Source: a virus. From it: DNA of 60,309 nt. Numbering within the stretch: position 1 is the first letter of the stretch; each line of letters opens with the position of its first letter. Location of the stretch: IMG/VR virus record IMGVR_UViG_3300050821_008749, positions 1 through 60,309 of that record, one strand, 5' to 3'. The notes below the pieces were generated by a model, which saw only the letters and a program-made list of their open reading frames with translations, had not been told where the DNA came from and ran no database searches. Shown piece by piece: positions 1 to 60,309 of the stretch. The position numbers and the translations under genes are program-made.

Positions 1-113
1 ATGTAAAACCTGACATATATGCCTCTGAGTATACCGCAATTGTTTTCGTCAAGCTATGGCTACCTGTCAGGGCAAGACCTGGTTACGTGGGTAGATCCTA
101 CTTTGATCATTAA
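1..113 (+). CDS. 3' part of a small ORF that crosses the window ends
   Basis: If the end of the window is joined to its start, the reading frame that opens at ATG 60273 continues through position 1 to a TAA at 111-113, giving about 49 residues in total. The part here reads YVKPDIYASEYTAIV and onward without a break. It overlaps the connector ORF by 95 nt in another frame, which is long, so only one of the two frames may be coding here. No family recognised. The call depends on the genome being circular. Confidence 0.35.
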   Translation, partial: VKPDIYASEYTAIVFVKLWLPVRARPGYVGRSYFDH

Positions 114-942
114 ACAGACGAATGTCAATCCAAATGCTATTCAGCTGGGGATAAATACGGCGATTGCGGAAGTTGGTATGAAGCTCGCAACCAAATACGA
201 CCTGACGAGCGAATTAACGAAATCGCCGCCTAATCAGGGGCTTATAGTAGCTACAGTGGCTGGCGGAGCCGTGACGGGCTTAAATCTCATAAACCCGGGT
301 AGTGGATACATCGGCGCGCCGACTGTAACATTTGGAGGACCGGGGACCGGGGCAACCGGTACAGCAACGGTTTCCAGTGTCGGTGTAATCAGTATTGAGG
401 TTTTAAAGGGAGGACGCAGGTACGCGCAGCCGCCGACGGTCTACATAAATGGGGGTGGCGGGACCGGCGCGACAGCTATCGCTGTTTTAAGCCAATGGGG
501 AAATGTAGCCGAGATAATAGTTACGGCAGCAGGAACAGGCTATACCAGTATACCGACGATTTCAATTGTTCCGGTAAACGGCGATACCCAAGGAGGCGGT
601 GCTTATGCAGTTGCTTCCATTAATCTCGGTATATTGACTGGCGTAACTTTAACGTTAGGGGGGTCCGGATACGGGACGGCCCCTGCAGTCACTTTATCTG
701 GCGGCTTAGGCAATGATCTCCGGGATTTGGTCCTGGTTAAAATTCTGTCCCTTTTCGCCGTTCGGAACATCCTCGGTAATTTCCAATCGCTCTCGGATAA
801 GCTGAAAGCTGACCTAGCTGGTGCCGATATGGATATCCTGGACATACGTAATGGACAGGGTAATTTGAAATTGTATGAGCCGGGGCAGCAATTAACGAGT
901 GACGCAAGACTTATAAATAGCTCATTTTCAACGATAGGATAA
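19..942 (+). CDS. Probable Mu gp36-like head-tail connector with an inserted Gly-rich repeat domain
   Basis: 307 residues. The N-terminal ~70 residues (YLSGQDLVTW, then a helix ending in KYDLTSEL) and the C-terminal ~80 residues (LRDLVLVKILSLFAVRNI, then DILDIRNGQGNLKLYEPG) have the general layout of gp36/DUF1320-type connector proteins, which sit beside the portal and join head to tail. Between them, at about residues 75-225, lie three to four beta-rich repeats built on GSGY..APTVT and GTGYTSIPTIS, a repeat style seen in phage surface and decoration proteins. Such connectors are normally about half this length, so the repeats look like an insertion. The gene lies 2 nt before the portal gene and is probably co-translated with it. 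The connector assignment is inferred from context and weak resemblance. Confidence 0.5.
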   Translation: MPLSIPQLFSSSYGYLSGQDLVTWVDPTLIIKQTNVNPNAIQLGINTAIAEVGMKLATKYDLTSELTKSPPNQGLIVATVAGGAVTGLNLINPGSGYIGAPTVTFGGPGTGATGTATVSSVGVISIEVLKGGRRYAQPPTVYINGGGGTGATAIAVLSQWGNVAEIIVTAAGTGYTSIPTISIVPVNGDTQGGGAYAVASINLGILTGVTLTLGGSGYGTAPAVTLSGGLGNDLRDLVLVKILSLFAVRNILGNFQSLSDKLKADLAGADMDILDIRNGQGNLKLYEPGQQLTSDARLINSSFSTIG

Positions 943-944
943 TT

Positions 945-2531
945 ATGGGAACATCGAAAGCGCGGCAATTGAGACGGTCAGGAAATCCGGTTGTGATGAC
1001 CCGGAAGCAAGACTATTTAGCAGGGGTGAAGACCGGTAATATTCGAAATACACCTGCCGCATCTGGCGGCCCAATGTCCACTTCGCCCCGGGGAGCAACG
1101 AGGCCAGGCGCCAGCGGATGGGGTGTCGGATCTCCAGGGGCTAAGCCCGCTATGGGAGATACGCCCGCCGTGAATCCTTGGCAGATGCCGAAGCCTACCG
1201 GCTTAACGCATACTTCCCAGACGTACGCGCCCAATTATTACGTGGAATGGAACTTTTCTACCTGGCGGGCCGTCGTCGATCAATGTCGTAATTACGGATA
1301 TACCATGCCGTTTGCGACAATGGTAACGTGGGTATATCAGTGTTCACCGTTTATCCGGTCACTTTTCAATACATCGAAAGCCTGGATTGATAATATCCCG
1401 TTCTTTTGCGAGGATGGTAAAGGGAATCAATACCCGGAATGGACTGCTGCTCTGGTAGGCGAGCGGTATCAGCGGAAAATCATTCAGCAGTTTCTTTTGG
1501 CAAATGCCTGGGGATTTACAGGCATCAACTTTGATCCCTGGGCCAAAAAGATGCTGAAATACCCGATGCAAGATGTAGATCCTATTAACGGTTTGCTTAG
1601 GCAAAGTACCTGGAATTTCACGAACGGCTTATTTTTCAATACGATCCCAAATATGATATTGATCCAGCCGGACCCCTCTTCGGAAGGTTTTTGCGGCGAT
1701 ATGGAACCGATATCTAGGTCGTTTATAGCCATGAATCTGAATAAATCCAGCTGGTTGAATGCCGGGCTTCGGCTGGCGATGCCAATCATTACTGCCGGCT
1801 ATCCCCAGGATGATGCCAGGTTAAATGAGTTGGGCCAGGAAATGAACCCGTTCAAAATTCAGGCGGACGATATTTTACGGAATATAAAACCCGGGGAAGG
1901 TGTTTCATATCCTTATATCATTAATGATAAGCAGGAGGTCCAGAAATCGATCATGATCGAATTCGAGAAACCAGGGACCGGTGGTAAAGCGCATGACATT
2001 TTCAGCGATTTCAATGAGGCTGAAAAGAACGAGATCCGGGAAATGTGGCTGGGAGGTACGCTGACAGCTGACGTAGGGGACCGCGGATCCAGGGCTCTGG
2101 GTGAAGTCCAGGAACGTAAGTTCGAGATGTTTATGAAAGGACCTGTGGAAGATGTAATTGACGGGTTGAATACGCAGTATGTTCCGAAAATGCGCTCGTT
2201 CTTTCACAATATGCCCGGCGACCTGGTCATTAATATCGATCGGACGCGTCAAAAGAGCGCCGATGAAATCGTCATGCTGTCTAATGTTATGAACCAGAAT
2301 GGTTTAAAGCTCAATAAAAAATTCTTTGTATCCAATGGTCTCCCTGAAGAGTTCATCGAAGACGCTGTCCCTGCAGGGGATGAAGAGGAAGGTTTCGAGC
2401 AAAACCCAGATGCCAAAAACCCCGCTAAAGCCGGTAATATATCGTCCAAGGATCTCCAAAGTGCCCGACACCTGGGCGCGCTTAGCACTCGGATTGACTA
2501 TGGAGGAGTAAAAAAAAAGTTCCTGAGCTAA
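945..2531 (+). CDS. Phage portal protein
   Basis: 528 residues, usual portal length. The portal forms the dodecameric ring at the head vertex through which DNA is packaged. Its place between the connector and a MuF-like head protein, its size, and the C-terminal stretch DVGDRGSRALGEVQERKFEM (about residues 375-394), which resembles the Mu gp29/DUF935-type portal region, support the call. The N-terminus is basic and Gly/Pro-rich. The last codons read GVKKKFLS and contain nine consecutive A residues at 2510-2518 followed by G. A -1 slip there would bypass the stop and enter the MuF frame, so the protein may also be made as a portal-MuF fusion of about 950 residues. Confidence 0.8.
   Translation: MGTSKARQLRRSGNPVVMTRKQDYLAGVKTGNIRNTPAASGGPMSTSPRGATRPGASGWGVGSPGAKPAMGDTPAVNPWQMPKPTGLTHTSQTYAPNYYVEWNFSTWRAVVDQCRNYGYTMPFATMVTWVYQCSPFIRSLFNTSKAWIDNIPFFCEDGKGNQYPEWTAALVGERYQRKIIQQFLLANAWGFTGINFDPWAKKMLKYPMQDVDPINGLLRQSTWNFTNGLFFNTIPNMILIQPDPSSEGFCGDMEPISRSFIAMNLNKSSWLNAGLRLAMPIITAGYPQDDARLNELGQEMNPFKIQADDILRNIKPGEGVSYPYIINDKQEVQKSIMIEFEKPGTGGKAHDIFSDFNEAEKNEIREMWLGGTLTADVGDRGSRALGEVQERKFEMFMKGPVEDVIDGLNTQYVPKMRSFFHNMPGDLVINIDRTRQKSADEIVMLSNVMNQNGLKLNKKFFVSNGLPEEFIEDAVPAGDEEEGFEQNPDAKNPAKAGNISSKDLQSARHLGALSTRIDYGGVKKKFLS
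2513..2519 (+). other. Candidate -1 ribosomal frameshift site (A AAA AAG)
   Basis: The portal frame reads AAA AAA AAG just before TTC CTG AGC TAA. A slip back by one base on A AAA AAG continues as GTT CCT GAG CTA ACC and stays open to 3796, joining portal residue 525 to about 425 residues that include the whole MuF protein. The -1 frame is open from 2498 but has no ATG until 2615, although its residues (for example GTGGKNLRVPPRKVPSE) look coding. A weak six-pair hairpin, CCTGAG with TTTAGG, starts a few bases downstream. A homopolymer length error in the assembly would look the same. Confidence 0.55.
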
Positions 2532-2614
2532 CCGGTTATCTCTCTTTAGGAACTGGCGGTAAAAATCTTCGCGTCCCGCCGCGCAAAGTCCCTTCTGAAA
2601 TTACTGAGGAGGCG

Positions 2615-3796
2615 ATGAAATTCTACTACCATAACCGGAAGGGTAAGCTTATATTCAAGCCTCTTTATGCTCAATATGTTAAGGAGTTTATGAGCGTAAT
2701 TTCTGAAGACGTCGCATGGAAAACGGCGTTTAAGAATTTCCGGGATACCGGCGTTTTTGAGCGATACATGCTCAACAGCTATCAGTTTTCCGCGGCTAAG
2801 ACGCTAGATGAAGGTCGGTTGCTCCAGGCGGCCGTATATGAAGGAGAAACGGTCCGGGGATATTCCGCTTTTAAACGAGCGGCGAGGGAAATCACCGATA
2901 TACATCAGGAAACGTGGTTACGGACAGAGTACGACAACGCTCGCCAACAGATGGTTGCCTCGCAGGAATTTCGGGCCATGCGCGACGTGGCGGATCTATA
3001 TCCCTATTGGGTCTATAAGACACGACATGATGCCCGGGTACGTCCGGAACACGCTGCTTTGGAGGGTAAGATCTTCCGGATGGGCGACCCGAATGGAGAT
3101 GCTTGTTATCCTCCCGTTGACTGGAATTGCCGCTGCAATGGCGAATCGGCAGACGGCAGGTATCTGGAGGATAATCGGACCCGGGCGCTTACAGCGGCTG
3201 AATCTAAGGTTATTTTATACGGCAATGACGAAGACGGGAAGCCCTATATAGACCCTCAATTCCGGTATAATCCAGCTGATCAGGGTATGATGCCTCGCCA
3301 GGGTCGGTATTTCGACACGTTCCCTTCAGCCAATAGCGCCGGCGCGAAAATGTTCAAGGTTTCAGATGTTCCGGAGGATTATCAGGCTCGATACCCGGAA
3401 ACTTTCGCGGCCAGGACCCTCCATCATTTGATCGGGCTCATGAATGATTGGCGCCGCAATGAGCATGCCGATAATAGGGACAATGTAATTTTCCAAAATG
3501 CTGAAATGCAGGCTAATATAACTTTTGGATCTCACGCGCTGCATGCGGTTTCGAAGCATCCGCGCAATATTGAATTCCTGCCCCAAACGTTGAAACAACC
3601 GGATGAAATTTGGATGAGCTGGGAAAATCTTGAAAAACAGTTGAATATTTCAAGTAATTATATTACCTTTATGAATAGAGCAGCTTACGTAGTACAAGTC
3701 AAGGCCAGCCAGGTGACTGATGCTTTTGCAGTTGCCGCCAGCCAGGTTGATCGATACAGACGAGGTTTGCCATTCATTCATCCTCAAAATCACTAA
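2615..3796 (+). CDS. MuF-like minor head / head morphogenesis protein (SPP1 gp7 family)
   Basis: 393 residues from the first ATG, which is preceded by GAGGAGG. The family lines the inside of the head near the portal and is often injected or needed for assembly. The diagnostic MuF core is at about residues 125-185: YWVYKTRHDARVRPEHAALE, then DACYPPVDWNCRCNG, with the spaced Cys and RP.HAALEG residues. The C-terminal part (about 240-393) contains FGSHALHAVSKHPRNIEFLP, which resembles a barnase/EndoU-like or CdiA-type extension but is not firmly assignable. The same frame is open upstream to 2498 without a start codon, so this domain may be made mainly as a frameshift extension of the portal. 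Confidence 0.8.
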   Translation: MKFYYHNRKGKLIFKPLYAQYVKEFMSVISEDVAWKTAFKNFRDTGVFERYMLNSYQFSAAKTLDEGRLLQAAVYEGETVRGYSAFKRAAREITDIHQETWLRTEYDNARQQMVASQEFRAMRDVADLYPYWVYKTRHDARVRPEHAALEGKIFRMGDPNGDACYPPVDWNCRCNGESADGRYLEDNRTRALTAAESKVILYGNDEDGKPYIDPQFRYNPADQGMMPRQGRYFDTFPSANSAGAKMFKVSDVPEDYQARYPETFAARTLHHLIGLMNDWRRNEHADNRDNVIFQNAEMQANITFGSHALHAVSKHPRNIEFLPQTLKQPDEIWMSWENLEKQLNISSNYITFMNRAAYVVQVKASQVTDAFAVAASQVDRYRRGLPFIHPQNH

Positions 3797-3797
3797 A

Positions 3798-4097
3798 ATG
3801 AAACAAGTAACAACTGGACTTGCCTGCATGATCATCGGTTTAGGCATTTTCGTAACTGGGGGCTTCGTTGATAGCCTTATCACTATGTTCCTTTGCACTT
3901 CTTTAGGCGCACTTACTTTCGGCTTCGGCGCTGGGATTATCGTAGCGTGCCAAGTAGCCGATCGAGATTTTAGAAAGTGCAATTTCTGTAACGGCACAGG
4001 CTGGTACGATTATCAAAATCTTGATGGAACAATGTCAAAGGAAAGATGCGGCCGTTGCTTTGGTAAAGGAATAATTTCAAAAACTGGAAAATATTAG
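3798..4097 (+). CDS. Small membrane protein with a DnaJ-type zinc ribbon
   Basis: 99 residues; start chosen at ATG 3798, one base after the MuF stop. Two hydrophobic segments (about residues 5-22 and 25-50) are followed by two CxxCxGxG motifs, CNFCNGTG and CGRCFGKG, the paired zinc-binding pattern of DnaJ cysteine-rich regions. There is no J-domain, so it cannot act as a complete DnaJ. The next gene has the same design, so the pair probably share a role. Position inside the head/neck operon suggests a membrane-linked assembly or host-interaction function, but that is inference. Confidence 0.6.
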   Translation: MKQVTTGLACMIIGLGIFVTGGFVDSLITMFLCTSLGALTFGFGAGIIVACQVADRDFRKCNFCNGTGWYDYQNLDGTMSKERCGRCFGKGIISKTGKY

Positions 4098-4100
4098 GGT

Positions 4101-5102
4101 ATGAAAATAGGTTACATACTGACCGCAATAATGGGTGCAACATTTGTAATTGCCGGGTTAATTATGAGCGCTCAAAAAATATATGAAATCGGCTTAGTAC
4201 TTATAGCTTATGCTATTGGCGGCTATCATGAATTGCATTTTGCAGAAAAACCTGAAAAAAAAGTACATCCTTTTGAAATACCTAGGCCTAAAAATCCAGT
4301 TAAAGAAGCGCATAAAACCGTCGCTATAGTAGATTGCGATATGTGCGGCGGCTCAGGAATGATACCTGATATAGGTCAAAATAGTCCATGCCCTGATTGT
4401 CAAGGATTAGGAACCAAAAGAGTAGCATGCAATACGATGAGAGAGTATTTAGCTAAGATGAAGGTTTCCTGCGCTGAGTGCGTTGATCCTGTAGAATATT
4501 CAGGTCATGTGAATGTTTTTGCAAAAGATAAAAAAATACACATACATCCAGCTGAAAAAGAACTTGAGGAACGTGAAGAAGCTGAATGCGGTATGTGCGC
4601 AGGAACCGGCATGATCGAAGGAACGGGATCATGGAATTCAGTGACTTGCCCAAATTGTAAAGGGAAAGGTATCACCAAAATTTTTTATTGCCCCGCGCCT
4701 AAGCCTATTTCAATTACCGAGCTGCTTCAAAATGGTAACGAAAAAATGACAGCGTATCCTTATATAAAAAATTCAAAAGGAGAAATACTCAATCCTGGAG
4801 AAATGAATTTTGAAGCTGAGAGAAAAGACATGTCAGACGGAGATAAACAGCTAATGGAGAGATTCCATAAAGTTTTTCCAGGTAATGAAAATAGCGTAGC
4901 TATACTCTTAGGCGGTCCGTTCTTTACTGACGCCGACAGGCTTTATCAGACGCTTAAAAAGTATATGGCGCATGTGATAGAGATAGAAGGTACGTCCTTC
5001 ATGGAATTTTCAGGGCCGGATGGCCGATCCCTTGATCGCTTCACTCCGGAAGAAATTACCGGGCTAAAATATGTGGAGGAAAGTATCCATGCAATTAGGT
5101 AA
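4101..5102 (+). CDS. Membrane protein with two DnaJ-type zinc-finger pairs
   Basis: 333 residues. An N-terminal pair of hydrophobic segments (residues ~5-45) precedes two separate CxxCxGxG pairs: CDMCGGSG with CPDCQGLG near residues 80-105, and CGMCAGTG with CPNCKGKG near residues 163-195. The remaining C-terminal ~130 residues are soluble and charged and match no family I recognise. The upstream gene carries one such pair with the same topology, so the two look like a duplicated unit. A zinc-dependent chaperone or scaffold-like role at the membrane is possible but unproven. Confidence 0.6.
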   Translation: MKIGYILTAIMGATFVIAGLIMSAQKIYEIGLVLIAYAIGGYHELHFAEKPEKKVHPFEIPRPKNPVKEAHKTVAIVDCDMCGGSGMIPDIGQNSPCPDCQGLGTKRVACNTMREYLAKMKVSCAECVDPVEYSGHVNVFAKDKKIHIHPAEKELEEREEAECGMCAGTGMIEGTGSWNSVTCPNCKGKGITKIFYCPAPKPISITELLQNGNEKMTAYPYIKNSKGEILNPGEMNFEAERKDMSDGDKQLMERFHKVFPGNENSVAILLGGPFFTDADRLYQTLKKYMAHVIEIEGTSFMEFSGPDGRSLDRFTPEEITGLKYVEESIHAIR

Positions 5103-5358
5103 GCAAAGCCGAATAGTGAAGCAGGCGCAATTAAATGCTAGATTTTATCGATATATAGATAAAGTATTTGCAGGTTTCACTAGAGCAACTAGCTGGAAAG
5201 GCATGCCCATTTTAGTAGATGGCTCACGTAATACTGGCGTCATATGGAGCAACATGATGGATCAGCAACCTAAAGAATACGGCCCTGAGATCATTAGAGC
5301 AGCTAGATTGAGCGAGGCAATTATTTACGACGTTCACGGAAAACCGATGAATTTATGA
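5089..5358 (+). CDS. Small protein of unknown function
   Basis: 89 residues from ATG 5089, chosen over ATG 5071 because it has GGAGG upstream and a shorter overlap with the previous gene. Basic N-terminus (GKQSRIVKQAQLNARFYRY), no membrane segment. It overlaps the next start by an ATGA junction, so the genes are translationally coupled. No recognisable family. Confidence 0.55.
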   Translation: MQLGKQSRIVKQAQLNARFYRYIDKVFAGFTRATSWKGMPILVDGSRNTGVIWSNMMDQQPKEYGPEIIRAARLSEAIIYDVHGKPMNL

Positions 5359-5687
5359 TACAAAAATATCCTGAGCATCTGCGACTTCCGGAGATAATAA
5401 AATACGGAACGCCTATAGGCGATAGTTTGATGATTTATGACCAGACAGGTCGTAATATATGCAAGGACTATGCTATTCAAGAAATAAATACTTTAACTGG
5501 AAAAGCGATTCTCAGAGATATAAAAAGGATCGAAGGAACAAGCGGGATTGAAATTGGCCCTGTCTATGAAAAAACATTTGACGGCATTATTTTCATGCTC
5601 AAAGCTGCGCCAAGTAAAAATATAGCGCTGGCATACATTGAGGCAATCGCTTTAGCCATATATCATCTATTCCCAGCTAAAAAATAG
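5355..5687 (+). CDS. Hypothetical protein in the neck-gene operon
   Basis: 110 residues, starting within the stop codon of the preceding gene. Soluble, mixed alpha/beta-looking sequence with a C-terminal hydrophobic helix (NIALAYIEAIALAIYHLF). No motif recognised. Location before the tail-completion protein suggests a virion assembly role, by context only. Confidence 0.5.
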   Translation: MIQKYPEHLRLPEIIKYGTPIGDSLMIYDQTGRNICKDYAIQEINTLTGKAILRDIKRIEGTSGIEIGPVYEKTFDGIIFMLKAAPSKNIALAYIEAIALAIYHLFPAKK

Positions 5688-5690
5688 CCC

Positions 5691-6449
5691 ATGCACACTT
5701 TCAACGAACTCATGGCCGATTTCGATACTGCGCAGAAAGCCTTGGAAAAGCTCCAAAAGGTAGATGCACCTAAGATAATGGGCGTTGAATCTGTTAGGAT
5801 CATTAAGCAGAATATTGACCCTATCCAAGGTTATGATAGCGGCGCCGGTGTGGCTAAATGGCGTCCTCGTTCAGATAAGACGAACGCTGCGTATGATCGG
5901 AATAGAAGCCGCGCTGCAGCAAAGTCTCTAGCGCGAGAAAAAGCTAAAACAGCCCGATTAAGTAAACGGGCGGCTAAAGAATTGAAAGTAGCTATAAAAC
6001 AGTCGGAGATCGCTAAAAACGGGGGCCCGTCAGTTGCTGAACAACGGTTAGCGGCTGCTACTAAATTAGCAGAAGGGCGAGCCAAGGCAATTGCAAAAGC
6101 AGCGGCTACCCGAGCAGCAAATCTAGCTGCAGGTAAGTACAAAAGTCCCCGGCGCGGCGGTAATTCCACATACAAAGGCTCGGTCTACAGCAGCCAAAAT
6201 CCTTTGCTGTATCAGACCGGCGTACTTTATCGCGGTATTAAGTACGTTATCAATGGCTCTAACGTATCTGTTGGCGTAGATTTCGGTCTCATTCCCTATG
6301 CGCAAACAATGAATGCTGGTAGTTTATCTCGAAACATTCCCGCCAGGCAATATCTACCGGTAGGCCAACCCAATTTAAAAATCATTAACGCGGTCCTTAA
6401 AAAGTTCGATTATGAACGTGATAGGATCATGAAAAAATTTAAACGATGA
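5691..6449 (+). CDS. Virion morphogenesis / tail completion protein (Mu gpG-like)
   Basis: 252 residues. The ends match the phage virion morphogenesis family (PF05069): near the N-terminus an ESVRIIKQNI segment and GVAKWRPRSD, and at the C-terminus LLYQTGVLYRGIKY, then GLIPYAQTMNAG and NIPARQYLPV, the usual 'tagL..si.y...YA..hn.G..IPaRpflg' pattern. A Lys/Ala/Arg-rich helix (residues ~65-160) is inserted in the middle. The family helps complete the tail or join it to the head. ATGA overlap with the next gene. Confidence 0.75.
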   Translation: MHTFNELMADFDTAQKALEKLQKVDAPKIMGVESVRIIKQNIDPIQGYDSGAGVAKWRPRSDKTNAAYDRNRSRAAAKSLAREKAKTARLSKRAAKELKVAIKQSEIAKNGGPSVAEQRLAAATKLAEGRAKAIAKAAATRAANLAAGKYKSPRRGGNSTYKGSVYSSQNPLLYQTGVLYRGIKYVINGSNVSVGVDFGLIPYAQTMNAGSLSRNIPARQYLPVGQPNLKIINAVLKKFDYERDRIMKKFKR

Positions 6450-6688
6450 GCCGATACAGATTGATTAAAAGCTATACGTCGTCAACTAGTTGCAGTGAAC
6501 ACGTAACTAAAGGTTTGAAAGTGATAATGACTTTAGAAGAGTTACAGTTACTGAGACCTGAATTTGAATTGGTGCAAGTTCCTTCACCGTCTGACTTTAG
6601 AGTGGCCTCCGTTCAAATAGAAGCGACGCATGTTAAATGCGGAAGCAGATTTATTTATCAAGTTCAATTTGAAAAAACGTTGCTATGA
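6446..6688 (+). CDS. Hypothetical small neck protein
   Basis: 80 residues with ATGA overlaps to both neighbours, so it is part of a coupled translation series. N-terminus MSRYRLIKSYTSSTSC, mostly polar, no membrane segment or metal motif. Function not recognised. Size and position are those of a head-tail joining or head-closure protein. Confidence 0.5.
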   Translation: MSRYRLIKSYTSSTSCSEHVTKGLKVIMTLEELQLLRPEFELVQVPSPSDFRVASVQIEATHVKCGSRFIYQVQFEKTLL

Positions 6689-7263
6689 TTGAGAATAACA
6701 TCGATGAAGACATAAAACTCGCAATCTTTCAGGAGACGCAAGCTTTTTTGAATGCTTGCTATCCTAGCGCAACCGTCGCGTATAAGACTGATTTCAATAA
6801 GAACGGTGGTAAGTTTTCGCATGGCGGTACCTGGGTCTTGTTGCATATCTCGTCAAGTGGCGGCGGCCAGTATATCGGAAATGTCTGCAAAGTTGAGCAC
6901 TTGGTCCATTTCAATGCGTACAATTACATGCCAGATGTAAACGGAAGCGATATGGAAGACGGCTATTCGATGTATCAGACTGGCTTTATGCGCGCAGTTC
7001 GGCAGCATTTTGTACGGAGAAAATGGCTGGGCGACAATCCTGTATCGACGATGCCGTATATTATGACGCAATACGGCTTTAAATGGGCGCTCTCTGAAGT
7101 GAGGGAGGCCGAACATATAGAAATGGACGGATTAAGCCTTGGCGAGGCCATTACGATGGATTGCATAGCCCTGGATGTATCGACGTCAGATACATTAAGC
7201 GTGCCGTTAGGAACGCCTACCTGGACGGTGCCATCCGGTACGGTAGAAACGCCGGCAGAATAG
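6685..7263 (+). CDS. Probable tail-terminator or neck protein
   Basis: 192 residues, last gene of the left structural operon, directly before a strong terminator. Aromatic-rich soluble protein (VRRKWLGDNPVSTMPYIMT, YGFKWALSEV) with a low-complexity Thr/Pro tail. No clear family signature. Its place after the gpG-like protein and before the sheath cassette, once the minus-strand block is ignored, fits a tail terminator, but this is positional inference. Confidence 0.45.
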   Translation: MIENNIDEDIKLAIFQETQAFLNACYPSATVAYKTDFNKNGGKFSHGGTWVLLHISSSGGGQYIGNVCKVEHLVHFNAYNYMPDVNGSDMEDGYSMYQTGFMRAVRQHFVRRKWLGDNPVSTMPYIMTQYGFKWALSEVREAEHIEMDGLSLGEAITMDCIALDVSTSDTLSVPLGTPTWTVPSGTVETPAE

Positions 7264-7284
7264 TTTAAGCTGAAATATATTGTG

Positions 7285-7317
7285 AAAGGCTAATATTTCT
7301 ATTAGCCTTTTTCTTTT
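7285..7317 (+). terminator. Intrinsic terminator after the head/neck operon
   Basis: Perfect 10-bp stem AAAGGCTAAT (7285-7294) with ATTAGCCTTT (7301-7310), 6-nt loop, followed by TTCTTTT. It lies 21 nt after the last plus-strand stop and before the converging minus-strand block, and the A-rich left side may let it work in both directions. Confidence 0.85.
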
Positions 7318-7388
7318 GCAATGCGCTATCCATTCCTGGCCTAAACCGCGAGTAAATTTAAATAGCCAGTTATTCCAGTCATTAATAG

Positions 7389-7649
7389 TCACGGCCTACA
7401 GTTTGGCGGCGTTTCAGGCCAATCCCAATACATTCTTTTTGGCTGCGCATCCTTTTTATGCGGCACCCCGAATTGAATGCTTGGTATTGGGTACCTAATA
7501 TGCAGACCGCCGCCAAATAGTTGTAAAGTAGGATTTTCTACATGATTTGATAAAACGATAGCTGGGCATTTATCAAAGCTATCGTAACCATTTAAAAATA
7601 CAGTAACTATTCTACCTATAGCAGGGGCGTATATTCCAGGGGATTCCAT
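7389..7649 (-). CDS. Small phage protein ending in a VPHK...WDWPE signature
   Basis: 86 residues, last gene of the minus-strand block. Contains PAIGRIV near the start, a central CPAIVLSN, then FGVPHKKDA and YWDWPE near the end. A plus-strand protein at 34576 has the matching series (PTVGRQV, APAIVIQ, YSVPHK, YWDWPE), so the two are paralogs. Soluble, no known function. Paralogs in two expression units suggest a small family with timing-specific use. Confidence 0.65.
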   Translation of the reverse strand: MESPGIYAPAIGRIVTVFLNGYDSFDKCPAIVLSNHVENPTLQLFGGGLHIRYPIPSIQFGVPHKKDAQPKRMYWDWPETPPNCRP

Positions 7650-7655
7650 AGCTGT

Positions 7656-7904
7656 TTATTTTATCACTAACACATCACTTTTCTTTGTTGTCAAAAAGGA
7701 AGGCGTTAACGGCTTATTAAAAGATAAAAGACTTTGCCATATCATGCCAGTAAATAGGATACGCAAGCGTTCCCTAAAGGATAATTTCCAACAGGAAATG
7801 CATTCGCCCAGGTCGCTTTTATTTTCAAATACCGGCAACGGCTTATATGGCGGCTGATTTCTGGCGTATACTTTATTATGCTCGGGAAAATATGTAGGTT
7901 TCAT
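7656..7904 (-). CDS. Small protein of the Bacteroidetes-phage 'ISCWKLSFRERL' type
   Basis: 82 residues. The central segment GECISCWKLSFRERLRILFTG followed by MIWQSLLSFNKPLTPSFL is a pattern I recognise from short hypothetical proteins of Bacteroidetes phages. A hydrophobic helix is flanked by basic residues, so peripheral membrane association is possible. Biological role unknown. It is 1 nt from the neighbouring gene in the same operon. Confidence 0.6.
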   Translation of the reverse strand: MKPTYFPEHNKVYARNQPPYKPLPVFENKSDLGECISCWKLSFRERLRILFTGMIWQSLLSFNKPLTPSFLTTKKSDVLVIK

Positions 7905-7905
7905 A

Positions 7906-8328
7906 TCAAATATCGTTTAAGTTTATCTCCAGTTCTTGACCGGTCAAAGAATGGAAAATATTTTGAAGCTGATGAACGTAGGTTAAATAACCTGCTAAAG
8001 CGTTAAATACTATAAAGCTCCATTTACCGGCAGCTAAAGTTGTCTCGGGAATTATGGAGTATATAGAATTAGGTATTTGCCATTGATCTGGAAGAGTACG
8101 AGCTAAATAAAGTCCGCATCGCTTTAACCGTTCGTCATTAAGTTCGATAGGCTTGCAGTTATGTAAATTTACCTCCTTCGATACTGCTATACGGTTATCG
8201 ATTGTAAAGTTACTTTTATGGATGGAAGTAACGGAACCTACTTTCCGATACAATGGACCACCTAATCTTCGGTCCCGCGTTAGATACGTAACCAGATTAC
8301 CAATTCGTAGTTCATTCGACTCTATCAT
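7906..8328 (-). CDS. Small phage protein, 'ELRIGN...YVHQLQN' family
   Basis: 140 residues. N-terminal ELRIGNLVTYL and C-terminal YLTYVHQLQNIFHSLTGQEL are the two conserved ends of a family common in Bacteroidetes phages. The N-terminal part resembles a small SH3/KOW-like barrel and the C-terminal part a helix. Function unknown. Overlaps the start of the upstream gene (8312-8746) by 17 nt, indicating tight operon packing. Confidence 0.6.
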   Translation of the reverse strand: MIESNELRIGNLVTYLTRDRRLGGPLYRKVGSVTSIHKSNFTIDNRIAVSKEVNLHNCKPIELNDERLKRCGLYLARTLPDQWQIPNSIYSIIPETTLAAGKWSFIVFNALAGYLTYVHQLQNIFHSLTGQELEINLNDI

Positions 8329-8746
8329 TTTGCAGCGTTTTAAAATTTTGCAATAGTTGAATGGTTTTTCCTGCTAAAGTAGATTCAGGTTCTCCGGCCG
8401 GTAAATCAGGCTCAAGTACTGATATTTCAGCTAGTTCAAATGTCTGCCCTTTAAAAGTGCCGCCGCATCCAAATTGAAAAAGAATTGGTGCGTGAGTTAA
8501 CACAGCATTGCACCATTTAGCCAGATAGCTCTGATAATGAAAGCCAGGCGAAAAGATGATGCTTCTTTCAGCTTTTTTCATATTGGACGCTATACCTACC
8601 GGCCATTCTATCCAATCATGTTTCCACAAGATTACTGGGTTCATTTCGAAACGCTTGGTATCGATAATGAGTACTGGTTTTGTATGCTCAGGCAATAGCG
8701 CTTCGAAATATATCGGCGTTCTAACTTTCGGCTTTGGCTTGCTCAT
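8312..8746 (-). CDS. Hypothetical accessory protein
   Basis: 144 residues on the minus strand, inside the accessory operon. Soluble, with a basic N-terminus (MSKPKPKVRTP), LFQFGCGGTFKGQTFELAE in the middle and a C-terminal helix. No domain recognised. Confidence 0.5.
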   Translation of the reverse strand: MSKPKPKVRTPIYFEALLPEHTKPVLIIDTKRFEMNPVILWKHDWIEWPVGIASNMKKAERSIIFSPGFHYQSYLAKWCNAVLTHAPILFQFGCGGTFKGQTFELAEISVLEPDLPAGEPESTLAGKTIQLLQNFKTLQNDRVE

Positions 8747-8749
8747 CGG

Positions 8750-8989
8750 TCATTTTTTATATCCTGGATGATGAACTATTAAATAATGAACGGAATCATG
8801 TAAATACCGCTGCTGTTCGCTATAGCTTAATGAATTCCATATTTCCATCCATTCGTCTGTCAAAGGTTCTATTTCAATATATTTTACTACTTCAGTAGGA
8901 ATAGGGCCCTCAAAAGATGAAGGTAACGAAGGCTTGCTAAATACAGGCAGCCTATGAAAATGCTCCAGGTATTCACGAGTATAAGCCAT
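8750..8989 (-). CDS. Hypothetical small protein
   Basis: 79 residues, acidic and aromatic (EIWNSLSYSEQQRYLHDSVHY). It sits 3 nt upstream of the next gene in the same strand series. No family or membrane segment recognised. Confidence 0.5.
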   Translation of the reverse strand: MAYTREYLEHFHRLPVFSKPSLPSSFEGPIPTEVVKYIEIEPLTDEWMEIWNSLSYSEQQRYLHDSVHYLIVHHPGYKK

Positions 8990-8995
8990 AACAGA

Positions 8996-9319
8996 CTATT
9001 TATTGTCCCAAGTATCCTTAGCAGATTTCAGTCGTTCGTCCCAGCGATCTTGAATGGGATTTTCTTCTTTTTTCTTTTTTGCGGCTTCGATTATTTCAGC
9101 CAATGCCGCCATTTTCGCTTTCCTATGAAACATGAAAGTGTACCACGGAATCTGAACTAATAAAAGCCAGCTTACAGAAAGCCACTGAGGGCAGAATACC
9201 CACCACCATGAATAAGGAAAATGATTGTCCAATTTAAGAAAGATGAAAGCCGTACTTATAAGTACTATAGCATTTGGATTGACGATATTAATTTTAGGTT
9301 GCTCAGTAGGCTTAATCAT
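8996..9319 (-). CDS. Small two-span membrane protein
   Basis: 107 residues from ATG 9319, chosen because it overlaps the upstream stop (9312-9314) by only a few bases; an upstream start at 9415 would overlap that gene by 104 nt. Two hydrophobic spans (about residues 15-31 and 42-65, the second Trp-rich: SVSWLLLVQIPWYTFMF) are followed by a Lys/Glu-rich cytoplasmic-looking helix. Could be a superinfection-exclusion or envelope-modifying protein, judging only from topology and its place in an accessory block. Confidence 0.5.
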   Translation of the reverse strand: MIKPTEQPKINIVNPNAIVLISTAFIFLKLDNHFPYSWWWVFCPQWLSVSWLLLVQIPWYTFMFHRKAKMAALAEIIEAAKKKKEENPIQDRWDERLKSAKDTWDNK

Positions 9320-9596
9320 TTCGCGTGGTTTTAGCTCTATATAATTTGAAATCAGTGTCGTATGATGCGTCTTTAGATAACGGTAAATCGATTCCATTTC
9401 GTAGGTCATCAGCAACTTCTCCTATCTTGCCGATGAATATAGCCGCTATCTGGGCGCCGATGGAATCAGGGTCACCTTTTTTACGCAGTGCATCCATGAA
9501 ATCAATAAAGTCGTCTCTGTACATCGTAGTTATGAAAGTGACTTTATCAATTTCATTATTCGGATGGAATATTGCACTTTTAGTTCGTGGATTCAT
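9312..9596 (-). CDS. Hypothetical accessory protein
   Basis: 94 residues from ATG 9596, which abuts the TAG of the upstream gene at 9598-9600. The sequence FITTMYRDDFIDFMDALRKK and GAQIAAIFIGKIGEVADDLR looks like a small helical soluble protein. No known family. Confidence 0.5.
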   Translation of the reverse strand: MNPRTKSAIFHPNNEIDKVTFITTMYRDDFIDFMDALRKKGDPDSIGAQIAAIFIGKIGEVADDLRNGIDLPLSKDASYDTDFKLYRAKTTRND

Positions 9597-9597
9597 G

Positions 9598-9786
9598 CTA
9601 GAGAAGTATGTTTTTTGTAGCTGACAGTTCAAGGGCATAATGATAGCTTTCGGTAGTCCCGGAACATATTAAATACCTACAACCTTCAGGAGTTATAAGT
9701 ATGCTTATTACTAATCTCGCTCGCTGATCGGAATCAGTAATATGATATACAGTATCGCCTATGGCGAATTCGGTATCTACAGTCAT
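9598..9786 (-). CDS. Small 'FAIGDTVYHITDSDQRARLV' protein
   Basis: 62 residues. The pattern GDTVY..TD.DQR.R.V followed by a short GTTESYHYALELS segment is a recurrent short phage protein in Bacteroidetes, probably a small beta-barrel. ATGA overlap with the upstream gene. Function unknown. Confidence 0.6.
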   Translation of the reverse strand: MTVDTEFAIGDTVYHITDSDQRARLVISILITPEGCRYLICSGTTESYHYALELSATKNILL

Positions 9787-10031
9787 AATTCTTTCGGAAT
9801 TTTAAGCCGAAGACCTCGCCTATCAGCTTCAGCTTTCAAAGCTGCGCAGTATTCGAAATCTTCAGTTAGAAGATAATGCCTAAGTTGATCTTGTATCGCC
9901 TCATCAGTAAGATCCGATACTACATAATATGTCACAACAACGCCGCCAACTAAGTCAGCGCCTATTCGTTGATTACGTCTGTATTCTTGTTTCTGTGGCA
10001 TAACATACTTTGGCCAATATGAACGTTTCAT
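9783..10031 (-). CDS. Hypothetical protein translated after the Tad2-like gene
   Basis: 82 residues from ATG 10031, which overlaps the stop of the Tad2-like gene as ATGA; an upstream ATG at 10049 is less likely. Basic N-terminus (MKRSYWPKYVMPQKQEYRR), then VVVTYYVVSDLTDEAIQDQL and a C-terminal helix. Co-translation with the Tad2-like gene hints at a related counter-defence or host-interaction role, but nothing in the sequence proves this. Confidence 0.5.
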   Translation of the reverse strand: MKRSYWPKYVMPQKQEYRRNQRIGADLVGGVVVTYYVVSDLTDEAIQDQLRHYLLTEDFEYCAALKAEADRRGLRLKIPKEL

Positions 10032-10381
10032 CAGTCCACGATTTGCCAATCTTCAGCAAGCAGGTCAGTTTGAGAAGCGAACCAGGGAACATGCTCGCCA
10101 GTAGCAGTTTTCATATCGATATGAGGCAGATACGTTACGGTTTCCCCGACGGATAAATGCGCGGCTAGAGGACGCCCTTCAGAAACTTGAAAGGTGGATC
10201 CTGGAACGAGATATAGCCACATGCCTTTGCCGTTCCACCCGGTTCGGGCAACCTTGAATCCTTGCTTTAAGTGTGAAAGAGCGATACTAAAATTGAATGT
10301 ATGGCCGCCGTAAGTTTCGCGTTCGGGTTGCGTTTTGACTGCATCAGTTGAGGGCTTGGATCCAGGATGTAAATGAGACAT
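10031..10381 (-). CDS. DUF2829 / Thoeris anti-defence 2 (Tad2)-like protein
   Basis: 116 residues. Residues ~27-116 follow the DUF2829 pattern closely: FSIALSHLKQGFKVARTGWN, GKGMWLYLVPGS, TYLPHIDMKTATGEHVPW and FASQTDLLAEDWQIVD. Tad2 proteins of this fold bind and sequester the cyclic ADP-ribose signal made by Thoeris defence, so the phage would block that abortive response. The first ~26 residues are an unstructured polar leader. It is the first gene after a terminator in the minus-strand block and is coupled to the next gene. DUF2829 membership is well supported. Actual anti-Thoeris activity is inferred from the family. Confidence 0.8.
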   Translation of the reverse strand: MSHLHPGSKPSTDAVKTQPERETYGGHTFNFSIALSHLKQGFKVARTGWNGKGMWLYLVPGSTFQVSEGRPLAAHLSVGETVTYLPHIDMKTATGEHVPWFASQTDLLAEDWQIVD

Positions 10382-10402
10382 AGCTATAATTTTTAAGGGA
10401 AT

Positions 10403-10443
10403 GAAAAATAAACCCCCGGTATAACCGAATAAAATACCGGGGG
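10403..10443 (-). terminator. Intrinsic terminator between two minus-strand units
   Basis: Perfect 10-bp stem CCCCCGGTAT (10413-10422) with ATACCGGGGG (10434-10443). Read on the minus strand the hairpin ends in GGGGG followed by TTTATTTTTC. It closes the unit containing the XRE, LuxR-type and Ig-like genes, so the Tad2-like gene needs its own promoter or read-through. Confidence 0.8.
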
Positions 10444-10481
10444 CTAATCCAAAAGTCCGAGTTTACTAAAATTCGAATGCT

Positions 10482-11006
10482 TTACTGAGCCGCGGCAGCT
10501 GCTACAGGTGCCGGAGTACTCCAGCCGGATTGATTGACAATCTGCGTAGCAAGATCGCTGATCAAAACGGAATACGTGAGGTTCGGCAAGGCGTTTCCGT
10601 CTGCATCCTGGGCACCGATCGTAATGGTTGCACCGGCAGCAGTAGTATCGCCTATAGCGGTAGCCGTGACAGTATTGCCACTGATCGCTAGGCCGATGTT
10701 TGTCGTGTCGGAAGAGACCGCCGTAAGATTCTGAATAGTTTCAACATCGCCAGTTGCGTCCTGGCCTTGGAAAATTGCTGAGGTAGCAAATCCCTTTTTC
10801 ATTGTAATGTCCATAGATAAAAAACCTTTATGATTTAAAGTAAAGGTAAATTTCATTGGCCCGGTTGATGACAAAGCGGCCATCACTATTTTTCGGGCCC
10901 TTTTCGGTTCATGGTGGAACCTACGGCGAAAGTTTTCGACAAGGCTGTCGATTGTATCATGCGCTTCATCGATAAGCTGGAGCAGCATATTTTTTTCAGG
11001 GTTCAT
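10482..11006 (-). CDS. Ig-like domain protein, possible capsid decoration
   Basis: 174 residues, starting 1 nt after the HTH gene stop. Residues 1-50 are helical (LLQLIDEAHDTIDSLVENFR), a middle segment repeats short beta strands, and residues ~75-160 read as a bacterial Ig-like/BIG domain (DTTNIGLAISGNTVTATAIG, AQDADGNALPNLTYSV). An Ala-rich tail ends the protein. Phage Ig-like proteins often decorate heads, and the next plus-strand gene is the capsid polyprotein. It is nevertheless transcribed with regulators on the opposite strand, so the role is uncertain. Confidence 0.5.
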   Translation of the reverse strand: MNPEKNMLLQLIDEAHDTIDSLVENFRRRFHHEPKRARKIVMAALSSTGPMKFTFTLNHKGFLSMDITMKKGFATSAIFQGQDATGDVETIQNLTAVSSDTTNIGLAISGNTVTATAIGDTTAAGATITIGAQDADGNALPNLTYSVLISDLATQIVNQSGWSTPAPVAAAAAQ

Positions 11007-11007
11007 A

Positions 11008-11211
11008 TTAAGGTATTAAATTATTTCTTAGATAATGAGCAACTAAGTGTGCGACAGTATGAGTTTCAGTTTTTCGTCTGAGACGGTTTATATACTGTTG
11101 AGTACCTTTATAACTTACATTTAGCCTAGCTGCAATTTCTTTAACCGATTTTCCATTAGCGAGAGCTAATACAATAGCTAAATCCCTGATTTCCCGGTTC
11201 GTTTTTGTCAT
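11008..11211 (-). CDS. LuxR/GerE-type helix-turn-helix regulator
   Basis: 67 residues, essentially only a DNA-binding domain. AIVLALANGKSVKEIAARLN followed by VSYKGTQQYINRLRRKTET is the four-helix LuxR/GerE pattern, with the recognition helix in the second part. No receiver or sensor domain. Probably controls phage or host transcription. An upstream inverted repeat at 11239-11291 could be its site or that of the neighbouring XRE protein. Confidence 0.75.
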   Translation of the reverse strand: MTKTNREIRDLAIVLALANGKSVKEIAARLNVSYKGTQQYINRLRRKTETHTVAHLVAHYLRNNLIP

Positions 11212-11238
11212 GAGATAAATTATTTAAGTCCAGAGCCA

Positions 11239-11291
11239 TGGAGAAATTGAAAACCATGCGTCGGCGGACCTGCACTATTTCAATTTCTCCA
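11239..11291. repeat. 14-bp perfect inverted repeat between two regulator genes
   Basis: TGGAGAAATTGAAA (11239-11252) is the exact reverse complement of TTTCAATTTCTCCA (11278-11291), with a 25-nt spacer. It sits in the 125-nt gap between the XRE-type and LuxR-type genes. No T-run follows on either strand, so an operator is more likely than a terminator. Confidence 0.65.
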
Positions 11292-11336
11292 GCTGGATAA
11301 GCCCCGTCAATTTGATCCAGCTTTGCGTACTTATTC

Positions 11337-11573
11337 TCAGGCGCCGCCGGCAGCCTTACCTTCAGCCATATCTTTCTCAAGCTTATCCAATGAAGCAAGA
11401 TATAAGTGCTCAGTTAGTGTATTCCAGCCATTTTCGCCGCTCTCCATCCTAAATATTGTTTGCTGGCTGATTCCAGAAGCCGCTGAAAGATCAGCAATAG
11501 ATATCCCGGCTTTCGTACGCATTTCCTTTAGCTCGGCGGATCTACGCCGTATATAATCAGAGGTATCGCCCAT
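11337..11573 (-). CDS. XRE-family transcriptional regulator
   Basis: 78 residues from ATG 11573; longer starts at 11603 and 11621 exist but would place the gene start inside a likely promoter -7 region. The HTH is clear: LKEMRTKAGISIADLSAASG followed by ISQQTIFRMESGENGW is the classic Cro/CI-type fold, with the recognition helix at QQTIFRME. A short C-terminal helix (LASLDKLEKDM) may dimerise. It is the first gene of the minus-strand operon and diverges from the capsid polyprotein gene across about 100 bp, so it is well placed to control both directions. Confidence 0.8.
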   Translation of the reverse strand: MGDTSDYIRRRSAELKEMRTKAGISIADLSAASGISQQTIFRMESGENGWNTLTEHLYLASLDKLEKDMAEGKAAGGA

Positions 11574-11658
11574 ATAAAAAGTTATATCCGTATAAAGATT
11601 CATAAAGATATATAAAATCACGTCTTTTCAAAACAATCCGACAACTATATTTTCCAAT

Positions 11659-11666
11659 TACGTTTG
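11659..11666 (+). promoter_or_regulatory. Possible -7 box for the capsid operon
   Basis: TACGTTTG matches the Bacteroidetes -7 consensus TAnnTTTG and ends 8 nt before the ATG of the polyprotein gene, in the gap divergent to the XRE gene. No good -33 TTTG is visible at the usual spacing, so this is tentative. Confidence 0.35.
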
Positions 11667-11674
11667 TAGCTAAG

Positions 11675-14383
11675 ATGGAGCAGCGCGAACGTCGAATCGT
11701 AGTCAGTAGCCCCGCGATCAATAATAAAGGTTCGAAAATACCCAATGAAGTGGTGGATTTCGAGTCTCGATTCCGGGGAAATCCGGTAGGTTTTAAAAAC
11801 CACAACTGGGACGATGACAGTATTTGCACTTGGAAAGACTGGAGAATCGAGGACGTACGAGGAAAACAGTGTTGGACAGCGGTTCCGGTTTTTCACGAAA
11901 TAACAGAAGATTCCAAAAAGTACAAAAAGATGTACGATGCCGGCGTCCTCCGGTCTGCGAGTCTTGGCGGTTTCTCGTCTTATAAGACGGACTACATGGG
12001 CCAGGAGCTGTTAGATGAGGATGGTGCGAAGGTTTCTACCGGTTTTGAAGTTTTTGAAATCTCGCTTCCTTCCGTTCAGGCTAATCCTGATGCTACGCAA
12101 GTTGAACCGCTGATACTTACGGCAGCAGATGCGGAAGACCTGGATATCGGACCGCGGTATCTGGAAGTAGACGAACTAGGACATTTAAATGAGCGCCTTA
12201 CGGTGCTGTCAGCAAAATACAATAATAAACCCCTGGAAATGAAAAATAACGGTACTGAAACTGTTGTCGATCCCCTGGATGAAGAAACCCAGGAAGAAAA
12301 AACCGCTAAAGAAACGCTCGCTGCTGCTCAAAAGAAGCGCGAAGAGCTGAAAGCGGCCAAAGTGAAAGAAACCCAGGGGGCTGAAGAACTTCCCGAGTTC
12401 ATGAAGAAAATTACTAAGACCAATAATAGCACCTTGGCATCCCTTGCCGGCGCTATTGCCAGCGGTATAAAGACCTTTTTTTCCGGAGAGGATGGCGAAG
12501 CGCCTCCTATCACCGACCAACCCCGAACCAAAAAGCCGGGTAAAGATACCGGCCCCGAACAGCCCAATCCTGTAGGCCTTGCTGCTGAAAAAGCGGCCGC
12601 TGAAAAGCGCGAAAAGCTTGAAAAAGCTAAAGCTAGAGCATCCGAAGCTACTGAAAAGTTGCGCGGAGCGAAGGAAAAAGCCGAAAAGGGAGACGCTACT
12701 GAGGACGATGTCGAAAACTACAAGGCTATGGCTAAGGAGTGTGATGCCGCTATGAAGGACTGCGAAGCCGCCGAAAAAGACTGCAATGATGCAGTAGACG
12801 ATTCGGAAGAAATGAAGGCTGAAAAAGCTAAAAAGGAAAAAGAAGCGCACGCCGCAAAACAAGCTGAACTCCTGGCTGCCCAAGAAGCTGCTGCTAAAGT
12901 AGCCGCCGCGGGAGGCTCTAAGCCCGCGCTTAAAACCCTGGAACAGATGAAAGCAGAATTTACGACGCTGGCCCCTAAGCCGGAATCTACGAGCAAAGTT
13001 ATCCGCGATTACGCCGGCAAAACCTTTAGTCAACTGCGTGCATCTACCGACGCCAATGATGAAAGGCTGCTTGCCCGCGTCCTGGCCCCTCAGGAAGCCG
13101 GATCCCTTGCAACGTTACAGGAAGCCCAGGTCCTTCTCAGCTCCATGATGATCGACCCGAAATTCCGCAATGTCATGTCCCGGGCCCGGTTCGCTTCGAA
13201 TGTCTCTGACAGGGAAGCCGAAGCGATACGCCTTTCCCCGGCATATGGCCGTAGCCAGGGTTTGTTTACTACACCCGAGCAGTTCATGGCGCAATTTCAG
13301 TCCGGCGGGGTTGAATACTTCGGCGCTGACCGGACCGTCAGAAAGATGACCACCTTATCCAGCTCGGACGCCGCCCTGGCTTCGCCCGCGCTGAATGCCA
13401 TCGCCTTTCTTTCGTTGATCTTTTTTAAGCTGTTCCCCTCGGGTGAATGGAAAAGCCAGGTACCGGTACTCGCACCTGAGATTATGCCCGATAACACCGG
13501 GGTGATTTGGGGTAACATTATGACGCAGCCCACTATTTACGTGGGTAACCAACCTGTGTCGCCGGCTGACTACCTGCCTGCCGATAATGCGGTTTCTATG
13601 GCGCTCGTCCCTTACTGGATGCAGCCCCTGCGTTTCACTCCGCTTACGATGCACCAACTTCGGTACGATCAGGAATCCAGCGGTATCGCTCAGGCTTTCG
13701 CTACGATGAATAGCTTCATTGACGACAAGCTGATTTATGCGCTGTTGAGCCTTGTACCTCAGTCCTCTATCGTTCAGACTTCTGGCGTTCCGTCCAATCC
13801 GACCCCCGCTACTGCGAGCCCTTACTTTAACATTGCTGGCGCTACTTCTCCGGATGCTTTCGCTTTCTCGCCGAACTTTACTGGGTACTTGACCAAACCG
13901 GTCTTGAATGACGTATCTACCCTGGAACAGATTCTGTACAAGCAGAATTTCAAGCTAAAAGACGAAAAGCAGCTGATGGTGGTCGATCCGACCATGTACA
14001 AATACCTGACTCAGGATCCGGATACGAAATCCCTGCTGACCCGTTGGGTAGGTGATGGCGACGATAAGCTGCTGCAATATCAGAATACCCGGTTTATTAT
14101 GCGTTCTCAGGTCGGTGCCTGGAACCCCGCGGTAGGAGCTACCCCCGGCGCTGTTCTGGATCCCTATGGCGTTGTGCCGAATACGGCCATTTCGATCGCC
14201 CTGGGCTTTATCGCCAGTCAAATCGCGCTCGGTATCGGCCTGCTCGATGTATTCCAGGTTCAGGACCCGACCAACTACGGTATGAGGATCTCTGCTGACG
14301 TTCGTATGGGCGCTGCTGCAATGTGGTACGCTGCCCGTGGTATGACCGCCTACACTTACGCAGCCGGTCAGATTCCTGCATAA
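11675..14383 (+). CDS. Fused prohead protease - scaffold - major capsid protein
   Basis: 902 residues in one uninterrupted frame. Residues 1-~150 look like an HK97-type prohead protease: GNPVGFKNHN carries a candidate catalytic His (H43) and VLRSASLGGFSS the candidate Ser (S96) in the usual S.GG/F context. Residues ~170-440 are Lys/Glu/Ala-rich coiled coil typical of scaffolding. Residues ~455-902 look like an HK97-fold capsid: a head segment (LATLQEAQVLLSSMMIDPKF), aromatic beta regions such as SLIFFKLFPSGEW and VPYWMQPLRF, and a C-terminal GMRISADVRMGAAAMW. Separate genes encode these parts in most phages. Self-cleavage at domain borders is expected but not visible. Starts the right-hand structural operon. 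Confidence 0.85.
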   Translation: MEQRERRIVVSSPAINNKGSKIPNEVVDFESRFRGNPVGFKNHNWDDDSICTWKDWRIEDVRGKQCWTAVPVFHEITEDSKKYKKMYDAGVLRSASLGGFSSYKTDYMGQELLDEDGAKVSTGFEVFEISLPSVQANPDATQVEPLILTAADAEDLDIGPRYLEVDELGHLNERLTVLSAKYNNKPLEMKNNGTETVVDPLDEETQEEKTAKETLAAAQKKREELKAAKVKETQGAEELPEFMKKITKTNNSTLASLAGAIASGIKTFFSGEDGEAPPITDQPRTKKPGKDTGPEQPNPVGLAAEKAAAEKREKLEKAKARASEATEKLRGAKEKAEKGDATEDDVENYKAMAKECDAAMKDCEAAEKDCNDAVDDSEEMKAEKAKKEKEAHAAKQAELLAAQEAAAKVAAAGGSKPALKTLEQMKAEFTTLAPKPESTSKVIRDYAGKTFSQLRASTDANDERLLARVLAPQEAGSLATLQEAQVLLSSMMIDPKFRNVMSRARFASNVSDREAEAIRLSPAYGRSQGLFTTPEQFMAQFQSGGVEYFGADRTVRKMTTLSSSDAALASPALNAIAFLSLIFFKLFPSGEWKSQVPVLAPEIMPDNTGVIWGNIMTQPTIYVGNQPVSPADYLPADNAVSMALVPYWMQPLRFTPLTMHQLRYDQESSGIAQAFATMNSFIDDKLIYALLSLVPQSSIVQTSGVPSNPTPATASPYFNIAGATSPDAFAFSPNFTGYLTKPVLNDVSTLEQILYKQNFKLKDEKQLMVVDPTMYKYLTQDPDTKSLLTRWVGDGDDKLLQYQNTRFIMRSQVGAWNPAVGATPGAVLDPYGVVPNTAISIALGFIASQIALGIGLLDVFQVQDPTNYGMRISADVRMGAAAMWYAARGMTAYTYAAGQIPA

Positions 14384-14426
14384 GGTCTGATGGTTAAAAG
14401 ATCTAATTGAGTATCAACTAATTAAG

Positions 14427-14969
14427 ATGAAAAATATTATCCTCGTTGCATTTTTAGCCTTTATCGGCCTTACCTCTGAAGCGCAGGTCCGGGACACCGT
14501 GCAGCCGCTGGTAAACCAGGGCAATACGTTCGATATTTTCGGAACAATGCCTACCAGTTTACTGCCGGGTCCCGGCAATCCTATGCCTGCTACGGCAGTA
14601 GCCCCTACCTGTATTGATTCTCTTCAGGTGAGCGATACCATCGCAGCGATCATACCGGTCAATCATACCAATGATATTGACTTGTTCAGTTCGTGGTACT
14701 GGCTAAAAGTCGGATCGGGAACTGCTACGATTACTGCCTCGTATTGGCAAAGTAATGACGGCGCAAACTGGCGCCCTGTCATTAAGGGTGTTTTGGACTC
14801 GGCATATACGCGCATTTTCACGCTTTCGGCATCCGGATGGAACTACATCGATACGAAAGTCGATACTGCCCGATTCACCGGAAGGTTTTTGAAGATACAG
14901 CTGATGACATCCAGCACGGCCTCCGTTGGTGGTAGGGTCTATATGCGAACTAAAACTACATTGAAGTAA
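14427..14969 (+). CDS. Secreted-looking beta protein between capsid and sheath genes
   Basis: 180 residues. The first 20 residues (MKNIILVAFLAFIGLTSEAQ) form a good Sec signal peptide with cleavage before Q or QV. The rest is polar beta sequence (YWQSNDGANWRPVIKGVLD, GWNYIDTKVDTARFTGRF) resembling a carbohydrate-binding or discoidin-like beta sandwich. A signal peptide on a protein from the virion cassette is odd: it may be exported to the host envelope, or it may be a virion protein borrowed from a host surface protein. It lies 43 nt after the capsid gene. Confidence 0.6.
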   Translation: MKNIILVAFLAFIGLTSEAQVRDTVQPLVNQGNTFDIFGTMPTSLLPGPGNPMPATAVAPTCIDSLQVSDTIAAIIPVNHTNDIDLFSSWYWLKVGSGTATITASYWQSNDGANWRPVIKGVLDSAYTRIFTLSASGWNYIDTKVDTARFTGRFLKIQLMTSSTASVGGRVYMRTKTTLK

Positions 14970-15008
14970 TCCGTAGCCTTCCTTTTCCTTTAAACCACTT
15001 TGAATATC

Positions 15009-15596
15009 ATGGCAAACAAACTTTTTAAAGCATACGAGCGCGACCTGGAAATTGCTAGGCAATCCATTGAAAATTGGGGGGTAGCGTATATCCACGGTGA
15101 CGGCCAGGTATATCGGGATGAAAATTCATCCGATACGCACAAGCACTTTACCAATCCATTACCAGGTAAAAATCCTCCGCCGCATCCAGCCACCTACCGC
15201 ATGAAATATACGTCGGTGGACCAGGTGCCTAAAACGGTGGAAGCGCTCATTGCTCAGCTCGAAGCTGCAAAACAGCAGGATTACCAGAAGCAAGCAGAAG
15301 ATACGACGGTTGAAAAATCGCTCATCACTGCCCTTCCGGCTAAAAAATCAACTGAAGCAGTTGCTGAAAAGTCAGCTGCTTCTGGAGATGCGGAAAGATT
15401 AGCCGCTGAAAATGCAGAATTGAGAGCCCAGCTGGAAGCTTCTGGAGATGCGGAAAGATTAGCCGCTGAAAATGCAGAATTGAGAGCCCAGCTGGAAGCT
15501 TTGAAAAAGAAAAAACCTGGACGGCCACCGGCGGATTCAAAGGATCCCGGGCCTGAAGGTGAAAAGGAAACCAAGGGAGAGGATCCATTAGGTTAA
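15009..15596 (+). CDS. Coiled-coil protein with an exact internal duplication
   Basis: 195 residues from ATG 15009 (an ATG at 15000 would add three residues). The N-terminal ~75 residues are globular (WGVAYIHGDGQVYRD), and the rest is Glu/Lys/Ala-rich. A 20-residue heptad-like unit, ASGDAERLAAENAELRAQLE, occurs twice in tandem, then comes a basic KKKKPGRPP patch. Position just before the sheath suggests a head-completion or tail-assembly factor. No family recognised. Confidence 0.55.
   Translation: MANKLFKAYERDLEIARQSIENWGVAYIHGDGQVYRDENSSDTHKHFTNPLPGKNPPPHPATYRMKYTSVDQVPKTVEALIAQLEAAKQQDYQKQAEDTTVEKSLITALPAKKSTEAVAEKSAASGDAERLAAENAELRAQLEASGDAERLAAENAELRAQLEALKKKKPGRPPADSKDPGPEGEKETKGEDPLG
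15378..15497. repeat. Perfect 60-bp tandem duplication
   Basis: Bases 15378-15437 and 15438-15497 are identical and encode the same 20-residue coiled-coil unit in frame. Identity at synonymous sites means the duplication is recent or kept identical by slippage or recombination. Confidence 0.9.
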
Positions 15597-15620
15597 GAAC
15601 TTCGAAAAAGACTGATATAA

Positions 15621-16985
15621 ATGGAGCACGTCATAAGCATAACCGCGGTAGATACTACCCTTGGAACGCCTCAGGATAACATAGGGATCATGGGTCTTAT
15701 TTCTAAGGCCGTGGCGGTAGCTCCTACTTTTGCACTCGATACACCCTATCTACTTACGCAGCTTTCCGATTTGGAAGCTCTGGGTATTACGGCGGCCTAC
15801 GATGCTGCTAATAATTTAGCCTTTCATCAGCAGGTCAGCGAATTCTATACTGAGGCTGGGACAGGCGCTCTTTTGTGGGTGCAAGGATGTTCAACAGCTA
15901 CGGCGTATGCTGAGTATGTGACTGGATCAGCTTTTTACAATTTCATTCAATATAGCGGTACCGCGGACCCCGATAATCTTATCCGGATGGTCGGTCTTTG
16001 CTACAACGTACCGGCTACTCAGCAGAGCGCAGCAGATTTCCCTGCCGATGTGTCGGCTACCATTACGGCGCTACAGACTACATATGCGTCCATGTATCAG
16101 GACGGATTCCCCTGGAGTGCCATACTGGATGGATATAATATGAGTAGCACCGTAAATCCGGCTACCGTAGGATCAATGGCCACCAATACCGCTTTTGCTG
16201 TCTCTCTGTGCGTAACCAGTACATTAGGTAATGGCGTTTCTCAGGTAGGTATGGCTTTAGGTCGGTATGCTCGCATTGCCTTGGGTCGCGGTATAGGGAA
16301 TGCTGCTGATGGCGCTGTAAGCCAGGTAACTGCATTCTTGACCAATTCGATAATTATTCCGACTACTGGAACTCTCGTTGTTGGAAGTACGTATTATGTA
16401 TCGAATGGTACAGTTCTTTACAACGGAGTGACTTACCAGACCGGTAAAACTTTCGTAGCTGTAATGGGCTTTACGTCTTATACAACCGCGGATACTGGAT
16501 ATTTGATATTAGGGGCTACTCCCGTTCAAAATCTTACGCCTGCATATGTCAAACAACTGGGCCAGAAACAATACCTGTTTGTGACCCAGCTGAAAGGTAA
16601 ATCCGGATTTTACTGGAATGACGGCGCTACATGTATTTCGCAAACCGAGGCTTTCGCTTTCCAGGAATATAACCGGATAGTCAATGACGCTACACTAGCA
16701 GCGCTCAATTTTTGGACCAATGAGCATGGCGATGATTTGCCAACGGATGTAGCTACCGGTGATTTGGATCCTGTTTGGGTGAATACGAAGCAGAATGAGT
16801 TTAATATCGGATCAAACAGCTATTTTGGTCCTCTGGTATCCGCCGGATCCATTGTTGCCGGTCAAATGCTGATTACAGGTCCCGGGTTTGCTACAAATCC
16901 GAATCCCCAGTTCTCCATTTCGATCGTTCGTAAAAGCATCATCGGTAATATTACCGGAACTGTTCAATACGTTTCAACACTTTAA
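15621..16985 (+). CDS. Contractile tail sheath protein (DUF2586-like)
   Basis: 454 residues. N-terminal ITAVDTTLGTPQDNIGIMGL, the central GRYARIALGRGIGNAADGAV and the C-terminal SISIVRKSIIGNITGTVQYV follow the Bacteroidetes/Mu-type sheath pattern, in which the C-terminal strand interlocks with the next subunit. The segment at ~245-300 is an inserted small beta domain. The sheath contracts to drive the tube through the envelope. It is followed by the tube gene after 3 nt, the order normal for myoviruses. Confidence 0.85.
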   Translation: MEHVISITAVDTTLGTPQDNIGIMGLISKAVAVAPTFALDTPYLLTQLSDLEALGITAAYDAANNLAFHQQVSEFYTEAGTGALLWVQGCSTATAYAEYVTGSAFYNFIQYSGTADPDNLIRMVGLCYNVPATQQSAADFPADVSATITALQTTYASMYQDGFPWSAILDGYNMSSTVNPATVGSMATNTAFAVSLCVTSTLGNGVSQVGMALGRYARIALGRGIGNAADGAVSQVTAFLTNSIIIPTTGTLVVGSTYYVSNGTVLYNGVTYQTGKTFVAVMGFTSYTTADTGYLILGATPVQNLTPAYVKQLGQKQYLFVTQLKGKSGFYWNDGATCISQTEAFAFQEYNRIVNDATLAALNFWTNEHGDDLPTDVATGDLDPVWVNTKQNEFNIGSNSYFGPLVSAGSIVAGQMLITGPGFATNPNPQFSISIVRKSIIGNITGTVQYVSTL

Positions 16986-16988
16986 GCC

Positions 16989-17432
16989 ATGCCTGCACCT
17001 GCTGTAGATCTATCAAAGCTTATTATAGACGCCTCAAACTACAAGGTGGCTATGAATATGTCGGTCGTCCCGGGGGGTCCTGGTACAGTGTTCGTATTTC
17101 AGACGCTTTCATCTATTGGCTGGAACGTATCCGCGGAAAATGAAGTCTTCTATGCCGTAGGAAATAAATGGCCGATAGGTATTGACAATAATGCCTATAA
17201 GATGTCAGGCAAAATGACTATGCAGGCCGGGGAACTTTTCTCGCTGCAGAAAATTTTTGGTGTTGCCAGCCTAGTATTTTCTCCCAGTTCTATTTTGGGC
17301 GTAGTGGCCCTTGATGGAACCTTCAGTAAAACTTTCTCCGGCGTGATGTATCACACGGATGCCATCGATATAAAGAATAAAGACAAAGAGTCCTTGGTAA
17401 GCATGGACTGGGCGGCTATTCTTGTTTCATAG
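16989..17432 (+). CDS. Tail tube protein
   Basis: 147 residues, correct size for a tail tube monomer. It directly follows the sheath gene and precedes the tail-assembly chaperone and tape measure. Sequence features are a beta-rich body (VFVFQTLSSIGWNVSAENEV, YKMSGKMTMQAGELF) and the C-terminal VSMDWAAILVS. The tube polymerises inside the sheath and conducts DNA. Assigned from size, composition and gene order. Confidence 0.8.
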   Translation: MPAPAVDLSKLIIDASNYKVAMNMSVVPGGPGTVFVFQTLSSIGWNVSAENEVFYAVGNKWPIGIDNNAYKMSGKMTMQAGELFSLQKIFGVASLVFSPSSILGVVALDGTFSKTFSGVMYHTDAIDIKNKDKESLVSMDWAAILVS

Positions 17433-17486
17433 GGCAATGGGCGCCATAGCGTCCCGGTCCCTTCCTGACCGTTAAAAAACTGTTAT

Positions 17487-17990
17487 ATGCCTGAAGAAAC
17501 CAGCGTATCAAATACGCATACCCTTACCGTAAAATATTTGGATAAGCTTCCCTCTGGCCGTATCATCGATAATCAGATGGAATGGCTTGACCAGGAAGTC
17601 GAAAAAGAAGCGACTTTTATGGAGCTTGACCGGCGATCCAAGAAACAGGCCGCGCTCCAAGCACATGTTTTAGCAGTCTGCCAATCAATGAAAATTACTG
17701 ATCCTTCAGAGGATAATTTCAAGTTGACGCTGGATCCCACTATGATGAGTGAAGTAGCCGATATGTATATCCGGCTCATGCTGATTCCTGACACTTCCTT
17801 TACAAAGAAAGATAAGGACGCTCTGCTCATGGATAACATAGGCGTTATCCGTACAGGCAATAAACTTTTCTATGAAAAGATGTTCCCTTTTTTTCTGACT
17901 ACGCTGCCGAAAGCCAAAGATTCATCAACGATTTCGACAGCCTCAGAGACGACCTTATTAAGCGACGACCCCGCTTTTACAAAATCGTAG
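17487..17990 (+). CDS. Tail assembly chaperone, short (G-like) form
   Basis: 167 residues, between tube and tape-measure genes where tail assembly chaperones are always found. Acidic helical protein (WLDQEVEKEATFMELDRRSK, then DMYIRLMLIPDTSFTKKD). At residues 135-136 the frame crosses a run of seven T bases that can act as a -1 slip site; the alternative product replaces the last 31 residues (LTTLPK...) with about 75 from the -1 frame. Chaperones of this type coat the tape measure during tail assembly. Confidence 0.75.
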   Translation: MPEETSVSNTHTLTVKYLDKLPSGRIIDNQMEWLDQEVEKEATFMELDRRSKKQAALQAHVLAVCQSMKITDPSEDNFKLTLDPTMMSEVADMYIRLMLIPDTSFTKKDKDALLMDNIGVIRTGNKLFYEKMFPFFLTTLPKAKDSSTISTASETTLLSDDPAFTKS

Positions 17991-18121
17991 AATTTAGGGC
18001 GTTCCTGAATTTAACGACCCAGGATTTGGAAGATATGTCACTTCAGGATGAAATGGATTATACGATCATGCTGAAAGAAACCTTGAAATTGTGGCACGCG
18101 CCCTATCAAAAACATGACTAG
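17876..18121 (+). CDS. -1 frame extension of the tail chaperone (GT-like part)
   Basis: This frame is open from 17876 to TAG 18119-18121 and is entered by slipping at T TTT TTT (17888-17894). After the slip it reads SDYAAESQ, then FINDFDSLRDDLIKRRPRF, VEFRAFLNLTTQDLEDM and LKETLKLWHAPYQKHD, with good coding character and no internal start until 18035. The fusion product is about 211 residues. The arrangement, two forms made just before the tape measure, is the classic G/GT pattern. Confidence 0.75.
   Translation, partial: KDVPFFSDYAAESQRFINDFDSLRDDLIKRRPRFYKIVEFRAFLNLTTQDLEDMSLQDEMDYTIMLKETLKLWHAPYQKHD
17888..17894 (+). other. -1 ribosomal frameshift heptamer T TTT TTT
   Basis: In the chaperone frame the codons are CCT TTT TTT CTG. 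Both TTT codons can re-pair after a one-base backward slip, and the -1 frame then stays open to the stop 6 nt before the tape-measure start. Same class of signal as in other tail chaperone genes. Confidence 0.7.
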
Positions 18122-18127
18122 CAGATA

Positions 18128-19918
18128 ATGATCTACGGCTTTACCTTTAATGTAGACGGCAACGCAGCCGAAAAATTGGCGGCTATGAAAGAAGCTCTCA
18201 AAGCGGCCGGTATTGAAGCAGTGGAGGTAAAAAAGAAAGTAGATGAGTCAGGAGAGCAAATGATAGATACTTTTAAGCGGGTCGGAGAGGTCATAGCGGC
18301 CACTTTCGCTATTGAAAAAATAAAAGAATTCGGAAGAGAGATCCTGGAAACAACCGCCGAATTTGAAGGCTTCAGGAACCGGATTCAATTCGCTTCGGTT
18401 AATACGGCTGATGCTACGCGTAACCTGGACTTTTTAAAGGAAACCGTTCAAGATCTACATGTTCCTTTAAGGGAGACCATGCAAGGTTTTTCTGATATGG
18501 AAGCTGGTCTTTCAGGAACCAACATACAAGGCGAGCGGCTCAGACAGCTATTCACTGGTATAACAGTAGCGGCGACTTCACTTCATTTACCTAACGCGCA
18601 GCTTGAACGAACGCTATATGACCTGAAAGAAATAGGTGAGGTGGGCGTTAATATGCGCGTAGGGAGAAGCTTGATTCAGCAATTTACTGGCATCGGGCCT
18701 GTTATAAAACAGGTATTTCATAAATCCATTCAGGAGCTGGCGCAAGAACGGTTTTCCGGGACCGAATTTTTGACTAAGCTCGGACCCGCATTAGCTAAAT
18801 ACTACGCTGGAGGCCAGGCTGCTTATTCAAGTAGTCTACAGGCACATATGGTTGATACGCAGAACGAATATATCGATACGCAGCTTAGCTTAGGCGAAAA
18901 GCTAAAACCGGTATATATTGATCTTATGAATGCAGCGATCGGCGCCATGAAGGGAATTCAAGGTTTTGTGGACGTCCTATATAAGAACCGGCAAACAGTG
19001 ATAGAAGTAGCTGAGGCTGTTAGAGGACTTATTATTGCCTGGGGCATATATAAGGTAACTACGCTAGCCGTCGAAGGCGTTAACTTGCTTTCGAACATAA
19101 GTTTCCGTGACATGAAAATTGTTCTTGTAGAAGCAACGGAAGCTACGGAAGGGATGGCAGCGGCCAACGAGGAGCTATCCATTTCGATGGCTTCGCTGGG
19201 TTGGGGCGCTCTTTTAGTTGGTCTCGGTTTAGTGATTGAAAAGTTTGCTGAATGGAACAATGCCTTGGATGCATCATTGGATAAAATATCCAATCTTAAA
19301 AAATTTCAGGAGGATCAAGGAAGAGAATCCGATAAATACGCAGATATCATATCGGAATATTCGCAGTATGGGTCCATGACCGCGGCAAATAAGGGAAGTT
19401 TGTTGAATGAGGTTAATGCTGATATGAGCCAATTAAGTTCTTCTACTGTCAATATGCAGGGGCGCATTCAAGATATTCAGTCACGTATGGCTGCTATTCA
19501 TCCTACAACAGAAAACGTTAAGATGGAAGGTGGCGGATTCAAGAAAATGACCGTTTATCCTGATGAATATTTTGATTTGCAGCATCAATTGGATGGACTG
19601 AAAGACGTACTCAATATTTCCCAGCTGCATATGGGTAACCTTATGAATATTCAGGATAGGTTAACCGGAGATAAAATAAAGCCGAATGACGCTTACAATG
19701 CTGCAGGAGTGCAACAGGGGGTAGCTGGAGAACTATCCGGATTGGGGGGCGCTAGAGGAGGTCTCGGTGAAGCAAAAGTCATAAACATTCATATAGATAC
19801 GATGCAGAAGGTAACTACTTCTGATAATGCGGATCTAAAGAATAAAGGACGTGATGCAGTTGAAGTTATGCTCAGGACCTTGGATAATATTGCTTACAGT
19901 CAAACCGTAACGCAATGA
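18128..19918 (+). CDS. Tail tape measure protein
   Basis: 596 residues, the longest gene of the tail core and correctly placed after the chaperone frameshift region. Long helices dominate (AEKLAAMKEALKAAGIEAVE at residues ~13-32, FKRVGEVIAATFAIEKIKEF, ETVQDLHVPLRETMQGFSDM), with two hydrophobic stretches at about residues 295-320 and 352-375 typical of tape measures. The length would predict a short to medium tail, roughly 80-90 nm at 0.15 nm per residue. A 4-nt overlap with the next gene couples translation. Confidence 0.85.
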   Translation: MIYGFTFNVDGNAAEKLAAMKEALKAAGIEAVEVKKKVDESGEQMIDTFKRVGEVIAATFAIEKIKEFGREILETTAEFEGFRNRIQFASVNTADATRNLDFLKETVQDLHVPLRETMQGFSDMEAGLSGTNIQGERLRQLFTGITVAATSLHLPNAQLERTLYDLKEIGEVGVNMRVGRSLIQQFTGIGPVIKQVFHKSIQELAQERFSGTEFLTKLGPALAKYYAGGQAAYSSSLQAHMVDTQNEYIDTQLSLGEKLKPVYIDLMNAAIGAMKGIQGFVDVLYKNRQTVIEVAEAVRGLIIAWGIYKVTTLAVEGVNLLSNISFRDMKIVLVEATEATEGMAAANEELSISMASLGWGALLVGLGLVIEKFAEWNNALDASLDKISNLKKFQEDQGRESDKYADIISEYSQYGSMTAANKGSLLNEVNADMSQLSSSTVNMQGRIQDIQSRMAAIHPTTENVKMEGGGFKKMTVYPDEYFDLQHQLDGLKDVLNISQLHMGNLMNIQDRLTGDKIKPNDAYNAAGVQQGVAGELSGLGGARGGLGEAKVINIHIDTMQKVTTSDNADLKNKGRDAVEVMLRTLDNIAYSQTVTQ

Positions 19919-20475
19919 TAAATTATCAAGGATATAATCTTCCAGAGGACGCTGCTACGCCTGTTACCTATACAGTGGATCAGACCAACAATCCAGGTTT
20001 GGTAGTGATTGGAGGAACTACAGGAAGCATTGCTACTTCTTTGCAACTGGCTATCGCTTCGCCTGGCGGCGGCGTTCCTATAGCTAACCAAGCCGTCATA
20101 TTGCCAGGGGATTGCGCGATAGGAATAACCTGGGAAAAGGTTTTAGCTGTATCAGGGATAATTGATGGGGAAGATGTAATAGAACATATAAGGCGTAAAT
20201 GCTGCGCAATAGAGTTTTCTTTTACACTGCTTTCACCTAACCCGAATGGAGGAGGATATATATTTCCTCAGAACGATTTCAAAACTCTTTTGAATAATGT
20301 GTTTCTTCCGAATAAGGTCCAAAGCGTTCAAAACACCTGGTTGAATAGCCAAGGCATTTCGCAAATTGTGATTCATAAAATGGTACCTACGCCAGTAAAA
20401 GGAAGTACTAAAATGATGGTTCGAATAGTATCGATTGAAAACATAGTCGGTCTTCCTTTAACAATAGCAAGCTGA
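19915..20475 (+). CDS. Baseplate-associated protein (DUF6046-like, tentative)
   Basis: 186 residues, between tape measure and hub. Soluble beta protein with KCCAIEFSFTLLSPN, IFPQNDFKTLLNNVFLPNKV and IVIHKMVPTPVKGSTKMMVR; the last third resembles short proteins at this position in Bacteroidetes myophages. Likely acts at the tube-baseplate interface, similar in position to LysM-type or gp53-type proteins. Family name given with low certainty. Confidence 0.55.
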   Translation: MINYQGYNLPEDAATPVTYTVDQTNNPGLVVIGGTTGSIATSLQLAIASPGGGVPIANQAVILPGDCAIGITWEKVLAVSGIIDGEDVIEHIRRKCCAIEFSFTLLSPNPNGGGYIFPQNDFKTLLNNVFLPNKVQSVQNTWLNSQGISQIVIHKMVPTPVKGSTKMMVRIVSIENIVGLPLTIAS

Positions 20476-21464
20476 TGTATTTCGACACTTCATATTCAGT
20501 TACAATAAATGGCAATCCGGTCATATCGGTAGTTCGCGTCAAAACGAAACGTGAGTCTACCCATATCGGCGCGTCTTGTGAAATAGTAGTGCCTCAGAAT
20601 TGCGTTGTGGCTTATGTGGGTGGAAGTAATATAAATTTTTTGACTGGGTATCCCCAGAATATATTTAGCGTAGGAGATGAGGTTACGGTGACTGCTCAGT
20701 ATGTAGGTCTGCCTTCAGTTCAGATATTCCAGGGCTTCGTCTACGATTTCGTAGAAAATATGCCTACGACTATAAAATGTCTGGATTATGTGTATAATCT
20801 TAATCTCAATATCATAAAAAATATAAGCGCTAAGACTTCCACCTTCAGCAGTATCGTAAATCAGGCGCTATCGGGAACCGGGGTAACTCAGATGCAGGGT
20901 AATGTAGATTTCAGCCTTCAAAATATAAGCCTTCAGATAATGAGTCCGGCCGCTATACTGGATTGGTTCAAAAAACAACTTGGATTGAATATATCTCTTC
21001 AAGGTAATCAGCTTTACGCAAATATAGCTAGCAATACCTTGGATACTGTTCTTTTCGATACTGCGCGTAATGTAAAGAAAAGCGGCGTTCAGAAGCCTGA
21101 AACAGCTTTTCAGCAATATCAGGTTACTGCCCACTTTGTGCTGACTGATGGAAGGAAAAGTACGATACAAGTCGGAAGCGGCGTGAATGTGGATCAGTGG
21201 TTCTATAATATACCGTATAATCCTACCCTATATCAGCAGATGGCTGAACAAGCCTTAACCCGGGTTAAACAAACTAAGTATAGCGGTACGTTGACGGGAT
21301 ATCTATATCCTATAGTTAATCTGTTTGATAGAATTACGTATACGGATCAGAGGTACCCCGATAAAAATGGAGATTACGTGTGTATAGGTCATGAATATGA
21401 TTTGAGCGATTCGGGCTTTCAGCAAACAATAAAAATGTCGTATTTAACGACCAACGCAGCATGA
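20475..21464 (+). CDS. Baseplate hub protein (gpD / Mu gp44-like)
   Basis: 329 residues, overlapping the upstream stop by one base. Two beta-barrel-like parts are visible: residues ~1-100 (VTINGNPVISVVRVKTKRES, IFQGFVYDFVENMPTTIKC) and ~180-320 (KPETAFQQYQVTAHFVLTDG, then RITYTDQRYPDKNGDYVCIG), with AAILDWFKKQLGLNISLQGN between. This is the usual organisation of late-control gpD-type hubs, which bridge the tube end and the spike. The following gene is the spike, as expected. Confidence 0.75.
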   Translation: MYFDTSYSVTINGNPVISVVRVKTKRESTHIGASCEIVVPQNCVVAYVGGSNINFLTGYPQNIFSVGDEVTVTAQYVGLPSVQIFQGFVYDFVENMPTTIKCLDYVYNLNLNIIKNISAKTSTFSSIVNQALSGTGVTQMQGNVDFSLQNISLQIMSPAAILDWFKKQLGLNISLQGNQLYANIASNTLDTVLFDTARNVKKSGVQKPETAFQQYQVTAHFVLTDGRKSTIQVGSGVNVDQWFYNIPYNPTLYQQMAEQALTRVKQTKYSGTLTGYLYPIVNLFDRITYTDQRYPDKNGDYVCIGHEYDLSDSGFQQTIKMSYLTTNAA

Positions 21465-22093
21465 CAGGAAGCGACGATAAGGAACAGGAGCTAACAGATA
21501 AAACAGTCTTAGCTATCCAGGTGGTTACTAAACATCTGGCTATGATCGACGGCGTCGTTACGGATGTAAGTGATGCAATGACTACGTTTTCCTGTACGGT
21601 GACTACTGGAGATTCCAATACAGGAACTACAGAAAGGTATAGTGTTCCGCTCCGGGTTCTGATAGGGAGCCAAGGGTCAAATATTGAAATACCGGTAATT
21701 AACTCAGCGTGTGTCATAGGGTTCAGGAATGGAAGCGATGGAAGGCCTCAAATGATTTGGGCGGATCAGATAGATACGAAAGAGCTAACGCTAGCTACAA
21801 AGTTCATAGTGTCCACGCAAAATAATGCTGCCTCGCTCCAATTGGATAGTAAGATAACGATGAACGGTGGAAAAAATGGCGGCGTACCGCTTGCAAAAGC
21901 AGTGGAGGCCGCCGGTCAAGCCGATGTACAAATATTGAGCGCGATACTGAATGTTCTTGGCGGCGATCCGATCAATGAGCCAGGGAATGGCGCTCCTTCA
22001 GCTTTGCAGCAGGCTTTGAATGCAGCAACGGCAGGATTAAACCCGGGGGACTATTCATCAAATACTATAGAAAATCCCAATGTGCTTCAGTGA
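21461..22093 (+). CDS. Baseplate spike protein (Mu gp45 / gpV-like)
   Basis: 210 residues. A central OB-fold-like segment (YSVPLRVLIGSQGSNIEIPV, INSACVIGFRNGSDGRPQMI) and a beta-helical repeat part (FIVSTQNNAASLQLDSKITM) match membrane-piercing spikes. The C-terminus is Ala/Asn-rich rather than the His-x-His iron tip of P2 gpV. Located directly after the hub. Confidence 0.7.
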   Translation: MTGSDDKEQELTDKTVLAIQVVTKHLAMIDGVVTDVSDAMTTFSCTVTTGDSNTGTTERYSVPLRVLIGSQGSNIEIPVINSACVIGFRNGSDGRPQMIWADQIDTKELTLATKFIVSTQNNAASLQLDSKITMNGGKNGGVPLAKAVEAAGQADVQILSAILNVLGGDPINEPGNGAPSALQQALNAATAGLNPGDYSSNTIENPNVLQ

Positions 22094-22392
22094 AAGATAT
22101 TGCCTACGATATAACGGCTCTGGATGCTATTTTAACCGCTGAGGGTGATTTTGCGGTAACTGATAATCCATCTACTCAAAATGGAGGAATTATTTTACAG
22201 GCCAGGGGTTTTAATCGAAGTAACCTATTGCTGGGTATCGGGCTTTCTGAGGTACACGGAGAGGACATAACTGAGTTTGCTACGCAAATGAATAGATGGC
22301 AAACTCAGGTAACTGGAGATGGAGGACAAGCAGCATGGTCATATGATCCGAATAGTGGTAATACGTCGTGGAAAGTAAATTACCCGTTATGA
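22090..22392 (+). CDS. Baseplate wedge protein (Mu gp46 / gp25-like)
   Basis: 100 residues with a GTG start overlapping the previous TGA. Size and order (spike, small wedge protein, then LysM and J-like proteins) fit gp46/gp25-type wedge subunits. Sequence: AYDITALDAILTAEGDFAVT, then QNGGIILQARGFNRSNLLLG. Such proteins help close the baseplate ring. Confidence 0.6.
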   Translation: MKDIAYDITALDAILTAEGDFAVTDNPSTQNGGIILQARGFNRSNLLLGIGLSEVHGEDITEFATQMNRWQTQVTGDGGQAAWSYDPNSGNTSWKVNYPL

Positions 22393-22733
22393 GTTATACG
22401 GTAGGCTTGGGTGATACGATTATGGATGTGGCATGTAATAGCACGGGTATGGCTTCGAATGTGGATCCTATCTTAACTGCTAATGGATTCACGGATTGGT
22501 CGCCCGAATTATATGCCGGGCAGGTTATTGAAATACCGGCTACGCTCTCTACGGATATTAATGTTTTAGCTCAGCTTAATAGCTATCCGATTTGTCAAAA
22601 TGCTTCAGATACAGGAAATGAATTGGCGGATGAATTATTCGATCTTTTGAACGGCCTTTGGATTTTAAGTACTGGATATTGGGATGTAATAGCGGTATGG
22701 ACACCGACAGGAGTATGGAACCCGGGAAACTAA
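22389..22733 (+). CDS. LysM-domain tail protein (gpX-like)
   Basis: 114 residues from ATG 22389 (ATGA overlap). The first ~50 residues form a LysM unit: YTVGLGDTIMDVACNSTGMA, PILTANGFTDWSPELYAGQV and IEIPA. LysM-bearing tail proteins such as P2 gpX bind at the tube-baseplate junction. The second half (NELADELFDLLNGLWILSTG) is a short helical tail. Confidence 0.75.
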   Translation: MSYTVGLGDTIMDVACNSTGMASNVDPILTANGFTDWSPELYAGQVIEIPATLSTDINVLAQLNSYPICQNASDTGNELADELFDLLNGLWILSTGYWDVIAVWTPTGVWNPGN

Positions 22734-22739
22734 AAACAT

Positions 22740-23105
22740 ATGCAACAATCAATAGTTGAAGGGATGTCAGGACAAGCTGCGCTTGAAGTTATCAATGGTA
22801 ACTTTACAGAGTTGTACGGCGCCTTGACTTTTCCTGTTAAGCTACCGGGTCTGAATGCGAATACGACTTACGCGGTCCCAGCAAATGCTTTCATATCAGA
22901 AATTGATATTTTAGCTACTTCAGGCGCCCCTTCAGTTAACATAGGGACTACGCCAAACGGGACCGATATATTGGACGTGACACAGCCTGCTAATTTTGCG
23001 CATGCTGAAGTAGAAGCGTATTATGCAGCCTCTGCGCCTATGTACATAACAATCAGTGGAGGTACAATTAGTTTTAGGATGCTTATAACGCTCAATTATT
23101 TCTAA
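22740..23105 (+). CDS. Small baseplate-region protein of unknown function
   Basis: 121 residues between the LysM protein and gpJ-like protein. N-terminal MSGQAALEVINGNFTELYGA resembles fibre-attachment helices ('...in.nf..ly'), followed by a beta-sandwich-like part (ITISGGTISFRMLITLNYF). Could be a fibre adaptor. No firm family. Confidence 0.5.
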   Translation: MQQSIVEGMSGQAALEVINGNFTELYGALTFPVKLPGLNANTTYAVPANAFISEIDILATSGAPSVNIGTTPNGTDILDVTQPANFAHAEVEAYYAASAPMYITISGGTISFRMLITLNYF

Positions 23106-23920
23106 TGAGTTCTCAGACGCAAATACTAGCCAACATAGGAAGCATTGGTATGAATAATGCCAGCAATGCGGCTGTAACCGTCATTATCGCTCAGGGCGTA
23201 GGTTTATGTATCGACAATACGATCATAGAATTCGCCAATACGCAGGAGGCGATTCTATACATGATCACGAATAAAAATTACGGTAAAGCCGGATATTATG
23301 TTGCTGCTGCGCTAGCCTTTCAAAATGGATATAATTTAGCGCCATCAGCAAGTACTTTATATCCTTCCTATGCTGTAATAGATCCGACGGCCCAGGTCGT
23401 CAAACAGGCAGCTTTTGAAGTAATTACGCAGGGATCGAATTCTCTTTTATTCCTTAAAATAGCCGGGCAGGACCCGGTTACCGGATTGCTTCAGCCATTG
23501 CCATCGGATCAATTCGCTGCATTTCAGGCATACATGACCAATTTCTTAATCCCTTATATTCCTGTCACTTTCATAAATAATCAGCCTGATCAGCTCAGCT
23601 TTAATGGGATATTTACTTACTACCCCACTTATGACGTGAATGTAGCAAGCGCTGCCATTATGCCGCAATTGACTTCATTCTTAACGAATTTCCAATTTAA
23701 TGGGCAGTTCTATTGCGGTGATTTGGAAAGTTTCGTTCAGTTCGGAAATGTGCCGTTAGGCGGATCAATCCCCGGAATACCTGGATGCAGGAACTTTAGG
23801 CTATCTAATACGTCATTGAACGGAGTAGCTTTTGCCGATGATATAGTCCTTCCATCTGGATATTTCAACTATACTTCAAATATCATAAACAATATTCAAC
23901 TGGTAGCAGCCTCATCATGA
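23105..23920 (+). CDS. Baseplate J-like protein (Mu gp47-like)
   Basis: 271 residues. The order after the wedge genes, length and sequence (GVGLCIDNTIIEFANTQEAI, IPVTFINNQPDQLSFNGIFT, IPGCRNFRLSNTSLNGVAFA) fit J-type wedge proteins, shorter than the 350+ residues usual in Mu. The GDLESFVQFGNVPLGG segment corresponds to the conserved 'l...i...pGV.d' region. Forms the baseplate arms that carry fibres. Confidence 0.6.
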   Translation: MSSQTQILANIGSIGMNNASNAAVTVIIAQGVGLCIDNTIIEFANTQEAILYMITNKNYGKAGYYVAAALAFQNGYNLAPSASTLYPSYAVIDPTAQVVKQAAFEVITQGSNSLLFLKIAGQDPVTGLLQPLPSDQFAAFQAYMTNFLIPYIPVTFINNQPDQLSFNGIFTYYPTYDVNVASAAIMPQLTSFLTNFQFNGQFYCGDLESFVQFGNVPLGGSIPGIPGCRNFRLSNTSLNGVAFADDIVLPSGYFNYTSNIINNIQLVAASS

Positions 23921-24411
23921 CGCAATTTAGAAACATACAGTATTCCAGAATGCTGATTGATACGCTCAGTAGCGATCTATCATTTAATTCAGATGGTAGT
24001 TTGACCTGGTTCTATAAGTATTGTGCTTGTTGTTTGCAACCGCTGGTAGCTCCTTTTGCGGCCTTCGTAACTTTTCGAAATACGGAGGCTTTGATCGCTC
24101 AATGCGCTTATCAGATTGGCCAGCTTACCAATGTTCTAAATTATTTATTTGACCCGGTCAACAATACCATAACGATATCCCGGGCAGTATCAAATCAGCC
24201 GGCTATTGATGATTGGGCATATCCAGCCAAATCACAGTTGACTGCCGGCTGGACTGATCCTGCCAAGCTTCAAACCAGGGGATTTACTGACGCTGTCAAT
24301 ACTACCGGAACCCTCATTACTATACCTCCGTATGTAGACCAAAGCGCTTTAGTAGCCGTTGTGGAACAAATCCGCTTGGAGGGCCTAACCTATTCAATCG
24401 TCGTATCATGA
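23917..24411 (+). CDS. Baseplate/tail protein (Mu gp48-position)
   Basis: 164 residues with an ATGA overlap to its upstream neighbour. It lies between gpJ-like and fibre genes, where tail protein I/gp48 subunits that attach fibres are encoded. Sequence begins FRNIQYSRMLIDTLSSDLSF and contains YCACCLQPLVAPFAAFVTF. Assigned by position; the family is not recognisable by eye. Confidence 0.45.
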   Translation: MTQFRNIQYSRMLIDTLSSDLSFNSDGSLTWFYKYCACCLQPLVAPFAAFVTFRNTEALIAQCAYQIGQLTNVLNYLFDPVNNTITISRAVSNQPAIDDWAYPAKSQLTAGWTDPAKLQTRGFTDAVNTTGTLITIPPYVDQSALVAVVEQIRLEGLTYSIVVS

Positions 24412-25352
24412 GTTTACTACCCTTTCCTTTCGTAAGAAAAGGCTATCCGGGCATAGATAACCCCGTATATACAAACGACCTGATTGCAGGTAATCAGCAG
24501 GTATGGGATGGGCTCAGCGCGCTTTTGAATCTCACCTCTACTGGATTCGCCATTATTTCAGGAATGGCGTATACCAGCGGCGCTCCTGGATCATACGCAC
24601 CTGGTATTTTTTGGCTCGCAGGTAGCTTCTATCCTATATCGACAATAACTACTGAAGGACAGTATTTGACCGGTGGTACGATGGATACGCAATTGCAGGG
24701 CTTTGATGATGGAAACGCCAGGAATATCTACACGCTAAATGTGGGGTCGGCCACAGCTAATAATACAGGTACCGGCCCGTATTCGCCCGTTCTTTCTGGA
24801 AATATGGGAAATTACCGGCTAGGTGCTAGCGACATGAATGCAAATATCCAGAGTCTGCTTGCTACGCAGGCGCTTTTAGGAAACGCTGCATTTCTGAATG
24901 TCGGAATGACTGCCGGAACGGTTGCAGCAGGTAACGATTCTCGTTTTGGTTATTCTACTGCGCAATCAGACGCCAGATATGCGCAAATATCTAAGGTGCT
25001 TATTGAGGGAAGCGGTAATAATAGCTTTGTACCGTCCGGTCCTTATGACCCAGCTACTAAAAGCTATGTGGATAGCTTGGCGGCTGGAGTATTGGCTCGG
25101 GGAGCTTTCACATTACCTAGTCAACCTACGACGGGGGGAACAGTATATACTGTTCCTATTTCAGGCGTCACTACAATTAACTATTTACCGTTTGTTCAAA
25201 TCGTGAATCTTTCGGGTGCCGGGGCCGGCGACACGGCATATGCGGCCGGCGTTCAGAATTTTCAGACCGGATCTTTTGATGTTCGTTTGGTGGCAACAGG
25301 AAGCGAGAGCATAAATATTTCTATCGTATACATACTTTTTGCCACTACCTAA
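24408..25352 (+). CDS. Tail fibre protein
   Basis: 314 residues. N-terminal attachment region (MSLLPFPFVRKGYPGIDNPV), a central collar-like beta domain, and the well-known fibre motif AFLNVGMTAGTVAAGNDSRF at about residues 162-181. ATKSYVDSLAAGVLARGAF follows, typical of trimeric phage fibres. The C-terminal tip (residues ~225-314) would contact the receptor. Overlaps the previous stop, so it is produced with the baseplate. Confidence 0.75.
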   Translation: MSLLPFPFVRKGYPGIDNPVYTNDLIAGNQQVWDGLSALLNLTSTGFAIISGMAYTSGAPGSYAPGIFWLAGSFYPISTITTEGQYLTGGTMDTQLQGFDDGNARNIYTLNVGSATANNTGTGPYSPVLSGNMGNYRLGASDMNANIQSLLATQALLGNAAFLNVGMTAGTVAAGNDSRFGYSTAQSDARYAQISKVLIEGSGNNSFVPSGPYDPATKSYVDSLAAGVLARGAFTLPSQPTTGGTVYTVPISGVTTINYLPFVQIVNLSGAGAGDTAYAAGVQNFQTGSFDVRLVATGSESINISIVYILFATT

Positions 25353-25362
25353 ATATAAGGCA

Positions 25363-28300
25363 ATGAAAAATCTACTGTTTCTTTTGGCTATATCTTTACT
25401 GGGTTGTGCAAGCCATGCACAAACTAATAATCCTGTTAGGGTAGCTCAGCCTTATATATTTTCTACCTACATTCAGGTAAAAGATTCGGCTCGCGCAGCT
25501 CTTTTTTTGACCGGGAAAGATACGGTAGCAGTTAATAGCTATGTCAGGACCTTCATGGATACCGCCATTTTAAGCAGCGATACGATATATTTCAAAAAAG
25601 CTAATGGCGCTGTGTTTTATGCAGTCGTTCCTATTTTAACATCAACTCAGATTTCTCAACTTGCAGCCTCTTACAGTTCTATAACTCCGGCAAGATTCGA
25701 CACAGCCGCCAGATTACTGTATCTAACATCTAATAACGGCTCAGTGACGCAGGTAAGCATACCCTACGGAACAGGCGGCGGGGGCGGCTCCGGTATCACA
25801 TCGCAGACAAGTTCAAAAGCGGGTAATTTGGTCACCCTTACGGCCAATACGAGTGCTACTGTTAGCTTCAGCGTTCACGATACGAATTTTAATTACTCGG
25901 ATACGACTGTATGGAATGGTAAAATGGATTCAGCCCAGGTAAATGCCCGGTTCGTACCTTTCAGTGATACTTCAGCCATGCTCGGGGCGTATCTCAGAGT
26001 TTTTCTGGGTATGAAATATACTGATTCAGCTACGCTCATAGCATCGCAATGGCTTTTACGAAAGGTTGTTGACAGTGCTTTAGCCTCAATAATTTCCGGT
26101 GTCTCTTCTGTAAATGGTCTCTCAGGAGCTGTAACGCTCACTTCCACAAATATAGCCGAAGGAACAAATCAGTACTTTACCCAAGCTAGGGCCAGGGCGG
26201 CGTTAAATAGCACAGCGCCCCTTATCTATAACAGTGGTACGGGAGGATTATCAGTAGATACCAGTACCCAAGCTACCGGGCTCTCTACGATTGCCGGCGC
26301 CAGGCGAATAGCGGATAGCGCTGCTTCAGCTATCGGCGTACCGGTTCAATCGGTGAATGGATTGACAGGAGTCGTAGTGCTTACTTCCACGAATATAGCC
26401 GAAGGAACGAATCAGTATTTTACTCAAGCAAGGGCCCGAGCAGCTTTATCAGCAACCGCGCCTTTGTTGTATAACAGCTCTACCGGGGGTTTGTCAATAG
26501 ATACTAGTACTCAGTCTACAGGACTTTCCACCATTTCAGGTGGTCGGCGTATAGCGGATAGCGCAGCTTCTGCAGCTCTTTCAGCTGCTAATACAGCTAT
26601 AGCAGCATTGACAACTTCCAATATACCGGAAGGATTAAACCTGTATTTTACCCAGGCGAGGGCCCGAGCAGCTTTATCCGCTTCAGCTCCCCTTATCTAT
26701 AACAGTAGCACAGGAGGACTTTTAGTCGATACGACCACGCAAGCTACAGGGCTTTCTACAATTGCCGGCGCTAGGCGCATTGCTGACAGTGCGGCCGCGC
26801 AAGCTGTTGGATCTCCGTATACCGGAAATGCCCCTGTAGCCATCAATTCCCGGGTTGTGTCAGTGGATACGGCAACGAATGTCAGTGGCCTTTTAACCCG
26901 GGCCGATGGACGCCGTATAGCGGATAGTGCGGCGGCGCAAGCTGCCGGAGCTTCATACACAGCATCCGCACCTATCATCATTACGAGCAGAAATATATCG
27001 GCAGATACGACCACGCAGACTACCGGGCTTTCTACGATCGCAGGAGCCCGCAAAATTGCGGATAGCGCTTCTAATTATGTTGATACCTTAAAATTCTTTT
27101 ATGTCGGCTCGGGAGTTAAACCTGGGTATAAAATGGGGTCTGACAGCCAGGCGTTACGGAATATCAATGCCATAAACGGAGTTATCGGGGGACTTAACAG
27201 CGACTCATCCTTATCTCTCCAAGTGGACAGTAGCGCATATCCTACCTGGGCCCGAATGTATAAAGTAGCGGATAGCTTGGCTGCGAGTCTTTCTGCTACC
27301 TTTACAGCAAGATCGCCACTGATATACAATAGCAACATACTATCGGTTGATACGGCTACGCAAACTACAGGTCTTTCTACGATCGCAGGCGCTAGGCGTA
27401 TAGCAGATAGTGCTTTAGCAGCCTCAACGGCAGCCGTAGGTTACAATGTTCAATTTCTGTATGGCCGGGGAACTGGCGGAATCCCCATAAAAAATACGGA
27501 TTCTGTCTATATAAACTCAAACCTGGTAGGTAAGAACGTGCAAGTTTTTGTATCGGCATCAGGATACAGCAGTTTTTTGCAGGATAGCGCAACCTGGGCG
27601 CTTTTAGGTAGCCCGGATTCTGTCCTATATTTTCGATACAATAAAACTTTCGGTCAACTCACTTTTTCAAATTTCGGAAAAGTAGCAGGCATACTGAACG
27701 GACATACGGTTATATCTATTTTCGGAGGCCTTCAGGGATATCCGGCCAATCTGGATACAGGAACCGGACCTACTTTAGTGGTTAATCCGAGCATCTTATC
27801 CGGTTTTTCTACAGTCACTGGTACGCAATCGGCTAGTCAAAATTTTACTGTATCCGGTACTAATTTAACAGCCAACGCTATAGTGACGGCGCCCACAAAC
27901 TATGTAGTATCCCTCTCTTCAGGATCGGGCTATGGATCGTCAGTGACGGTTACTGAATCAGGTGGCACAATATCCACGACAACAGTTTATACCGCCATAG
28001 CGGGCAGTGCGCCCATAGGTAGCCCTTCCGGGAACATATCTGTAGCATCGACAGGCGCGACTACCCAAACTGTTCGAGTTTCAGGTACCGTTACGTCATC
28101 GCCTACTTTGACGGTTACCCCTACCTCCCTAACCGGGTTTGCAACCACTACGGGTACGCCATCACCTAGCAAATCCTTTACACTTACTGGGGCCGGGCTA
28201 TCAGCCAATGCGACAATTACGGCGCCTTCAAACTATCAGGTATCGCTTGATAATGTGTCATTCAGCGGTTCATTGACTGTTTCTGAATCAGGCGGTACGA

Positions 28301-29457
28301 TAGCGAGCACAACCATTTATGTAGAAATAGCCAGTACTGCGCCAGTTGGCAGCCCTTCGGGTAACGTTACCGCGGCATCTTCTGGCGCGACAACCCAAAA
28401 TGTAGCTGTATCAGGTACTGTAACCGCGGTTCCTTTACTATCGGTTACACCGGGCTCGCTTTCCGGATTTAGCACTACTGTTGGGTCACAATCAGGAAGT
28501 CAGACATTTGCTTTAACTGGGTCGAACTTGACAGCTAACGCCACCGTCACTGCTCCTTCTGGATATGTAGTATCTTTAAGCTCGGGATCGGGTTACGGAT
28601 CATCAGTGACGGTTACTGAATCAGGAGGAACGATATCGAGCACGACTATTTACGTGGCGATAGCTAGTACAGCTTCTGTAGGAACGGTTTCAGGCAACGT
28701 CACTTCGGCTTCTACCGGAGCGACAACCCAAAATGTAGCAGTAACCGGCACGGTATCTTCTGGCACAGCGCTGGACTCTATACGGGTGCAATTTTCCGAC
28801 TCAACAGGAGATATTGCTCAGTCCGGGTGGAAGCAAATGACGGGCGATATTGCTACCCATTCAGGAAACATAAGCGTGACAGGAGGGCTTAGCAATACGA
28901 TCATCGTAACAGCGACAAAGGCTAACTGGTATCCTACGAATCCAAATAATTTCGGTTCGGGAACAGCTACGGCCGTATATACATGCAGCTATACGCCTTT
29001 CAGCATAAATACGACGAATGTACTGTTTCCCTATGCTACAGACGTTATGAGCGGCCTTTGGTACAATTCAACGGCAGGAACAGCAGGCAGTGGATCCGGA
29101 GGCACTATACCGCCGCAAATAACTATTTCGGGTTTAATACCAGGGCATAACTATTCTATGTCGATATCTGCCGCTTGTACACAGGCCCTATTTAATGCCG
29201 CGGCTAATACACAGGAAACGCAATATTTTGCCGGTAGCCCCTTGACTTCTATAATAGCAGCCGCAAATAATACTGTGCCAATGTGCGACCAGGGATCGGG
29301 TACGCCCACCAATTCAACAGTTATGGGGCTATTTAATGTAGCTAATAGCACTCAATTAACTGCTGACTCAAACGGAGACATATTTATCTGGTTCATTGCC
29401 AATGACGCGGGAAGCGTAGCAGGTGTAAGTGCTTTCGTATTAACTCAATTGAATTAG
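25363..29457 (+). CDS. Giant fibre/adhesin with signal peptide, fibre repeats and Ig-like domains
   Basis: 1364 residues from ATG 25363, 10 nt after the fibre gene. Residues 1-21 are a signal peptide (MKNLLFLLAISLLGCASHAQ); LLGC could also be a lipobox. Residues ~240-690 contain repeated fibre modules with NIAEGTNQYFTQARARAAL and STIAGARRIADSA. Residues ~810-1140 hold three tandem Ig-like units (GFSTVTGTQSASQNFTVSG type, ~110 residues each). The final ~230 residues (LDSIRVQFSDSTGDIAQSGW) form a different beta domain, perhaps a glycan binder. It looks like a host-style secreted adhesin joined to phage fibre modules. Confidence 0.7.
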   Translation: MKNLLFLLAISLLGCASHAQTNNPVRVAQPYIFSTYIQVKDSARAALFLTGKDTVAVNSYVRTFMDTAILSSDTIYFKKANGAVFYAVVPILTSTQISQLAASYSSITPARFDTAARLLYLTSNNGSVTQVSIPYGTGGGGGSGITSQTSSKAGNLVTLTANTSATVSFSVHDTNFNYSDTTVWNGKMDSAQVNARFVPFSDTSAMLGAYLRVFLGMKYTDSATLIASQWLLRKVVDSALASIISGVSSVNGLSGAVTLTSTNIAEGTNQYFTQARARAALNSTAPLIYNSGTGGLSVDTSTQATGLSTIAGARRIADSAASAIGVPVQSVNGLTGVVVLTSTNIAEGTNQYFTQARARAALSATAPLLYNSSTGGLSIDTSTQSTGLSTISGGRRIADSAASAALSAANTAIAALTTSNIPEGLNLYFTQARARAALSASAPLIYNSSTGGLLVDTTTQATGLSTIAGARRIADSAAAQAVGSPYTGNAPVAINSRVVSVDTATNVSGLLTRADGRRIADSAAAQAAGASYTASAPIIITSRNISADTTTQTTGLSTIAGARKIADSASNYVDTLKFFYVGSGVKPGYKMGSDSQALRNINAINGVIGGLNSDSSLSLQVDSSAYPTWARMYKVADSLAASLSATFTARSPLIYNSNILSVDTATQTTGLSTIAGARRIADSALAASTAAVGYNVQFLYGRGTGGIPIKNTDSVYINSNLVGKNVQVFVSASGYSSFLQDSATWALLGSPDSVLYFRYNKTFGQLTFSNFGKVAGILNGHTVISIFGGLQGYPANLDTGTGPTLVVNPSILSGFSTVTGTQSASQNFTVSGTNLTANAIVTAPTNYVVSLSSGSGYGSSVTVTESGGTISTTTVYTAIAGSAPIGSPSGNISVASTGATTQTVRVSGTVTSSPTLTVTPTSLTGFATTTGTPSPSKSFTLTGAGLSANATITAPSNYQVSLDNVSFSGSLTVSESGGTIASTTIYVEIASTAPVGSPSGNVTAASSGATTQNVAVSGTVTAVPLLSVTPGSLSGFSTTVGSQSGSQTFALTGSNLTANATVTAPSGYVVSLSSGSGYGSSVTVTESGGTISSTTIYVAIASTASVGTVSGNVTSASTGATTQNVAVTGTVSSGTALDSIRVQFSDSTGDIAQSGWKQMTGDIATHSGNISVTGGLSNTIIVTATKANWYPTNPNNFGSGTATAVYTCSYTPFSINTTNVLFPYATDVMSGLWYNSTAGTAGSGSGGTIPPQITISGLIPGHNYSMSISAACTQALFNAAANTQETQYFAGSPLTSIIAAANNTVPMCDQGSGTPTNSTVMGLFNVANSTQLTADSNGDIFIWFIANDAGSVAGVSAFVLTQLN
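26150..27420. repeat. Degenerate fibre-module repeats inside the giant adhesin gene
   Basis: The block encoding NI.EG.N.YFTQARARAAL occurs near 26150, 26390 and 26620. The block encoding TTGLSTIAGAR.IADSA occurs about six times to 27420. Conservation is high at protein level and partial at DNA level, giving potential for recombination and length change. Confidence 0.8.
27775..28770. repeat. Three tandem Ig-like domain repeats
   Basis: Three units of about 330 bp start at LVVNPSILSGFST, LTVTPTSLTGFAT and LSVTPGSLSGFST. The first and third share a near-identical stretch around GSGYGSSVTVTESGGTIS, showing duplication. Each ends in TTQ.V.VSGTV or VTGTV. Confidence 0.85.
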
Positions 29458-29458
29458 C

Positions 29459-30853
29459 GTGAAATTTATACTGTCAATATTTCTTTGCATACTGGGCCTT
29501 ATAACCAAGGCTCAGTATGCTCATACGTACAATGTAGGAACGGGTAGCGGTAACTTAACAGTGGATGGTAACGTGACGACGTTCCTACCTGGATCTCTTA
29601 TTGTTATCGCACCAGGTAGCTATGGAACTATCAATATTCAGAATTTAACCAGCGAAACGGTAGAAAATGGCAACGGCGCCGTAATAATGGACGGGGGCAA
29701 CGGAACGAATAATTATGCCGGCATCAATATGACGAGTTGCAATACTACGCACATAACCAGAAACCCAGCTATCGCTTCGACTGTTCCTTACGGTTTTATT
29801 TGCCAAAATAATAATTATCGACCCACGGCCATTTCCAATAGAAATATGTTCGATACACTGGAATGGATCGAATACTACAATATCGGGGATTACGTAATTT
29901 ATTTCAGCAGCTCTACGTCATATGTATGGGATGGAACTGACGCTACAGTGCAGGGGAAAGGATTATCCCTGAAAAACTTACTTTTCGACAGTTGTAGTGC
30001 TACCTGCATTGAAATGCCCGGTAGCTTATCAACTTCGGCGGTTACCAATTTGCAAAGGGGAACTGAGTTCGGATACATAAATTTCAGGTGGTGTGATGGC
30101 GGAGATCTCGTTTTTTGCCAACCAATTGATCAGTATACCATACATGATTGTATCGGGTGGCAAATAAATAATGATAATGATGACGATAACGGATTATTTC
30201 ATATGGTAGGTAATGGTGATTTCTACCGAAATTATTTTCATGAATACCAAGGACACATCATACGTATGTGGACGCTTTCATATGGGGCTATCCCCGAAAT
30301 AGATAGCGTGTACGATAATATATCCGATTCGTCATATAAGTACTCTCCTTACGAATGGCAGTCAACAGCAGGGCTCAATATTCCGGCTGCTCCGAATACT
30401 ACCTATGTGAATATACGCTTGAACAATAATACTCACGGAGATTTAAATTATTCACATCAAACGAGTTTTGATGCCTGCTTAGTTGATAACTACTCCATGC
30501 CTGCAGGAGCTACCATTCAGGCTAAAAATAATCTTCTGTTCAATACTTTTACAAGCAATGGAATAGCAGGTCGTATGTATCAATTCACACAGACGGGTAC
30601 GGATACGACTAAGAACTGGTATTATACTTCAGCGACGAATGCAGGCTTTAATATTTCGACTCTTTATTTGACTTCAACTTCGCCGGTCATAAATGCCGGT
30701 ATACCCGGATTTTTATTGTATCCTTACGATTATCATGGCGTAGCTTTCAATATATCGTCGCCAAGTATAGGTGCCGTTCAATCATACAGTTCCTCCCCTA
30801 TTTTAGCACCTAATAGCTTTCCCAGGCATCACAAGAAAATCATAATAGAATGA
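29459..30853 (+). CDS. Signal-peptide beta-helix protein, possible depolymerase/tailspike
   Basis: 464 residues with GTG start 1 nt after the adhesin stop. Residues 1-19 (MKFILSIFLCILGLITKAQ) form a signal peptide. The rest shows the short-strand, Asn/Gly-rich pattern of right-handed parallel beta-helices (LIVIAPGSYGTINIQNLTSE, NTTHITRNPAI, FMVGNGDFYRNYFHEYQGH-like turns). Pectate-lyase-type helices degrade or bind polysaccharide, so capsule or exopolysaccharide attack is plausible. Catalytic residues cannot be assigned. The secretion signal suggests release by the infected cell instead of, or besides, incorporation in the tail. Confidence 0.6.
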   Translation: MKFILSIFLCILGLITKAQYAHTYNVGTGSGNLTVDGNVTTFLPGSLIVIAPGSYGTINIQNLTSETVENGNGAVIMDGGNGTNNYAGINMTSCNTTHITRNPAIASTVPYGFICQNNNYRPTAISNRNMFDTLEWIEYYNIGDYVIYFSSSTSYVWDGTDATVQGKGLSLKNLLFDSCSATCIEMPGSLSTSAVTNLQRGTEFGYINFRWCDGGDLVFCQPIDQYTIHDCIGWQINNDNDDDNGLFHMVGNGDFYRNYFHEYQGHIIRMWTLSYGAIPEIDSVYDNISDSSYKYSPYEWQSTAGLNIPAAPNTTYVNIRLNNNTHGDLNYSHQTSFDACLVDNYSMPAGATIQAKNNLLFNTFTSNGIAGRMYQFTQTGTDTTKNWYYTSATNAGFNISTLYLTSTSPVINAGIPGFLLYPYDYHGVAFNISSPSIGAVQSYSSSPILAPNSFPRHHKKIIIE

Positions 30854-32715
30854 AAAAGTTTCTGATCATAATTGCAATTTTGGCTTCTTTCTGCAAATCA
30901 GAAAAGTCGTTTTCTCAGGTAAAAGCTGGCTCTGTTCCTGGGCTAGATCTTATTAAATATCTATACGATTACGGCAGTTCTTTCGGGCCCACTACTTTGA
31001 TAGATAGGGAATACGCGGATAGCGCCGATATTTTAAGAATGCGCTATACTGACAGCGCTGCAGCTTTGGCCCCATATTATCGATTACCTGGGTTGTTTAT
31101 GCTACCATCAGGCCATATTATAGGTGCTGATACGTCGTCTGCTACAGGCTTCAGTGCTTATTATGTGCGTAAAGCCGATAGTACGAAATACTACTATCCT
31201 TACTATTCAAATCCTAGAGGGTTCATATCAGGTAATCAAACAATAACGTTTACTGGAGATGCGACAGGTTCAGGAACGACTTCAGTGCCATTAACTTTGG
31301 CTACTGTAAATAGCGCCCCAGGATCTTACGGGTCATCTAATCAAGTAGCTGTTGTGACAGTTAACGCTAAGGGTCTCGTAACTTCATCATCCACGACTAG
31401 CATAGCTTTTCCTGTAACCAGTGTTTTCGGTAGATCCGGGGCCATCACCATGAATGCTACAGATATTTCAACTGCGCTAGGTTTCTCTCCAGCTCCTATA
31501 TCGGGAAGCGCTAACTACGTAAATATAAATCCTGGATCAGTTCAATCAGGCTTCATGAATATTTCAGGAAGGATTCAGTCTGGAGATACGACCACTAATA
31601 ATGGTGCAGGATTCATTATGCCGAATATGGGAGTATTCTATGGAACTAGTTCTACCTCACTTCAGCGCATACCGTTATTTACAATACTTCAGTCCGGTAA
31701 TTTTCAGATTATTCCTTTCATGACTTTTCAGAATGGATTTTTGAGCAACGGACCGGTAGAACAGCTTAATAACGTTTTTTTTGGTGCTAAAACATTTAAT
31801 AACGCTTCTGAAAAAGCGCTTATAGGGCTGGATCCAACAAATTATTGCGTCGTTTTTCCGAATGGGGGAAGCGTAGCGGCTTTCCGAGCAGATAGCGTAG
31901 GAGGCGTGTATTTACCTTCTTTAACAAGCTCATTCAACCCTTCAGTGCAAAGCATTTTAATATGTGATTCTACCTCATCGCCAAGCTACAAAATATATAA
32001 AAGCTATCGAATCAATCAGCTTCCTGTATCATCTAGTCAAATAACTACGGGACTTGGCTATACGCCTTATAATTCGACAAATCCTTCTGGATATATAACC
32101 TCTTCAGCGTTGGCATCGTACGTTCAATTGACGCCTTCATCGCAGCAACTAGGAAGTATAAATGTATCTTCTACTATAACTGCCGGCGATTTCATTCTGC
32201 CAAATGGGGGGAATATAACTGCGTTGCAGTATCAATCACCTTACTCTCAGACGGCTATTTTAACCTTGGATCAGCATAACCATACATTAATAGGGAACGG
32301 AGGGGTATATACGGATAGCGCTGGTGATGAAGTAATACCGGGTAATCTTTCTGTAGGCAGCTTAACGGTTGCCAGAAAAACAGCGTCTATAGTATACAGT
32401 TTCGGCGCTGGTACAGGCGCGACCATAAGCGTATCAGGTGATGGAACGTCGGGACGCATAACGCTCACTACCGGCACATCTCCTCAAACAACGAATGAAG
32501 TTTTTGATCTTACCCTATCATCTGCGTACCCTAATTCTAGTGGAATGGTTATCCAGGGGGCTAATGCAGCAGCAGCAGCCTTGACTCCTACGCAACAGCT
32601 TATCTGCCCTAATGGAGGTGCTGGTTCAAACGCCTCATTCGCGTATAGTTCCGGATCAACGGCGCTAGCGGCTGGAACTACTTACATATGGATGTACGTA
32701 ATAAATGGAGATTAA
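30850..32715 (+). CDS. Fibre-like protein with signal peptide
   Basis: 621 residues, overlapping the previous stop (ATGA). Residues 1-23 (MKKFLIIIAILASFCKSEKS and on to FSQ) are a signal peptide. The body is Ser/Thr/Gly-rich fibre sequence: QTITFTGDATGSGTTSVPLT is a classic phage fibre motif, followed by VNAKGLVTSSSTTSIAF, VTSVFGRSGAITMNATDIS and LGYTPYNSTNPSGYITSSAL. The C-terminal tip is Ala/Gly-rich. Third in a row of signal-peptide fibre proteins. Confidence 0.65.
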   Translation: MKKFLIIIAILASFCKSEKSFSQVKAGSVPGLDLIKYLYDYGSSFGPTTLIDREYADSADILRMRYTDSAAALAPYYRLPGLFMLPSGHIIGADTSSATGFSAYYVRKADSTKYYYPYYSNPRGFISGNQTITFTGDATGSGTTSVPLTLATVNSAPGSYGSSNQVAVVTVNAKGLVTSSSTTSIAFPVTSVFGRSGAITMNATDISTALGFSPAPISGSANYVNINPGSVQSGFMNISGRIQSGDTTTNNGAGFIMPNMGVFYGTSSTSLQRIPLFTILQSGNFQIIPFMTFQNGFLSNGPVEQLNNVFFGAKTFNNASEKALIGLDPTNYCVVFPNGGSVAAFRADSVGGVYLPSLTSSFNPSVQSILICDSTSSPSYKIYKSYRINQLPVSSSQITTGLGYTPYNSTNPSGYITSSALASYVQLTPSSQQLGSINVSSTITAGDFILPNGGNITALQYQSPYSQTAILTLDQHNHTLIGNGGVYTDSAGDEVIPGNLSVGSLTVARKTASIVYSFGAGTGATISVSGDGTSGRITLTTGTSPQTTNEVFDLTLSSAYPNSSGMVIQGANAAAAALTPTQQLICPNGGAGSNASFAYSSGSTALAAGTTYIWMYVINGD

Positions 32716-32734
32716 ATACTAAAATTATTCGGTT

Positions 32735-32983
32735 ATGACTCTGGACAGCACAATGATTGCCTATGTAGGTAGCACGCTTGTAGGAACCCTAGGTACCTGC
32801 ATTGGTCTTTATATGCAAGTTTCTTCACGGCTTAAAACGCTTGAAATGAAAATGCAGCATATGGAAGAAAGCGCAAAAAGGCAAGACGATAAATACGATC
32901 AGATACTCAGAAAATTGGATGAACATGCTGAAAAATTGATCGAGGTACAGCTCGATTTAAAGGATAAGCAGAACAGGTCTTAG
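32735..32983 (+). CDS. Small membrane-anchored coiled-coil protein (holin or spanin accessory)
   Basis: 82 residues: one N-terminal membrane span (AYVGSTLVGTLGTCIGLYMQ) then a charged coiled coil (LKTLEMKMQHMEESAKRQDD, LRKLDEHAEKLIEVQLDLKD). Topology is like haemolysin-XhlA-type or i-spanin proteins. It precedes the holin-like gene, so a lysis role is likely. Confidence 0.6.
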   Translation: MTLDSTMIAYVGSTLVGTLGTCIGLYMQVSSRLKTLEMKMQHMEESAKRQDDKYDQILRKLDEHAEKLIEVQLDLKDKQNRS

Positions 32984-33011
32984 TATTCAAAACCACGTAA
33001 ATAAAAAACTC

Positions 33012-33782
33012 ATGAATCAGAACAATTTTTTCATTCAAATTTTCTTTCGGTTATTCTCTAAAAATCCTAAGTTTTTTCAGATTATCCAAATCATTTCGTT
33101 GGTATGCGCTGCAATTGCCGGACTACCGGAATTATTCAGCTATTTCGGCGTAACACTTCCTGCTATATGGGTCAGCTACGAAAACCTGGCGGTAGCTAAA
33201 GCCGCACTTGTCGTTGCGTTTATTGCGCAATTACCGAAGCAGGATCCTCCGGCTACCGGAACAAGTTCAGGAACCTCGGCAGCCGCTAAAGTGCTGGTTA
33301 TTCTCGTTTTCGCCTCTATTTGTAGCCTTGGCGCTAATGCACAATCATTTTTTAGCCGGCTACCTAAGTATGCACCTCCTCAGAAAGCTCAGCTGAATGA
33401 CATGGCATTCGCACCCAGGGCTCTCATTTATACTGCTCCTGTTACCGATAGCATATACAACGCTTTTCGGCCTATTGTAGTTGCGGCGGCATATTCCGAA
33501 CCGGGTAACATCCTTATGGCGGGTATCGGCGTAGCTTATCAGCATGTCGACTATAATTACGCGACACAGCTCACTTCTGTTAAATGGGAGGTAGCGGGCG
33601 TAGGTTTTGCAGGAGGATCGGTTATTCCCAATTCTATTGCAAGCATCGTGACTGCTGGCATTTTAGGGGGCCTTCCTATTCAAGGCGTTCCTATTTTAGC
33701 CGGGCCGGACTACAATTTTGGTGCACCAAAAGGCAATAAAATAGGATTTGCGATTACAGCTACGATCAACCTAAATAATTGA
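33012..33782 (+). CDS. Holin-like domain fused to an exported domain
   Basis: 256 residues. Residues 1-~77 look like a small Bacteroidetes-phage holin: KNPKFFQIIQIISLVCAAIA, then a second span ending AFIAQLPKQDPP. A linker (ATGTSSGTSAAAK) leads to residues 94-111, VLVILVFASICSLGANAQ, which is a complete signal peptide in the middle of the protein. The valine at 94 is a GTG codon (33291) and could be an internal start. The remaining ~145 residues (FFSRLPKYAPPQKAQLNDMA, GVAYQHVDYNYATQLTSVKW) look like a small outer-membrane or periplasmic beta protein. Either two products or a natural fusion. Confidence 0.6.
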   Translation: MNQNNFFIQIFFRLFSKNPKFFQIIQIISLVCAAIAGLPELFSYFGVTLPAIWVSYENLAVAKAALVVAFIAQLPKQDPPATGTSSGTSAAAKVLVILVFASICSLGANAQSFFSRLPKYAPPQKAQLNDMAFAPRALIYTAPVTDSIYNAFRPIVVAAAYSEPGNILMAGIGVAYQHVDYNYATQLTSVKWEVAGVGFAGGSVIPNSIASIVTAGILGGLPIQGVPILAGPDYNFGAPKGNKIGFAITATINLNN

Positions 33783-33785
33783 CCT

Positions 33786-33944
33786 TTGTTTTGGAGAACG
33801 ATCATACTTCAGCTTACCGAAAAAGATCAGGTTATTGCCGATTTAAAAAATGAATTGAATCACGCAATTGATTGGATAATGATTCTTATAGCTATGTTGA
33901 TCGTTCTCCTTCTTTATATTATTAGTAAAAGCTCAGACTCATGA
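33786..33944 (+). CDS. Small single-span membrane protein with TTG start
   Basis: 52 residues, read from TTG 33786: LTEKDQVIADLKNELNHAID is a charged helix followed by WIMILIAMLIVLLLYIISKS, a clear membrane span. The stop overlaps the endolysin start as ATGA (33941-33944), the same coupling used elsewhere in this genome. No ATG is in frame upstream of the span, so the exact start is uncertain. It sits between the holin-like gene and the endolysin, fitting a spanin or holin accessory. Confidence 0.6.
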   Translation: MFWRTIILQLTEKDQVIADLKNELNHAIDWIMILIAMLIVLLLYIISKSSDS

Positions 33945-34573
33945 ATGAAATAATATTGGATCAGTTGAAACAAGTATGCGGTGCTCCGGATAGCGCTGCG
34001 CGTTTTATTGATCCGCTTAATAAATATACTGCTCAGTACGATATAAATACGCATAGTCGGTTATGCGGCTTTATAGGGCAAGTGTCAGAAGAGTCAGCCG
34101 CATTTGGCAAATGCTTGGAAGACATAACCGATACGCAAGCCGATCGAATGTACGGTAAGCGAAAGGACCTGGGAAATACTCAACCAGGGGATGGTGCCAG
34201 GTTTAAAGGACGGGGGCTTATCCAAATAACGGGTCGTAACGGCTATAGAGATGCTAGTATGCACCTGTACAAGGATTTACGTTTGCTTACCAATCCCGAG
34301 CTATTAGAGCAGCCAGACGGCGCCGTACAATCGGCCTGTTGGTATTGGTTTAACCGGGGACTCAATTCTGTTATGGATGTTCCATTGAACTATCAATTTA
34401 AGGTCAAAGTGAATGGAAAGCCTGAGGTTTTCACTACCTATCAATGGGTGACTGAGAAGATCAATGGGGGCCAGAATGGGTATACTACCAGGTTGAAATT
34501 TTTTAATAAGGCCCAGGAAATATTTCCAAAGGATCCAGCTATTGCACCTACGCCACAAATAAAATCAAAATAA
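33941..34573 (+). CDS. GH19-type endolysin (chitinase-like lysozyme)
   Basis: 210 residues. Catalytic region LCGFIGQVSEESAAF aligns with the HES motif of phage GH19 endolysins, so E51 is the likely acid; the usual His before it is Glu. ARFKGRGLIQITGRNGYRDA is the diagnostic substrate-cleft motif, and SACWYWFNRGLN and EKINGGQNGYTTRL match the C-terminal half. It cuts peptidoglycan glycan strands at the end of infection. No signal peptide, so it needs the nearby holin-like proteins for release. Confidence 0.9.
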   Translation: MNEIILDQLKQVCGAPDSAARFIDPLNKYTAQYDINTHSRLCGFIGQVSEESAAFGKCLEDITDTQADRMYGKRKDLGNTQPGDGARFKGRGLIQITGRNGYRDASMHLYKDLRLLTNPELLEQPDGAVQSACWYWFNRGLNSVMDVPLNYQFKVKVNGKPEVFTTYQWVTEKINGGQNGYTTRLKFFNKAQEIFPKDPAIAPTPQIKSK

Positions 34574-34575
34574 TC

Positions 34576-34827
34576 ATGAACGAAATTAAGATTCCTACTG
34601 TAGGTAGACAGGTGCATTTTTTTCCGGTAGCTGAAAACGATAGCATAATCAGAGTTAACGGTGTTACCTTAGCTCCGGCTATAGTCATTCAAGGTTTTGA
34701 TCTTAGCGTGAATATGCAAGTATTTACGATGAGCGGAGACGCGCTAAATGTATTAAGGTACAGCGTACCTCATAAAACTATCGCGTTAGAAGGCCAATCT
34801 TATTGGGACTGGCCCGAAATCCATTAA
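34576..34827 (+). CDS. Paralog of the 7389-7649 minus-strand protein
   Basis: 83 residues: IPTVGRQVHFFP at the start, APAIVIQGF in the middle, LRYSVPHK and SYWDWPEIH at the end, collinear with the minus-strand protein at 7389. Here it closes the lysis operon before a terminator. Function unknown. Confidence 0.65.
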   Translation: MNEIKIPTVGRQVHFFPVAENDSIIRVNGVTLAPAIVIQGFDLSVNMQVFTMSGDALNVLRYSVPHKTIALEGQSYWDWPEIH

Positions 34828-34852
34828 ACGCGTAGTGGTTTTTAAGGAAGAC

Positions 34853-34882
34853 CCCCGGTTGTTTCTACTTCCGGGGTTTTTT
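34853..34882 (+). terminator. Intrinsic terminator of the late/lysis operon
   Basis: CCCCGG (34853-34858) pairs with CCGGGG (34871-34876), followed directly by TTTTTT. Positioned 26 nt after the last stop, between late genes and the early-region promoter. Confidence 0.8.
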
Positions 34883-34894
34883 ACGCCTTATAAA

Positions 34895-34932
34895 ATAAAT
34901 CTTGAATATAGGTCGTTTAATTCAAGATTTAT
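34895..34932. promoter_or_regulatory. 13-bp inverted repeat overlapping a promoter, candidate operator
   Basis: ATAAATCTTGAAT (34895-34907) and ATTCAAGATTTAT (34920-34932) are exact reverse complements separated by 12 nt. The right arm covers the region between the -33 and -7 elements of the adjoining promoter. Typical operator geometry for an HTH dimer. Confidence 0.6.
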
Positions 34933-34943
34933 GTATATCTTTG
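34914..34943 (+). promoter_or_regulatory. Early promoter P1
   Basis: GTTTAATTCAA at the -33 side and TATCTTTG at 34936-34943 as -7 box, 22 nt before the ATG at 34966. It shares the TTTAATTCAA block with the promoters at 35281, 37782 and 60076. Confidence 0.75.
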
Positions 34944-34965
34944 ACTAAACAAATAATAACATACT

Positions 34966-35211
34966 ATGACAAATCAGGAAACTGGACAAAAAATGGCGCT
35001 TCTGGCGCACAACGCGAGGGCTTACGCTGAGATGCTGACGCTTTCAGCGAAAGAATTAAATGCCTTGGCTACTGTGCTAGAAATACAGCCAGATGCAGAG
35101 GCCGAAAACGCCTATCAATTAGACCTGATTCTAAAAGCAGCACTTAAATCATTCAGATTTATTGCGACGGATGTTAGAGTTACGCTGGAATCATTGAACC
35201 GGCCTATCTAA
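34966..35211 (+). CDS. Small helical early protein
   Basis: 81 residues with its own promoter and terminator, a single-gene unit. Predicted almost wholly helical (LAHNARAYAEMLTLSAKELN, YQLDLILKAALKSFRFIATD). No family recognised. Isolated strong expression right after the lysis terminator suggests a host-takeover protein. Confidence 0.6.
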   Translation: MTNQETGQKMALLAHNARAYAEMLTLSAKELNALATVLEIQPDAEAENAYQLDLILKAALKSFRFIATDVRVTLESLNRPI

Positions 35212-35219
35212 TTGATTTT

Positions 35220-35250
35220 AGCCCCTGGAGTATTATCTAGGGGCTTTTTT
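35220..35250 (+). terminator. Intrinsic terminator after the first early gene
   Basis: AGCCCCT (35220-35226) pairs with AGGGGCT (35239-35245), 12-nt loop, then TTTTTT. Ends the single-gene unit at 34966-35211. Confidence 0.85.
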
Positions 35251-35280
35251 ATGCCCAGAAAAATAAATCTTGAAAAAGGC

Positions 35281-35311
35281 TTGTTTAATTCAACTTTTAA
35301 TTTTAGCTTTG
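35281..35311 (+). promoter_or_regulatory. Early promoter P2
   Basis: TTG at 35281-35283, core TTTAATTCAACTTTT, and -7 TAGCTTTG at 35304-35311. The preceding AAAATAAATCTTGAA is shared with P1. Drives the gene at 35343 and probably the series carrying the leader RNAs. Confidence 0.8.
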
Positions 35312-35342
35312 ATTCATCAAACAAACAATAACACTTTCCTTT

Positions 35343-35582
35343 ATGAAATTACGTCATACAAACTCTTTTACCCGCTCGGTTTCTTTAGAAGAGGGGATTT
35401 TATTTCTGATTTCTTTGGGCTACGTACTATCTCCTAAAGACGAATTGCAGGTGTTAGGATATACGGACGGCACACGCCAGTTAACAAAAAGCGATGGTTG
35501 TGTGACTTATTACGCCAGCGTTTCCCCGAATAGACTAGCTAAAGGCTGTCCTGAAATGCTGCCTTTTGATATTCTTTATTGA
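35343..35582 (+). CDS. Small early protein of unknown function
   Basis: 79 residues, 31 nt after promoter P2. Soluble and beta-rich (EEGILFLISLGYVLSPKDEL, QVLGYTDGTRQLTKSDG). No recognised domain. First gene of the operon that contains the three pseudoknot-like leaders. Confidence 0.55.
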   Translation: MKLRHTNSFTRSVSLEEGILFLISLGYVLSPKDELQVLGYTDGTRQLTKSDGCVTYYASVSPNRLAKGCPEMLPFDILY

Positions 35583-35607
35583 TAAGCTCGCTGGTTTATA
35601 TATCGCC

Positions 35608-35655
35608 GCCTCGCATCGTAAATGGTGCGAGGCTTTGGTGGCAAAACTATTTTAT
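35608..35655 (+). ncRNA. Pseudoknot-like leader RNA, copy A
   Basis: Stem GCCTCGCA (35608-35615) with TGCGAGGC (35626-35633), loop TCGTAAATGG, then TTTGGTGGCAAAACTATTTT up to the ATG at 35656. Loop bases TCGTAAA can pair with the downstream TTGGTGG (wobbles, one A-G mismatch), giving an H-type pseudoknot just before the start codon of the PP-loop gene. Confidence 0.75.
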
Positions 35656-36396
35656 ATGCAAGATAAAAAGGTTTTTATTGGTCTGTCAGGCGGGATAAAT
35701 TCCATGGCCGTTCTTTGTTGGCTAGTTGAGTCTAAAATCATTCCGTCGGAACTGCATCTATTTTATGCGCATTTAAAAGAACATTCACCTGATACTTTTA
35801 AATTCGTTGTTGCTGGTATTAGGTATGCAAGACTTCATTTCCCTAACGTTCATGTTAAAGTGACCCGTAATAGCGTTTTGGCTTTTTTCGAGGAGCAAAA
35901 AATGATTCCACACCCGACTATCAGCCCATGCACTCAGCGGCTTAAAATAGAGCCTATGGAAAGATATTGCGCCGAACACGGAATTACTATAGATCTCATA
36001 GGATATGTTCGTAAGGAAACGCGTAGGATCAAAAGAATGGAAAAAAAGCGAGACGAAAACCTAGATTTGGGCAAGCTATTTCCTATTAGAGACTTCAATG
36101 ATGATTGGTGCTTCGAAATCGTCGATCGACATATAGGTTGGCACCCTGCAATCTATGACATAAAAGATGATACCGGGAAACGGCTATTTACGCACAACAA
36201 TTGCCTGCCCTGTAAAAATATGTATGTAAAGGATATGAGAAATATACAATCTCATTTTCCAGACTACATGAATAAAGCGACTATAACAGCGAACAAGCTA
36301 AAAAAATATTGGGGTCGCAATGCTGAAGATTATTACACGCAATTCGGCCGCGAGGATTTAAACATCCCTCAGTGCGAAATTTGTCAGTTTGATTAA
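35656..36396 (+). CDS. PP-loop / PAPS-reductase-like protein
   Basis: 246 residues from ATG 35656, chosen because the frame upstream runs through the leader RNA hairpin. FIGLSGGINSMAVLCWLVES is the PP-loop that binds ATP or PAPS, residues 11-16 SGGINS. Later features are SPCTQRLKIEPMERYC, a conserved substrate region of phage PAPS-reductase-like proteins, and two Cys pairs (NNCLPCKNM, PQCEICQFD) that could hold zinc or an Fe-S cluster. In phages such enzymes are linked to sulfur chemistry or nucleic-acid modification. Substrate unknown. Expression is probably controlled by leader copy A. Confidence 0.75.
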   Translation: MQDKKVFIGLSGGINSMAVLCWLVESKIIPSELHLFYAHLKEHSPDTFKFVVAGIRYARLHFPNVHVKVTRNSVLAFFEEQKMIPHPTISPCTQRLKIEPMERYCAEHGITIDLIGYVRKETRRIKRMEKKRDENLDLGKLFPIRDFNDDWCFEIVDRHIGWHPAIYDIKDDTGKRLFTHNNCLPCKNMYVKDMRNIQSHFPDYMNKATITANKLKKYWGRNAEDYYTQFGREDLNIPQCEICQFD

Positions 36397-36424
36397 TTAA
36401 TCACCTTTTAAATAGTAAGTAATT

Positions 36425-36640
36425 ATGCCAAAGACAAGAAACACCATTGCACAACGAAAGGTTGAACTGATCAACAAATTGTCTATTCCACATATATTAA
36501 GCGAAACATCTATTTTCAAAAAACCAATAGGAAAGCCTCCACTGGATGCGTATACAGTCGATCATATAAAAGAAGGACTTGCACTTTGGTGGAATAGTTG
36601 GGTAAAGGACGAATTGGATTTTTTAATGGATAAAATTTGA
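36425..36640 (+). CDS. Small basic early protein
   Basis: 71 residues, basic N-terminus (MPKTRNTIAQRKVELINKLS) and a Trp-rich acidic end (LALWWNSWVKDELDFLMDKI). Lies between the PP-loop gene and leader copy B. No family recognised. Confidence 0.5.
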   Translation: MPKTRNTIAQRKVELINKLSIPHILSETSIFKKPIGKPPLDAYTVDHIKEGLALWWNSWVKDELDFLMDKI

Positions 36641-36654
36641 TGATGTTCAAATAG

Positions 36655-36700
36655 CCCGATACCGTAAATGGATCGGGATTTGGCGGCAAAACTATTTTAT
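36655..36700 (+). ncRNA. Pseudoknot-like leader RNA, copy B
   Basis: Stem CCCGAT (36655-36660) with ATCGGG (36672-36677), loop ACCGTAAATGG, then TTTGGCGGCAAAACTATTTT to the ATG at 36701. The stem sequence differs completely from copy A but stays complementary, while loop and tail are conserved. Loop CCGTAAA faces TTGGCGG for a second helix. Confidence 0.75.
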
Positions 36701-36853
36701 ATGCAAGGTGAAAAACTTACCAAAGCCCTTGACTGGTTCAGCAAGGCCGTAAAGATGGAGCAGGAAAATAAACCTACGATGGCCGAAAAAGCAATGGATC
36801 GCGCCATTGCGATGGAGAAAGAAGGCCTGGAGGCCGGCGAATCTTATGATTAG
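36701..36853 (+). CDS. Very small acidic/basic helical protein
   Basis: 50 residues from ATG 36701 after leader copy B. Sequence MQGEKLTKALDWFSKAVKME, then MAEKAMDRAIAMEKEGLEAG suggests two amphipathic helices rich in Met and Lys/Glu. Too short for domain assignment. The conserved leader argues that it is a real regulated gene. Confidence 0.55.
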   Translation: MQGEKLTKALDWFSKAVKMEQENKPTMAEKAMDRAIAMEKEGLEAGESYD

Positions 36854-36873
36854 TTAAAATCTTAGCAATGAGC

Positions 36874-36922
36874 AAACCGGGTACCGTCAATGGACCCGGT
36901 TTTGACGGTAAAACTACATAGT
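36874..36922 (+). ncRNA. Pseudoknot-like leader RNA, copy C
   Basis: Stem AAACCGGGT (36874-36882) with ACCCGGTTT (36894-36902), loop ACCGTCAATGG, tail TTGACGGTAAAACTACATAG to the ATG at 36923. Here the loop ACCGTCAA is an exact 8-base complement of TTGACGGT, with one base at the junction shared by the two helices. This is the clearest of the three pseudoknots. Compared with A and B, several paired positions change together. Confidence 0.8.
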
Positions 36923-37399
36923 ATGAGTACTATAAAAGAGCTACTTCCTAAACCTTCCGATGCTGTTCAAGCCATGATTGGCGGACTTAAAGAGTACGAC
37001 GCTGATCCGAATTTCAGTATATGCATGAAGTCATATGGCAATTCGGATGCATCAGGTGTTTGTTTCGGTTGCGCCGCTACTTGCACAATTCAGCATGTTT
37101 TCAAGTATGCTTTTACTCCCTGGCAAATCAAAAGTACCCTTAGAAGAGCAGCCGCCGTAAACTCAGATTATAGTGCGCTCAATAAATTTGAGTTTATGAT
37201 TAATGGTTTAAGATCGGGCGATTTACACTCGTTATTATACTATTATGGCATAAATATTTACTGTAGTCTTGAATTATCGGAATTATGCAATGAATGGGAT
37301 GCGCTACGCCATTTATATGCATTGAGTACCCATAATTGGAGAGAAAGACTGCCTCGTTGGGACCGCTTGGTAGCCAGGCTCAAATTTCATAACCTTTAA
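36923..37399 (+). CDS. Early protein with a Cys-rich centre
   Basis: 158 residues from ATG 36923. Residues ~40-60 contain C-x(14)-C-x2-C-x4-C spacing (ICMKSYGNSDASGVCFGCAA then TC), possibly a zinc site, followed by helical sequence (IQHVFKYAFTPWQIKSTLRR). No family recognised. Controlled by leader copy C. Confidence 0.55.
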   Translation: MSTIKELLPKPSDAVQAMIGGLKEYDADPNFSICMKSYGNSDASGVCFGCAATCTIQHVFKYAFTPWQIKSTLRRAAAVNSDYSALNKFEFMINGLRSGDLHSLLYYYGINIYCSLELSELCNEWDALRHLYALSTHNWRERLPRWDRLVARLKFHNL

Positions 37400-37410
37400 A
37401 TTCATTTATC

Positions 37411-37785
37411 ATGCTTTACGCTATTGCTATTGCCGTATTTGTTGCTATCATCATCTACCTTCTCATTGAAGTTCAAGTATGGAAGAGGAGGCATAAAAAG
37501 GAGCAAGTAGCTTATCGAGTCAAAAGAAACACTGATAAATTCATAAAAGCTGGCGGAAAGATCCAGCCTATAACTTTTACGATAGGTAACTCAATAGCTT
37601 TTGCCGATTCGCCGCATTTACCTGCTCACGAATTCATAGAACAGCTTAGGAAACTTACCAAGCCTGAAATGTCTCGGTACGTATTAAAAATAGCCGAATA
37701 TCAACCAGCTTCATGGATCGAGTACAAACAAATAGCCCGGAAAGTCATTGAAAATATTTTAGCTGAGCGCGAAAATAATTCTTGA
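37411..37785 (+). CDS. Membrane-anchored early protein
   Basis: 124 residues: N-terminal membrane span (MLYAIAIAVFVAIIIYLLIE), a basic stop-transfer (VWKRRHKKEQ), then a soluble cytoplasmic domain with no known motif. Could act on the host inner membrane early in infection. The next promoter overlaps its 3' end. Confidence 0.55.
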   Translation: MLYAIAIAVFVAIIIYLLIEVQVWKRRHKKEQVAYRVKRNTDKFIKAGGKIQPITFTIGNSIAFADSPHLPAHEFIEQLRKLTKPEMSRYVLKIAEYQPASWIEYKQIARKVIENILAERENNS

Positions 37786-37810
37786 TTAATTCAACTTTTC
37801 TTTATATTTG
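37782..37810 (+). promoter_or_regulatory. Early promoter P3
   Basis: TTGATTAATTCAACTTTT from 37782 and -7 TATATTTG at 37803-37810. The -7 box ends only 4 nt before the ATG at 37815, so the mRNA could be leaderless. It overlaps the stop of the previous gene. Confidence 0.7.
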
Positions 37811-37814
37811 CCTT

Positions 37815-38036
37815 ATGAGTAAAGTAACGAACGCCCACGGGGGCAGACGGAAAGGTGCTGGACGCCCTGCCTTCAGGGCCGGCTGGATTAAGATAAGTAC
37901 GTCACTGCCTAAAAAGCTTTATATAGCCCTGGATCCTAAGAAAATACCAGGAGGTAGCCGGCCTGAATATCTTGCTGAGGCCCTTTTAGAAAGGATGAAA
38001 GCTGATGCTTTAGTACCTGCAACATTCACCTATTAA
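37815..38036 (+). CDS. Small DNA-binding-like protein (AT-hook/RHH type)
   Basis: 73 residues from ATG 37815. Begins AHGGRRKGAGRPAFRAGW, the 'GGRRxGAGRP' basic arm common to small phage and plasmid DNA-binding proteins. It is followed by ISTSLPKKLYIAL and a helix, in the order of a ribbon-helix-helix fold. Directly downstream of promoter P3. Likely a regulator or replication accessory. Confidence 0.6.
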   Translation: MSKVTNAHGGRRKGAGRPAFRAGWIKISTSLPKKLYIALDPKKIPGGSRPEYLAEALLERMKADALVPATFTY

Positions 38037-38045
38037 TGGCGTATT

Positions 38046-38279
38046 ATGGATCTTAGTGACGCGCATTGCGATATGATCAAAGCTGCTTTACATGGTGGCC
38101 GTCGGCAACGGCGAAAAGTGCTTACCTCTAAATTCCAAAAAGATGCTGCTTATATTATTGCTCATTCATCCAGCCGGGAAAATTCTCCTCCTGCTATTCT
38201 GCACCTGCTTAGGCGTTTATTTCGCGCATTGGCTTATCCAAGCGCACAAACGCTTTATCCAAGATACCGCGCCGCCTGA
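38046..38279 (+). CDS. Short ORF overlapping a membrane-protein gene
   Basis: 77 residues. The N-terminal half (LSDAHCDMIKAALHGGRRQR and following) looks like a small basic helical protein, but the last ~40 residues are the out-of-frame shadow of the overlapping membrane protein at 38143-38343. It may be real with a long overlap, or only its start may be meaningful. Confidence 0.35.
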   Translation: MDLSDAHCDMIKAALHGGRRQRRKVLTSKFQKDAAYIIAHSSSRENSPPAILHLLRRLFRALAYPSAQTLYPRYRAA

Positions 38280-38343
38280 AGAGTGCGACTTACCCGATCC
38301 CTATGACGGTATTTACGATTACTTCGACGATGATCATTTGTAA
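38143..38343 (+). CDS. Small membrane protein with acidic tail
   Basis: 66 residues from ATG 38143. Hydrophobic LLILLLIHPAGKILLLLFCT and CLGVYFAHWLIQ followed by an acidic, Asp/Tyr-rich tail (YDGIYDYFDDDHL). Membrane topology is convincing; function unknown. A longer start at 38092 exists. Confidence 0.5.
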   Translation: MLLILLLIHPAGKILLLLFCTCLGVYFAHWLIQAHKRFIQDTAPPEECDLPDPYDGIYDYFDDDHL

Positions 38344-38361
38344 CTTTTAACCATTTATATC

Positions 38362-38829
38362 ATGCCTTTAGAAATCACAGTGACGCATACGCTCGCACCT
38401 GAGCTTTTAAAACTTCTTACTGATGTCGTGGATCGGCTAGGCGAAGGATCGGAAGAAATAACTCCCGAAGCTAAGGAAAAGAAAGAGCGTAAGAAACGTA
38501 CGCCGACGCCTGGCGCTACCGAACTGGGTCTTAATCCAGGACCTGCTTCACCTTCCCAATCATCTGACGCTTTAGGCCTCGGCGCTAAAACGCAATCTAA
38601 CGCAGCTGATCTTGGTTTAGGTGCTGTCCAAAACAAACCTGTCCAGTCATCCGGCGCGATATCCCTGGAAGAGCTTTCTAAGCTTGCTACGGACTTCGCT
38701 ATGGAGAATCCGGAAGTAAATCGGCAGAAAGTCATTGATTTGCTGGGCGAATTCCTGGTACCAAAAATAACCGCACTTGCGCCGAATCAAATCAATGACT
38801 TCCACATGCGCCTGCTGGCCCTTCGTTAA
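38362..38829 (+). CDS. Hypothetical protein upstream of the recombination genes
   Basis: 155 residues with a helical N-terminus, a basic linker (KEKKERKKRTPTPG), a Gly/Leu repeat region and a folded C-terminal ~50 residues (INDFHMRLLALR end). The C-terminal end resembles that of the next gene product (LSEFEQKLSAL). Opens the replication block. Confidence 0.5.
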   Translation: MPLEITVTHTLAPELLKLLTDVVDRLGEGSEEITPEAKEKKERKKRTPTPGATELGLNPGPASPSQSSDALGLGAKTQSNAADLGLGAVQNKPVQSSGAISLEELSKLATDFAMENPEVNRQKVIDLLGEFLVPKITALAPNQINDFHMRLLALR

Positions 38830-38858
38830 GCCTCTTTATTTACCTCTGAACCATTTTT

Positions 38859-39071
38859 ATGCGCCTTCAAAAATCGCCGCTCGATCCGGTTAAGGAACGA
38901 GAAATGGCTGTAAGATCCCGAATCGTTACTAAAATAATGTCGATATTACATAAAAACTCGGGAAAACGAGCGGCGATTAGGGATCTTATTAACTCATATG
39001 GTGTTCGCTATGCCAGCGCGTTACCTGCTGATAAACTTTCTGAGTTCGAACAAAAGCTATCTGCTTTATGA
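38859..39071 (+). CDS. Small protein sharing a C-terminal module with its neighbour
   Basis: 70 residues, basic N-terminal half and C-terminal IRDLINSYGVRYASALPADK, then LSEFEQKLSAL, which parallels the end of the 38362 product. ATGA overlap with the DUF2800 nuclease gene, so probably co-translated with it. Function unknown, perhaps a nuclease partner. Confidence 0.5.
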   Translation: MRLQKSPLDPVKEREMAVRSRIVTKIMSILHKNSGKRAAIRDLINSYGVRYASALPADKLSEFEQKLSAL

Positions 39072-40312
39072 GTCATGCCGTACTTGCTCCGTCAGGTTCT
39101 AATATGTGGTCTATATGTACGAATCAGGCCCGTTTAGCCGCGACTTTTCCCGAAACTACGAGCATATACGCTGAGGAAGGTTCTGCAGCTCATGCTTGGG
39201 CTGAGGCGATGCTTAGGTTATACTTTTTCGATGCTGCGATGCCTAAACCTACATTCAGGAAAGAAACCGATTTAGAGCCCTGGACGATTCGAGAACAGGT
39301 AACAGAAGGCTGGTATCCTTGGAATCCGTCAAATAAAGAGATGGAAGACCACGTGAAAGACTACGTGAATTTCTGCATTGAAACGTATGCCGAATACACT
39401 GTAGTATCTTCAGGTCCTGTAGGAAGCGTCCAAAATGCGCTCACTCCGTCCGTATATGTCGAACAGAAGGTAAGTCTGAATCCAGAAATACCAGAATCCT
39501 ACGGTACCTCTGATTTCGGCATCATCTCCACTGAATACGGAATACTGCATATCATTGACCTGAAATATGGGCAAGGTGTTCCGGTCAGCGCCAAAAAGAA
39601 CAAACAGTTGCTTCTTTACGCTTTCGGAATGCTGAAAAAAATAGGCCCCTTTGCTGATATACATACCGTTCGGGTATCTATCCATCAACCGCGGCTAGAT
39701 TCCAGAAGTACCTATGAAATATCTGCTGAAGAGCTTATCCATTGGGTCACCAATGTAATGGCGCCTTTAGCTGCTAAAGCGTTTTCCGGGAATGGGATTT
39801 ATGCGGCTGGCGAGCATTGTAGGTTTTGTGCGGCCAAAGGAAGCTGCCGGGAACTGACCGCGCATAACCTGAGACTGCAGGAAATATACAAGCTCAGGGA
39901 GGCTGCATTACTTTCTCCAGCTGAAATAGGGTCCGCATTATCGAGATCGGAAATACTCAGTAATTGGGCATCTGCCATAAAAGATTATGCGCTTAATCAG
40001 TTGATAGCCGGTAAAGATATCCCCGGATGGAAACTTATAGCTGGGCGAAGCAATCGGGCTTATGCTGACCAGGAGGCGATCAAAAGCATTCTTAGCGAAG
40101 ATTTTCCGGTAGAAAAATACGAAAAGAAATCACTTATTCCGCTCGGTGAGCTTGAAAAATTGACCGGAAAAGCGTACATTGGAAAGAAGCTTTCTTTATT
40201 CATCATTAAACCTGAGGGCGCTCCTACACTTGCCCCGGCAGATAGTGATAAACAAGAAATAACCCGCGGTAAGGATGCCGCAACAGCATTCAAAGAGTTC
40301 ATCACAGTTTAA
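39068..40312 (+). CDS. DUF2800 PD-(D/E)XK nuclease (Cas4/RecB-like)
   Basis: 414 residues. PSGSNMWSICTNQARLAATF and EEGSAAHAWAEAML are the DUF2800 N-terminal motifs. The catalytic core is YGTSDFGIIS followed by LHIIDLKYGQGVPVSAKKNK, giving the Asp and Asp-x-Lys of PD-(D/E)XK. A late Cys group (EHCRFCAAKGSC) resembles Cas4-type clusters. In phages this gene pairs with DUF2815 and a PolA-type polymerase and acts as a recombination or end-processing nuclease. The same order is seen here. Confidence 0.85.
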   Translation: MSHAVLAPSGSNMWSICTNQARLAATFPETTSIYAEEGSAAHAWAEAMLRLYFFDAAMPKPTFRKETDLEPWTIREQVTEGWYPWNPSNKEMEDHVKDYVNFCIETYAEYTVVSSGPVGSVQNALTPSVYVEQKVSLNPEIPESYGTSDFGIISTEYGILHIIDLKYGQGVPVSAKKNKQLLLYAFGMLKKIGPFADIHTVRVSIHQPRLDSRSTYEISAEELIHWVTNVMAPLAAKAFSGNGIYAAGEHCRFCAAKGSCRELTAHNLRLQEIYKLREAALLSPAEIGSALSRSEILSNWASAIKDYALNQLIAGKDIPGWKLIAGRSNRAYADQEAIKSILSEDFPVEKYEKKSLIPLGELEKLTGKAYIGKKLSLFIIKPEGAPTLAPADSDKQEITRGKDAATAFKEFITV

Positions 40313-40342
40313 CATATCATAAACAATTTAAATCAAGTAATC

Positions 40343-40954
40343 ATGGCTAGCAAAGTCAAAGGAGTAAACTTCATTACAGACGAGGGTCGTCTTAGCTTTT
40401 GTAACGTATTCAAACCCTTCGCAGGTAAAGCAGGCGACAAGCCTAAGTATATGTGCGATTTTCTTTGGCCTAAAACGAACGAGGCTTTCACGAACCGGCT
40501 AATTGCTGCAATGATGGAAGCTGCTGAAAATGGCCGGGAATGGCTCGGACTCGGCCCTACCGATCCTATTGCTTTAAAGAACATTAAGCATCCGGTAAAA
40601 GATGGCGATACCAAGGCCGCTAAGTATCCAGAATATGCTGGTATGTATTTCATCAATGCATCGGCTGCAGAGGATAAAAAACCTGAGGTTTGCGATCTCA
40701 GCGGCCGGATCCTCATGACCGAGCAGGAATTTTATTCCGGATGCTACGGGCGCTTGGATCTTAATATTGTCGTATGGGATCCGGCAAAAGCAAAAGGCAA
40801 CCGAGGGGTCGGTGCATATCTCAATAATGTGCTAAAGACAAAAGACGGTATGGCCCTGGGTGGCGTCCGAAAATCAGCGCAGGAATCTTTCCAAGAACTT
40901 ATCAAAGCAGGTAATCCAGCTGCAGCTACCGGCGCATCCTCTTCTCTATTTTAA
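40343..40954 (+). CDS. DUF2815 single-stranded DNA-binding protein
   Basis: 203 residues. LSFCNVFKPFAGKAGDKPKY, then ENGREWLGLGPTDPIALKNI and DLSGRILMTEQEFYSGCYGR match the DUF2815 family, an OB-fold ssDNA-binding group. It protects replication and recombination intermediates and works with the adjacent DUF2800 nuclease. Its gene ends in a terminator, indicating an independent expression level. Confidence 0.85.
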   Translation: MASKVKGVNFITDEGRLSFCNVFKPFAGKAGDKPKYMCDFLWPKTNEAFTNRLIAAMMEAAENGREWLGLGPTDPIALKNIKHPVKDGDTKAAKYPEYAGMYFINASAAEDKKPEVCDLSGRILMTEQEFYSGCYGRLDLNIVVWDPAKAKGNRGVGAYLNNVLKTKDGMALGGVRKSAQESFQELIKAGNPAAATGASSSLF

Positions 40955-40992
40955 CTCGTTCATTCGGATTAGTCTTTCATGTATGTTGTTAG

Positions 40993-41020
40993 GCGGCCAG
41001 TTTCTACTGGCCGCTTTATC
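40993..41020 (+). terminator. Intrinsic terminator before the DNA polymerase gene
   Basis: Perfect 9-bp stem GCGGCCAGT (40993-41001) with ACTGGCCGC (41006-41014), loop TTCT, then TTTATC. Reduces read-through from the ssDNA-binding gene to the polymerase. Confidence 0.75.
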
Positions 41021-41045
41021 TTCCCCTAAATTCGCTCTTCGTTAA

Positions 41046-43115
41046 ATGGATACGTTAAGCATTGATATTGAAACTTTCAGCTATCAAGATCTTACTAAAT
41101 GCGGAGTAAGTCGATACGTAGAAGATCCAGGTTTCAAAATCCTTATCGTGGCTTTTTCCTGTAATAGTGGCCCCATTAAAGTTTTTCATTTTTGTGATGA
41201 TTTAGATGATTTCTTTAGCTATGAGAATATAGGCTTTCGTAAAGAATTCGAATCGCGATTATTCGATTCTAAAGTTCGAAAAATAGCGTTCAACGCCCCC
41301 TTCGAAATGCCTTGCTTAGCAAAGCAGTATTCCAGGCCCATGCCTGCAGATGAATGGTCTTGCTCTATGGCCCGGGCTGCGCTACACGGACTACCTCTCG
41401 GACTTAATGCTGCTGCCATATCTTTAGATGTGGATGCCCGTAAAGATGCTGCAGGTAATAAATTACTTCAATATTTCTCCATTCCTACTAGCGAGAGGAA
41501 ACGAAACATGCCGTCTACTGATCCTGAGGGCTTCAAAGCCTACATGAAATATTGCGTTCAGGACGTTTATGTAGAGCAACAAATAGCTGCTAAATTAGAT
41601 GCTATCGGCGTAATTATTCCGGCGTCTGAACGATCTTTATGGATCCTGGATAGGGAAATAAACGATCGCGGTGTACCAATCGATGTTGAATTAGCCCAGG
41701 CTGCTGTAAAGATGGATACTAAAGTAAAAGATCGTCTTATGGCCGAGGCTGAACAATTGGGTGTTGCTAATGTACGCAGCCCTAAGCAGGTGAAAGATTG
41801 GCTCAAATTAACAACTGATAGGGATATTCATTCACTCAGCAAGGGTATGTTGGATGAACTGAAACAGCTGTTTCCGAATCAAGCGCATGTCCGCCGTATG
41901 CTGGAGATCCGTAGCCAGACTTCCAAATCGTCCGTCGCTAAATATGAATCCCTTCTCAATTATATATGCTCCGATGGCTGTGCTCACGACATGTTTCAAT
42001 TTGCCGGGGCCAGCCAAACGGGCCGCTGGGCCGGGCGGGGACCTCAACCCCATAATCTCACCAAAAACGTCCTGGGCGTTGACGCTCTCGCAACAGCTAT
42101 TAAAGCCGTAAAAGCTGGAAGAGGGGACATCCTGGAAATGACCTATGGATCAATTCCCTTGGTCCTGAGTCAGCTTTGCAGAACCGCTTTTGCCGCTCCC
42201 AATGGCTATTTATTCGCCCCTTCAGACTACGCTGCTATCGAAGCTCGGGTGTTGGCTTGGCTCGCAGGCGAGGAATGGCGCCTGGAAGTATTCCGGACTC
42301 ACGGAAAGATCTATGAGACCTCTGCATCCATGATGTACGGCATTCCCTTGGAACAAATAACCAAAGGATCTACCTACAGAGTGAAGGGTAAATTATCCGA
42401 GCTTGGATTAGGATACCAGGGGGCCCGAGGCGCCTTGGAACGCATTGCACAAACTGCGCTCACGGAGGCTCTTTTAAAATATGAACTATTAGGTGAGCAT
42501 CCAGTCCGGTTAACTGGCGAAACTCCTATAGAAGCTATAAAACGAGCCTTATACCTGTCCGAAGAGGATCTTATTCAAATACCTCCGGCCTGGCGGGCAG
42601 CATCTCCAGCTATCCCGAGGCTTTGGCGCTGTCTGAATGAATGCGCCATGAAGGTAACCCGGGATCGCGGCGGCATAGCTCGATACAATGGCCTGGAATT
42701 CAGCTTTAGGCAAGGATCGCTCATAATGACTTTGCCGTCGGGTAGAAGCTTATTCTATCATAAAGCTCAAATAGGACAAGGCGACTACGGGGACAATCTG
42801 GTATTTTGGGGCGTTAATCAAAGTAAGAATCGATGGGAAAAATATGAGACGTACGGCGGTTCGTTGACCGAAAATGCAGTACAGGCCATTTCCAGAGATA
42901 TCCTGGCCGATGCTATGCTCACGATGAATGCACAGATACCCGAGTATCCTATCGTCATGCATGTACATGATGAAATAATGCCGCTCGTCCCGGAAAAAGA
43001 AACCGAACGCGCTGGTAAAGAGATAAAACGCATAATGGAAACCCCGCCAAAATGGGCGCCTGGACTTCCGCTCAAAGTAGAAACTTCATTCCTTAAATTT
43101 TATAGAAAAGAATAG
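41046..43115 (+). CDS. Family A DNA polymerase with 3'-5' exonuclease domain
   Basis: 689 residues. Exonuclease: LSIDIETFSYQDL (D/E of motif I), then AFNAPFEMPCL (motif II region). Polymerase: FAPSDYAAIEARVLAWLAGE is motif A, RVKGKLSELGLGYQGARGAL corresponds to the O-helix/motif B region, and VMHVHDEIMPLV is motif C with the catalytic His-Asp-Glu. Replicates the phage genome. Length and arrangement match phage PolA enzymes encoded with DUF2800/DUF2815 genes. Confidence 0.9.
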   Translation: MDTLSIDIETFSYQDLTKCGVSRYVEDPGFKILIVAFSCNSGPIKVFHFCDDLDDFFSYENIGFRKEFESRLFDSKVRKIAFNAPFEMPCLAKQYSRPMPADEWSCSMARAALHGLPLGLNAAAISLDVDARKDAAGNKLLQYFSIPTSERKRNMPSTDPEGFKAYMKYCVQDVYVEQQIAAKLDAIGVIIPASERSLWILDREINDRGVPIDVELAQAAVKMDTKVKDRLMAEAEQLGVANVRSPKQVKDWLKLTTDRDIHSLSKGMLDELKQLFPNQAHVRRMLEIRSQTSKSSVAKYESLLNYICSDGCAHDMFQFAGASQTGRWAGRGPQPHNLTKNVLGVDALATAIKAVKAGRGDILEMTYGSIPLVLSQLCRTAFAAPNGYLFAPSDYAAIEARVLAWLAGEEWRLEVFRTHGKIYETSASMMYGIPLEQITKGSTYRVKGKLSELGLGYQGARGALERIAQTALTEALLKYELLGEHPVRLTGETPIEAIKRALYLSEEDLIQIPPAWRAASPAIPRLWRCLNECAMKVTRDRGGIARYNGLEFSFRQGSLIMTLPSGRSLFYHKAQIGQGDYGDNLVFWGVNQSKNRWEKYETYGGSLTENAVQAISRDILADAMLTMNAQIPEYPIVMHVHDEIMPLVPEKETERAGKEIKRIMETPPKWAPGLPLKVETSFLKFYRKE

Positions 43116-43119
43116 TGTT

Positions 43120-43380
43120 ATGGAAACCGCTAAACTTCCTCCTGTAGTAATCGCTTCTATAGAGTTTCGTAAAACAGACAAAACCGTGGATAAATTAGCT
43201 GCTGAAATGAAGCCGTTCAGCACTGCTGAATATGGTTTTATTAGCGGCGCTGAATGGCAGCGGCAACAAGATGAAGCTTTAATTAAATCAATTAGCGCCG
43301 GTATTGAATCGCTAATAACGGAACTGCAATCTGATATACTCCGACTTAAAGAAGCAATAAATAAAATTAATTATGTCTGA
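43120..43380 (+). CDS. Small helical protein after the polymerase
   Basis: 86 residues, starting 4 nt after the polymerase stop. C-terminal amphipathic helix (SAGIESLITELQSDILRLKE) suggests oligomerisation. Overlaps the next gene by 8 nt. No recognised family. Confidence 0.5.
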   Translation: METAKLPPVVIASIEFRKTDKTVDKLAAEMKPFSTAEYGFISGAEWQRQQDEALIKSISAGIESLITELQSDILRLKEAINKINYV

Positions 43381-44008
43381 ATCTATCGAAGCCTATCCTC
43401 TTAACTGGCCATTAGGATATCCTAGAACCTCATCATGGAATCAATCGAACGGTCCTTTCAAGAAAAAATCCATCGCCGTTTTAAGAGACTCATTGCTCAG
43501 AGAGCTATCGCTCATGGGAGCATCCAATGTAATAATAAGTTCTAACATGGAACTTAGATTAGATGGTCTTCCTAGGTCCAATTTCGATAAAAAAAGTATT
43601 TGGGATAGGGCCATCGCAGTATATTTCATTTGGAATAAAGAACAACGCGTGCTATGTTGCGATTCATATTGCAGCTGGGAAAGTAACTTAATAGCAATTA
43701 CTAAGACGGTAGAAGCACTTAGAGGCCTGGAACGGTGGGGAGTAAGTAAAACCCTGAAAAGGACCTTTCAGGGTTTTACTGAACTTCCTCCAGCGCCGGA
43801 GGCTAAAAAAGCAAGCACTATAAAACCTTGGCGGTCAATTTTAGGATTGCCTTTCAAAAATAATTATACTTGGATCGAAATAAAAGATGCCTGGAGAAAA
43901 AGGAGTTTTGCTACGCATCCTAATAGAGGCGGAACAGCTGAATCATTTCAGGAGGTTCAAAAAGCATATGCGGAAGCAGCTGCAATTGCCGGAATAAAAG
44001 ACTATTGA
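43373..44008 (+). CDS. J-domain-like protein (HPN variant)
   Basis: 211 residues. The C-terminal ~60 residues form a J-domain: WRSILGLPF, then WIEIKDAWRKRSFATHPNRG and AESFQEVQKAYAEA. The key HPD triad is HPN, so stimulation of host DnaK is doubtful. The N-terminal part (AVYFIWNKEQRVLCCDSYCS, EALRGLERWGVSKTLKRTFQ) matches a phage/plasmid J-domain protein family. It may redirect host chaperones or act in replication. Two zinc-finger-only DnaJ-like proteins lie at 3798 and 4101. Confidence 0.75.
   Translation: MSESIEAYPLNWPLGYPRTSSWNQSNGPFKKKSIAVLRDSLLRELSLMGASNVIISSNMELRLDGLPRSNFDKKSIWDRAIAVYFIWNKEQRVLCCDSYCSWESNLIAITKTVEALRGLERWGVSKTLKRTFQGFTELPPAPEAKKASTIKPWRSILGLPFKNNYTWIEIKDAWRKRSFATHPNRGGTAESFQEVQKAYAEAAAIAGIKDY
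43748..43777. other. 12-bp perfect hairpin inside the J-domain gene
   Basis: AAAACCCTGAAA (43748-43759) is the exact complement of TTTCAGGGTTTT (43766-43777), loop AGGACC. The four trailing T bases make it terminator-like in both directions. It lies in the linker between the two domains of the encoded protein. Confidence 0.6.
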
Positions 44009-44009
44009 T

Positions 44010-44480
44010 ATGAACGTAACGGTAAATACGGATGCGTCATTCAATGCTAAGTACAAGCGAGGTACATACGCCTTTTGGATAACTTGTGATGCCGGGAGAC
44101 ACCGACAAAGCGATCAGTTACGCGGTAAAGTAGAAAGTCCTCAGGAAGCTGAATTTAAAGCGATCATAAATGCGTTGGATGCTCTATCTCGGTATAAATT
44201 CGGATTCATGCATTTGATTATTGTAAATACCGATTGTCTTCATGTAATTGAATATATCGCTAAATGCGAACGAAAAGGACAAACAGCGCATCTTCATGAG
44301 CTTTTCGATCTTTATAAATTTTACAAAACGATGATTGCTAAACTACCAGCATCCAAAATAGAATTCAGGCATGTAAAAGCGCATACCAATGCAGAAGATA
44401 AACGCAGCTTTGTAAACGATTGGTGCGATAAAGCTGCTAAAAGAGCCATGGGTGAATTACTCAAATCATTGAAATCTTAA
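44010..44480 (+). CDS. RNase HI-like nuclease
   Basis: 156 residues. Catalytic layout: D8 in VNTDAS, an acidic residue in SPQEAEFKAIINAL (E46/E48), D75 in IIVNTDCLHVI, and an Asp in FVNDWCDKAAKRA, the normal four acidic residues. Lacks the basic protrusion of long RNases HI. Removes RNA primers or R-loops in phage replication. Placed in the replication operon 1 nt after the J-domain gene. Confidence 0.8.
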   Translation: MNVTVNTDASFNAKYKRGTYAFWITCDAGRHRQSDQLRGKVESPQEAEFKAIINALDALSRYKFGFMHLIIVNTDCLHVIEYIAKCERKGQTAHLHELFDLYKFYKTMIAKLPASKIEFRHVKAHTNAEDKRSFVNDWCDKAAKRAMGELLKSLKS

Positions 44481-44493
44481 AACCACAAATATC

Positions 44494-45588
44494 ATGACAC
44501 TACTCGAACAACTTCGTAAAGCAAACATCGCTCGTTGTGAGCAAGCTTTTGGGCATAAAATAGAATCCTGGTCTCCCGAACAGTGGACAAACGCTTTAGC
44601 TGGTGAAGTCGGCGAACTTTGTAATTGCGTTAAAAAAAAGTATGGAAGAAATGAACTGCTAGATATACGCCAATTAGCTGATGAAGTAGGCGATATCCTT
44701 ACTTATCTGGATATTTTCTGCACCCGGGTCGGTATAAGCTTACCTGATGCGACCATCGATAAATTCAATGAAGTAAGCAGAAAAAAGAACGTAAACATTC
44801 ACCTTTTTCGCGAAGATCCTAATCCTGTAGTTGATGATACACCTGAAATGGTTTATGTCATAAAACGTAAACCTTATTCAAATACGCTTATTCTCATGAA
44901 GGCTACAAAAGCTTGGTGCAGTCGAACTAGTAATCAATATTGGGATTCAATAGAGGAAGCTTCTGAAGTGCTAGTTCAGCGTGCAATAGAAAGGGAAGTC
45001 GCCGCTAATTTACGAACAAACATGCATGCAGCGCATAATAATGAGAAACAGCAAGACGCTGCTGAGGCTATTAAGCGCACCTTGGAAAATATTTCGGCAG
45101 ATGGCGCCGCCAAGTCTGGAGTAATCAATGTCAATATTGACACACTTCAGAAAATCGAAACTGTTTCTGTAGAAGACATTCAAAAGATGATTAATAAAAG
45201 CATCATCGGTCTTTTGAAGGGACTGGTTGTAAATGATAACCAAGTCTTCGATAAGCGAAATGATGGCTTGGATATAGCTGAAATGGTAGCCAGCAACTTA
45301 AAATCTTCTCTCCTTTGCTATCTTGAAATGGCTGCGTACGCTGAAGATAGCCGGCCGGGATATCCTCGCGTAGACGTAGAAGGTGAAAAAGTTGAATGGG
45401 ATTTACCGCACTCAAAAGAGATCCTAAAAAGAATTCGTTTTGAAATAGCATCAGCTTTCAATTATGCGGCATATTTATATGCTGCTACAAACGGTAAAGA
45501 AGATGTGGCGGGGTTAATGGCTATGGTTGCCAGAGAACTGCATAAAAATAAAGATTTTAAAATGAATACTGAACAGTCCAAGGCATGA
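44494..45588 (+). CDS. MazG-like NTP pyrophosphohydrolase with long C-terminal extension
   Basis: 364 residues. Residues ~15-95 are a MazG-like domain: WTNALAGEVGELCNCVKKKY (first E..E metal motif) and LADEVGDILTYLDIFCTRVG (second E..D motif). Such enzymes hydrolyse non-canonical NTPs or lower (p)ppGpp. The remaining ~270 residues carry no motif I recognise (NINVNIDTLQKIETVSVEDI, EEASEVLVQRAIEREVAANL) and make this far longer than usual phage MazG proteins, so this looks like a fusion. Confidence 0.7.
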   Translation: MTLLEQLRKANIARCEQAFGHKIESWSPEQWTNALAGEVGELCNCVKKKYGRNELLDIRQLADEVGDILTYLDIFCTRVGISLPDATIDKFNEVSRKKNVNIHLFREDPNPVVDDTPEMVYVIKRKPYSNTLILMKATKAWCSRTSNQYWDSIEEASEVLVQRAIEREVAANLRTNMHAAHNNEKQQDAAEAIKRTLENISADGAAKSGVINVNIDTLQKIETVSVEDIQKMINKSIIGLLKGLVVNDNQVFDKRNDGLDIAEMVASNLKSSLLCYLEMAAYAEDSRPGYPRVDVEGEKVEWDLPHSKEILKRIRFEIASAFNYAAYLYAATNGKEDVAGLMAMVARELHKNKDFKMNTEQSKA

Positions 45589-46517
45589 TCCATGCTAACT
45601 TATTCAGCGGTATCGGCGGATGGGAAATAGCCGCCGATGCCATGGGCTGGGAAACTGTATTTCAATGCGAGAAAGAACCCTTTTGTCAACGAATACTAAA
45701 ATATTACTGGCCTAATGCTTACCTTTTCGATAACGTGGAAACTGCCGATTTTACGCCGTATGCTGGAAAAGTGGATTGCCTCACAATGTCGCCCCCTTGT
45801 CAGCCCTTCAGCCATGCAGGACATCGGGCCGGGACAGAAGATCCCCGCCACTTGTGGCCCCATGGTTTTAGAGCAGTTCGGGAAATCAAGCCCAGGTGGG
45901 TCGTTTTCGAGAACGTTCGCGGCTTTGCTAGTTGGTCAGAAGGATTGGTATTCGAGCAGGTGTGTGCTGACCTGGAAGGTGAAAGCTATGAAGTCGTCCC
46001 GTTCATACTTCCTGCTGCAGGTGTCAACGCCCCGCATAGACGGGATAGGGTCTTCATTATTGCCTACTCCAAAAGCCAACGACTCGGAAAAGAGGGGGCA
46101 GATGTCGTTGCATCCGAGCAATGGGATACCAGGATTGGCGATAAACGCTATGTTACCCACTCCGGCGGCGAGGGATTGGCGCAGTATGGAAGCCTCAGAA
46201 ATGACATTGAACAGGAACAGCCGTCCGTTGAGCGAGGTGATAGGCAATCTCCTATCGACGCCGAACGCTCGGGACTTCCGAGGATCGACCGGGTTGGAAA
46301 ATCAGTCAGACCTAAACCGGGATCTTGGGATCCGTGGCCGACAGTTGAGTCCCTATTTTGTCCTGGAGATGATGGGCTTTCCTCCCGATTGGACGGAATT
46401 ACCATTTCTAAATGGCGAAACGAATCTATCAAAGGGGCAGGAAATGCCGTAGTTCCTCAAGTCATTTTGCAAATATTTAAAACTATAGAAGCTTATGACA
46501 AAAAGACCAATTACTAA
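45585..46517 (+). CDS. DNA (cytosine-5) methyltransferase
   Basis: 310 residues, starting in the ATGA overlap. All C5-MTase landmarks are in this frame: NLFSGIGGWE (motif I), CLTMSPPCQPFSHAG (catalytic Cys, motif IV), VFENVRGF (motif VI), APHRRDRVF (motif VIII), and IKGAGNAVVPQVILQIF (motif X). The target-recognition region between VIII and X is Ser/Gly/Asp-rich and unusually low in structure. It methylates phage DNA, probably to evade host restriction; no cognate endonuclease is nearby. A long ORF overlaps it in the +1 frame. Confidence 0.85.
   Translation: MIHANLFSGIGGWEIAADAMGWETVFQCEKEPFCQRILKYYWPNAYLFDNVETADFTPYAGKVDCLTMSPPCQPFSHAGHRAGTEDPRHLWPHGFRAVREIKPRWVVFENVRGFASWSEGLVFEQVCADLEGESYEVVPFILPAAGVNAPHRRDRVFIIAYSKSQRLGKEGADVVASEQWDTRIGDKRYVTHSGGEGLAQYGSLRNDIEQEQPSVERGDRQSPIDAERSGLPRIDRVGKSVRPKPGSWDPWPTVESLFCPGDDGLSSRLDGITISKWRNESIKGAGNAVVPQVILQIFKTIEAYDKKTNY
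45715..46452 (+). CDS. Overlapping +1-frame ORF inside the methyltransferase gene
   Basis: 245 residues, fully inside the C5-MTase gene on the same strand. It carries three repeats of an LPTP motif (LLPTPKANDSEKRG, LLPTPAARDWRS, LLSTPNARDFRG) and ends QLSPYFVLEMMGFPPDWTEL, a sequence type I recall from phage cytosine-methyltransferase-associated proteins. An accidental overlap of 738 nt with such motifs is unlikely, though compositional coupling to the other frame cannot be excluded. Start codon and translation unknown. Confidence 0.4.
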   Translation: MLTFSITWKLPILRRMLEKWIASQCRPLVSPSAMQDIGPGQKIPATCGPMVLEQFGKSSPGGSFSRTFAALLVGQKDWYSSRCVLTWKVKAMKSSRSYFLLQVSTPRIDGIGSSLLPTPKANDSEKRGQMSLHPSNGIPGLAINAMLPTPAARDWRSMEASEMTLNRNSRPLSEVIGNLLSTPNARDFRGSTGLENQSDLNRDLGIRGRQLSPYFVLEMMGFPPDWTELPFLNGETNLSKGQEMP

Positions 46518-46779
46518 AAGACAGCTTGCTATCCTAGCGTATCTGCGTCAAAAAAATGGGATTGTAGCATATCCATGGCGTACACCTACTGAAATAGGGC
46601 TTCATCTAGGCTTTTCCTATACAACCGCCACTACTAAGGCCTGCACATCGCTTAGGCGCTTATTAGAACTTGGATACGTAAGAAGAAAAGAATTCTATCC
46701 ACAGTATCAATTAACTCCCCGGGGCGAAGTGTTACTAGGTCCTGAAAAAGCTATTATCGATGGATCCGCAAACGCTTAA
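46495..46779 (+). CDS. Winged-helix (MarR-like) DNA-binding protein
   Basis: 94 residues: TKRQLAILAYLRQKNGIVAY, then EIGLHLGFSYTTATTKACTS and LELGYVRRKEFYPQYQLTPR form helix-turn-helix plus wing. Overlaps the MTase 3' end and the next winged-helix gene. Probably a transcription factor of the replication stage. Confidence 0.65.
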   Translation: MTKRPITKRQLAILAYLRQKNGIVAYPWRTPTEIGLHLGFSYTTATTKACTSLRRLLELGYVRRKEFYPQYQLTPRGEVLLGPEKAIIDGSANA

Positions 46780-47014
46780 AGTCCTTAAAGTATTTGCCTT
46801 ATCGCCTGGCGAATATCTTACGTCAACTCAGGTGGGCGTCGTTATCGGCCATCCATATCCGATAGCCGGCGTTCGAGTATCCGGCGACATAAGCCGTCTA
46901 TGCGATCTTAGATATCTTGAGCGTGCCCATGGTCGATCTTGCTGGTATAAAGTAACTGATGCGGGTATCCGAAAAGCTGAGCAGGAATGGCAAACTGGCA
47001 GCAAAAATACTTGA
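46760..47014 (+). CDS. Second winged-helix DNA-binding protein
   Basis: 84 residues: TLKVLKVFALSPGEYLTSTQ, VSGDISRLCDLRYLERAHGR and SCWYKVTDAGIRKAE fit the same winged-helix outline as the preceding gene, which it overlaps by 20 nt. Sequence identity is low, so divergence is old or the similarity is by fold only. Confidence 0.65.
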   Translation: MDPQTLKVLKVFALSPGEYLTSTQVGVVIGHPYPIAGVRVSGDISRLCDLRYLERAHGRSCWYKVTDAGIRKAEQEWQTGSKNT

Positions 47015-47033
47015 CACTGCCAAATCATTTGTG

Positions 47034-47062
47034 TACTTTCATTCCCCTGCCCTACTTTCTCT
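47034..47062 (+). promoter_or_regulatory. Possible weak promoter
   Basis: The 72-nt gap before 47087 contains a CATTTGTGTACTTTCATT stretch. TACTTTC differs from TAnnTTTG, so this is weak. Listed because the gap separates the winged-helix genes from the nucleotide-metabolism gene. Confidence 0.25.
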
Positions 47063-47086
47063 TATTAGCCTACAAAAAACTACAAT

Positions 47087-47446
47087 ATGATTATTGCTTA
47101 CATTGCGCACCCTATAGCTCCGCATGAGGGTGTTACTACGCGTGACAATCTCATTGCCATCAAGGATATTGTACGGCAGGTCAACCTTAAATACCCTGAT
47201 GTCATCCCCTTTGTTCCTTATTATGCGGATTGCATAGCTTTAGACGAAAATATCATATCCGAACGTGAACGAGGTTTACGTAACGATGAGGAGTTTTTCC
47301 GCCGTCGTGTAATGGACCAGCTATGGGTATACGGACCCCGGGTGAGTATCGGCATGCAGCATGAGATAATTACAGCCGTTAAATTTAATATTCCCGTTTT
47401 CTGTATGAATCCGGATATTGTTCACGAAGTAAAGACATTTTTATGA
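47087..47446 (+). CDS. Nucleoside 2-deoxyribosyltransferase-like protein (DUF4406-like)
   Basis: 119 residues. IIAYIAHPIAPHEGVTTRDN is the nucleotide-binding start of this fold (the YxxHP pattern). VIPFVPYYADCIALDE and ERERGLRNDEEFFRRRVMDQ follow, and SIGMQHEIITAV carries the conserved catalytic-region Glu. Family members exchange bases on deoxynucleosides or act in nucleotide salvage. Here it would supply or alter the phage DNA precursor pool. Confidence 0.7.
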   Translation: MIIAYIAHPIAPHEGVTTRDNLIAIKDIVRQVNLKYPDVIPFVPYYADCIALDENIISERERGLRNDEEFFRRRVMDQLWVYGPRVSIGMQHEIITAVKFNIPVFCMNPDIVHEVKTFL

Positions 47447-47694
47447 TTGTATATGTGATTAAAAATTGGGAAACTTCAGGTATTCGACCTATGGATGCTA
47501 CGAGATCCCATAATTGGCATAAACTTTATATAACTAGCCATAGTAGATATTTTTTAGGCTCAGAATGCTTCTTAACTGAAGGGGAAGCTAAAGCGGCTAT
47601 CCGAAAAAAGCGTGCAGTTAAGATAAATTATTTAGAAAAGAAACTAGCTGCCATGAAGCAAGACCACGAACAGGACGTTTTTGAACCTCGTTAA
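47443..47694 (+). CDS. Small protein paralogous to the N-terminus of the 54090 product
   Basis: 83 residues. VYVIKNWETSGI, GSECFLTEGEAKAAIRKKRA and INYLEKKLAAMKQD align with VYITRYWEKRGI, ENECFTLRRAAVAECERKRK and LKFLKEKLAKIQK of the later gene. Basic coiled-coil C-terminus. Overlaps the previous stop. Unknown function. Confidence 0.6.
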   Translation: MIVYVIKNWETSGIRPMDATRSHNWHKLYITSHSRYFLGSECFLTEGEAKAAIRKKRAVKINYLEKKLAAMKQDHEQDVFEPR

Positions 47695-47712
47695 TAAAAA
47701 AGCTTCTGATAC

Positions 47713-48462
47713 ATGATCGGATTAGGAATACACTTGGGAAATTGTTTACAGTTGCTTAAAGAGGTGACAACTGAATCTATTGATATGGTTTTTATGGATC
47801 TTCCATATGGATGCACTGCCGCTGATTGGGATACTCAAATGAACCTGCGTGTATTATGGCCGCTTCTATGGAGTGCAGTAAAACCTAAAGGAATTATTGT
47901 TGCAACTGCTCAAATGCCATTTGCTGCAATACTAGCGGGAAGTCAAATACACAATCTTAGGTACGATTTAATTTGGTATAAGACACTTGCAACCGGTCAT
48001 TTACAAGCTAATATAAAACCTATGCGCGCTCATGAATCTATACTTATATTCTATAGACAAAAAGGAACCTACAATCCTCAAAAAACATCAGGGCATTCAT
48101 TAAGCCACGGCGCAACATCAAATATTAAAGAATCTTCTGTATTGTATCGAAAGCAAAAAACTACTGTCTATGTACCATCAACAGAAAGGTACCCTACTTC
48201 TGTATTACAATTTAAGAAAGATACTCAGCTAAGTAAACTGCATCCGACTCAAAAACCAGTAGCCCTATTAGAATACCTAATTAAAACATACTCAAATGAA
48301 GGTGACATTATTCTAGATCCTACAAGCGGATCAGGAACCACCGCGATAGCTGCATATAATACGAATCGAAAATCGATATGCATCGAAAAAGATTCTGCTA
48401 TGTATCAAAAATCAATAGCTCGATTAGCCGATCATATTTTTACTCCTGACAAAAGCGTCTAA
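47713..48462 (+). CDS. DNA adenine-N6 or cytosine-N4 methyltransferase (beta class)
   Basis: 249 residues. VFMDLPYGCTAADWDTQMNL gives the catalytic DLPY motif IV near the N-terminus, and LDPTSGSGTTAIAAY the AdoMet-binding motif I near the C-terminus, the order of beta-class enzymes. HPTQKPVALLEYLIKTYSN is the conserved segment before it. Second methyltransferase of this genome. AT-rich codon use compared with the primase gene next door suggests separate acquisition. Confidence 0.85.
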   Translation: MIGLGIHLGNCLQLLKEVTTESIDMVFMDLPYGCTAADWDTQMNLRVLWPLLWSAVKPKGIIVATAQMPFAAILAGSQIHNLRYDLIWYKTLATGHLQANIKPMRAHESILIFYRQKGTYNPQKTSGHSLSHGATSNIKESSVLYRKQKTTVYVPSTERYPTSVLQFKKDTQLSKLHPTQKPVALLEYLIKTYSNEGDIILDPTSGSGTTAIAAYNTNRKSICIEKDSAMYQKSIARLADHIFTPDKSV

Positions 48463-48465
48463 TAC

Positions 48466-51108
48466 ATGCCTCTGGAACCTGACAAATCGTTCTCAATTGC
48501 CATCGGAAAAAGCAGAGAGGACAAGAACTGGAAGAACGTAACCGTAACCTGGGACGATCTATGCCTCAAACTATCCCAGGTCCACCGAACACCCGAATCC
48601 TACCGCGAATATATCGCCGCTCACAAAGACCGGCAGACTGAAATCAAAGACATCGGCGGCTACGTCGGCGGCTACATCGTCGGCGGCCGCCGCAAGCCGG
48701 AAGCTGTCACTGAGCGATCCCTGGTCGCTTTGGAGGTTGATGCCGGCGGCTGGGGCCCGTGGACAGACGTATTGCTAGGATCTACGGCCGCCTTTCTTCA
48801 TACGACCCACAAGCATAATTCCGCGGATCCTAGGTACCGGATCGTAATGCCCTTATCCAGGTCCTGCTCCGTGGGTGAATGGGAGGCCGTCAGTCGTATG
48901 ATCGGCTCAGATATCGGAATAGACTTACTCGACCACACAGCTTTCCAAGCCAATCGACTTTTCTATTGGGCGTCTGCATCCAAAGACGGAGAGTTTAAAA
49001 GCTCCCGGGTCCCTGGCGCCTGGATAGATGTCGATCAAGTCCTTAAACGGTATGAAAAAAGAGACTCACTGGGTCAGATCGTCGACGACTGGAAAAATAT
49101 GTCCCAGTGGCCCCGAGCAGTCGCTGAACGGGAAAAGCTCAACCGGTCTATCGCCCGCCAGGCCGATCCACTTACCAAGCCGGGTCTGGTCGGCGCTTTC
49201 TGCCGGGCTTTCTCGATCCATGAGGCGATCGAGCGTTTCCTGGGCAAGTCCTATATAGGTGCCGCGGAAAATGGCAGGTACACCTATATTAATGGTAGCA
49301 CTTCCGGGGGTCTGGTCACCTACGAGAGTAAATTCGCCTTTTCTCATCATTCGACCGATCCGGCAGGTGATCAGCTGTGCAATGCCTTTGACCTGGTACG
49401 GTTGCATTTATTCGGGTCCCTGGATGAGGATTCATCGGCCACCACGTCCCGGGGCACCCCTTCGGCCAGCGCCATGCTGGATATGGTCGAAAAACTTCCG
49501 GAGGTTCGCCGGCAAATCGCCACGGACCGGATGGCATCGTCCAGGTTCCGGGATTTCTTGACCGGGGCCCCCGTTAAACCGACAGCTGAGGCCCCTGAGT
49601 TGCCAAATGATGGGTGGAAGTCGGTGGGTGAGGCTTTGGATACGGTCCGAATGCAGGAGGCGCAAAAAAATGCAGGCGATGCAGGAGCAAACGGGGTAGA
49701 CCCCGCGTTACAGACTGGGCAAAGCAGGGTAGCCGCTGCCGAAGTATTAGGGATAGCCAGGGAAAACCGGTTCGAGGCACCAAAATGGACCGAGGAACTG
49801 GAGTACGATAAGCGCGGACAGCTGTTAACCTCTGCCAAAAACCTCCAGCTAATATTTGAAAATGACGCCAATTTACAAGGCCTTTTCCAGTTGGATACGT
49901 TTTCCGGCGCCCGGAAATTAACCCGCTGCCCGGTCTGGTCTTTTGGTAGATCAGCCAGCGGAGAGGGAGAGGATAGCCTGCAGCTACAGGATAGTGACCG
50001 AGCTTGGCTTAGGATCTACCTGGATACGGTATATAAGATTTCCCATATTGGAAAAATTGGCGATGCGCTGGAGGCAGCCTTAGCGGCGAATCAAGTTCAC
50101 CCAGTCAGAGAATATTTACAAGGTCTCCAGTGGGATGAGCTTCCCCGAGTAGATACAGCCTTAATTGAATCCATGGGCGCCGAAGATTGCGAGTATGTAC
50201 GGACGGTCATGCGTAAAACAATGATCGGTGCCGTCGCCCGAGTATTCAAACCGGGATGTAAAATGGATAATGTATTGGTTCTGACTGGGCTGGAAGGGCT
50301 CGGTAAAAGCGGTTTTTTTGAGGCCCTGGGTAAACAATGGCATTCCAGCAGCCCCGGGGAGCTTGGAACCGTAAAAGCAGCTGAAAATCTCCGCGGGACC
50401 TGGATCATGGAATTGGGCGATCTTTCCGGGGCCCGCCGGGCGGATATTGAGGAAATAAAGAACTTCATTACTACTAGGTATGACAAATACCGGCCCGCTT
50501 ATGGGCATGAGGTCGTAAAAATCGCTCGTCAGTCCATTTACGGGGGCACATCCAACGAAAAAGAACCACTAAAGGACGAACCGGGTAACCGCCGATGGTG
50601 GCCGGTAGCCGTCGGGGATCGCGACACCGTCCTGGAAAAGAAAAAGATCCTTACCCCAGCTTACGTAGATCAACTTTGGGCAGAAGCCTACCAAATGTTC
50701 AAGGAAGGTCAAACCTGGTGGCTTTCCAATGAGCAGGAAGAGGAAGCCCGGGTCCGGCAACGGGCAGCTACTGAAATGGATCCATGGGAACCATTGATCA
50801 TAGACTACTTAAAAATGTCTGTTCCTGATACATATTCAGCAATGACACTAATGGAACGACGTAATTACTTTCAAGGGATTGTTCCGTTGAAAGGCGAAAG
50901 TCATCCTAGATCTACGGTTTGCAGCGCTCAGGTATGGGAAGAGTGCCTTGGATTGGACCGAACTAAAATGCAATCATGGGACGGAAGACGAATCACGAAA
51001 ATAATTTTGCGACAAAATGGCTGGATTCAGCAGCATGCAGTCCGATTTCCGTGGTATGGTGTCACTAGAGGTATGCGCCTACCTTATGTAAGCGCAGTAG
51101 GCGAATAA
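48466..51108 (+). CDS. Primase-like / VirE-type SF3 helicase fusion
   Basis: 880 residues. Residues ~1-200 look like an archaeo-eukaryotic primase-type domain (VALEVDAGGW, FLHTTHKHNSADPRYRIVMP, ANRLFYWASASKDGEF). Residues ~520-760 are the virulence-associated E helicase: LQGLQWDELPRVDTALIESM, VLVLTGLEGLGKSGFFEALG (Walker A GLEGLGKS), WIMELGDLSGARRADIEEIK, and YGGTSNEKEPLKDEPGNRRW. This enzyme would open the origin and lay primers. High GC relative to the preceding methyltransferase gene. Confidence 0.85.
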   Translation: MPLEPDKSFSIAIGKSREDKNWKNVTVTWDDLCLKLSQVHRTPESYREYIAAHKDRQTEIKDIGGYVGGYIVGGRRKPEAVTERSLVALEVDAGGWGPWTDVLLGSTAAFLHTTHKHNSADPRYRIVMPLSRSCSVGEWEAVSRMIGSDIGIDLLDHTAFQANRLFYWASASKDGEFKSSRVPGAWIDVDQVLKRYEKRDSLGQIVDDWKNMSQWPRAVAEREKLNRSIARQADPLTKPGLVGAFCRAFSIHEAIERFLGKSYIGAAENGRYTYINGSTSGGLVTYESKFAFSHHSTDPAGDQLCNAFDLVRLHLFGSLDEDSSATTSRGTPSASAMLDMVEKLPEVRRQIATDRMASSRFRDFLTGAPVKPTAEAPELPNDGWKSVGEALDTVRMQEAQKNAGDAGANGVDPALQTGQSRVAAAEVLGIARENRFEAPKWTEELEYDKRGQLLTSAKNLQLIFENDANLQGLFQLDTFSGARKLTRCPVWSFGRSASGEGEDSLQLQDSDRAWLRIYLDTVYKISHIGKIGDALEAALAANQVHPVREYLQGLQWDELPRVDTALIESMGAEDCEYVRTVMRKTMIGAVARVFKPGCKMDNVLVLTGLEGLGKSGFFEALGKQWHSSSPGELGTVKAAENLRGTWIMELGDLSGARRADIEEIKNFITTRYDKYRPAYGHEVVKIARQSIYGGTSNEKEPLKDEPGNRRWWPVAVGDRDTVLEKKKILTPAYVDQLWAEAYQMFKEGQTWWLSNEQEEEARVRQRAATEMDPWEPLIIDYLKMSVPDTYSAMTLMERRNYFQGIVPLKGESHPRSTVCSAQVWEECLGLDRTKMQSWDGRRITKIILRQNGWIQQHAVRFPWYGVTRGMRLPYVSAVGE

Positions 51109-51364
51109 ATTTCGTACGCCTACTATCATTGACTACTTATAATTCATTGATATTATTATCTGTATACTTACTGTAGCCTTTGTAGTCGAATAAAATTAGT
51201 ATAGTAGGAAAATTGAAAAATAGGTAAAAAGTGAAATGTAATAACACTAACAATCGTTCGGAAATTAACAAAAACACGTTTTGAGCTATATAGGAAAAAT
51301 ACGCCTACTGCGACTGTATGACTACAACCCGAAATGATATTTTAAAACTTAAAAACTGACAAAA
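51076..51364. other. AT-rich intergenic region with repeated CGCCTAC, candidate replication origin
   Basis: The 256-nt gap after the primase/helicase gene is very AT-rich. TACGCCTACT occurs at 51115-51124 and 51300-51309; CGCCTAC also occurs at 51076, and AGTAGGCG (51096-51103) pairs with CGCCTACT (51117-51124) as an 8-bp inverted repeat around the helicase stop codon. No convincing ORF or promoter. Iteron-like repeats plus AT-richness beside the replication initiator fit an origin. Confidence 0.45.
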
Positions 51365-51568
51365 ATGCAGGAAAAAGTGACGCTACAGACAAAAGCAGTT
51401 ATGGCTGCTATCGTCCTCGCTTCAAATAGGCAAAGAGGCAGGTCTTTCGGCGATGTCCGGGATTATGAGCTGGCTGCTAAGGAAGCTGGATTGATAAGCG
51501 AGCAAATAGAATTCGAGCATAATCACAATATCCCTAAAACCGATGGCGACCCCGGAAAGCAGCTTTAA
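51365..51568 (+). CDS. Small protein before the VRR-NUC gene
   Basis: 67 residues, helical (QTKAVMAAIVLASNRQRG, LAAKEAGLISEQIEFEHNHN). Overlaps the nuclease gene start by 26 nt. No recognised family. Confidence 0.5.
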   Translation: MQEKVTLQTKAVMAAIVLASNRQRGRSFGDVRDYELAAKEAGLISEQIEFEHNHNIPKTDGDPGKQL

Positions 51569-51881
51569 GGACGTATTCAAACGGGAGGTCGAGGCCCTGG
51601 GATTCAAAACCTGGAAGGTTGTCGCTGTCGGCCAGGACGGTTTCCCGGATCAATTTTGGGCGGGATTTGGATTTTACGGGCTAGTTGAGTTGAAAGCGCC
51701 AGGAGGTAATTTATCTCCTTTACAGGAATTAACGATCAGAGACCTGCTAAGGGCCGGCGTGGATGTTCGTGTAATGGAACCCGAGGATTTAGTTCCTTTT
51801 TTGCTTTATCTGGCTGCGCGCCGCCCTTTGCGATTACTCGTTAAACCTACTCGATTGAATAAAAAACTAGGACTTTCATGA
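51543..51881 (+). CDS. VRR-NUC domain nuclease
   Basis: 112 residues, the standard length of stand-alone VRR-NUC proteins. ESSFKDVFKREVEALGFKTW, GQDGFPDQFWAGFGFYGLVE (the G.PD catalytic Asp) and LVELKAPGGNLSPLQELTIR (the E-x-K of the PD-(D/E)XK core plus conserved Gln). Such nucleases act as Holliday-junction or structure-specific resolvases and are nearly always encoded next to the SNF2 helicase, as here (ATGA overlap). Confidence 0.9.
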   Translation: MATPESSFKDVFKREVEALGFKTWKVVAVGQDGFPDQFWAGFGFYGLVELKAPGGNLSPLQELTIRDLLRAGVDVRVMEPEDLVPFLLYLAARRPLRLLVKPTRLNKKLGLS

Positions 51882-53296
51882 AAGCCATATTCAGACCGTA
51901 TCAAAAGTTTGCCCGGGAGCACTTACTTAATGAACCGGCAGCCGGGCTGTTCCTGGACCTCGGACTTGGAAAGACCTTGATTACCCTGACGGCCATAAAT
52001 GACCTATTATTTGACAGTTTCCAGGTCCGTAAACCGCTGATCGTGGCGCCGAAGCGGGTAGCTCAAACGGTATGGGATGCAGAAATAGCGAAATGGGACC
52101 ATTTACAGCATCTCCGGTTGTCAAAGATCATTGGTACCGAAAAGGAACGGAAAGCGGCTTTACGGGCCCCGGCTGACCTTTGGATTACCAATGTGGACAA
52201 TATCCGCTGGTTGCTGGCGCAGTATCCCATCGAGGCATGGCCGTTCGATATGCTAGTAATTGATGAGTTGTCGAAGTTCAAGGATAACCAAAGTTTGAGA
52301 TTCAAGGATTTACGAAAATACAGACCTCGGTTCGCCCGGGTCGTCGGTCTTACGGCGACGCCGACGCCCAATAGCCTGGTAGAGCTTTGGCCGGAATTAC
52401 GCCTCCTGGACGGAGGCTACCGGCTGGGCGATACGGTTACCGGTTTCAGGGAGCGGTTCTTTATCCACGATGTCTACGAACGGAAATACCGGCCCCGGGA
52501 CGGTGCTAAAGAGGAAATATTCAGCATGATCAACGACATATGCATTTCCATGTCTCAAAAAGACTACCTGGATCTTCCCCCGCTGATCGAGGTGGAACAT
52601 GAGGCTATTTTAGATCCCGGCGAGATGAAAGCGTACAAGGATTTTGAGCGCGCTAAAGTGATGGAACTGGCTAACGAGGAAAAAGTGACGGCGGTAAATG
52701 CCGCTGTCCTGGCCGGTAAACTACTGCAATACGCGGGAGGATCCATTTATGACGTGGATAAGAATGCCCACTTTGTTCACGATAAAAAGGTGGAAGTACT
52801 GGAGGAGTTGATCGAGGAAGCGAACGGCGCCCCGGTTTTAGTTGCCTATTGGTTTCAGCATGAACTGGAAGCCATTCTTAGGCGAATTCCTAAAGCCTAC
52901 GTATTCGGCAACAAAAATGTCCAGCAGACGGTAGATAAATGGAACCGCGGCGAAATACCTATAATGGTTGTTCAGGCCCAAAGCGCTGCCCATGGGCTGA
53001 ATCTTCAGGATGGAGGAAATATCATTATCTGGTTTTCGGCTATTTGGTCGTCTGAGTATTTCACGCAGTTTAATGGGCGGCTTTACCGATCCGGGCAGAC
53101 AAAGCCTGTTTACGTCAATAAGATCTTAACCAGAGGAACCATGGATTTCGATGTAAACGAGGCAGTAAAGAACAAATTGATCGGCCAGGATGCATTATTA
53201 ACCTCCATAAAGGCTAAATTAGCAGAGTATGGGAAAGTCCTCGACGGAACGGTCCCGAGCCTTCCGAAGCCGGTATCCGCTGATAGCAGCGTATAA
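51878..53296 (+). CDS. SNF2-family DEAD-like helicase
   Basis: 472 residues. FLDLGLGKTLITLTAI is Walker A, FDMLVIDELSKFKDNQS the DExx motif (DELS), VVGLTATPTPNSLVELWPEL motif III, VVQAQSAAHGLNLQDGGNII motif V and FNGRLYRSGQTKPV motif VI (QxxGRxxRxGQ-type). Usual phage member of the SNF2 family, working in recombination-dependent replication with the VRR-NUC nuclease. Confidence 0.9.
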   Translation: MKAIFRPYQKFAREHLLNEPAAGLFLDLGLGKTLITLTAINDLLFDSFQVRKPLIVAPKRVAQTVWDAEIAKWDHLQHLRLSKIIGTEKERKAALRAPADLWITNVDNIRWLLAQYPIEAWPFDMLVIDELSKFKDNQSLRFKDLRKYRPRFARVVGLTATPTPNSLVELWPELRLLDGGYRLGDTVTGFRERFFIHDVYERKYRPRDGAKEEIFSMINDICISMSQKDYLDLPPLIEVEHEAILDPGEMKAYKDFERAKVMELANEEKVTAVNAAVLAGKLLQYAGGSIYDVDKNAHFVHDKKVEVLEELIEEANGAPVLVAYWFQHELEAILRRIPKAYVFGNKNVQQTVDKWNRGEIPIMVVQAQSAAHGLNLQDGGNIIIWFSAIWSSEYFTQFNGRLYRSGQTKPVYVNKILTRGTMDFDVNEAVKNKLIGQDALLTSIKAKLAEYGKVLDGTVPSLPKPVSADSSV

Positions 53297-53564
53297 GGAT
53301 TTAAACCGGTCAGCAATCAAACGTTCGATTTCATTTGATGTAACTTTGGATGAGTTTGAGCATTTCTGTCACATGACTGGCTACCTGGAGAAAAAGGGTA
53401 AGCGATCGGAAGACTGGAGCGTTGAACGACCAAAAGCATGGATAGGGTACCGGCTGGATAATATGGAGATTATGTTACTGGGAGAAAATGCTGCAGGCGG
53501 CCCAGCAATCAGCAGGAATAAGTTTCATAGTCGCTGGAGACCTGCAATTGATTTTTACTTTTAA
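53229..53564 (+). CDS. Degenerate HNH-like protein
   Basis: 111 residues overlapping the helicase 3' end by 68 nt. FDVTLDEFEHFCHMTGYLEK, then EDWSVERPKAWIGYRLDNME and IMLLGENAAGG resemble the SIDRI..GY...N pattern of HNH endonucleases, but the zinc cysteines and the catalytic HH/HN pair are missing. Possibly a non-catalytic derivative. The start is uncertain because of the long overlap. Confidence 0.5.
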   Translation: MGKSSTERSRAFRSRYPLIAAYKDLNRSAIKRSISFDVTLDEFEHFCHMTGYLEKKGKRSEDWSVERPKAWIGYRLDNMEIMLLGENAAGGPAISRNKFHSRWRPAIDFYF

Positions 53565-53575
53565 ACCACTATAAG

Positions 53576-53824
53576 ATGAAAACAGCGATACAAATAGTAA
53601 TTGAAATACTTGAATCAGGGATAGATACTTTCAAAGATAGCGAAACCCGATATGCGAAAGGGTTTAAAGAAGCGTTCACATCCATTTTAGAGCCAGCTAA
53701 GCGACTGGAAAGTATTGAAAAGGATCAAATAAAAGAGGCGTATATAGCAGCATGTTTAGTAGATAAAGTGCAGGCTGAAAATTTAGCTGAACAGTATTAC
53801 AACGAAACCTTTAAACTACTATAA
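53576..53824 (+). CDS. Small helical protein, first of a tandem paralog pair
   Basis: 82 residues, ending EKDQIKEAYIAACLVDKVQA, then ENLAEQYYNETFKLL. The next gene product ends almost identically, and the sequences CTATAAnATG at both starts are also alike, pointing to a tandem duplication. This C-terminal pattern recurs in small Bacteroidetes-phage proteins. Function unknown. Confidence 0.6.
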   Translation: MKTAIQIVIEILESGIDTFKDSETRYAKGFKEAFTSILEPAKRLESIEKDQIKEAYIAACLVDKVQAENLAEQYYNETFKLL

Positions 53825-53826
53825 AA

Positions 53827-54087
53827 ATGCAAACAGCTATAGAAGAGGCCATTGAATACACAAAAAGTCTTAAAGAATTAATGACCGACAGCATATCAAA
53901 CAAAAACGAATTTGCAAGAAGCGCACGCGCTACTTGTGAATTGATAATTTCTGACTTAGTAAAATTAAGACTTCGCAAAGAAAAAGATCAGATAAAAGAG
54001 GCATTCATAGCAGCAAGTCCATTAGATAAAACTTTCGCTGAAAATTTAGCCGAACAGTACTACAATGAAACCTTTAAACCACTATAA
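53827..54087 (+). CDS. Small helical protein, second of the tandem pair
   Basis: 86 residues, 2 nt after its paralog. Shares MQTAIEEAIEYTKSLKEL-type start and EKDQIKEAFIAASPLDK, ENLAEQYYNETFKPL end with the gene before it; the middle has diverged. The start region (ACTATAAAAATGCAAACAG) is shared with the next gene. Confidence 0.6.
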   Translation: MQTAIEEAIEYTKSLKELMTDSISNKNEFARSARATCELIISDLVKLRLRKEKDQIKEAFIAASPLDKTFAENLAEQYYNETFKPL

Positions 54088-54089
54088 AA

Positions 54090-55370
54090 ATGCAAACAGT
54101 TTACATCACTCGATACTGGGAAAAGCGCGGTATCGTCGAAACTGAGGGAAAGTTACAAACTTCTCATACCGGCAAAAACTATTTCCTTGTCCCGTCTGAA
54201 ATGCAGGGACATTTTAAAGAAAACGAGTGTTTCACCCTTCGTCGCGCAGCAGTAGCTGAGTGCGAGCGGAAGCGGAAGGCTAAGCTCAAATTTCTTAAAG
54301 AGAAACTAGCGAAAATTCAGAAAATGACTTTTCTGTTGGCGCTTATGCTGGTATCGATCGGATTGAAAGCGCAAAAGGATAGCCAAATTGTGATGAACAG
54401 CTTTGGAGATACGATCATATATCGGCATATTCAAATGAAGGGAATAGATTGCTGGCAACCCATTTACAAGGATACTTCGTGGTATGACGACGGGCATAAA
54501 TTCGAGTATTTTGCATATTGGCTAAATAGGCATTGGCAAGTAAGAGGCGTTATACCAGCTCCTATAACAATACCAGCTCCTATAACAATACCAGCTACTA
54601 TAACAGCTGAGTACGGGTATCCGGAGGCTATTGATACAATTGTAGATACAGCGCATTTAGTCTTGCTGCCTGGTATATGCGGCGGGGTTTACGATCCGGA
54701 TACAAGTGTTTGGTGCTGGGATAGTTTAGCTGCACATCAAAAATACAGGGAACTTGATAGCGCATTTGCTGATACGACAATGTTAATATTGAATGGCAGA
54801 CCTTCCGTAAGATATTTTGATAGCGCGATTAGCTATTTAGCTACATGCTATACGGATACTACAGGAACACTTCATATGACAACTCCGGATAATAAATATT
54901 GGAAGTACACAAAAGAAATTGGATGGATCCGGCTGAATGAGAAAGGTAGGCCCTATGTAAAAAAGAAAAAGCCGGCTAAGAAATGGAAGTTTTTTCCGAA
55001 TAATCCAGGAGGACCTGTCTGGAAACTTGTTACGTCAGTTCCAGCTATTACTATCACCGGTCTTATACTGATGCTAGCTATTTCTTGCAATGAACACCGA
55101 TATACACCCCATAATAAATCGACGCTGCAGGAGCATTGGGAAACGAGGCGCAATCAAACGAATATCGATGCAGATGCGTATTGGGATTTACACGACTCCA
55201 TCATTGTTTTGCAAGCTAAACAGGATAGCTGCACGGATACCGTGACTACATACAAAGGTGAAATGGATTGTTTAGATATCGCTTATCAAGCTCAGTATAT
55301 GATCGAACGAGACGAAGCAATATTGCATAAAGTATGCGCTGAGGAAATCGAGGAGGCTAAAAATAAGTAA
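54090..55370 (+). CDS. Fusion of a small phage protein with an exported and a membrane-anchored region
   Basis: 426 residues. Residues 1-78 are a paralog of the 47443 protein (VYITRYWEKRGI, KFLKEKLAKIQK). At residue 79 an internal ATG (54324) begins MTFLLALMLVSIGLKAQ, a full signal peptide. Residues ~95-320 are an exported domain with an 18-bp repeat encoding PAPITI units. At ~330-345 ITITGLILMLAISCNEH is a second hydrophobic segment with a lipobox-like LAISC. The last ~80 residues are a charged coiled coil with several Cys. Either three genes fused into one frame or two or three products from internal starts. Confidence 0.55.
   Translation: MQTVYITRYWEKRGIVETEGKLQTSHTGKNYFLVPSEMQGHFKENECFTLRRAAVAECERKRKAKLKFLKEKLAKIQKMTFLLALMLVSIGLKAQKDSQIVMNSFGDTIIYRHIQMKGIDCWQPIYKDTSWYDDGHKFEYFAYWLNRHWQVRGVIPAPITIPAPITIPATITAEYGYPEAIDTIVDTAHLVLLPGICGGVYDPDTSVWCWDSLAAHQKYRELDSAFADTTMLILNGRPSVRYFDSAISYLATCYTDTTGTLHMTTPDNKYWKYTKEIGWIRLNEKGRPYVKKKKPAKKWKFFPNNPGGPVWKLVTSVPAITITGLILMLAISCNEHRYTPHNKSTLQEHWETRRNQTNIDADAYWDLHDSIIVLQAKQDSCTDTVTTYKGEMDCLDIAYQAQYMIERDEAILHKVCAEEIEEAKNK
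54555..54608. repeat. 18-bp short tandem repeat
   Basis: CCAGCTCCTATAACAATA starts at 54555 and 54573 exactly, and at 54591 with changes, encoding PAPITI, PAPITI, PATITA. A slippage-prone linker. Confidence 0.85.
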
Positions 55371-55372
55371 TC

Positions 55373-55879
55373 ATGGCACAGTTTGGAATGAGCAACCAGT
55401 TTTGGAAGAACCGGACGAAACACGGGAAGGATAAGCTATATATGGATAGAGCAGTGCTGAAGGAAGCGTGCATGGAATATTTCCAATGGTGCGATGATAA
55501 TCCTGTTCCAAATGCTGAATTACTTAAATCAGGTGATTGGGCCGGTACTTTAGCCGAGGCTCCGCTTCGTCGTCCTTACCTTTTATCTGGTCTTTTGATT
55601 CACCTGGGTGTCTCGGATCAATGGTGGTTAAACCTCCGAAAAGACACGACAAAAGACGCCGATTACCTTGGCGTCGTTATATGGGCGGACCGCGTTATTG
55701 AGACACAACAGCTTGAGGGTGCGCTAGTTGGACACTTTAATCCGAGGATCATAGCTGCTAAACAGGGCATCAATGAGAAGACGGAAATTATCAATAAGAA
55801 TGTCGATATGAATAAGTTGGCAGACCTAACGGATGACGAGATTAAGAGAATCGGTAAATCTTTGGAGGATGGGATATGA
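55373..55879 (+). CDS. terS: Terminase small subunit
   Basis: 168 residues. Layout RRPYLLSGLLIHLGVSDQWW, VIWADRVIETQQLEGALVGH, FNPRIIAAKQGINEKTEII follows the P22 gp3-type DNA-packaging family, with a helix-turn-helix-like N-terminal part and an oligomerisation helix. It recognises phage DNA for packaging. Two small genes separate it from the large subunit. Confidence 0.8.
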   Translation: MAQFGMSNQFWKNRTKHGKDKLYMDRAVLKEACMEYFQWCDDNPVPNAELLKSGDWAGTLAEAPLRRPYLLSGLLIHLGVSDQWWLNLRKDTTKDADYLGVVIWADRVIETQQLEGALVGHFNPRIIAAKQGINEKTEIINKNVDMNKLADLTDDEIKRIGKSLEDGI

Positions 55880-56130
55880 GTAGGCACGATAGCGTAGAAG
55901 AGTTTCCGCAATATTTTAGGGCTAAATCTGATGAAGTATATGGACATACGCATCCTGATTTAATAGCCGATATTCGAATACCAACGAGTAAGGCAGAATA
56001 TCGTTTACAACATTTGTCTATGTTGTTTCGTGCTTGGAATGAGATAAAGGACCCGTGGGTAAGACGCTGTGCGCAGCTTCATATCATAAAAGAACAAGTA
56101 AAACTTTTAAACCATGGAAATATCAGTTAA
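55876..56130 (+). CDS. Small protein between terminase genes
   Basis: 84 residues with ATGA overlap to terS. Histidine- and basic-rich (YRLQHLSMLFRAWNEIKDPW, AQLHIIKEQVKLLNHG). No recognised family, possibly a packaging accessory. Confidence 0.5.
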   Translation: MSRHDSVEEFPQYFRAKSDEVYGHTHPDLIADIRIPTSKAEYRLQHLSMLFRAWNEIKDPWVRRCAQLHIIKEQVKLLNHGNIS

Positions 56131-56341
56131 ACTTTGGAACGACTTGACTTTCGCTGCTGGCGATAGTGCAGCAGGCCATGAGTTGTTGGATCAGCTTCTT
56201 ATACCCCGTAATACGGATCTTGGCGAGAGTTACACTTTGGCCGGTCGTATAATGATGCTAGGTCGAAGAGCTGGTCATTTGATTACGGAGGAAGACTTGA
56301 ATAGACAAGGACTTAATAACGTAGCACGATATGGACGTTGA
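56114..56341 (+). CDS. Second small protein between terminase genes
   Basis: 75 residues overlapping both neighbours. Mixed helix (KLWNDLTFAAGDSAAGHELL, AGRIMMLGRRAGHLITEEDL). No recognised family. Tight overlaps (17 and 11 nt) suggest real translation. Confidence 0.5.
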   Translation: MEISVKLWNDLTFAAGDSAAGHELLDQLLIPRNTDLGESYTLAGRIMMLGRRAGHLITEEDLNRQGLNNVARYGR

Positions 56342-57971
56342 TCAACAATCAATATTAAAGGTAGCGAAGTACAAGTGTATGTCTTCGCTACTTTTTTTTA
56401 CGCGGTATATGTTCATGAAATCGTGGGGAAAGAAGTATACAGTAGCTGAACCGCATCAAAAGATAGCTGAAGTTCTTGAGCAGGTGATAGCTGGTAAAAT
56501 TACCCGGCTGATCATTAATGTGCCTGTTCGATACGGTAAAACCGAGCTGGCTGTCATAAATTTCATTGCCCATTGCCTAGCGCTGAATCCGGCAGCTAAA
56601 TTTATTCATTTGACCTATTCGGACAGTTTAGCTCTGGATAATTCGGAGCATGCTAGGGAACTAGTCATGTCGCCAGGTTTTCAGGAGCTTTTCCCGGTCA
56701 AGATCAAATCGACCAGCAAAGCCAAAGAGAAATGGTATACTGAGCAGGGCGGCGGGGTGTATGCTACAGCTACTGGCGGCCAGGTTACTGGTTTTGGCGC
56801 TGGAGCAATGCCTACGGAGAATAAAGGGCCTGACGAGGAAACGCTGGACGAGTTTTTAAATTATATTCAGCGGTTACAGGCTCGGACAGCTTTTGCCGGT
56901 GCCATCATCATAGACGATCCTCAGAAACCGGAAGATGCATATAGCGAGTTGCGACGCCGTCGCGTAAATGAGCGGTTCGAGTCTACGATCCGGTCCAGAG
57001 CAAACAGCCGGACCACGCCTATCATTGTCATTCAGCAGCGGACGCATGCCCAGGATCTCAGTGGTTATTTGATGGATACGGAACCCGGGGTATGGACTGT
57101 AGTCAAGCTGCCGGCCCTTAAAGAGGACGGAACGGCGCTATGGGAAGCTAAGCATACAGTAGCTGAACTTTACCGGCTGAAGCGGATCAATGAGTATGTG
57201 TTTGATTCGCAGTACCAGCAGGCGCCGTCTAAAACAAAGAAAGGTGGCGAATTCTTGTGGAATTTCAATTATACGCAGCATGTCCGCAAAGTAATACGAG
57301 ATGTCAATTTGCCGATTCATGTGACCATGGATAGCAACGTATATCCGTATATCACTATAGCCATGTGGCAGATTAAGCTGGAAGCTAGTCAAAAAACGAA
57401 GATCAGGCAGATAGGGGAATTGCCGGCGGAAGACCCGGATAATACGGTCACGGCAGCAGCTAAAAAGCTGGTCACCTGGCTGAAGCTGATTCAGTATGAC
57501 GATGTCATTTACTTGTACGGTGATAAATCCACCAAGAACCGGAATAATATCGATGATGATAAACGCAGCTTCTTTAGGATCTTTATGGAGACGCTGCAGA
57601 ATGCTGGGTATGTGGTGGAAGACAAGATTCTGTCGGCGCCGTCGTCAGTCGGGACAGTTTGCGCTTTTACAAACGAGGTCCTTAGCCCGGAATGTGAATG
57701 GGGCGAGATTGAAATCGAGGAAACTTGCCATTATTCGATTGGCGATTACCAAAATACGAAGCGGGATGAAAATGGCAGCATGGTAAAAACGCGGGTTCGC
57801 CATCCTAAGCTGGAGGAAGTGACTTATGAAGAAAACGGGCACTTTACAGATAGCTTCAAAGACTTCCTGGTTCAGGCGTTTAATCGACGGTTTGAAGATT
57901 TCAAGAATCGGCATAAAAAGCTAAAACCGATGGCTGTAGCCGTTAGTCGGACGCCGAAGGTGACGCATTAA
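56331..57971 (+). CDS. terL: Terminase large subunit
   Basis: 546 residues. ATPase: PHQKIAEVLEQVIAGKITRL precedes LIINVPVRYGKTELAVINF (Walker A VRYGKT), AGAIIIDDPQKPEDAYSEL is Walker B, and PIIVIQQRTHAQDLSGYLMD the coupling motif. Nuclease: LPIHVTMDSNVYPYITIAMW (first Asp), IYLYGDKSTKNRNN (second), and TDSFKDFLVQAFNRRFEDF (third acidic region). Packages phage DNA into the prohead. A terminator-like hairpin lies in codons ~11-23. Confidence 0.9.
   Translation: MDVDQQSILKVAKYKCMSSLLFFTRYMFMKSWGKKYTVAEPHQKIAEVLEQVIAGKITRLIINVPVRYGKTELAVINFIAHCLALNPAAKFIHLTYSDSLALDNSEHARELVMSPGFQELFPVKIKSTSKAKEKWYTEQGGGVYATATGGQVTGFGAGAMPTENKGPDEETLDEFLNYIQRLQARTAFAGAIIIDDPQKPEDAYSELRRRRVNERFESTIRSRANSRTTPIIVIQQRTHAQDLSGYLMDTEPGVWTVVKLPALKEDGTALWEAKHTVAELYRLKRINEYVFDSQYQQAPSKTKKGGEFLWNFNYTQHVRKVIRDVNLPIHVTMDSNVYPYITIAMWQIKLEASQKTKIRQIGELPAEDPDNTVTAAAKKLVTWLKLIQYDDVIYLYGDKSTKNRNNIDDDKRSFFRIFMETLQNAGYVVEDKILSAPSSVGTVCAFTNEVLSPECEWGEIEIEETCHYSIGDYQNTKRDENGSMVKTRVRHPKLEEVTYEENGHFTDSFKDFLVQAFNRRFEDFKNRHKKLKPMAVAVSRTPKVTH
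56361..56399 (+). terminator. Perfect intrinsic-terminator hairpin inside terL
   Basis: GTAGCGAAG (56361-56369) pairs exactly with CTTCGCTAC (56383-56391), 13-nt loop, followed by eight T bases (56392-56399). All in the coding sequence of terL. Expected to stop part of transcription between terS and terL unless translating ribosomes melt it. Confidence 0.7.
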
Positions 57972-57988
57972 TATACGGCAGACGATGA

Positions 57989-58015
57989 GAAGCTTTTTCA
58001 TGCTTCAGCATTTTT
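57989..58015. terminator. Weak hairpin between converging operons
   Basis: GAAGC (57989-57993) with GCTTC (58002-58006), followed by GCA then TTTTT on the plus strand. It lies in the 48-nt gap between the terL stop and the end of the minus-strand operon, where a bidirectional terminator is expected. Short stem, so moderate only. Confidence 0.4.
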
Positions 58016-58019
58016 AAGC

Positions 58020-58286
58020 CTAGTCAGCCGGTCTGATATCAACAGTTTTACTTTCTCTCTTAGGTATTCCCCGTTGATTATATCCGTTAGCCAAGTAATT
58101 ATATGGTTTAAGATCCGGAAGCTGCTTAGAAACAGCGTTTTCAAGCCTAGTCAATCGGCCAATTAAAATACCTCTGTTACGCATCCAAGCGGTATAGGTA
58201 AACCATTTATTGATATATAACACTTCGCTATGAATCAATGCGCTAATAATACCTTCGCGATCCCAGAGCTGTATATTTAAGAACAT
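58020..58286 (-). CDS. Small protein, last gene of the tRNA operon
   Basis: 88 residues. Helical, Trp/Arg-rich (WFTYTAWMRNRGILIGRLTR, LPDLKPYNYLANGYNQRGIP). Four nt from the next gene. No recognised family. Confidence 0.5.
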   Translation of the reverse strand: MFLNIQLWDREGIISALIHSEVLYINKWFTYTAWMRNRGILIGRLTRLENAVSKQLPDLKPYNYLANGYNQRGIPKRESKTVDIRPAD

Positions 58287-58290
58287 AACA

Positions 58291-58518
58291 TTAGCTTATT
58301 AAATATGCGTGAGCATCCATATAATTATCCAAGCAATGCCTGCAGATATTTTCGTAGTGAATGGTCGTTATCGTCCAGGTGCCAATCAAAAAAGAATGCT
58401 TCAGCTCAAATATATCACTAAACATAAGTTTCCCACAGCTACGGCATGCGCTACCATCGCCAGCTTTTGCGTCGAAGGAGAATTTGATCGGCGTCAATTT
58501 TAAGGCGATGTCGGCCAT
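58291..58518 (-). CDS. Small zinc-binding-like protein
   Basis: 75 residues with two CxxC pairs: ACRSCGKLMF and NICRHCLDNY, typical of a zinc ribbon. Between them HSFLIGTWTITTIHYE. Probably a small DNA- or RNA-binding or adaptor protein. Overlaps the upstream gene by 19 nt. Confidence 0.6.
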   Translation of the reverse strand: MADIALKLTPIKFSFDAKAGDGSACRSCGKLMFSDIFELKHSFLIGTWTITTIHYENICRHCLDNYMDAHAYLIS

Positions 58519-58766
58519 ATATACCCTGCTTGAATAGCTTTAAACATTTCAGCTCTGTAGCTCTCGTTAATGTCCAAGAGCCAGTTAATTACTTTATACG
58601 GGTCTTGTTGCGACATCAACAATTCAAGTGTATGCCGATACATCGGAATGATCTTGAATTTTTTAAGCTCCTCAGGATCGGAGGTTATTTTGGATAGCAT
58701 TGCATCCCTTCTCTGTTCGTACAGCTCTCTGTCTGTAGGAGCGTCATTTAATTGCGCAGATGACAT
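58500..58766 (-). CDS. Small helical protein of the tRNA operon
   Basis: 88 residues, acidic N-terminal half (PTDRELYEQRRDAMLSKITS) and helical C-terminal half (YKVINWLLDINESYRAEMFK). No recognised family. First protein gene after the tRNA cluster. The 149-nt gap between it and tRNA-Leu holds no clear feature. Confidence 0.5.
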   Translation of the reverse strand: MSSAQLNDAPTDRELYEQRRDAMLSKITSDPEELKKFKIIPMYRHTLELLMSQQDPYKVINWLLDINESYRAEMFKAIQAGYIWPTSP

Positions 58767-58915
58767 AATGAATGATTTTTTAAAAAGTACCCTGGGGGTT
58801 TATTTCTGCCTGCCACGGTTAGCGAGTATTGTGCCTGTCATTAATTACGTGAATTGTGATGTATACGACAAATATTATAAGAATCCACCATCCCATAAAA
58901 ATTAATTTTTTAAAG

Positions 58916-59002
58916 TAGCAGGACCGGGAGTCGAACCCGGAAAGAGATTGCGCCCTAACAAGATTTTAAGTCTTGCGTGTCTACCAATTTCACCATCCTG
59001 CC
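58916..59002 (-). tRNA. tRNA-Leu (UAA)
   Basis: 87 nt on the minus strand. Acceptor GGCAGGA with TCCTGCT, discriminator A; anticodon stem CAAGA/TCTTG around loop CTTAAAA gives UAA; long variable arm; T-loop GGTTCGACTCC. All helices regular. UAA leucine codons are frequent in the AT-rich genes here. Confidence 0.9.
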
Positions 59003-59007
59003 AAGAA

Positions 59008-59033
59008 CGGACCCGCATAGAAATGCAGGTCCG
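59008..59033 (-). ncRNA. Spacer hairpin 5' of tRNA-Leu
   Basis: In the minus-strand RNA CGGACC-U-GCAU pairs with AUGC-G-GGUCCG, loop UUCU, an 11-pair stem with one U-G pair. It ends 5 nt before the tRNA. A second hairpin of the same plan lies at 59340-59361. Confidence 0.7.
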
Positions 59034-59063
59034 AATGTCTACAAATGAGAATACAAGTTACCG

Positions 59064-59158
59064 CGGAAAGCGAGGGATTCGAACCCTTACCGGAGAGTTG
59101 CAGCTGCCCGGACCAGTTTAGCAAACTGGCGCCACAAAACCGTATTGGCCTACTTTCC
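59064..59158 (-). tRNA. tRNA-Ser (GCU)
   Basis: 95 nt. Acceptor GGAAAGT/GCTTTCC, discriminator G; anticodon stem CCAGT/ACTGG with loop TTGCTAA; long variable arm typical of Ser; T-arm AGGGTTCGAATCCCT. Complete. Confidence 0.9.
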
Positions 59159-59262
59159 GAATACCTACGGCATTTTACAACCGCGGGCATCACGGTATCC
59201 CGGCGCTCTCCATAAAAGCCCCCGTTGACTAATACTTCGCTAACCGGATTACCGATCTTTTG

Positions 59263-59333
59263 CACGCCCCCTAAGATTCGAACTTAGATACCTGGGTCTG
59301 GAAGCCAGAGTCCTGCCGTTGGACGAGAAGCGC
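59263..59333 (-). tRNA. tRNA, probably Trp (CCA), possibly Gly (UCC)
   Basis: 71 nt. Acceptor GCGCTTC/GGGGCGT (three G-U pairs), D-stem GTCC/GGAC, T-arm CTAAG TTCGAAT CTTAG are good. The anticodon arm can be folded with CTGGC/CCCAG, loop TTCCAGA, anticodon CCA, with one C-C mismatch next to the loop, or with UCC as anticodon and a poorer stem. Discriminator G favours Trp. Confidence 0.7.
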
Positions 59334-59339
59334 GTAATA

Positions 59340-59361
59340 GGTCCGCATGGAAATGCAGACC
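59340..59361 (-). ncRNA. Spacer hairpin 5' of the probable tRNA-Trp
   Basis: Minus-strand RNA GGUC-U-GCAU pairs with AUGC-G-GACC, loop UUCC. Same inner stem and U-G pair as the hairpin before tRNA-Leu, different but still complementary outer pairs; ends 6 nt before the tRNA. Confidence 0.7.
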
Positions 59362-59390
59362 GTCTTAATGTCAAATATCAAAAATGTCCG

Positions 59391-59475
59391 CGGAAGCTAT
59401 AGGATTCGAACCTATGCAAGATTTACCTTGTCGCCAGTTTTCAAGACTGGAGCATTACCACTCTGCCAAACTTCC
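59391..59475 (-). tRNA. tRNA-Ser (UGA)
   Basis: 85 nt. Acceptor GGAAGTT/AGCTTCC, discriminator G; anticodon stem CCAGT/ACTGG with loop CTTGAAA; variable arm ACAAGG...CTTG; T-arm ATAGGTTCGAATCCTAT. The 5' end touches the stop codon of the 59475-59810 gene. Confidence 0.9.
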
Positions 59476-59810
59476 TAATTTTCATCAGCACAAAAATAAG
59501 CGTATGCGGCCGCTTTAGTTTCAGAATCTTCTAAATGTCTAATTGTTTCAGATTTATCGAAGTCTTCTACGTCAAAATGGATCGTTTCTTCAATTGTCAT
59601 TTCTGAATAAAAAGGGCAAAGGCCAGCTTGCTCAGAAAACCAGGTATTAAATCGTTGCTCAAAAGGACCGACTCGCGGAATGCTACTTTCATCAACCGGG
59701 TCAAATTGCTTTTTCATGCAGATTACGCTAGTTTCCATTACAGTGTAATTGCTGTAGCCTTCATCTTGAAAAGCTAAGAATTTGCAGTTTTTGCATGATA
59801 TCTCTTCCAT
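59475..59810 (-). CDS. Cys-rich small protein embedded in the tRNA operon
   Basis: 111 residues. N-terminal CKNCKFLAFQDEGYSNYTVM with a later VICMKK forms a Cys-based metal site typical of a zinc knuckle, and the acidic C-terminal half includes HFDVEDFDKSETIRHLEDSE. A family I recall from Bacteroidetes phages without function. Ends at the 5' end of tRNA-Ser(UGA). Confidence 0.6.
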   Translation of the reverse strand: MEEISCKNCKFLAFQDEGYSNYTVMETSVICMKKQFDPVDESSIPRVGPFEQRFNTWFSEQAGLCPFYSEMTIEETIHFDVEDFDKSETIRHLEDSETKAAAYAYFCADEN

Positions 59811-59835
59811 ATAAATTGCAGGTTAAAAAGCCTGC

Positions 59836-59908
59836 CGCCATCTTTGCGCGATTCAAACGCGCTCCCAGGGTGCCCCCTGTATGCGCTCGGGATACATCAT
59901 AGGATGAC
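59836..59908 (-). other. tRNA-like element or degenerate tRNA
   Basis: About 73 nt between tRNA-Met and a protein gene. Acceptor GTCATCC/AGATGGC (six of seven pairs) and a T-arm GCGCG TTTGAAT CGCGC are recognisable, but the T-loop lacks C56, two extra bases sit before the acceptor, and the anticodon stem CAGGG/CCCTG leaves only four loop bases. Not a normal functional tRNA. Confidence 0.45.
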
Positions 59909-59917
59909 GACAGGTTA

Positions 59918-59991
59918 TGGACTTTCACGGGATCGAACCGCGCACCTGATGATTATGAGTCACCTGCTCTGACCAACTGAGCTAAAAGTCC
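59918..59991 (-). tRNA. tRNA-Met (CAU) or tRNA-Ile2
   Basis: 74 nt. Acceptor GGACTTT/AAAGTCC, discriminator A, D-arm AGCTCAGTTGGTCAGAGCA, anticodon stem GGTGA/TCATC with loop CTCATAA, T-arm CGCGGTTCGATCCCGTG. CAU can be elongator Met, or Ile if the C is lysidinylated. The regular G1-C72 acceptor argues against initiator Met. Confidence 0.85.
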
Positions 59992-59997
59992 TGAAAA

Positions 59998-60069
59998 CCT
60001 TAGCGAAGGCGTATCATGAAACGCGTGGTCTGCGCCCAGTATTTTTCACTTTTTCATGCATCGCTAAGG
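59998..60069 (-). ncRNA. Structured 5' leader of the tRNA transcript
   Basis: On the minus strand CCTTAGCGA pairs with TCGCTAAGG (outer 9 bp) and ATGAAA with TTTCAT (inner 6 bp) across 72 nt. It begins right at the expected transcription start of promoter P4 and ends 6 nt before tRNA-Met, like the hairpins before two other tRNAs. Confidence 0.55.
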
Positions 60070-60075
60070 CTGGAT

Positions 60076-60106
60076 CAAAGGTAAATCAAAAGTTGAATAA
60101 AACAAG
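60076..60106 (-). promoter_or_regulatory. Promoter P4 of the tRNA operon
   Basis: Minus strand CTTGTTTTATTCAACTTTT then TACCTTTG (60083-60076). The same 31-base layout as P1 and P2, which shows that one promoter class serves early genes and tRNAs. Confidence 0.8.
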
Positions 60107-60118
60107 CGTTTTTCAAAA

Positions 60119-60159
60119 TAAAAAAATCCCGGCATCACCATGAGGGCTAACCGGGGATT
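60119..60159 (-). terminator. Intrinsic terminator for a minus-strand unit
   Basis: AATCCCGG (60125-60132) with CCGGGGATT (60151-60159), one bulge; on the minus strand followed by a T-rich tail. Sits just upstream of P4, isolating it from transcription entering from the right. Confidence 0.6.
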
Positions 60160-60192
60160 GGATGAGACATCTGGCCTACTAGTATGAAGGTA

Positions 60193-60220
60193 ATAAAAAA
60201 CCCCGGCTGGAAAGCCAGGG
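60193..60220 (-). terminator. Second terminator near the window end
   Basis: CCCCGGCT (60201-60208) with AGCCAGGG (60213-60220); on the minus strand a regular 8-bp stem with one T-G pair, loop TTCC, followed by TTTTTTATTA. Tandem with the terminator at 60119. Confidence 0.7.
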
Positions 60221-60272
60221 CGTAAAATCATTCCCCAAAAAATCTCTTATGTCCCTGCTAATGAGAAGGAAC

Positions 60273-60309
60273 ATGAAAGATAAGCCATTATTTGGAAAAT
60301 TCGCTATTT
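60273..60309 (+). CDS. 5' part of a small ORF that continues at position 1 if circular
   Basis: ATG 60273 follows GAAGGAAC and reads MKDKPLFGKFAI to the window end. Continued at base 1 the frame goes on with YVKPDIYASEY and stops at 113. The unbroken frame over the junction is the reason for proposing circularity. Unknown function. Confidence 0.4.
   Translation, partial: MKDKPLFGKFAI

Follow-up and report, generated by a model that had tools for sequence, protein, structure and literature searches.

The preQ1-I and SAM-II riboswitches (RF00522 and RF00521) are short leaders beside a start codon, built of one hairpin and then an A-rich tail, and they fold by pairing of the loop with the tail into an H-type pseudoknot. 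Coat-protein operators of the MS2 type are hairpins near a start codon with an unpaired A a few pairs below a short loop, and the intercistronic processing or stabilizing hairpins of phage mRNAs (T4 and others) separate the genes of a shared transcript and precede a start codon. In pause and ops-type sites, similar in outline to the element described here, a hairpin is followed directly by a G-rich tail. In a phylum that otherwise ignores Shine–Dalgarno signals, the extended Shine–Dalgarno of Bacteroidota rpsU is a special leader signal (PMC9976891), and Bacteroidota phages are thought to manipulate the same ribosome step (PMC9976891).

We analysed a hairpin with a conserved tail that resembles each of these systems in part. 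From comparison of its copies we conclude that Bacteroidota phages carry in it a previously undescribed leader RNA that acts in cis, and that a host factor most likely recognizes it and would set the translation or the mRNA fate of the next gene. Cis-acting leader RNAs are a known kind; this family, whose most constant part is a tail outside the hairpin and whose carriers are unrelated phages of one host group, seems to be new, and we found no description of such an element in the literature (open-access papers).

Three copies in one phage operon

The window, that is, the whole stretch of 60,309 nucleotides that was analysed, comprises an entire IMG/VR virus record (IMGVR_UViG_3300050821_008749). 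It contains three copies of the element, A (35608–35646), B (36655–36691) and C (36874–36913), each a GC-rich hairpin followed by the tail UUGRYGGYAAAA and a start codon. All three had been located in the preliminary description and are confirmed in the sequence. Their parts and the genes that follow them are:

35608–35633, + strand: copy A hairpin, 8-bp stem GCCTCGCA/TGCGAGGC (35608–35615 / 35626–35633), loop TCGTAAATGG
35635–35646, + strand: copy A tail TTGGTGGCAAAA, an exact match to the conserved tail of the 19 elements
35656–36396, + strand: gene downstream of copy A, ATG at 35656, 246 aa, phosphoadenosine phosphosulfate reductase-like (PP-loop)
36655–36677, + strand: copy B hairpin, 6-bp stem CCCGAT/ATCGGG (36655–36660 / 36672–36677), unpaired A, CC/GG, loop GTAAAT
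within 36655–36677, + strand: copy B loop, also written CCGTAAATGG
36680–36691, + strand: copy B tail TTGGCGGCAAAA, an exact match to the conserved tail of the 19 elements
36701–36853, + strand: gene downstream of copy B, ATG at 36701, 50 aa, orphan
36874–36902, + strand: copy C hairpin, 9-bp stem AAACCGGGT/ACCCGGTTT (36874–36882 / 36894–36902), unpaired A, CC/GG, loop GTCAAT
within 36874–36902, + strand: copy C loop, also written CCGTCAATGG
36902–36913, + strand: copy C tail TTGACGGTAAAA, an exact match to the conserved tail of the 19 elements
36923–37399, + strand: gene downstream of copy C, ATG at 36923, 158 aa, phrog_32504 (unknown function; E = 7e-6)

The tail starts no more than two bases from the stem and 21 nt before the ATG in all three copies, which take up the space between one gene and the next. 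For each hairpin, nearly all shuffles fold less well; that of copy A reaches −19.5 kcal/mol in RNAfold, with none of 300 shuffles as good. There are exactly three matches to the pattern AATGGN{4,12}TTKRNGGYAAAACTA in the record and none to its reversed control, so the window copies are not a product of chance. With only copies B and C as input, a covariance model recovers copy A (E = 1.4e-9, a rough value, as are all those from short-calibrated models). The gene after copy A matches phrog_424 (E = 3.8e-19), its match to PF01507 (E = 7.8e-4) lying below the cut-off; Pfam-type and phrog profiles gave no family match for the gene after copy B, and the gene after copy C has a distant homologue in Cellulophaga phage phi17:2 (E = 7e-4).

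The common loop GUAAAUGG contains an AUG (window 36668–36670 in B and 36890–36892 in C), sequestered inside the hairpin. In B and C this AUG lies 11 codons before the gene and shares its reading frame, which it does not in A, in agreement with the earlier statement that the frame relation differs between copies. The term early genes, used for the three downstream genes in the preliminary description, is an assumption about their timing. In Bacteroidetes, AUG is reported to be under-represented near starts (PMC6847099). Preceding the operon of the three copies, two adjacent gene leaders at 34880–35340 share a near-repeated AT-rich sequence (ATAAATCTTGAA...TTTAATTCAA...TTTGA) and resemble Bacteroidota promoters, and five tandem tRNA genes lie on the minus strand at the record end (58916–59991).

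Relatives, conservation and carriers

A covariance model made from the window copies only (R1) was run on 396 genomes of the family that includes Ginsengibacter genome G005, which we take to be Chitinophagaceae. One clear genome match was obtained, in G227 (E = 2.2e-8), where two more copies revealed which bases vary; the check proposed in the preliminary description, a covariance model built from the window copies, here finds further copies in another genome. The next pattern, of loop and tail with the stem unspecified, was scanned against IMG/VR and gave further copies whose flanks form 6–13-bp stems of differing sequence. A model built from 15 copies (R3) extended the set to copies with other loops and to a second genome, G242, and the final set comprises 19 elements in 11 records. 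The collection scans returned exact-pattern matches only, and the family is therefore surely larger. The preliminary description had let its reading depend on the existence of further covarying copies; the 16 found here favour the element, and the structured leader RNA that was proposed there, with a compensated stem and a conserved loop and tail, repeated before separate genes, is borne out.

Other searches gave no further members. A loose pattern matched at least 119 stretches in IMG/VR and, among the matches listed, all except the window copies were chance occurrences in coding DNA. The strict tail TAGTTTTNCC was found with the element's stem in none of the viral contigs and genome contigs, because GGCAAAACTA is a local form of the tail. 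Protein searches in IMG/VR recovered no relatives of gene A or gene C, no gene C homologue was present in 395 Bacteroidota genomes, and the element was found neither at the Cellulophaga homologue of gene C nor at DUF2800 relatives. Weak model matches in host genomes (L166–L175, L281–L283 and L285) looked like chance or terminators.

In the alignment of copies, 99.2% of the cells in the hairpin are paired, a value inflated by the fitting of the alignment to the hairpin structure, and six of the eight pairs carry two-sided changes (19 cells, against 4.3 in shuffles). All slid versions were at most 60% paired, and the stems of pattern-found copies had not been used for selection in the scans. The stem includes G-U pairs and the common loop is closed by one, features more in keeping with an RNA than with a DNA cruciform. 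The usual cap, [A/U]-CC-G-UMAM-U-GG, is a UMAM tetraloop closed by G-U (14 of 19 copies), and an unpaired A or U usually lies below the loop; the other five copies have the loops UACCC, CAUAGU, CUAACAA (twice) and CGAACAA. As judged from the alignment, the G-UMAM-U loop is common but replaceable and the tail is the most constant part. Its positions 1–12 read UUGGNGG[CU]AAAA, with position 5 free and positions 3, 11 and 12 invariant; most of the 12 carry more than 1.1 bits, and information is near zero beyond them. A variant, UUGGNRGUGCAAR, stands before three genes. Of 16 exact tail matches in phage DNA, eleven adjoin a strong hairpin and precede a start codon; the other five seem due to chance. 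The 719 kb (both strands) searched from the two carrier genomes is almost entirely host DNA. It has four tail matches, none with a strong hairpin, which likewise seem due to chance, and no copy of the element; a host-wide hairpin–tail element was rejected.

Every one of the 19 copies is intergenic, on the coding strand and co-oriented with the downstream gene. The ATG follows the tail start by 19–109 nt (19–46 nt in all but two, with 66 and 109 nt), and the upstream gene, where traceable, ends 31–106 nt before the tail. The downstream genes are of many kinds, tail sheath and holin-like genes among them, with unrelated functions. At an orthologous tail sheath gene (G785, G227p and G242) and at an orthologous gene after the capsid gene (G785, G791 and G227p) the element is kept while its stem and loop sequence has changed, and such persistence is, in the comparison of copies, the strongest sign of selection on hairpin plus tail. 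Comparative analysis shows hairpin formation through compensated changes, a conserved tail, constant position and strand, and diverse phage carriers; compensated pairs across independent copies and a constant place before start codons are the marks of a cis-acting structured leader RNA.

The carriers fall into six groups: the window phage; phages and prophages with a DUF2586 tail sheath and genes in common (G785, G786, G791, G227p and G242); a pair with seven genes in common (G788 and G789); a podophage-like contig (G784) whose portal resembles those of Maribacter phage Panino and Cellulophaga phi38:1; a crAss-like contig (G787) whose portal matches cr118_1, cr116_1 and phi14:2; and a provirus (G227q) whose capsid protein matches PDB 5oac (E = 1.8e-8), which is the capsid of the ssDNA phage FLiP. 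Few or no genes are shared between groups, and no protein common to all six was found at E 1e-3 among ORFs of at least 35 aa, a search that could miss one, most carriers being incomplete contigs. The IMG/VR records are fragments, and the host group rests on two genomes (G227 and G242).

Several features of individual carriers were also observed. The minus strand of L181 (G227:C14:808000-827900) holds, at 8800–14900, a provirus with the 5oac-matching capsid and a 617-aa putative replication protein; it is a FLiP-like ssDNA phage integrated in a Chitinophagaceae genome. Two unrelated proviruses of that one genome (L181, 10231–10265, and L180, 12750–12790) have the same local form of the element, with the stem lengthened by CUUAA/UUAAG and the tail AAGGUGKCAAAA, as if it had been swapped between them or fitted to that host. 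Further hairpins (CCCCCGCCGAAAAGGCGGG and CTCCTCTTTCAAAAAGAGGAG) lie between the element and the tail sheath gene in L180 (9600–9730; G227p_c). In L287 (10700–11290; G242:C148) two copies before different genes are identical in the hairpin and in over 20 nt of the DNA preceding it, and this pair is a recent leader duplication.

Pseudoknot and rival explanations

The preliminary description had proposed a pseudoknot between loop and tail. In its register, 70.1% of the loop–tail pairs are paired in 15 aligned copies against 71.0% in shuffles, and in a bulged register 82.4% against 80.9%; two-sided changes number one and zero, respectively. Opposite the loop G, any of the four bases (C, U, G or A) can stand in the tail. 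With both registers at the level of shuffles, and five copies keeping the same tail with quite different loops, we rejected the pseudoknot. The exact eight-base match noted in copy C (ACCGTCAA/TTGACGGT) does exist, but A and B fall short of it and it is not conserved in relatives; because pairing is at shuffle level and the same tail stands under different loops, it is best read as coincidence, with a weak or transient contact possible. The likeness drawn to preQ1-I and SAM-II is removed along with the pseudoknot, since it is by such pairing that those riboswitches fold, and neither matches in Rfam even at E ≤ 10. No Rfam family matches the element in the window or carrier loci, where no riboswitch reached its gathering score, and none appeared at E ≤ 10 for 35560–36960. 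A short structured leader beside the start codon, and one downstream gene that is metabolic (sulfate reductase-like), speak for a riboswitch for a small metabolite. The absent Rfam match, pseudoknot pairs that do not covary, a single short hairpin with a replaceable loop, and downstream genes of many kinds that include tail sheath and holin-like ones make this reading scarcely credible.

Among the other explanations, processing or stability of the mRNA is the strongest, although we consider it less likely than not. An endonuclease would cut a long phage transcript at the conserved tail, between two genes, leaving the hairpin to protect the upstream 3′ or the downstream 5′ end. The element fills the stop-to-start gap inside operons, a variable spacing to the ATG would be tolerated, and exchange of the loop with the tail kept would suit a generic protecting hairpin beside a sequence-specific cut site. 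However, a generic hairpin would not require the loop common to 14 of 19 copies or the unpaired A or U kept beneath it in most, and 12 bases are long for a cleavage site; to our knowledge, a conserved 12-base tail of this sequence has not been described for T4-type intercistronic hairpins. A transcriptional role, with hairpin and GGNGG tail forming a put-like or ops-like pause or antitermination site that resets elongation at gene borders, is quite improbable. The element does stand at gene borders in long operons, but a tie to start codons would not be expected, no U tract follows the hairpin, and no NusG paralogue (PF02357) was found in the nine virus records searched, G227 and G242 having a single NusG each. 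An intrinsic terminator was rejected, the hairpin being followed by at most two or three U and then by GGNGG.

The presence of the element before several genes of one phage would suit an operator for a phage-encoded translational repressor, comparable to the MS2 coat-protein hairpin. This we regard as very unlikely: the six carrier groups have no protein in common (E 1e-3, ORFs of 35 aa or more), the loop, which is the binding site of such proteins, is shared by 14 of 19 copies and replaced in five, and the downstream genes are functionally unrelated. Unlike MS2-type operators, the element has a different loop, a conserved tail outside the hairpin and many copies before unrelated genes, in carriers without a common phage protein. 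Still less probable is an element acting as DNA, namely a REP-like or recombination sequence that would spread by being mobile and simply be tolerated in front of genes. Occurrence in unrelated phages would be accounted for, and the two G242 prophage copies with identical DNA upstream of the hairpin indicate that recent duplication happens. Against this, all 19 copies point the same way with respect to genes, and nearly every copy has its own stem sequence while loop and tail are retained. The element is also maintained at orthologous genes, and no copy occurs in the 719 kb of mostly host DNA, in which numerous REP-like elements would be expected.

A possible host-read signal in the leader

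The reading that we prefer, tentatively, is that a host factor recognizes the tail and raises or controls translation of the next gene. Each copy would act in cis from the 5′ leader of a single gene within a polycistronic phage mRNA; its GC-rich hairpin is followed by the conserved tail UUGGNGGYAAAA, outside the hairpin, and then by the start codon. The hairpin would present the tail and insulate it from the preceding gene; the tail would be recognized by a Bacteroidota host factor, which could be the initiating ribosome, a ribosome-associated protein or another RNA-binding protein; and recognition would raise or control translation of the next gene. We infer from the copies and their placement that the element acts as RNA in the mRNA, that a host factor is its reader and that translation is the step affected. 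As the element lies just before start codons within operons, control of next-gene translation or of mRNA ends are the leading mechanisms. Both dsDNA tailed phages and a FLiP-like ssDNA provirus carry it and share no common protein; as unrelated phages have the element in common but not a gene, the simplest reader is a host-supplied factor, and of the three functions offered in the preliminary description a host-factor site now fits best, whereas the riboswitch has become unlikely.

Some observations weigh against this reading. The tail lies at no set distance from the ATG, an arrangement equally suited to processing or stability, and since initiation in Bacteroidetes is tuned by mRNA structure, along with key bases such as A at −3 (PMC6847099), a hairpin would be an odd enhancer. 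Pairing of the tail with 16S rRNA was tried as an explanation and rejected, since duplex energies with the 16S of G227 are, for most copies, close to the mean of the shuffles; the only copies to come close to such pairing are those with GGAGG and GGGGG. Neither the anti-Shine–Dalgarno nor any other stretch of host 16S rRNA gave the tail a consistent gain over shuffles. The element differs in this from the extended Shine–Dalgarno of rpsU, as also in the free middle base of its GGNGG and its variable distance to the ATG. A signal of another kind than Shine–Dalgarno fits the blindness of Bacteroidia ribosomes to Shine–Dalgarno signals (PMC9976891, PMC6847099).

Phages of environmental Bacteroidota can be annotated with the element as a new RNA family. 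A further-reaching and rather doubtful proposition is that unrelated Bacteroidota phages have acquired the same leader RNA because it opens a host-specific route to the ribosome, unused by ordinary host genes, as a phage-only translation signal. If true, tailed dsDNA, crAss-like and FLiP-like ssDNA phages would carry such a signal in a phylum that lacks Shine–Dalgarno initiation. The element bears on how Bacteroidota ribosomes choose start codons without Shine–Dalgarno pairing and how phages may bend that choice, and a compact element that recurs across unrelated phages and is seemingly absent from host genes would offer a handle on start-codon choice.
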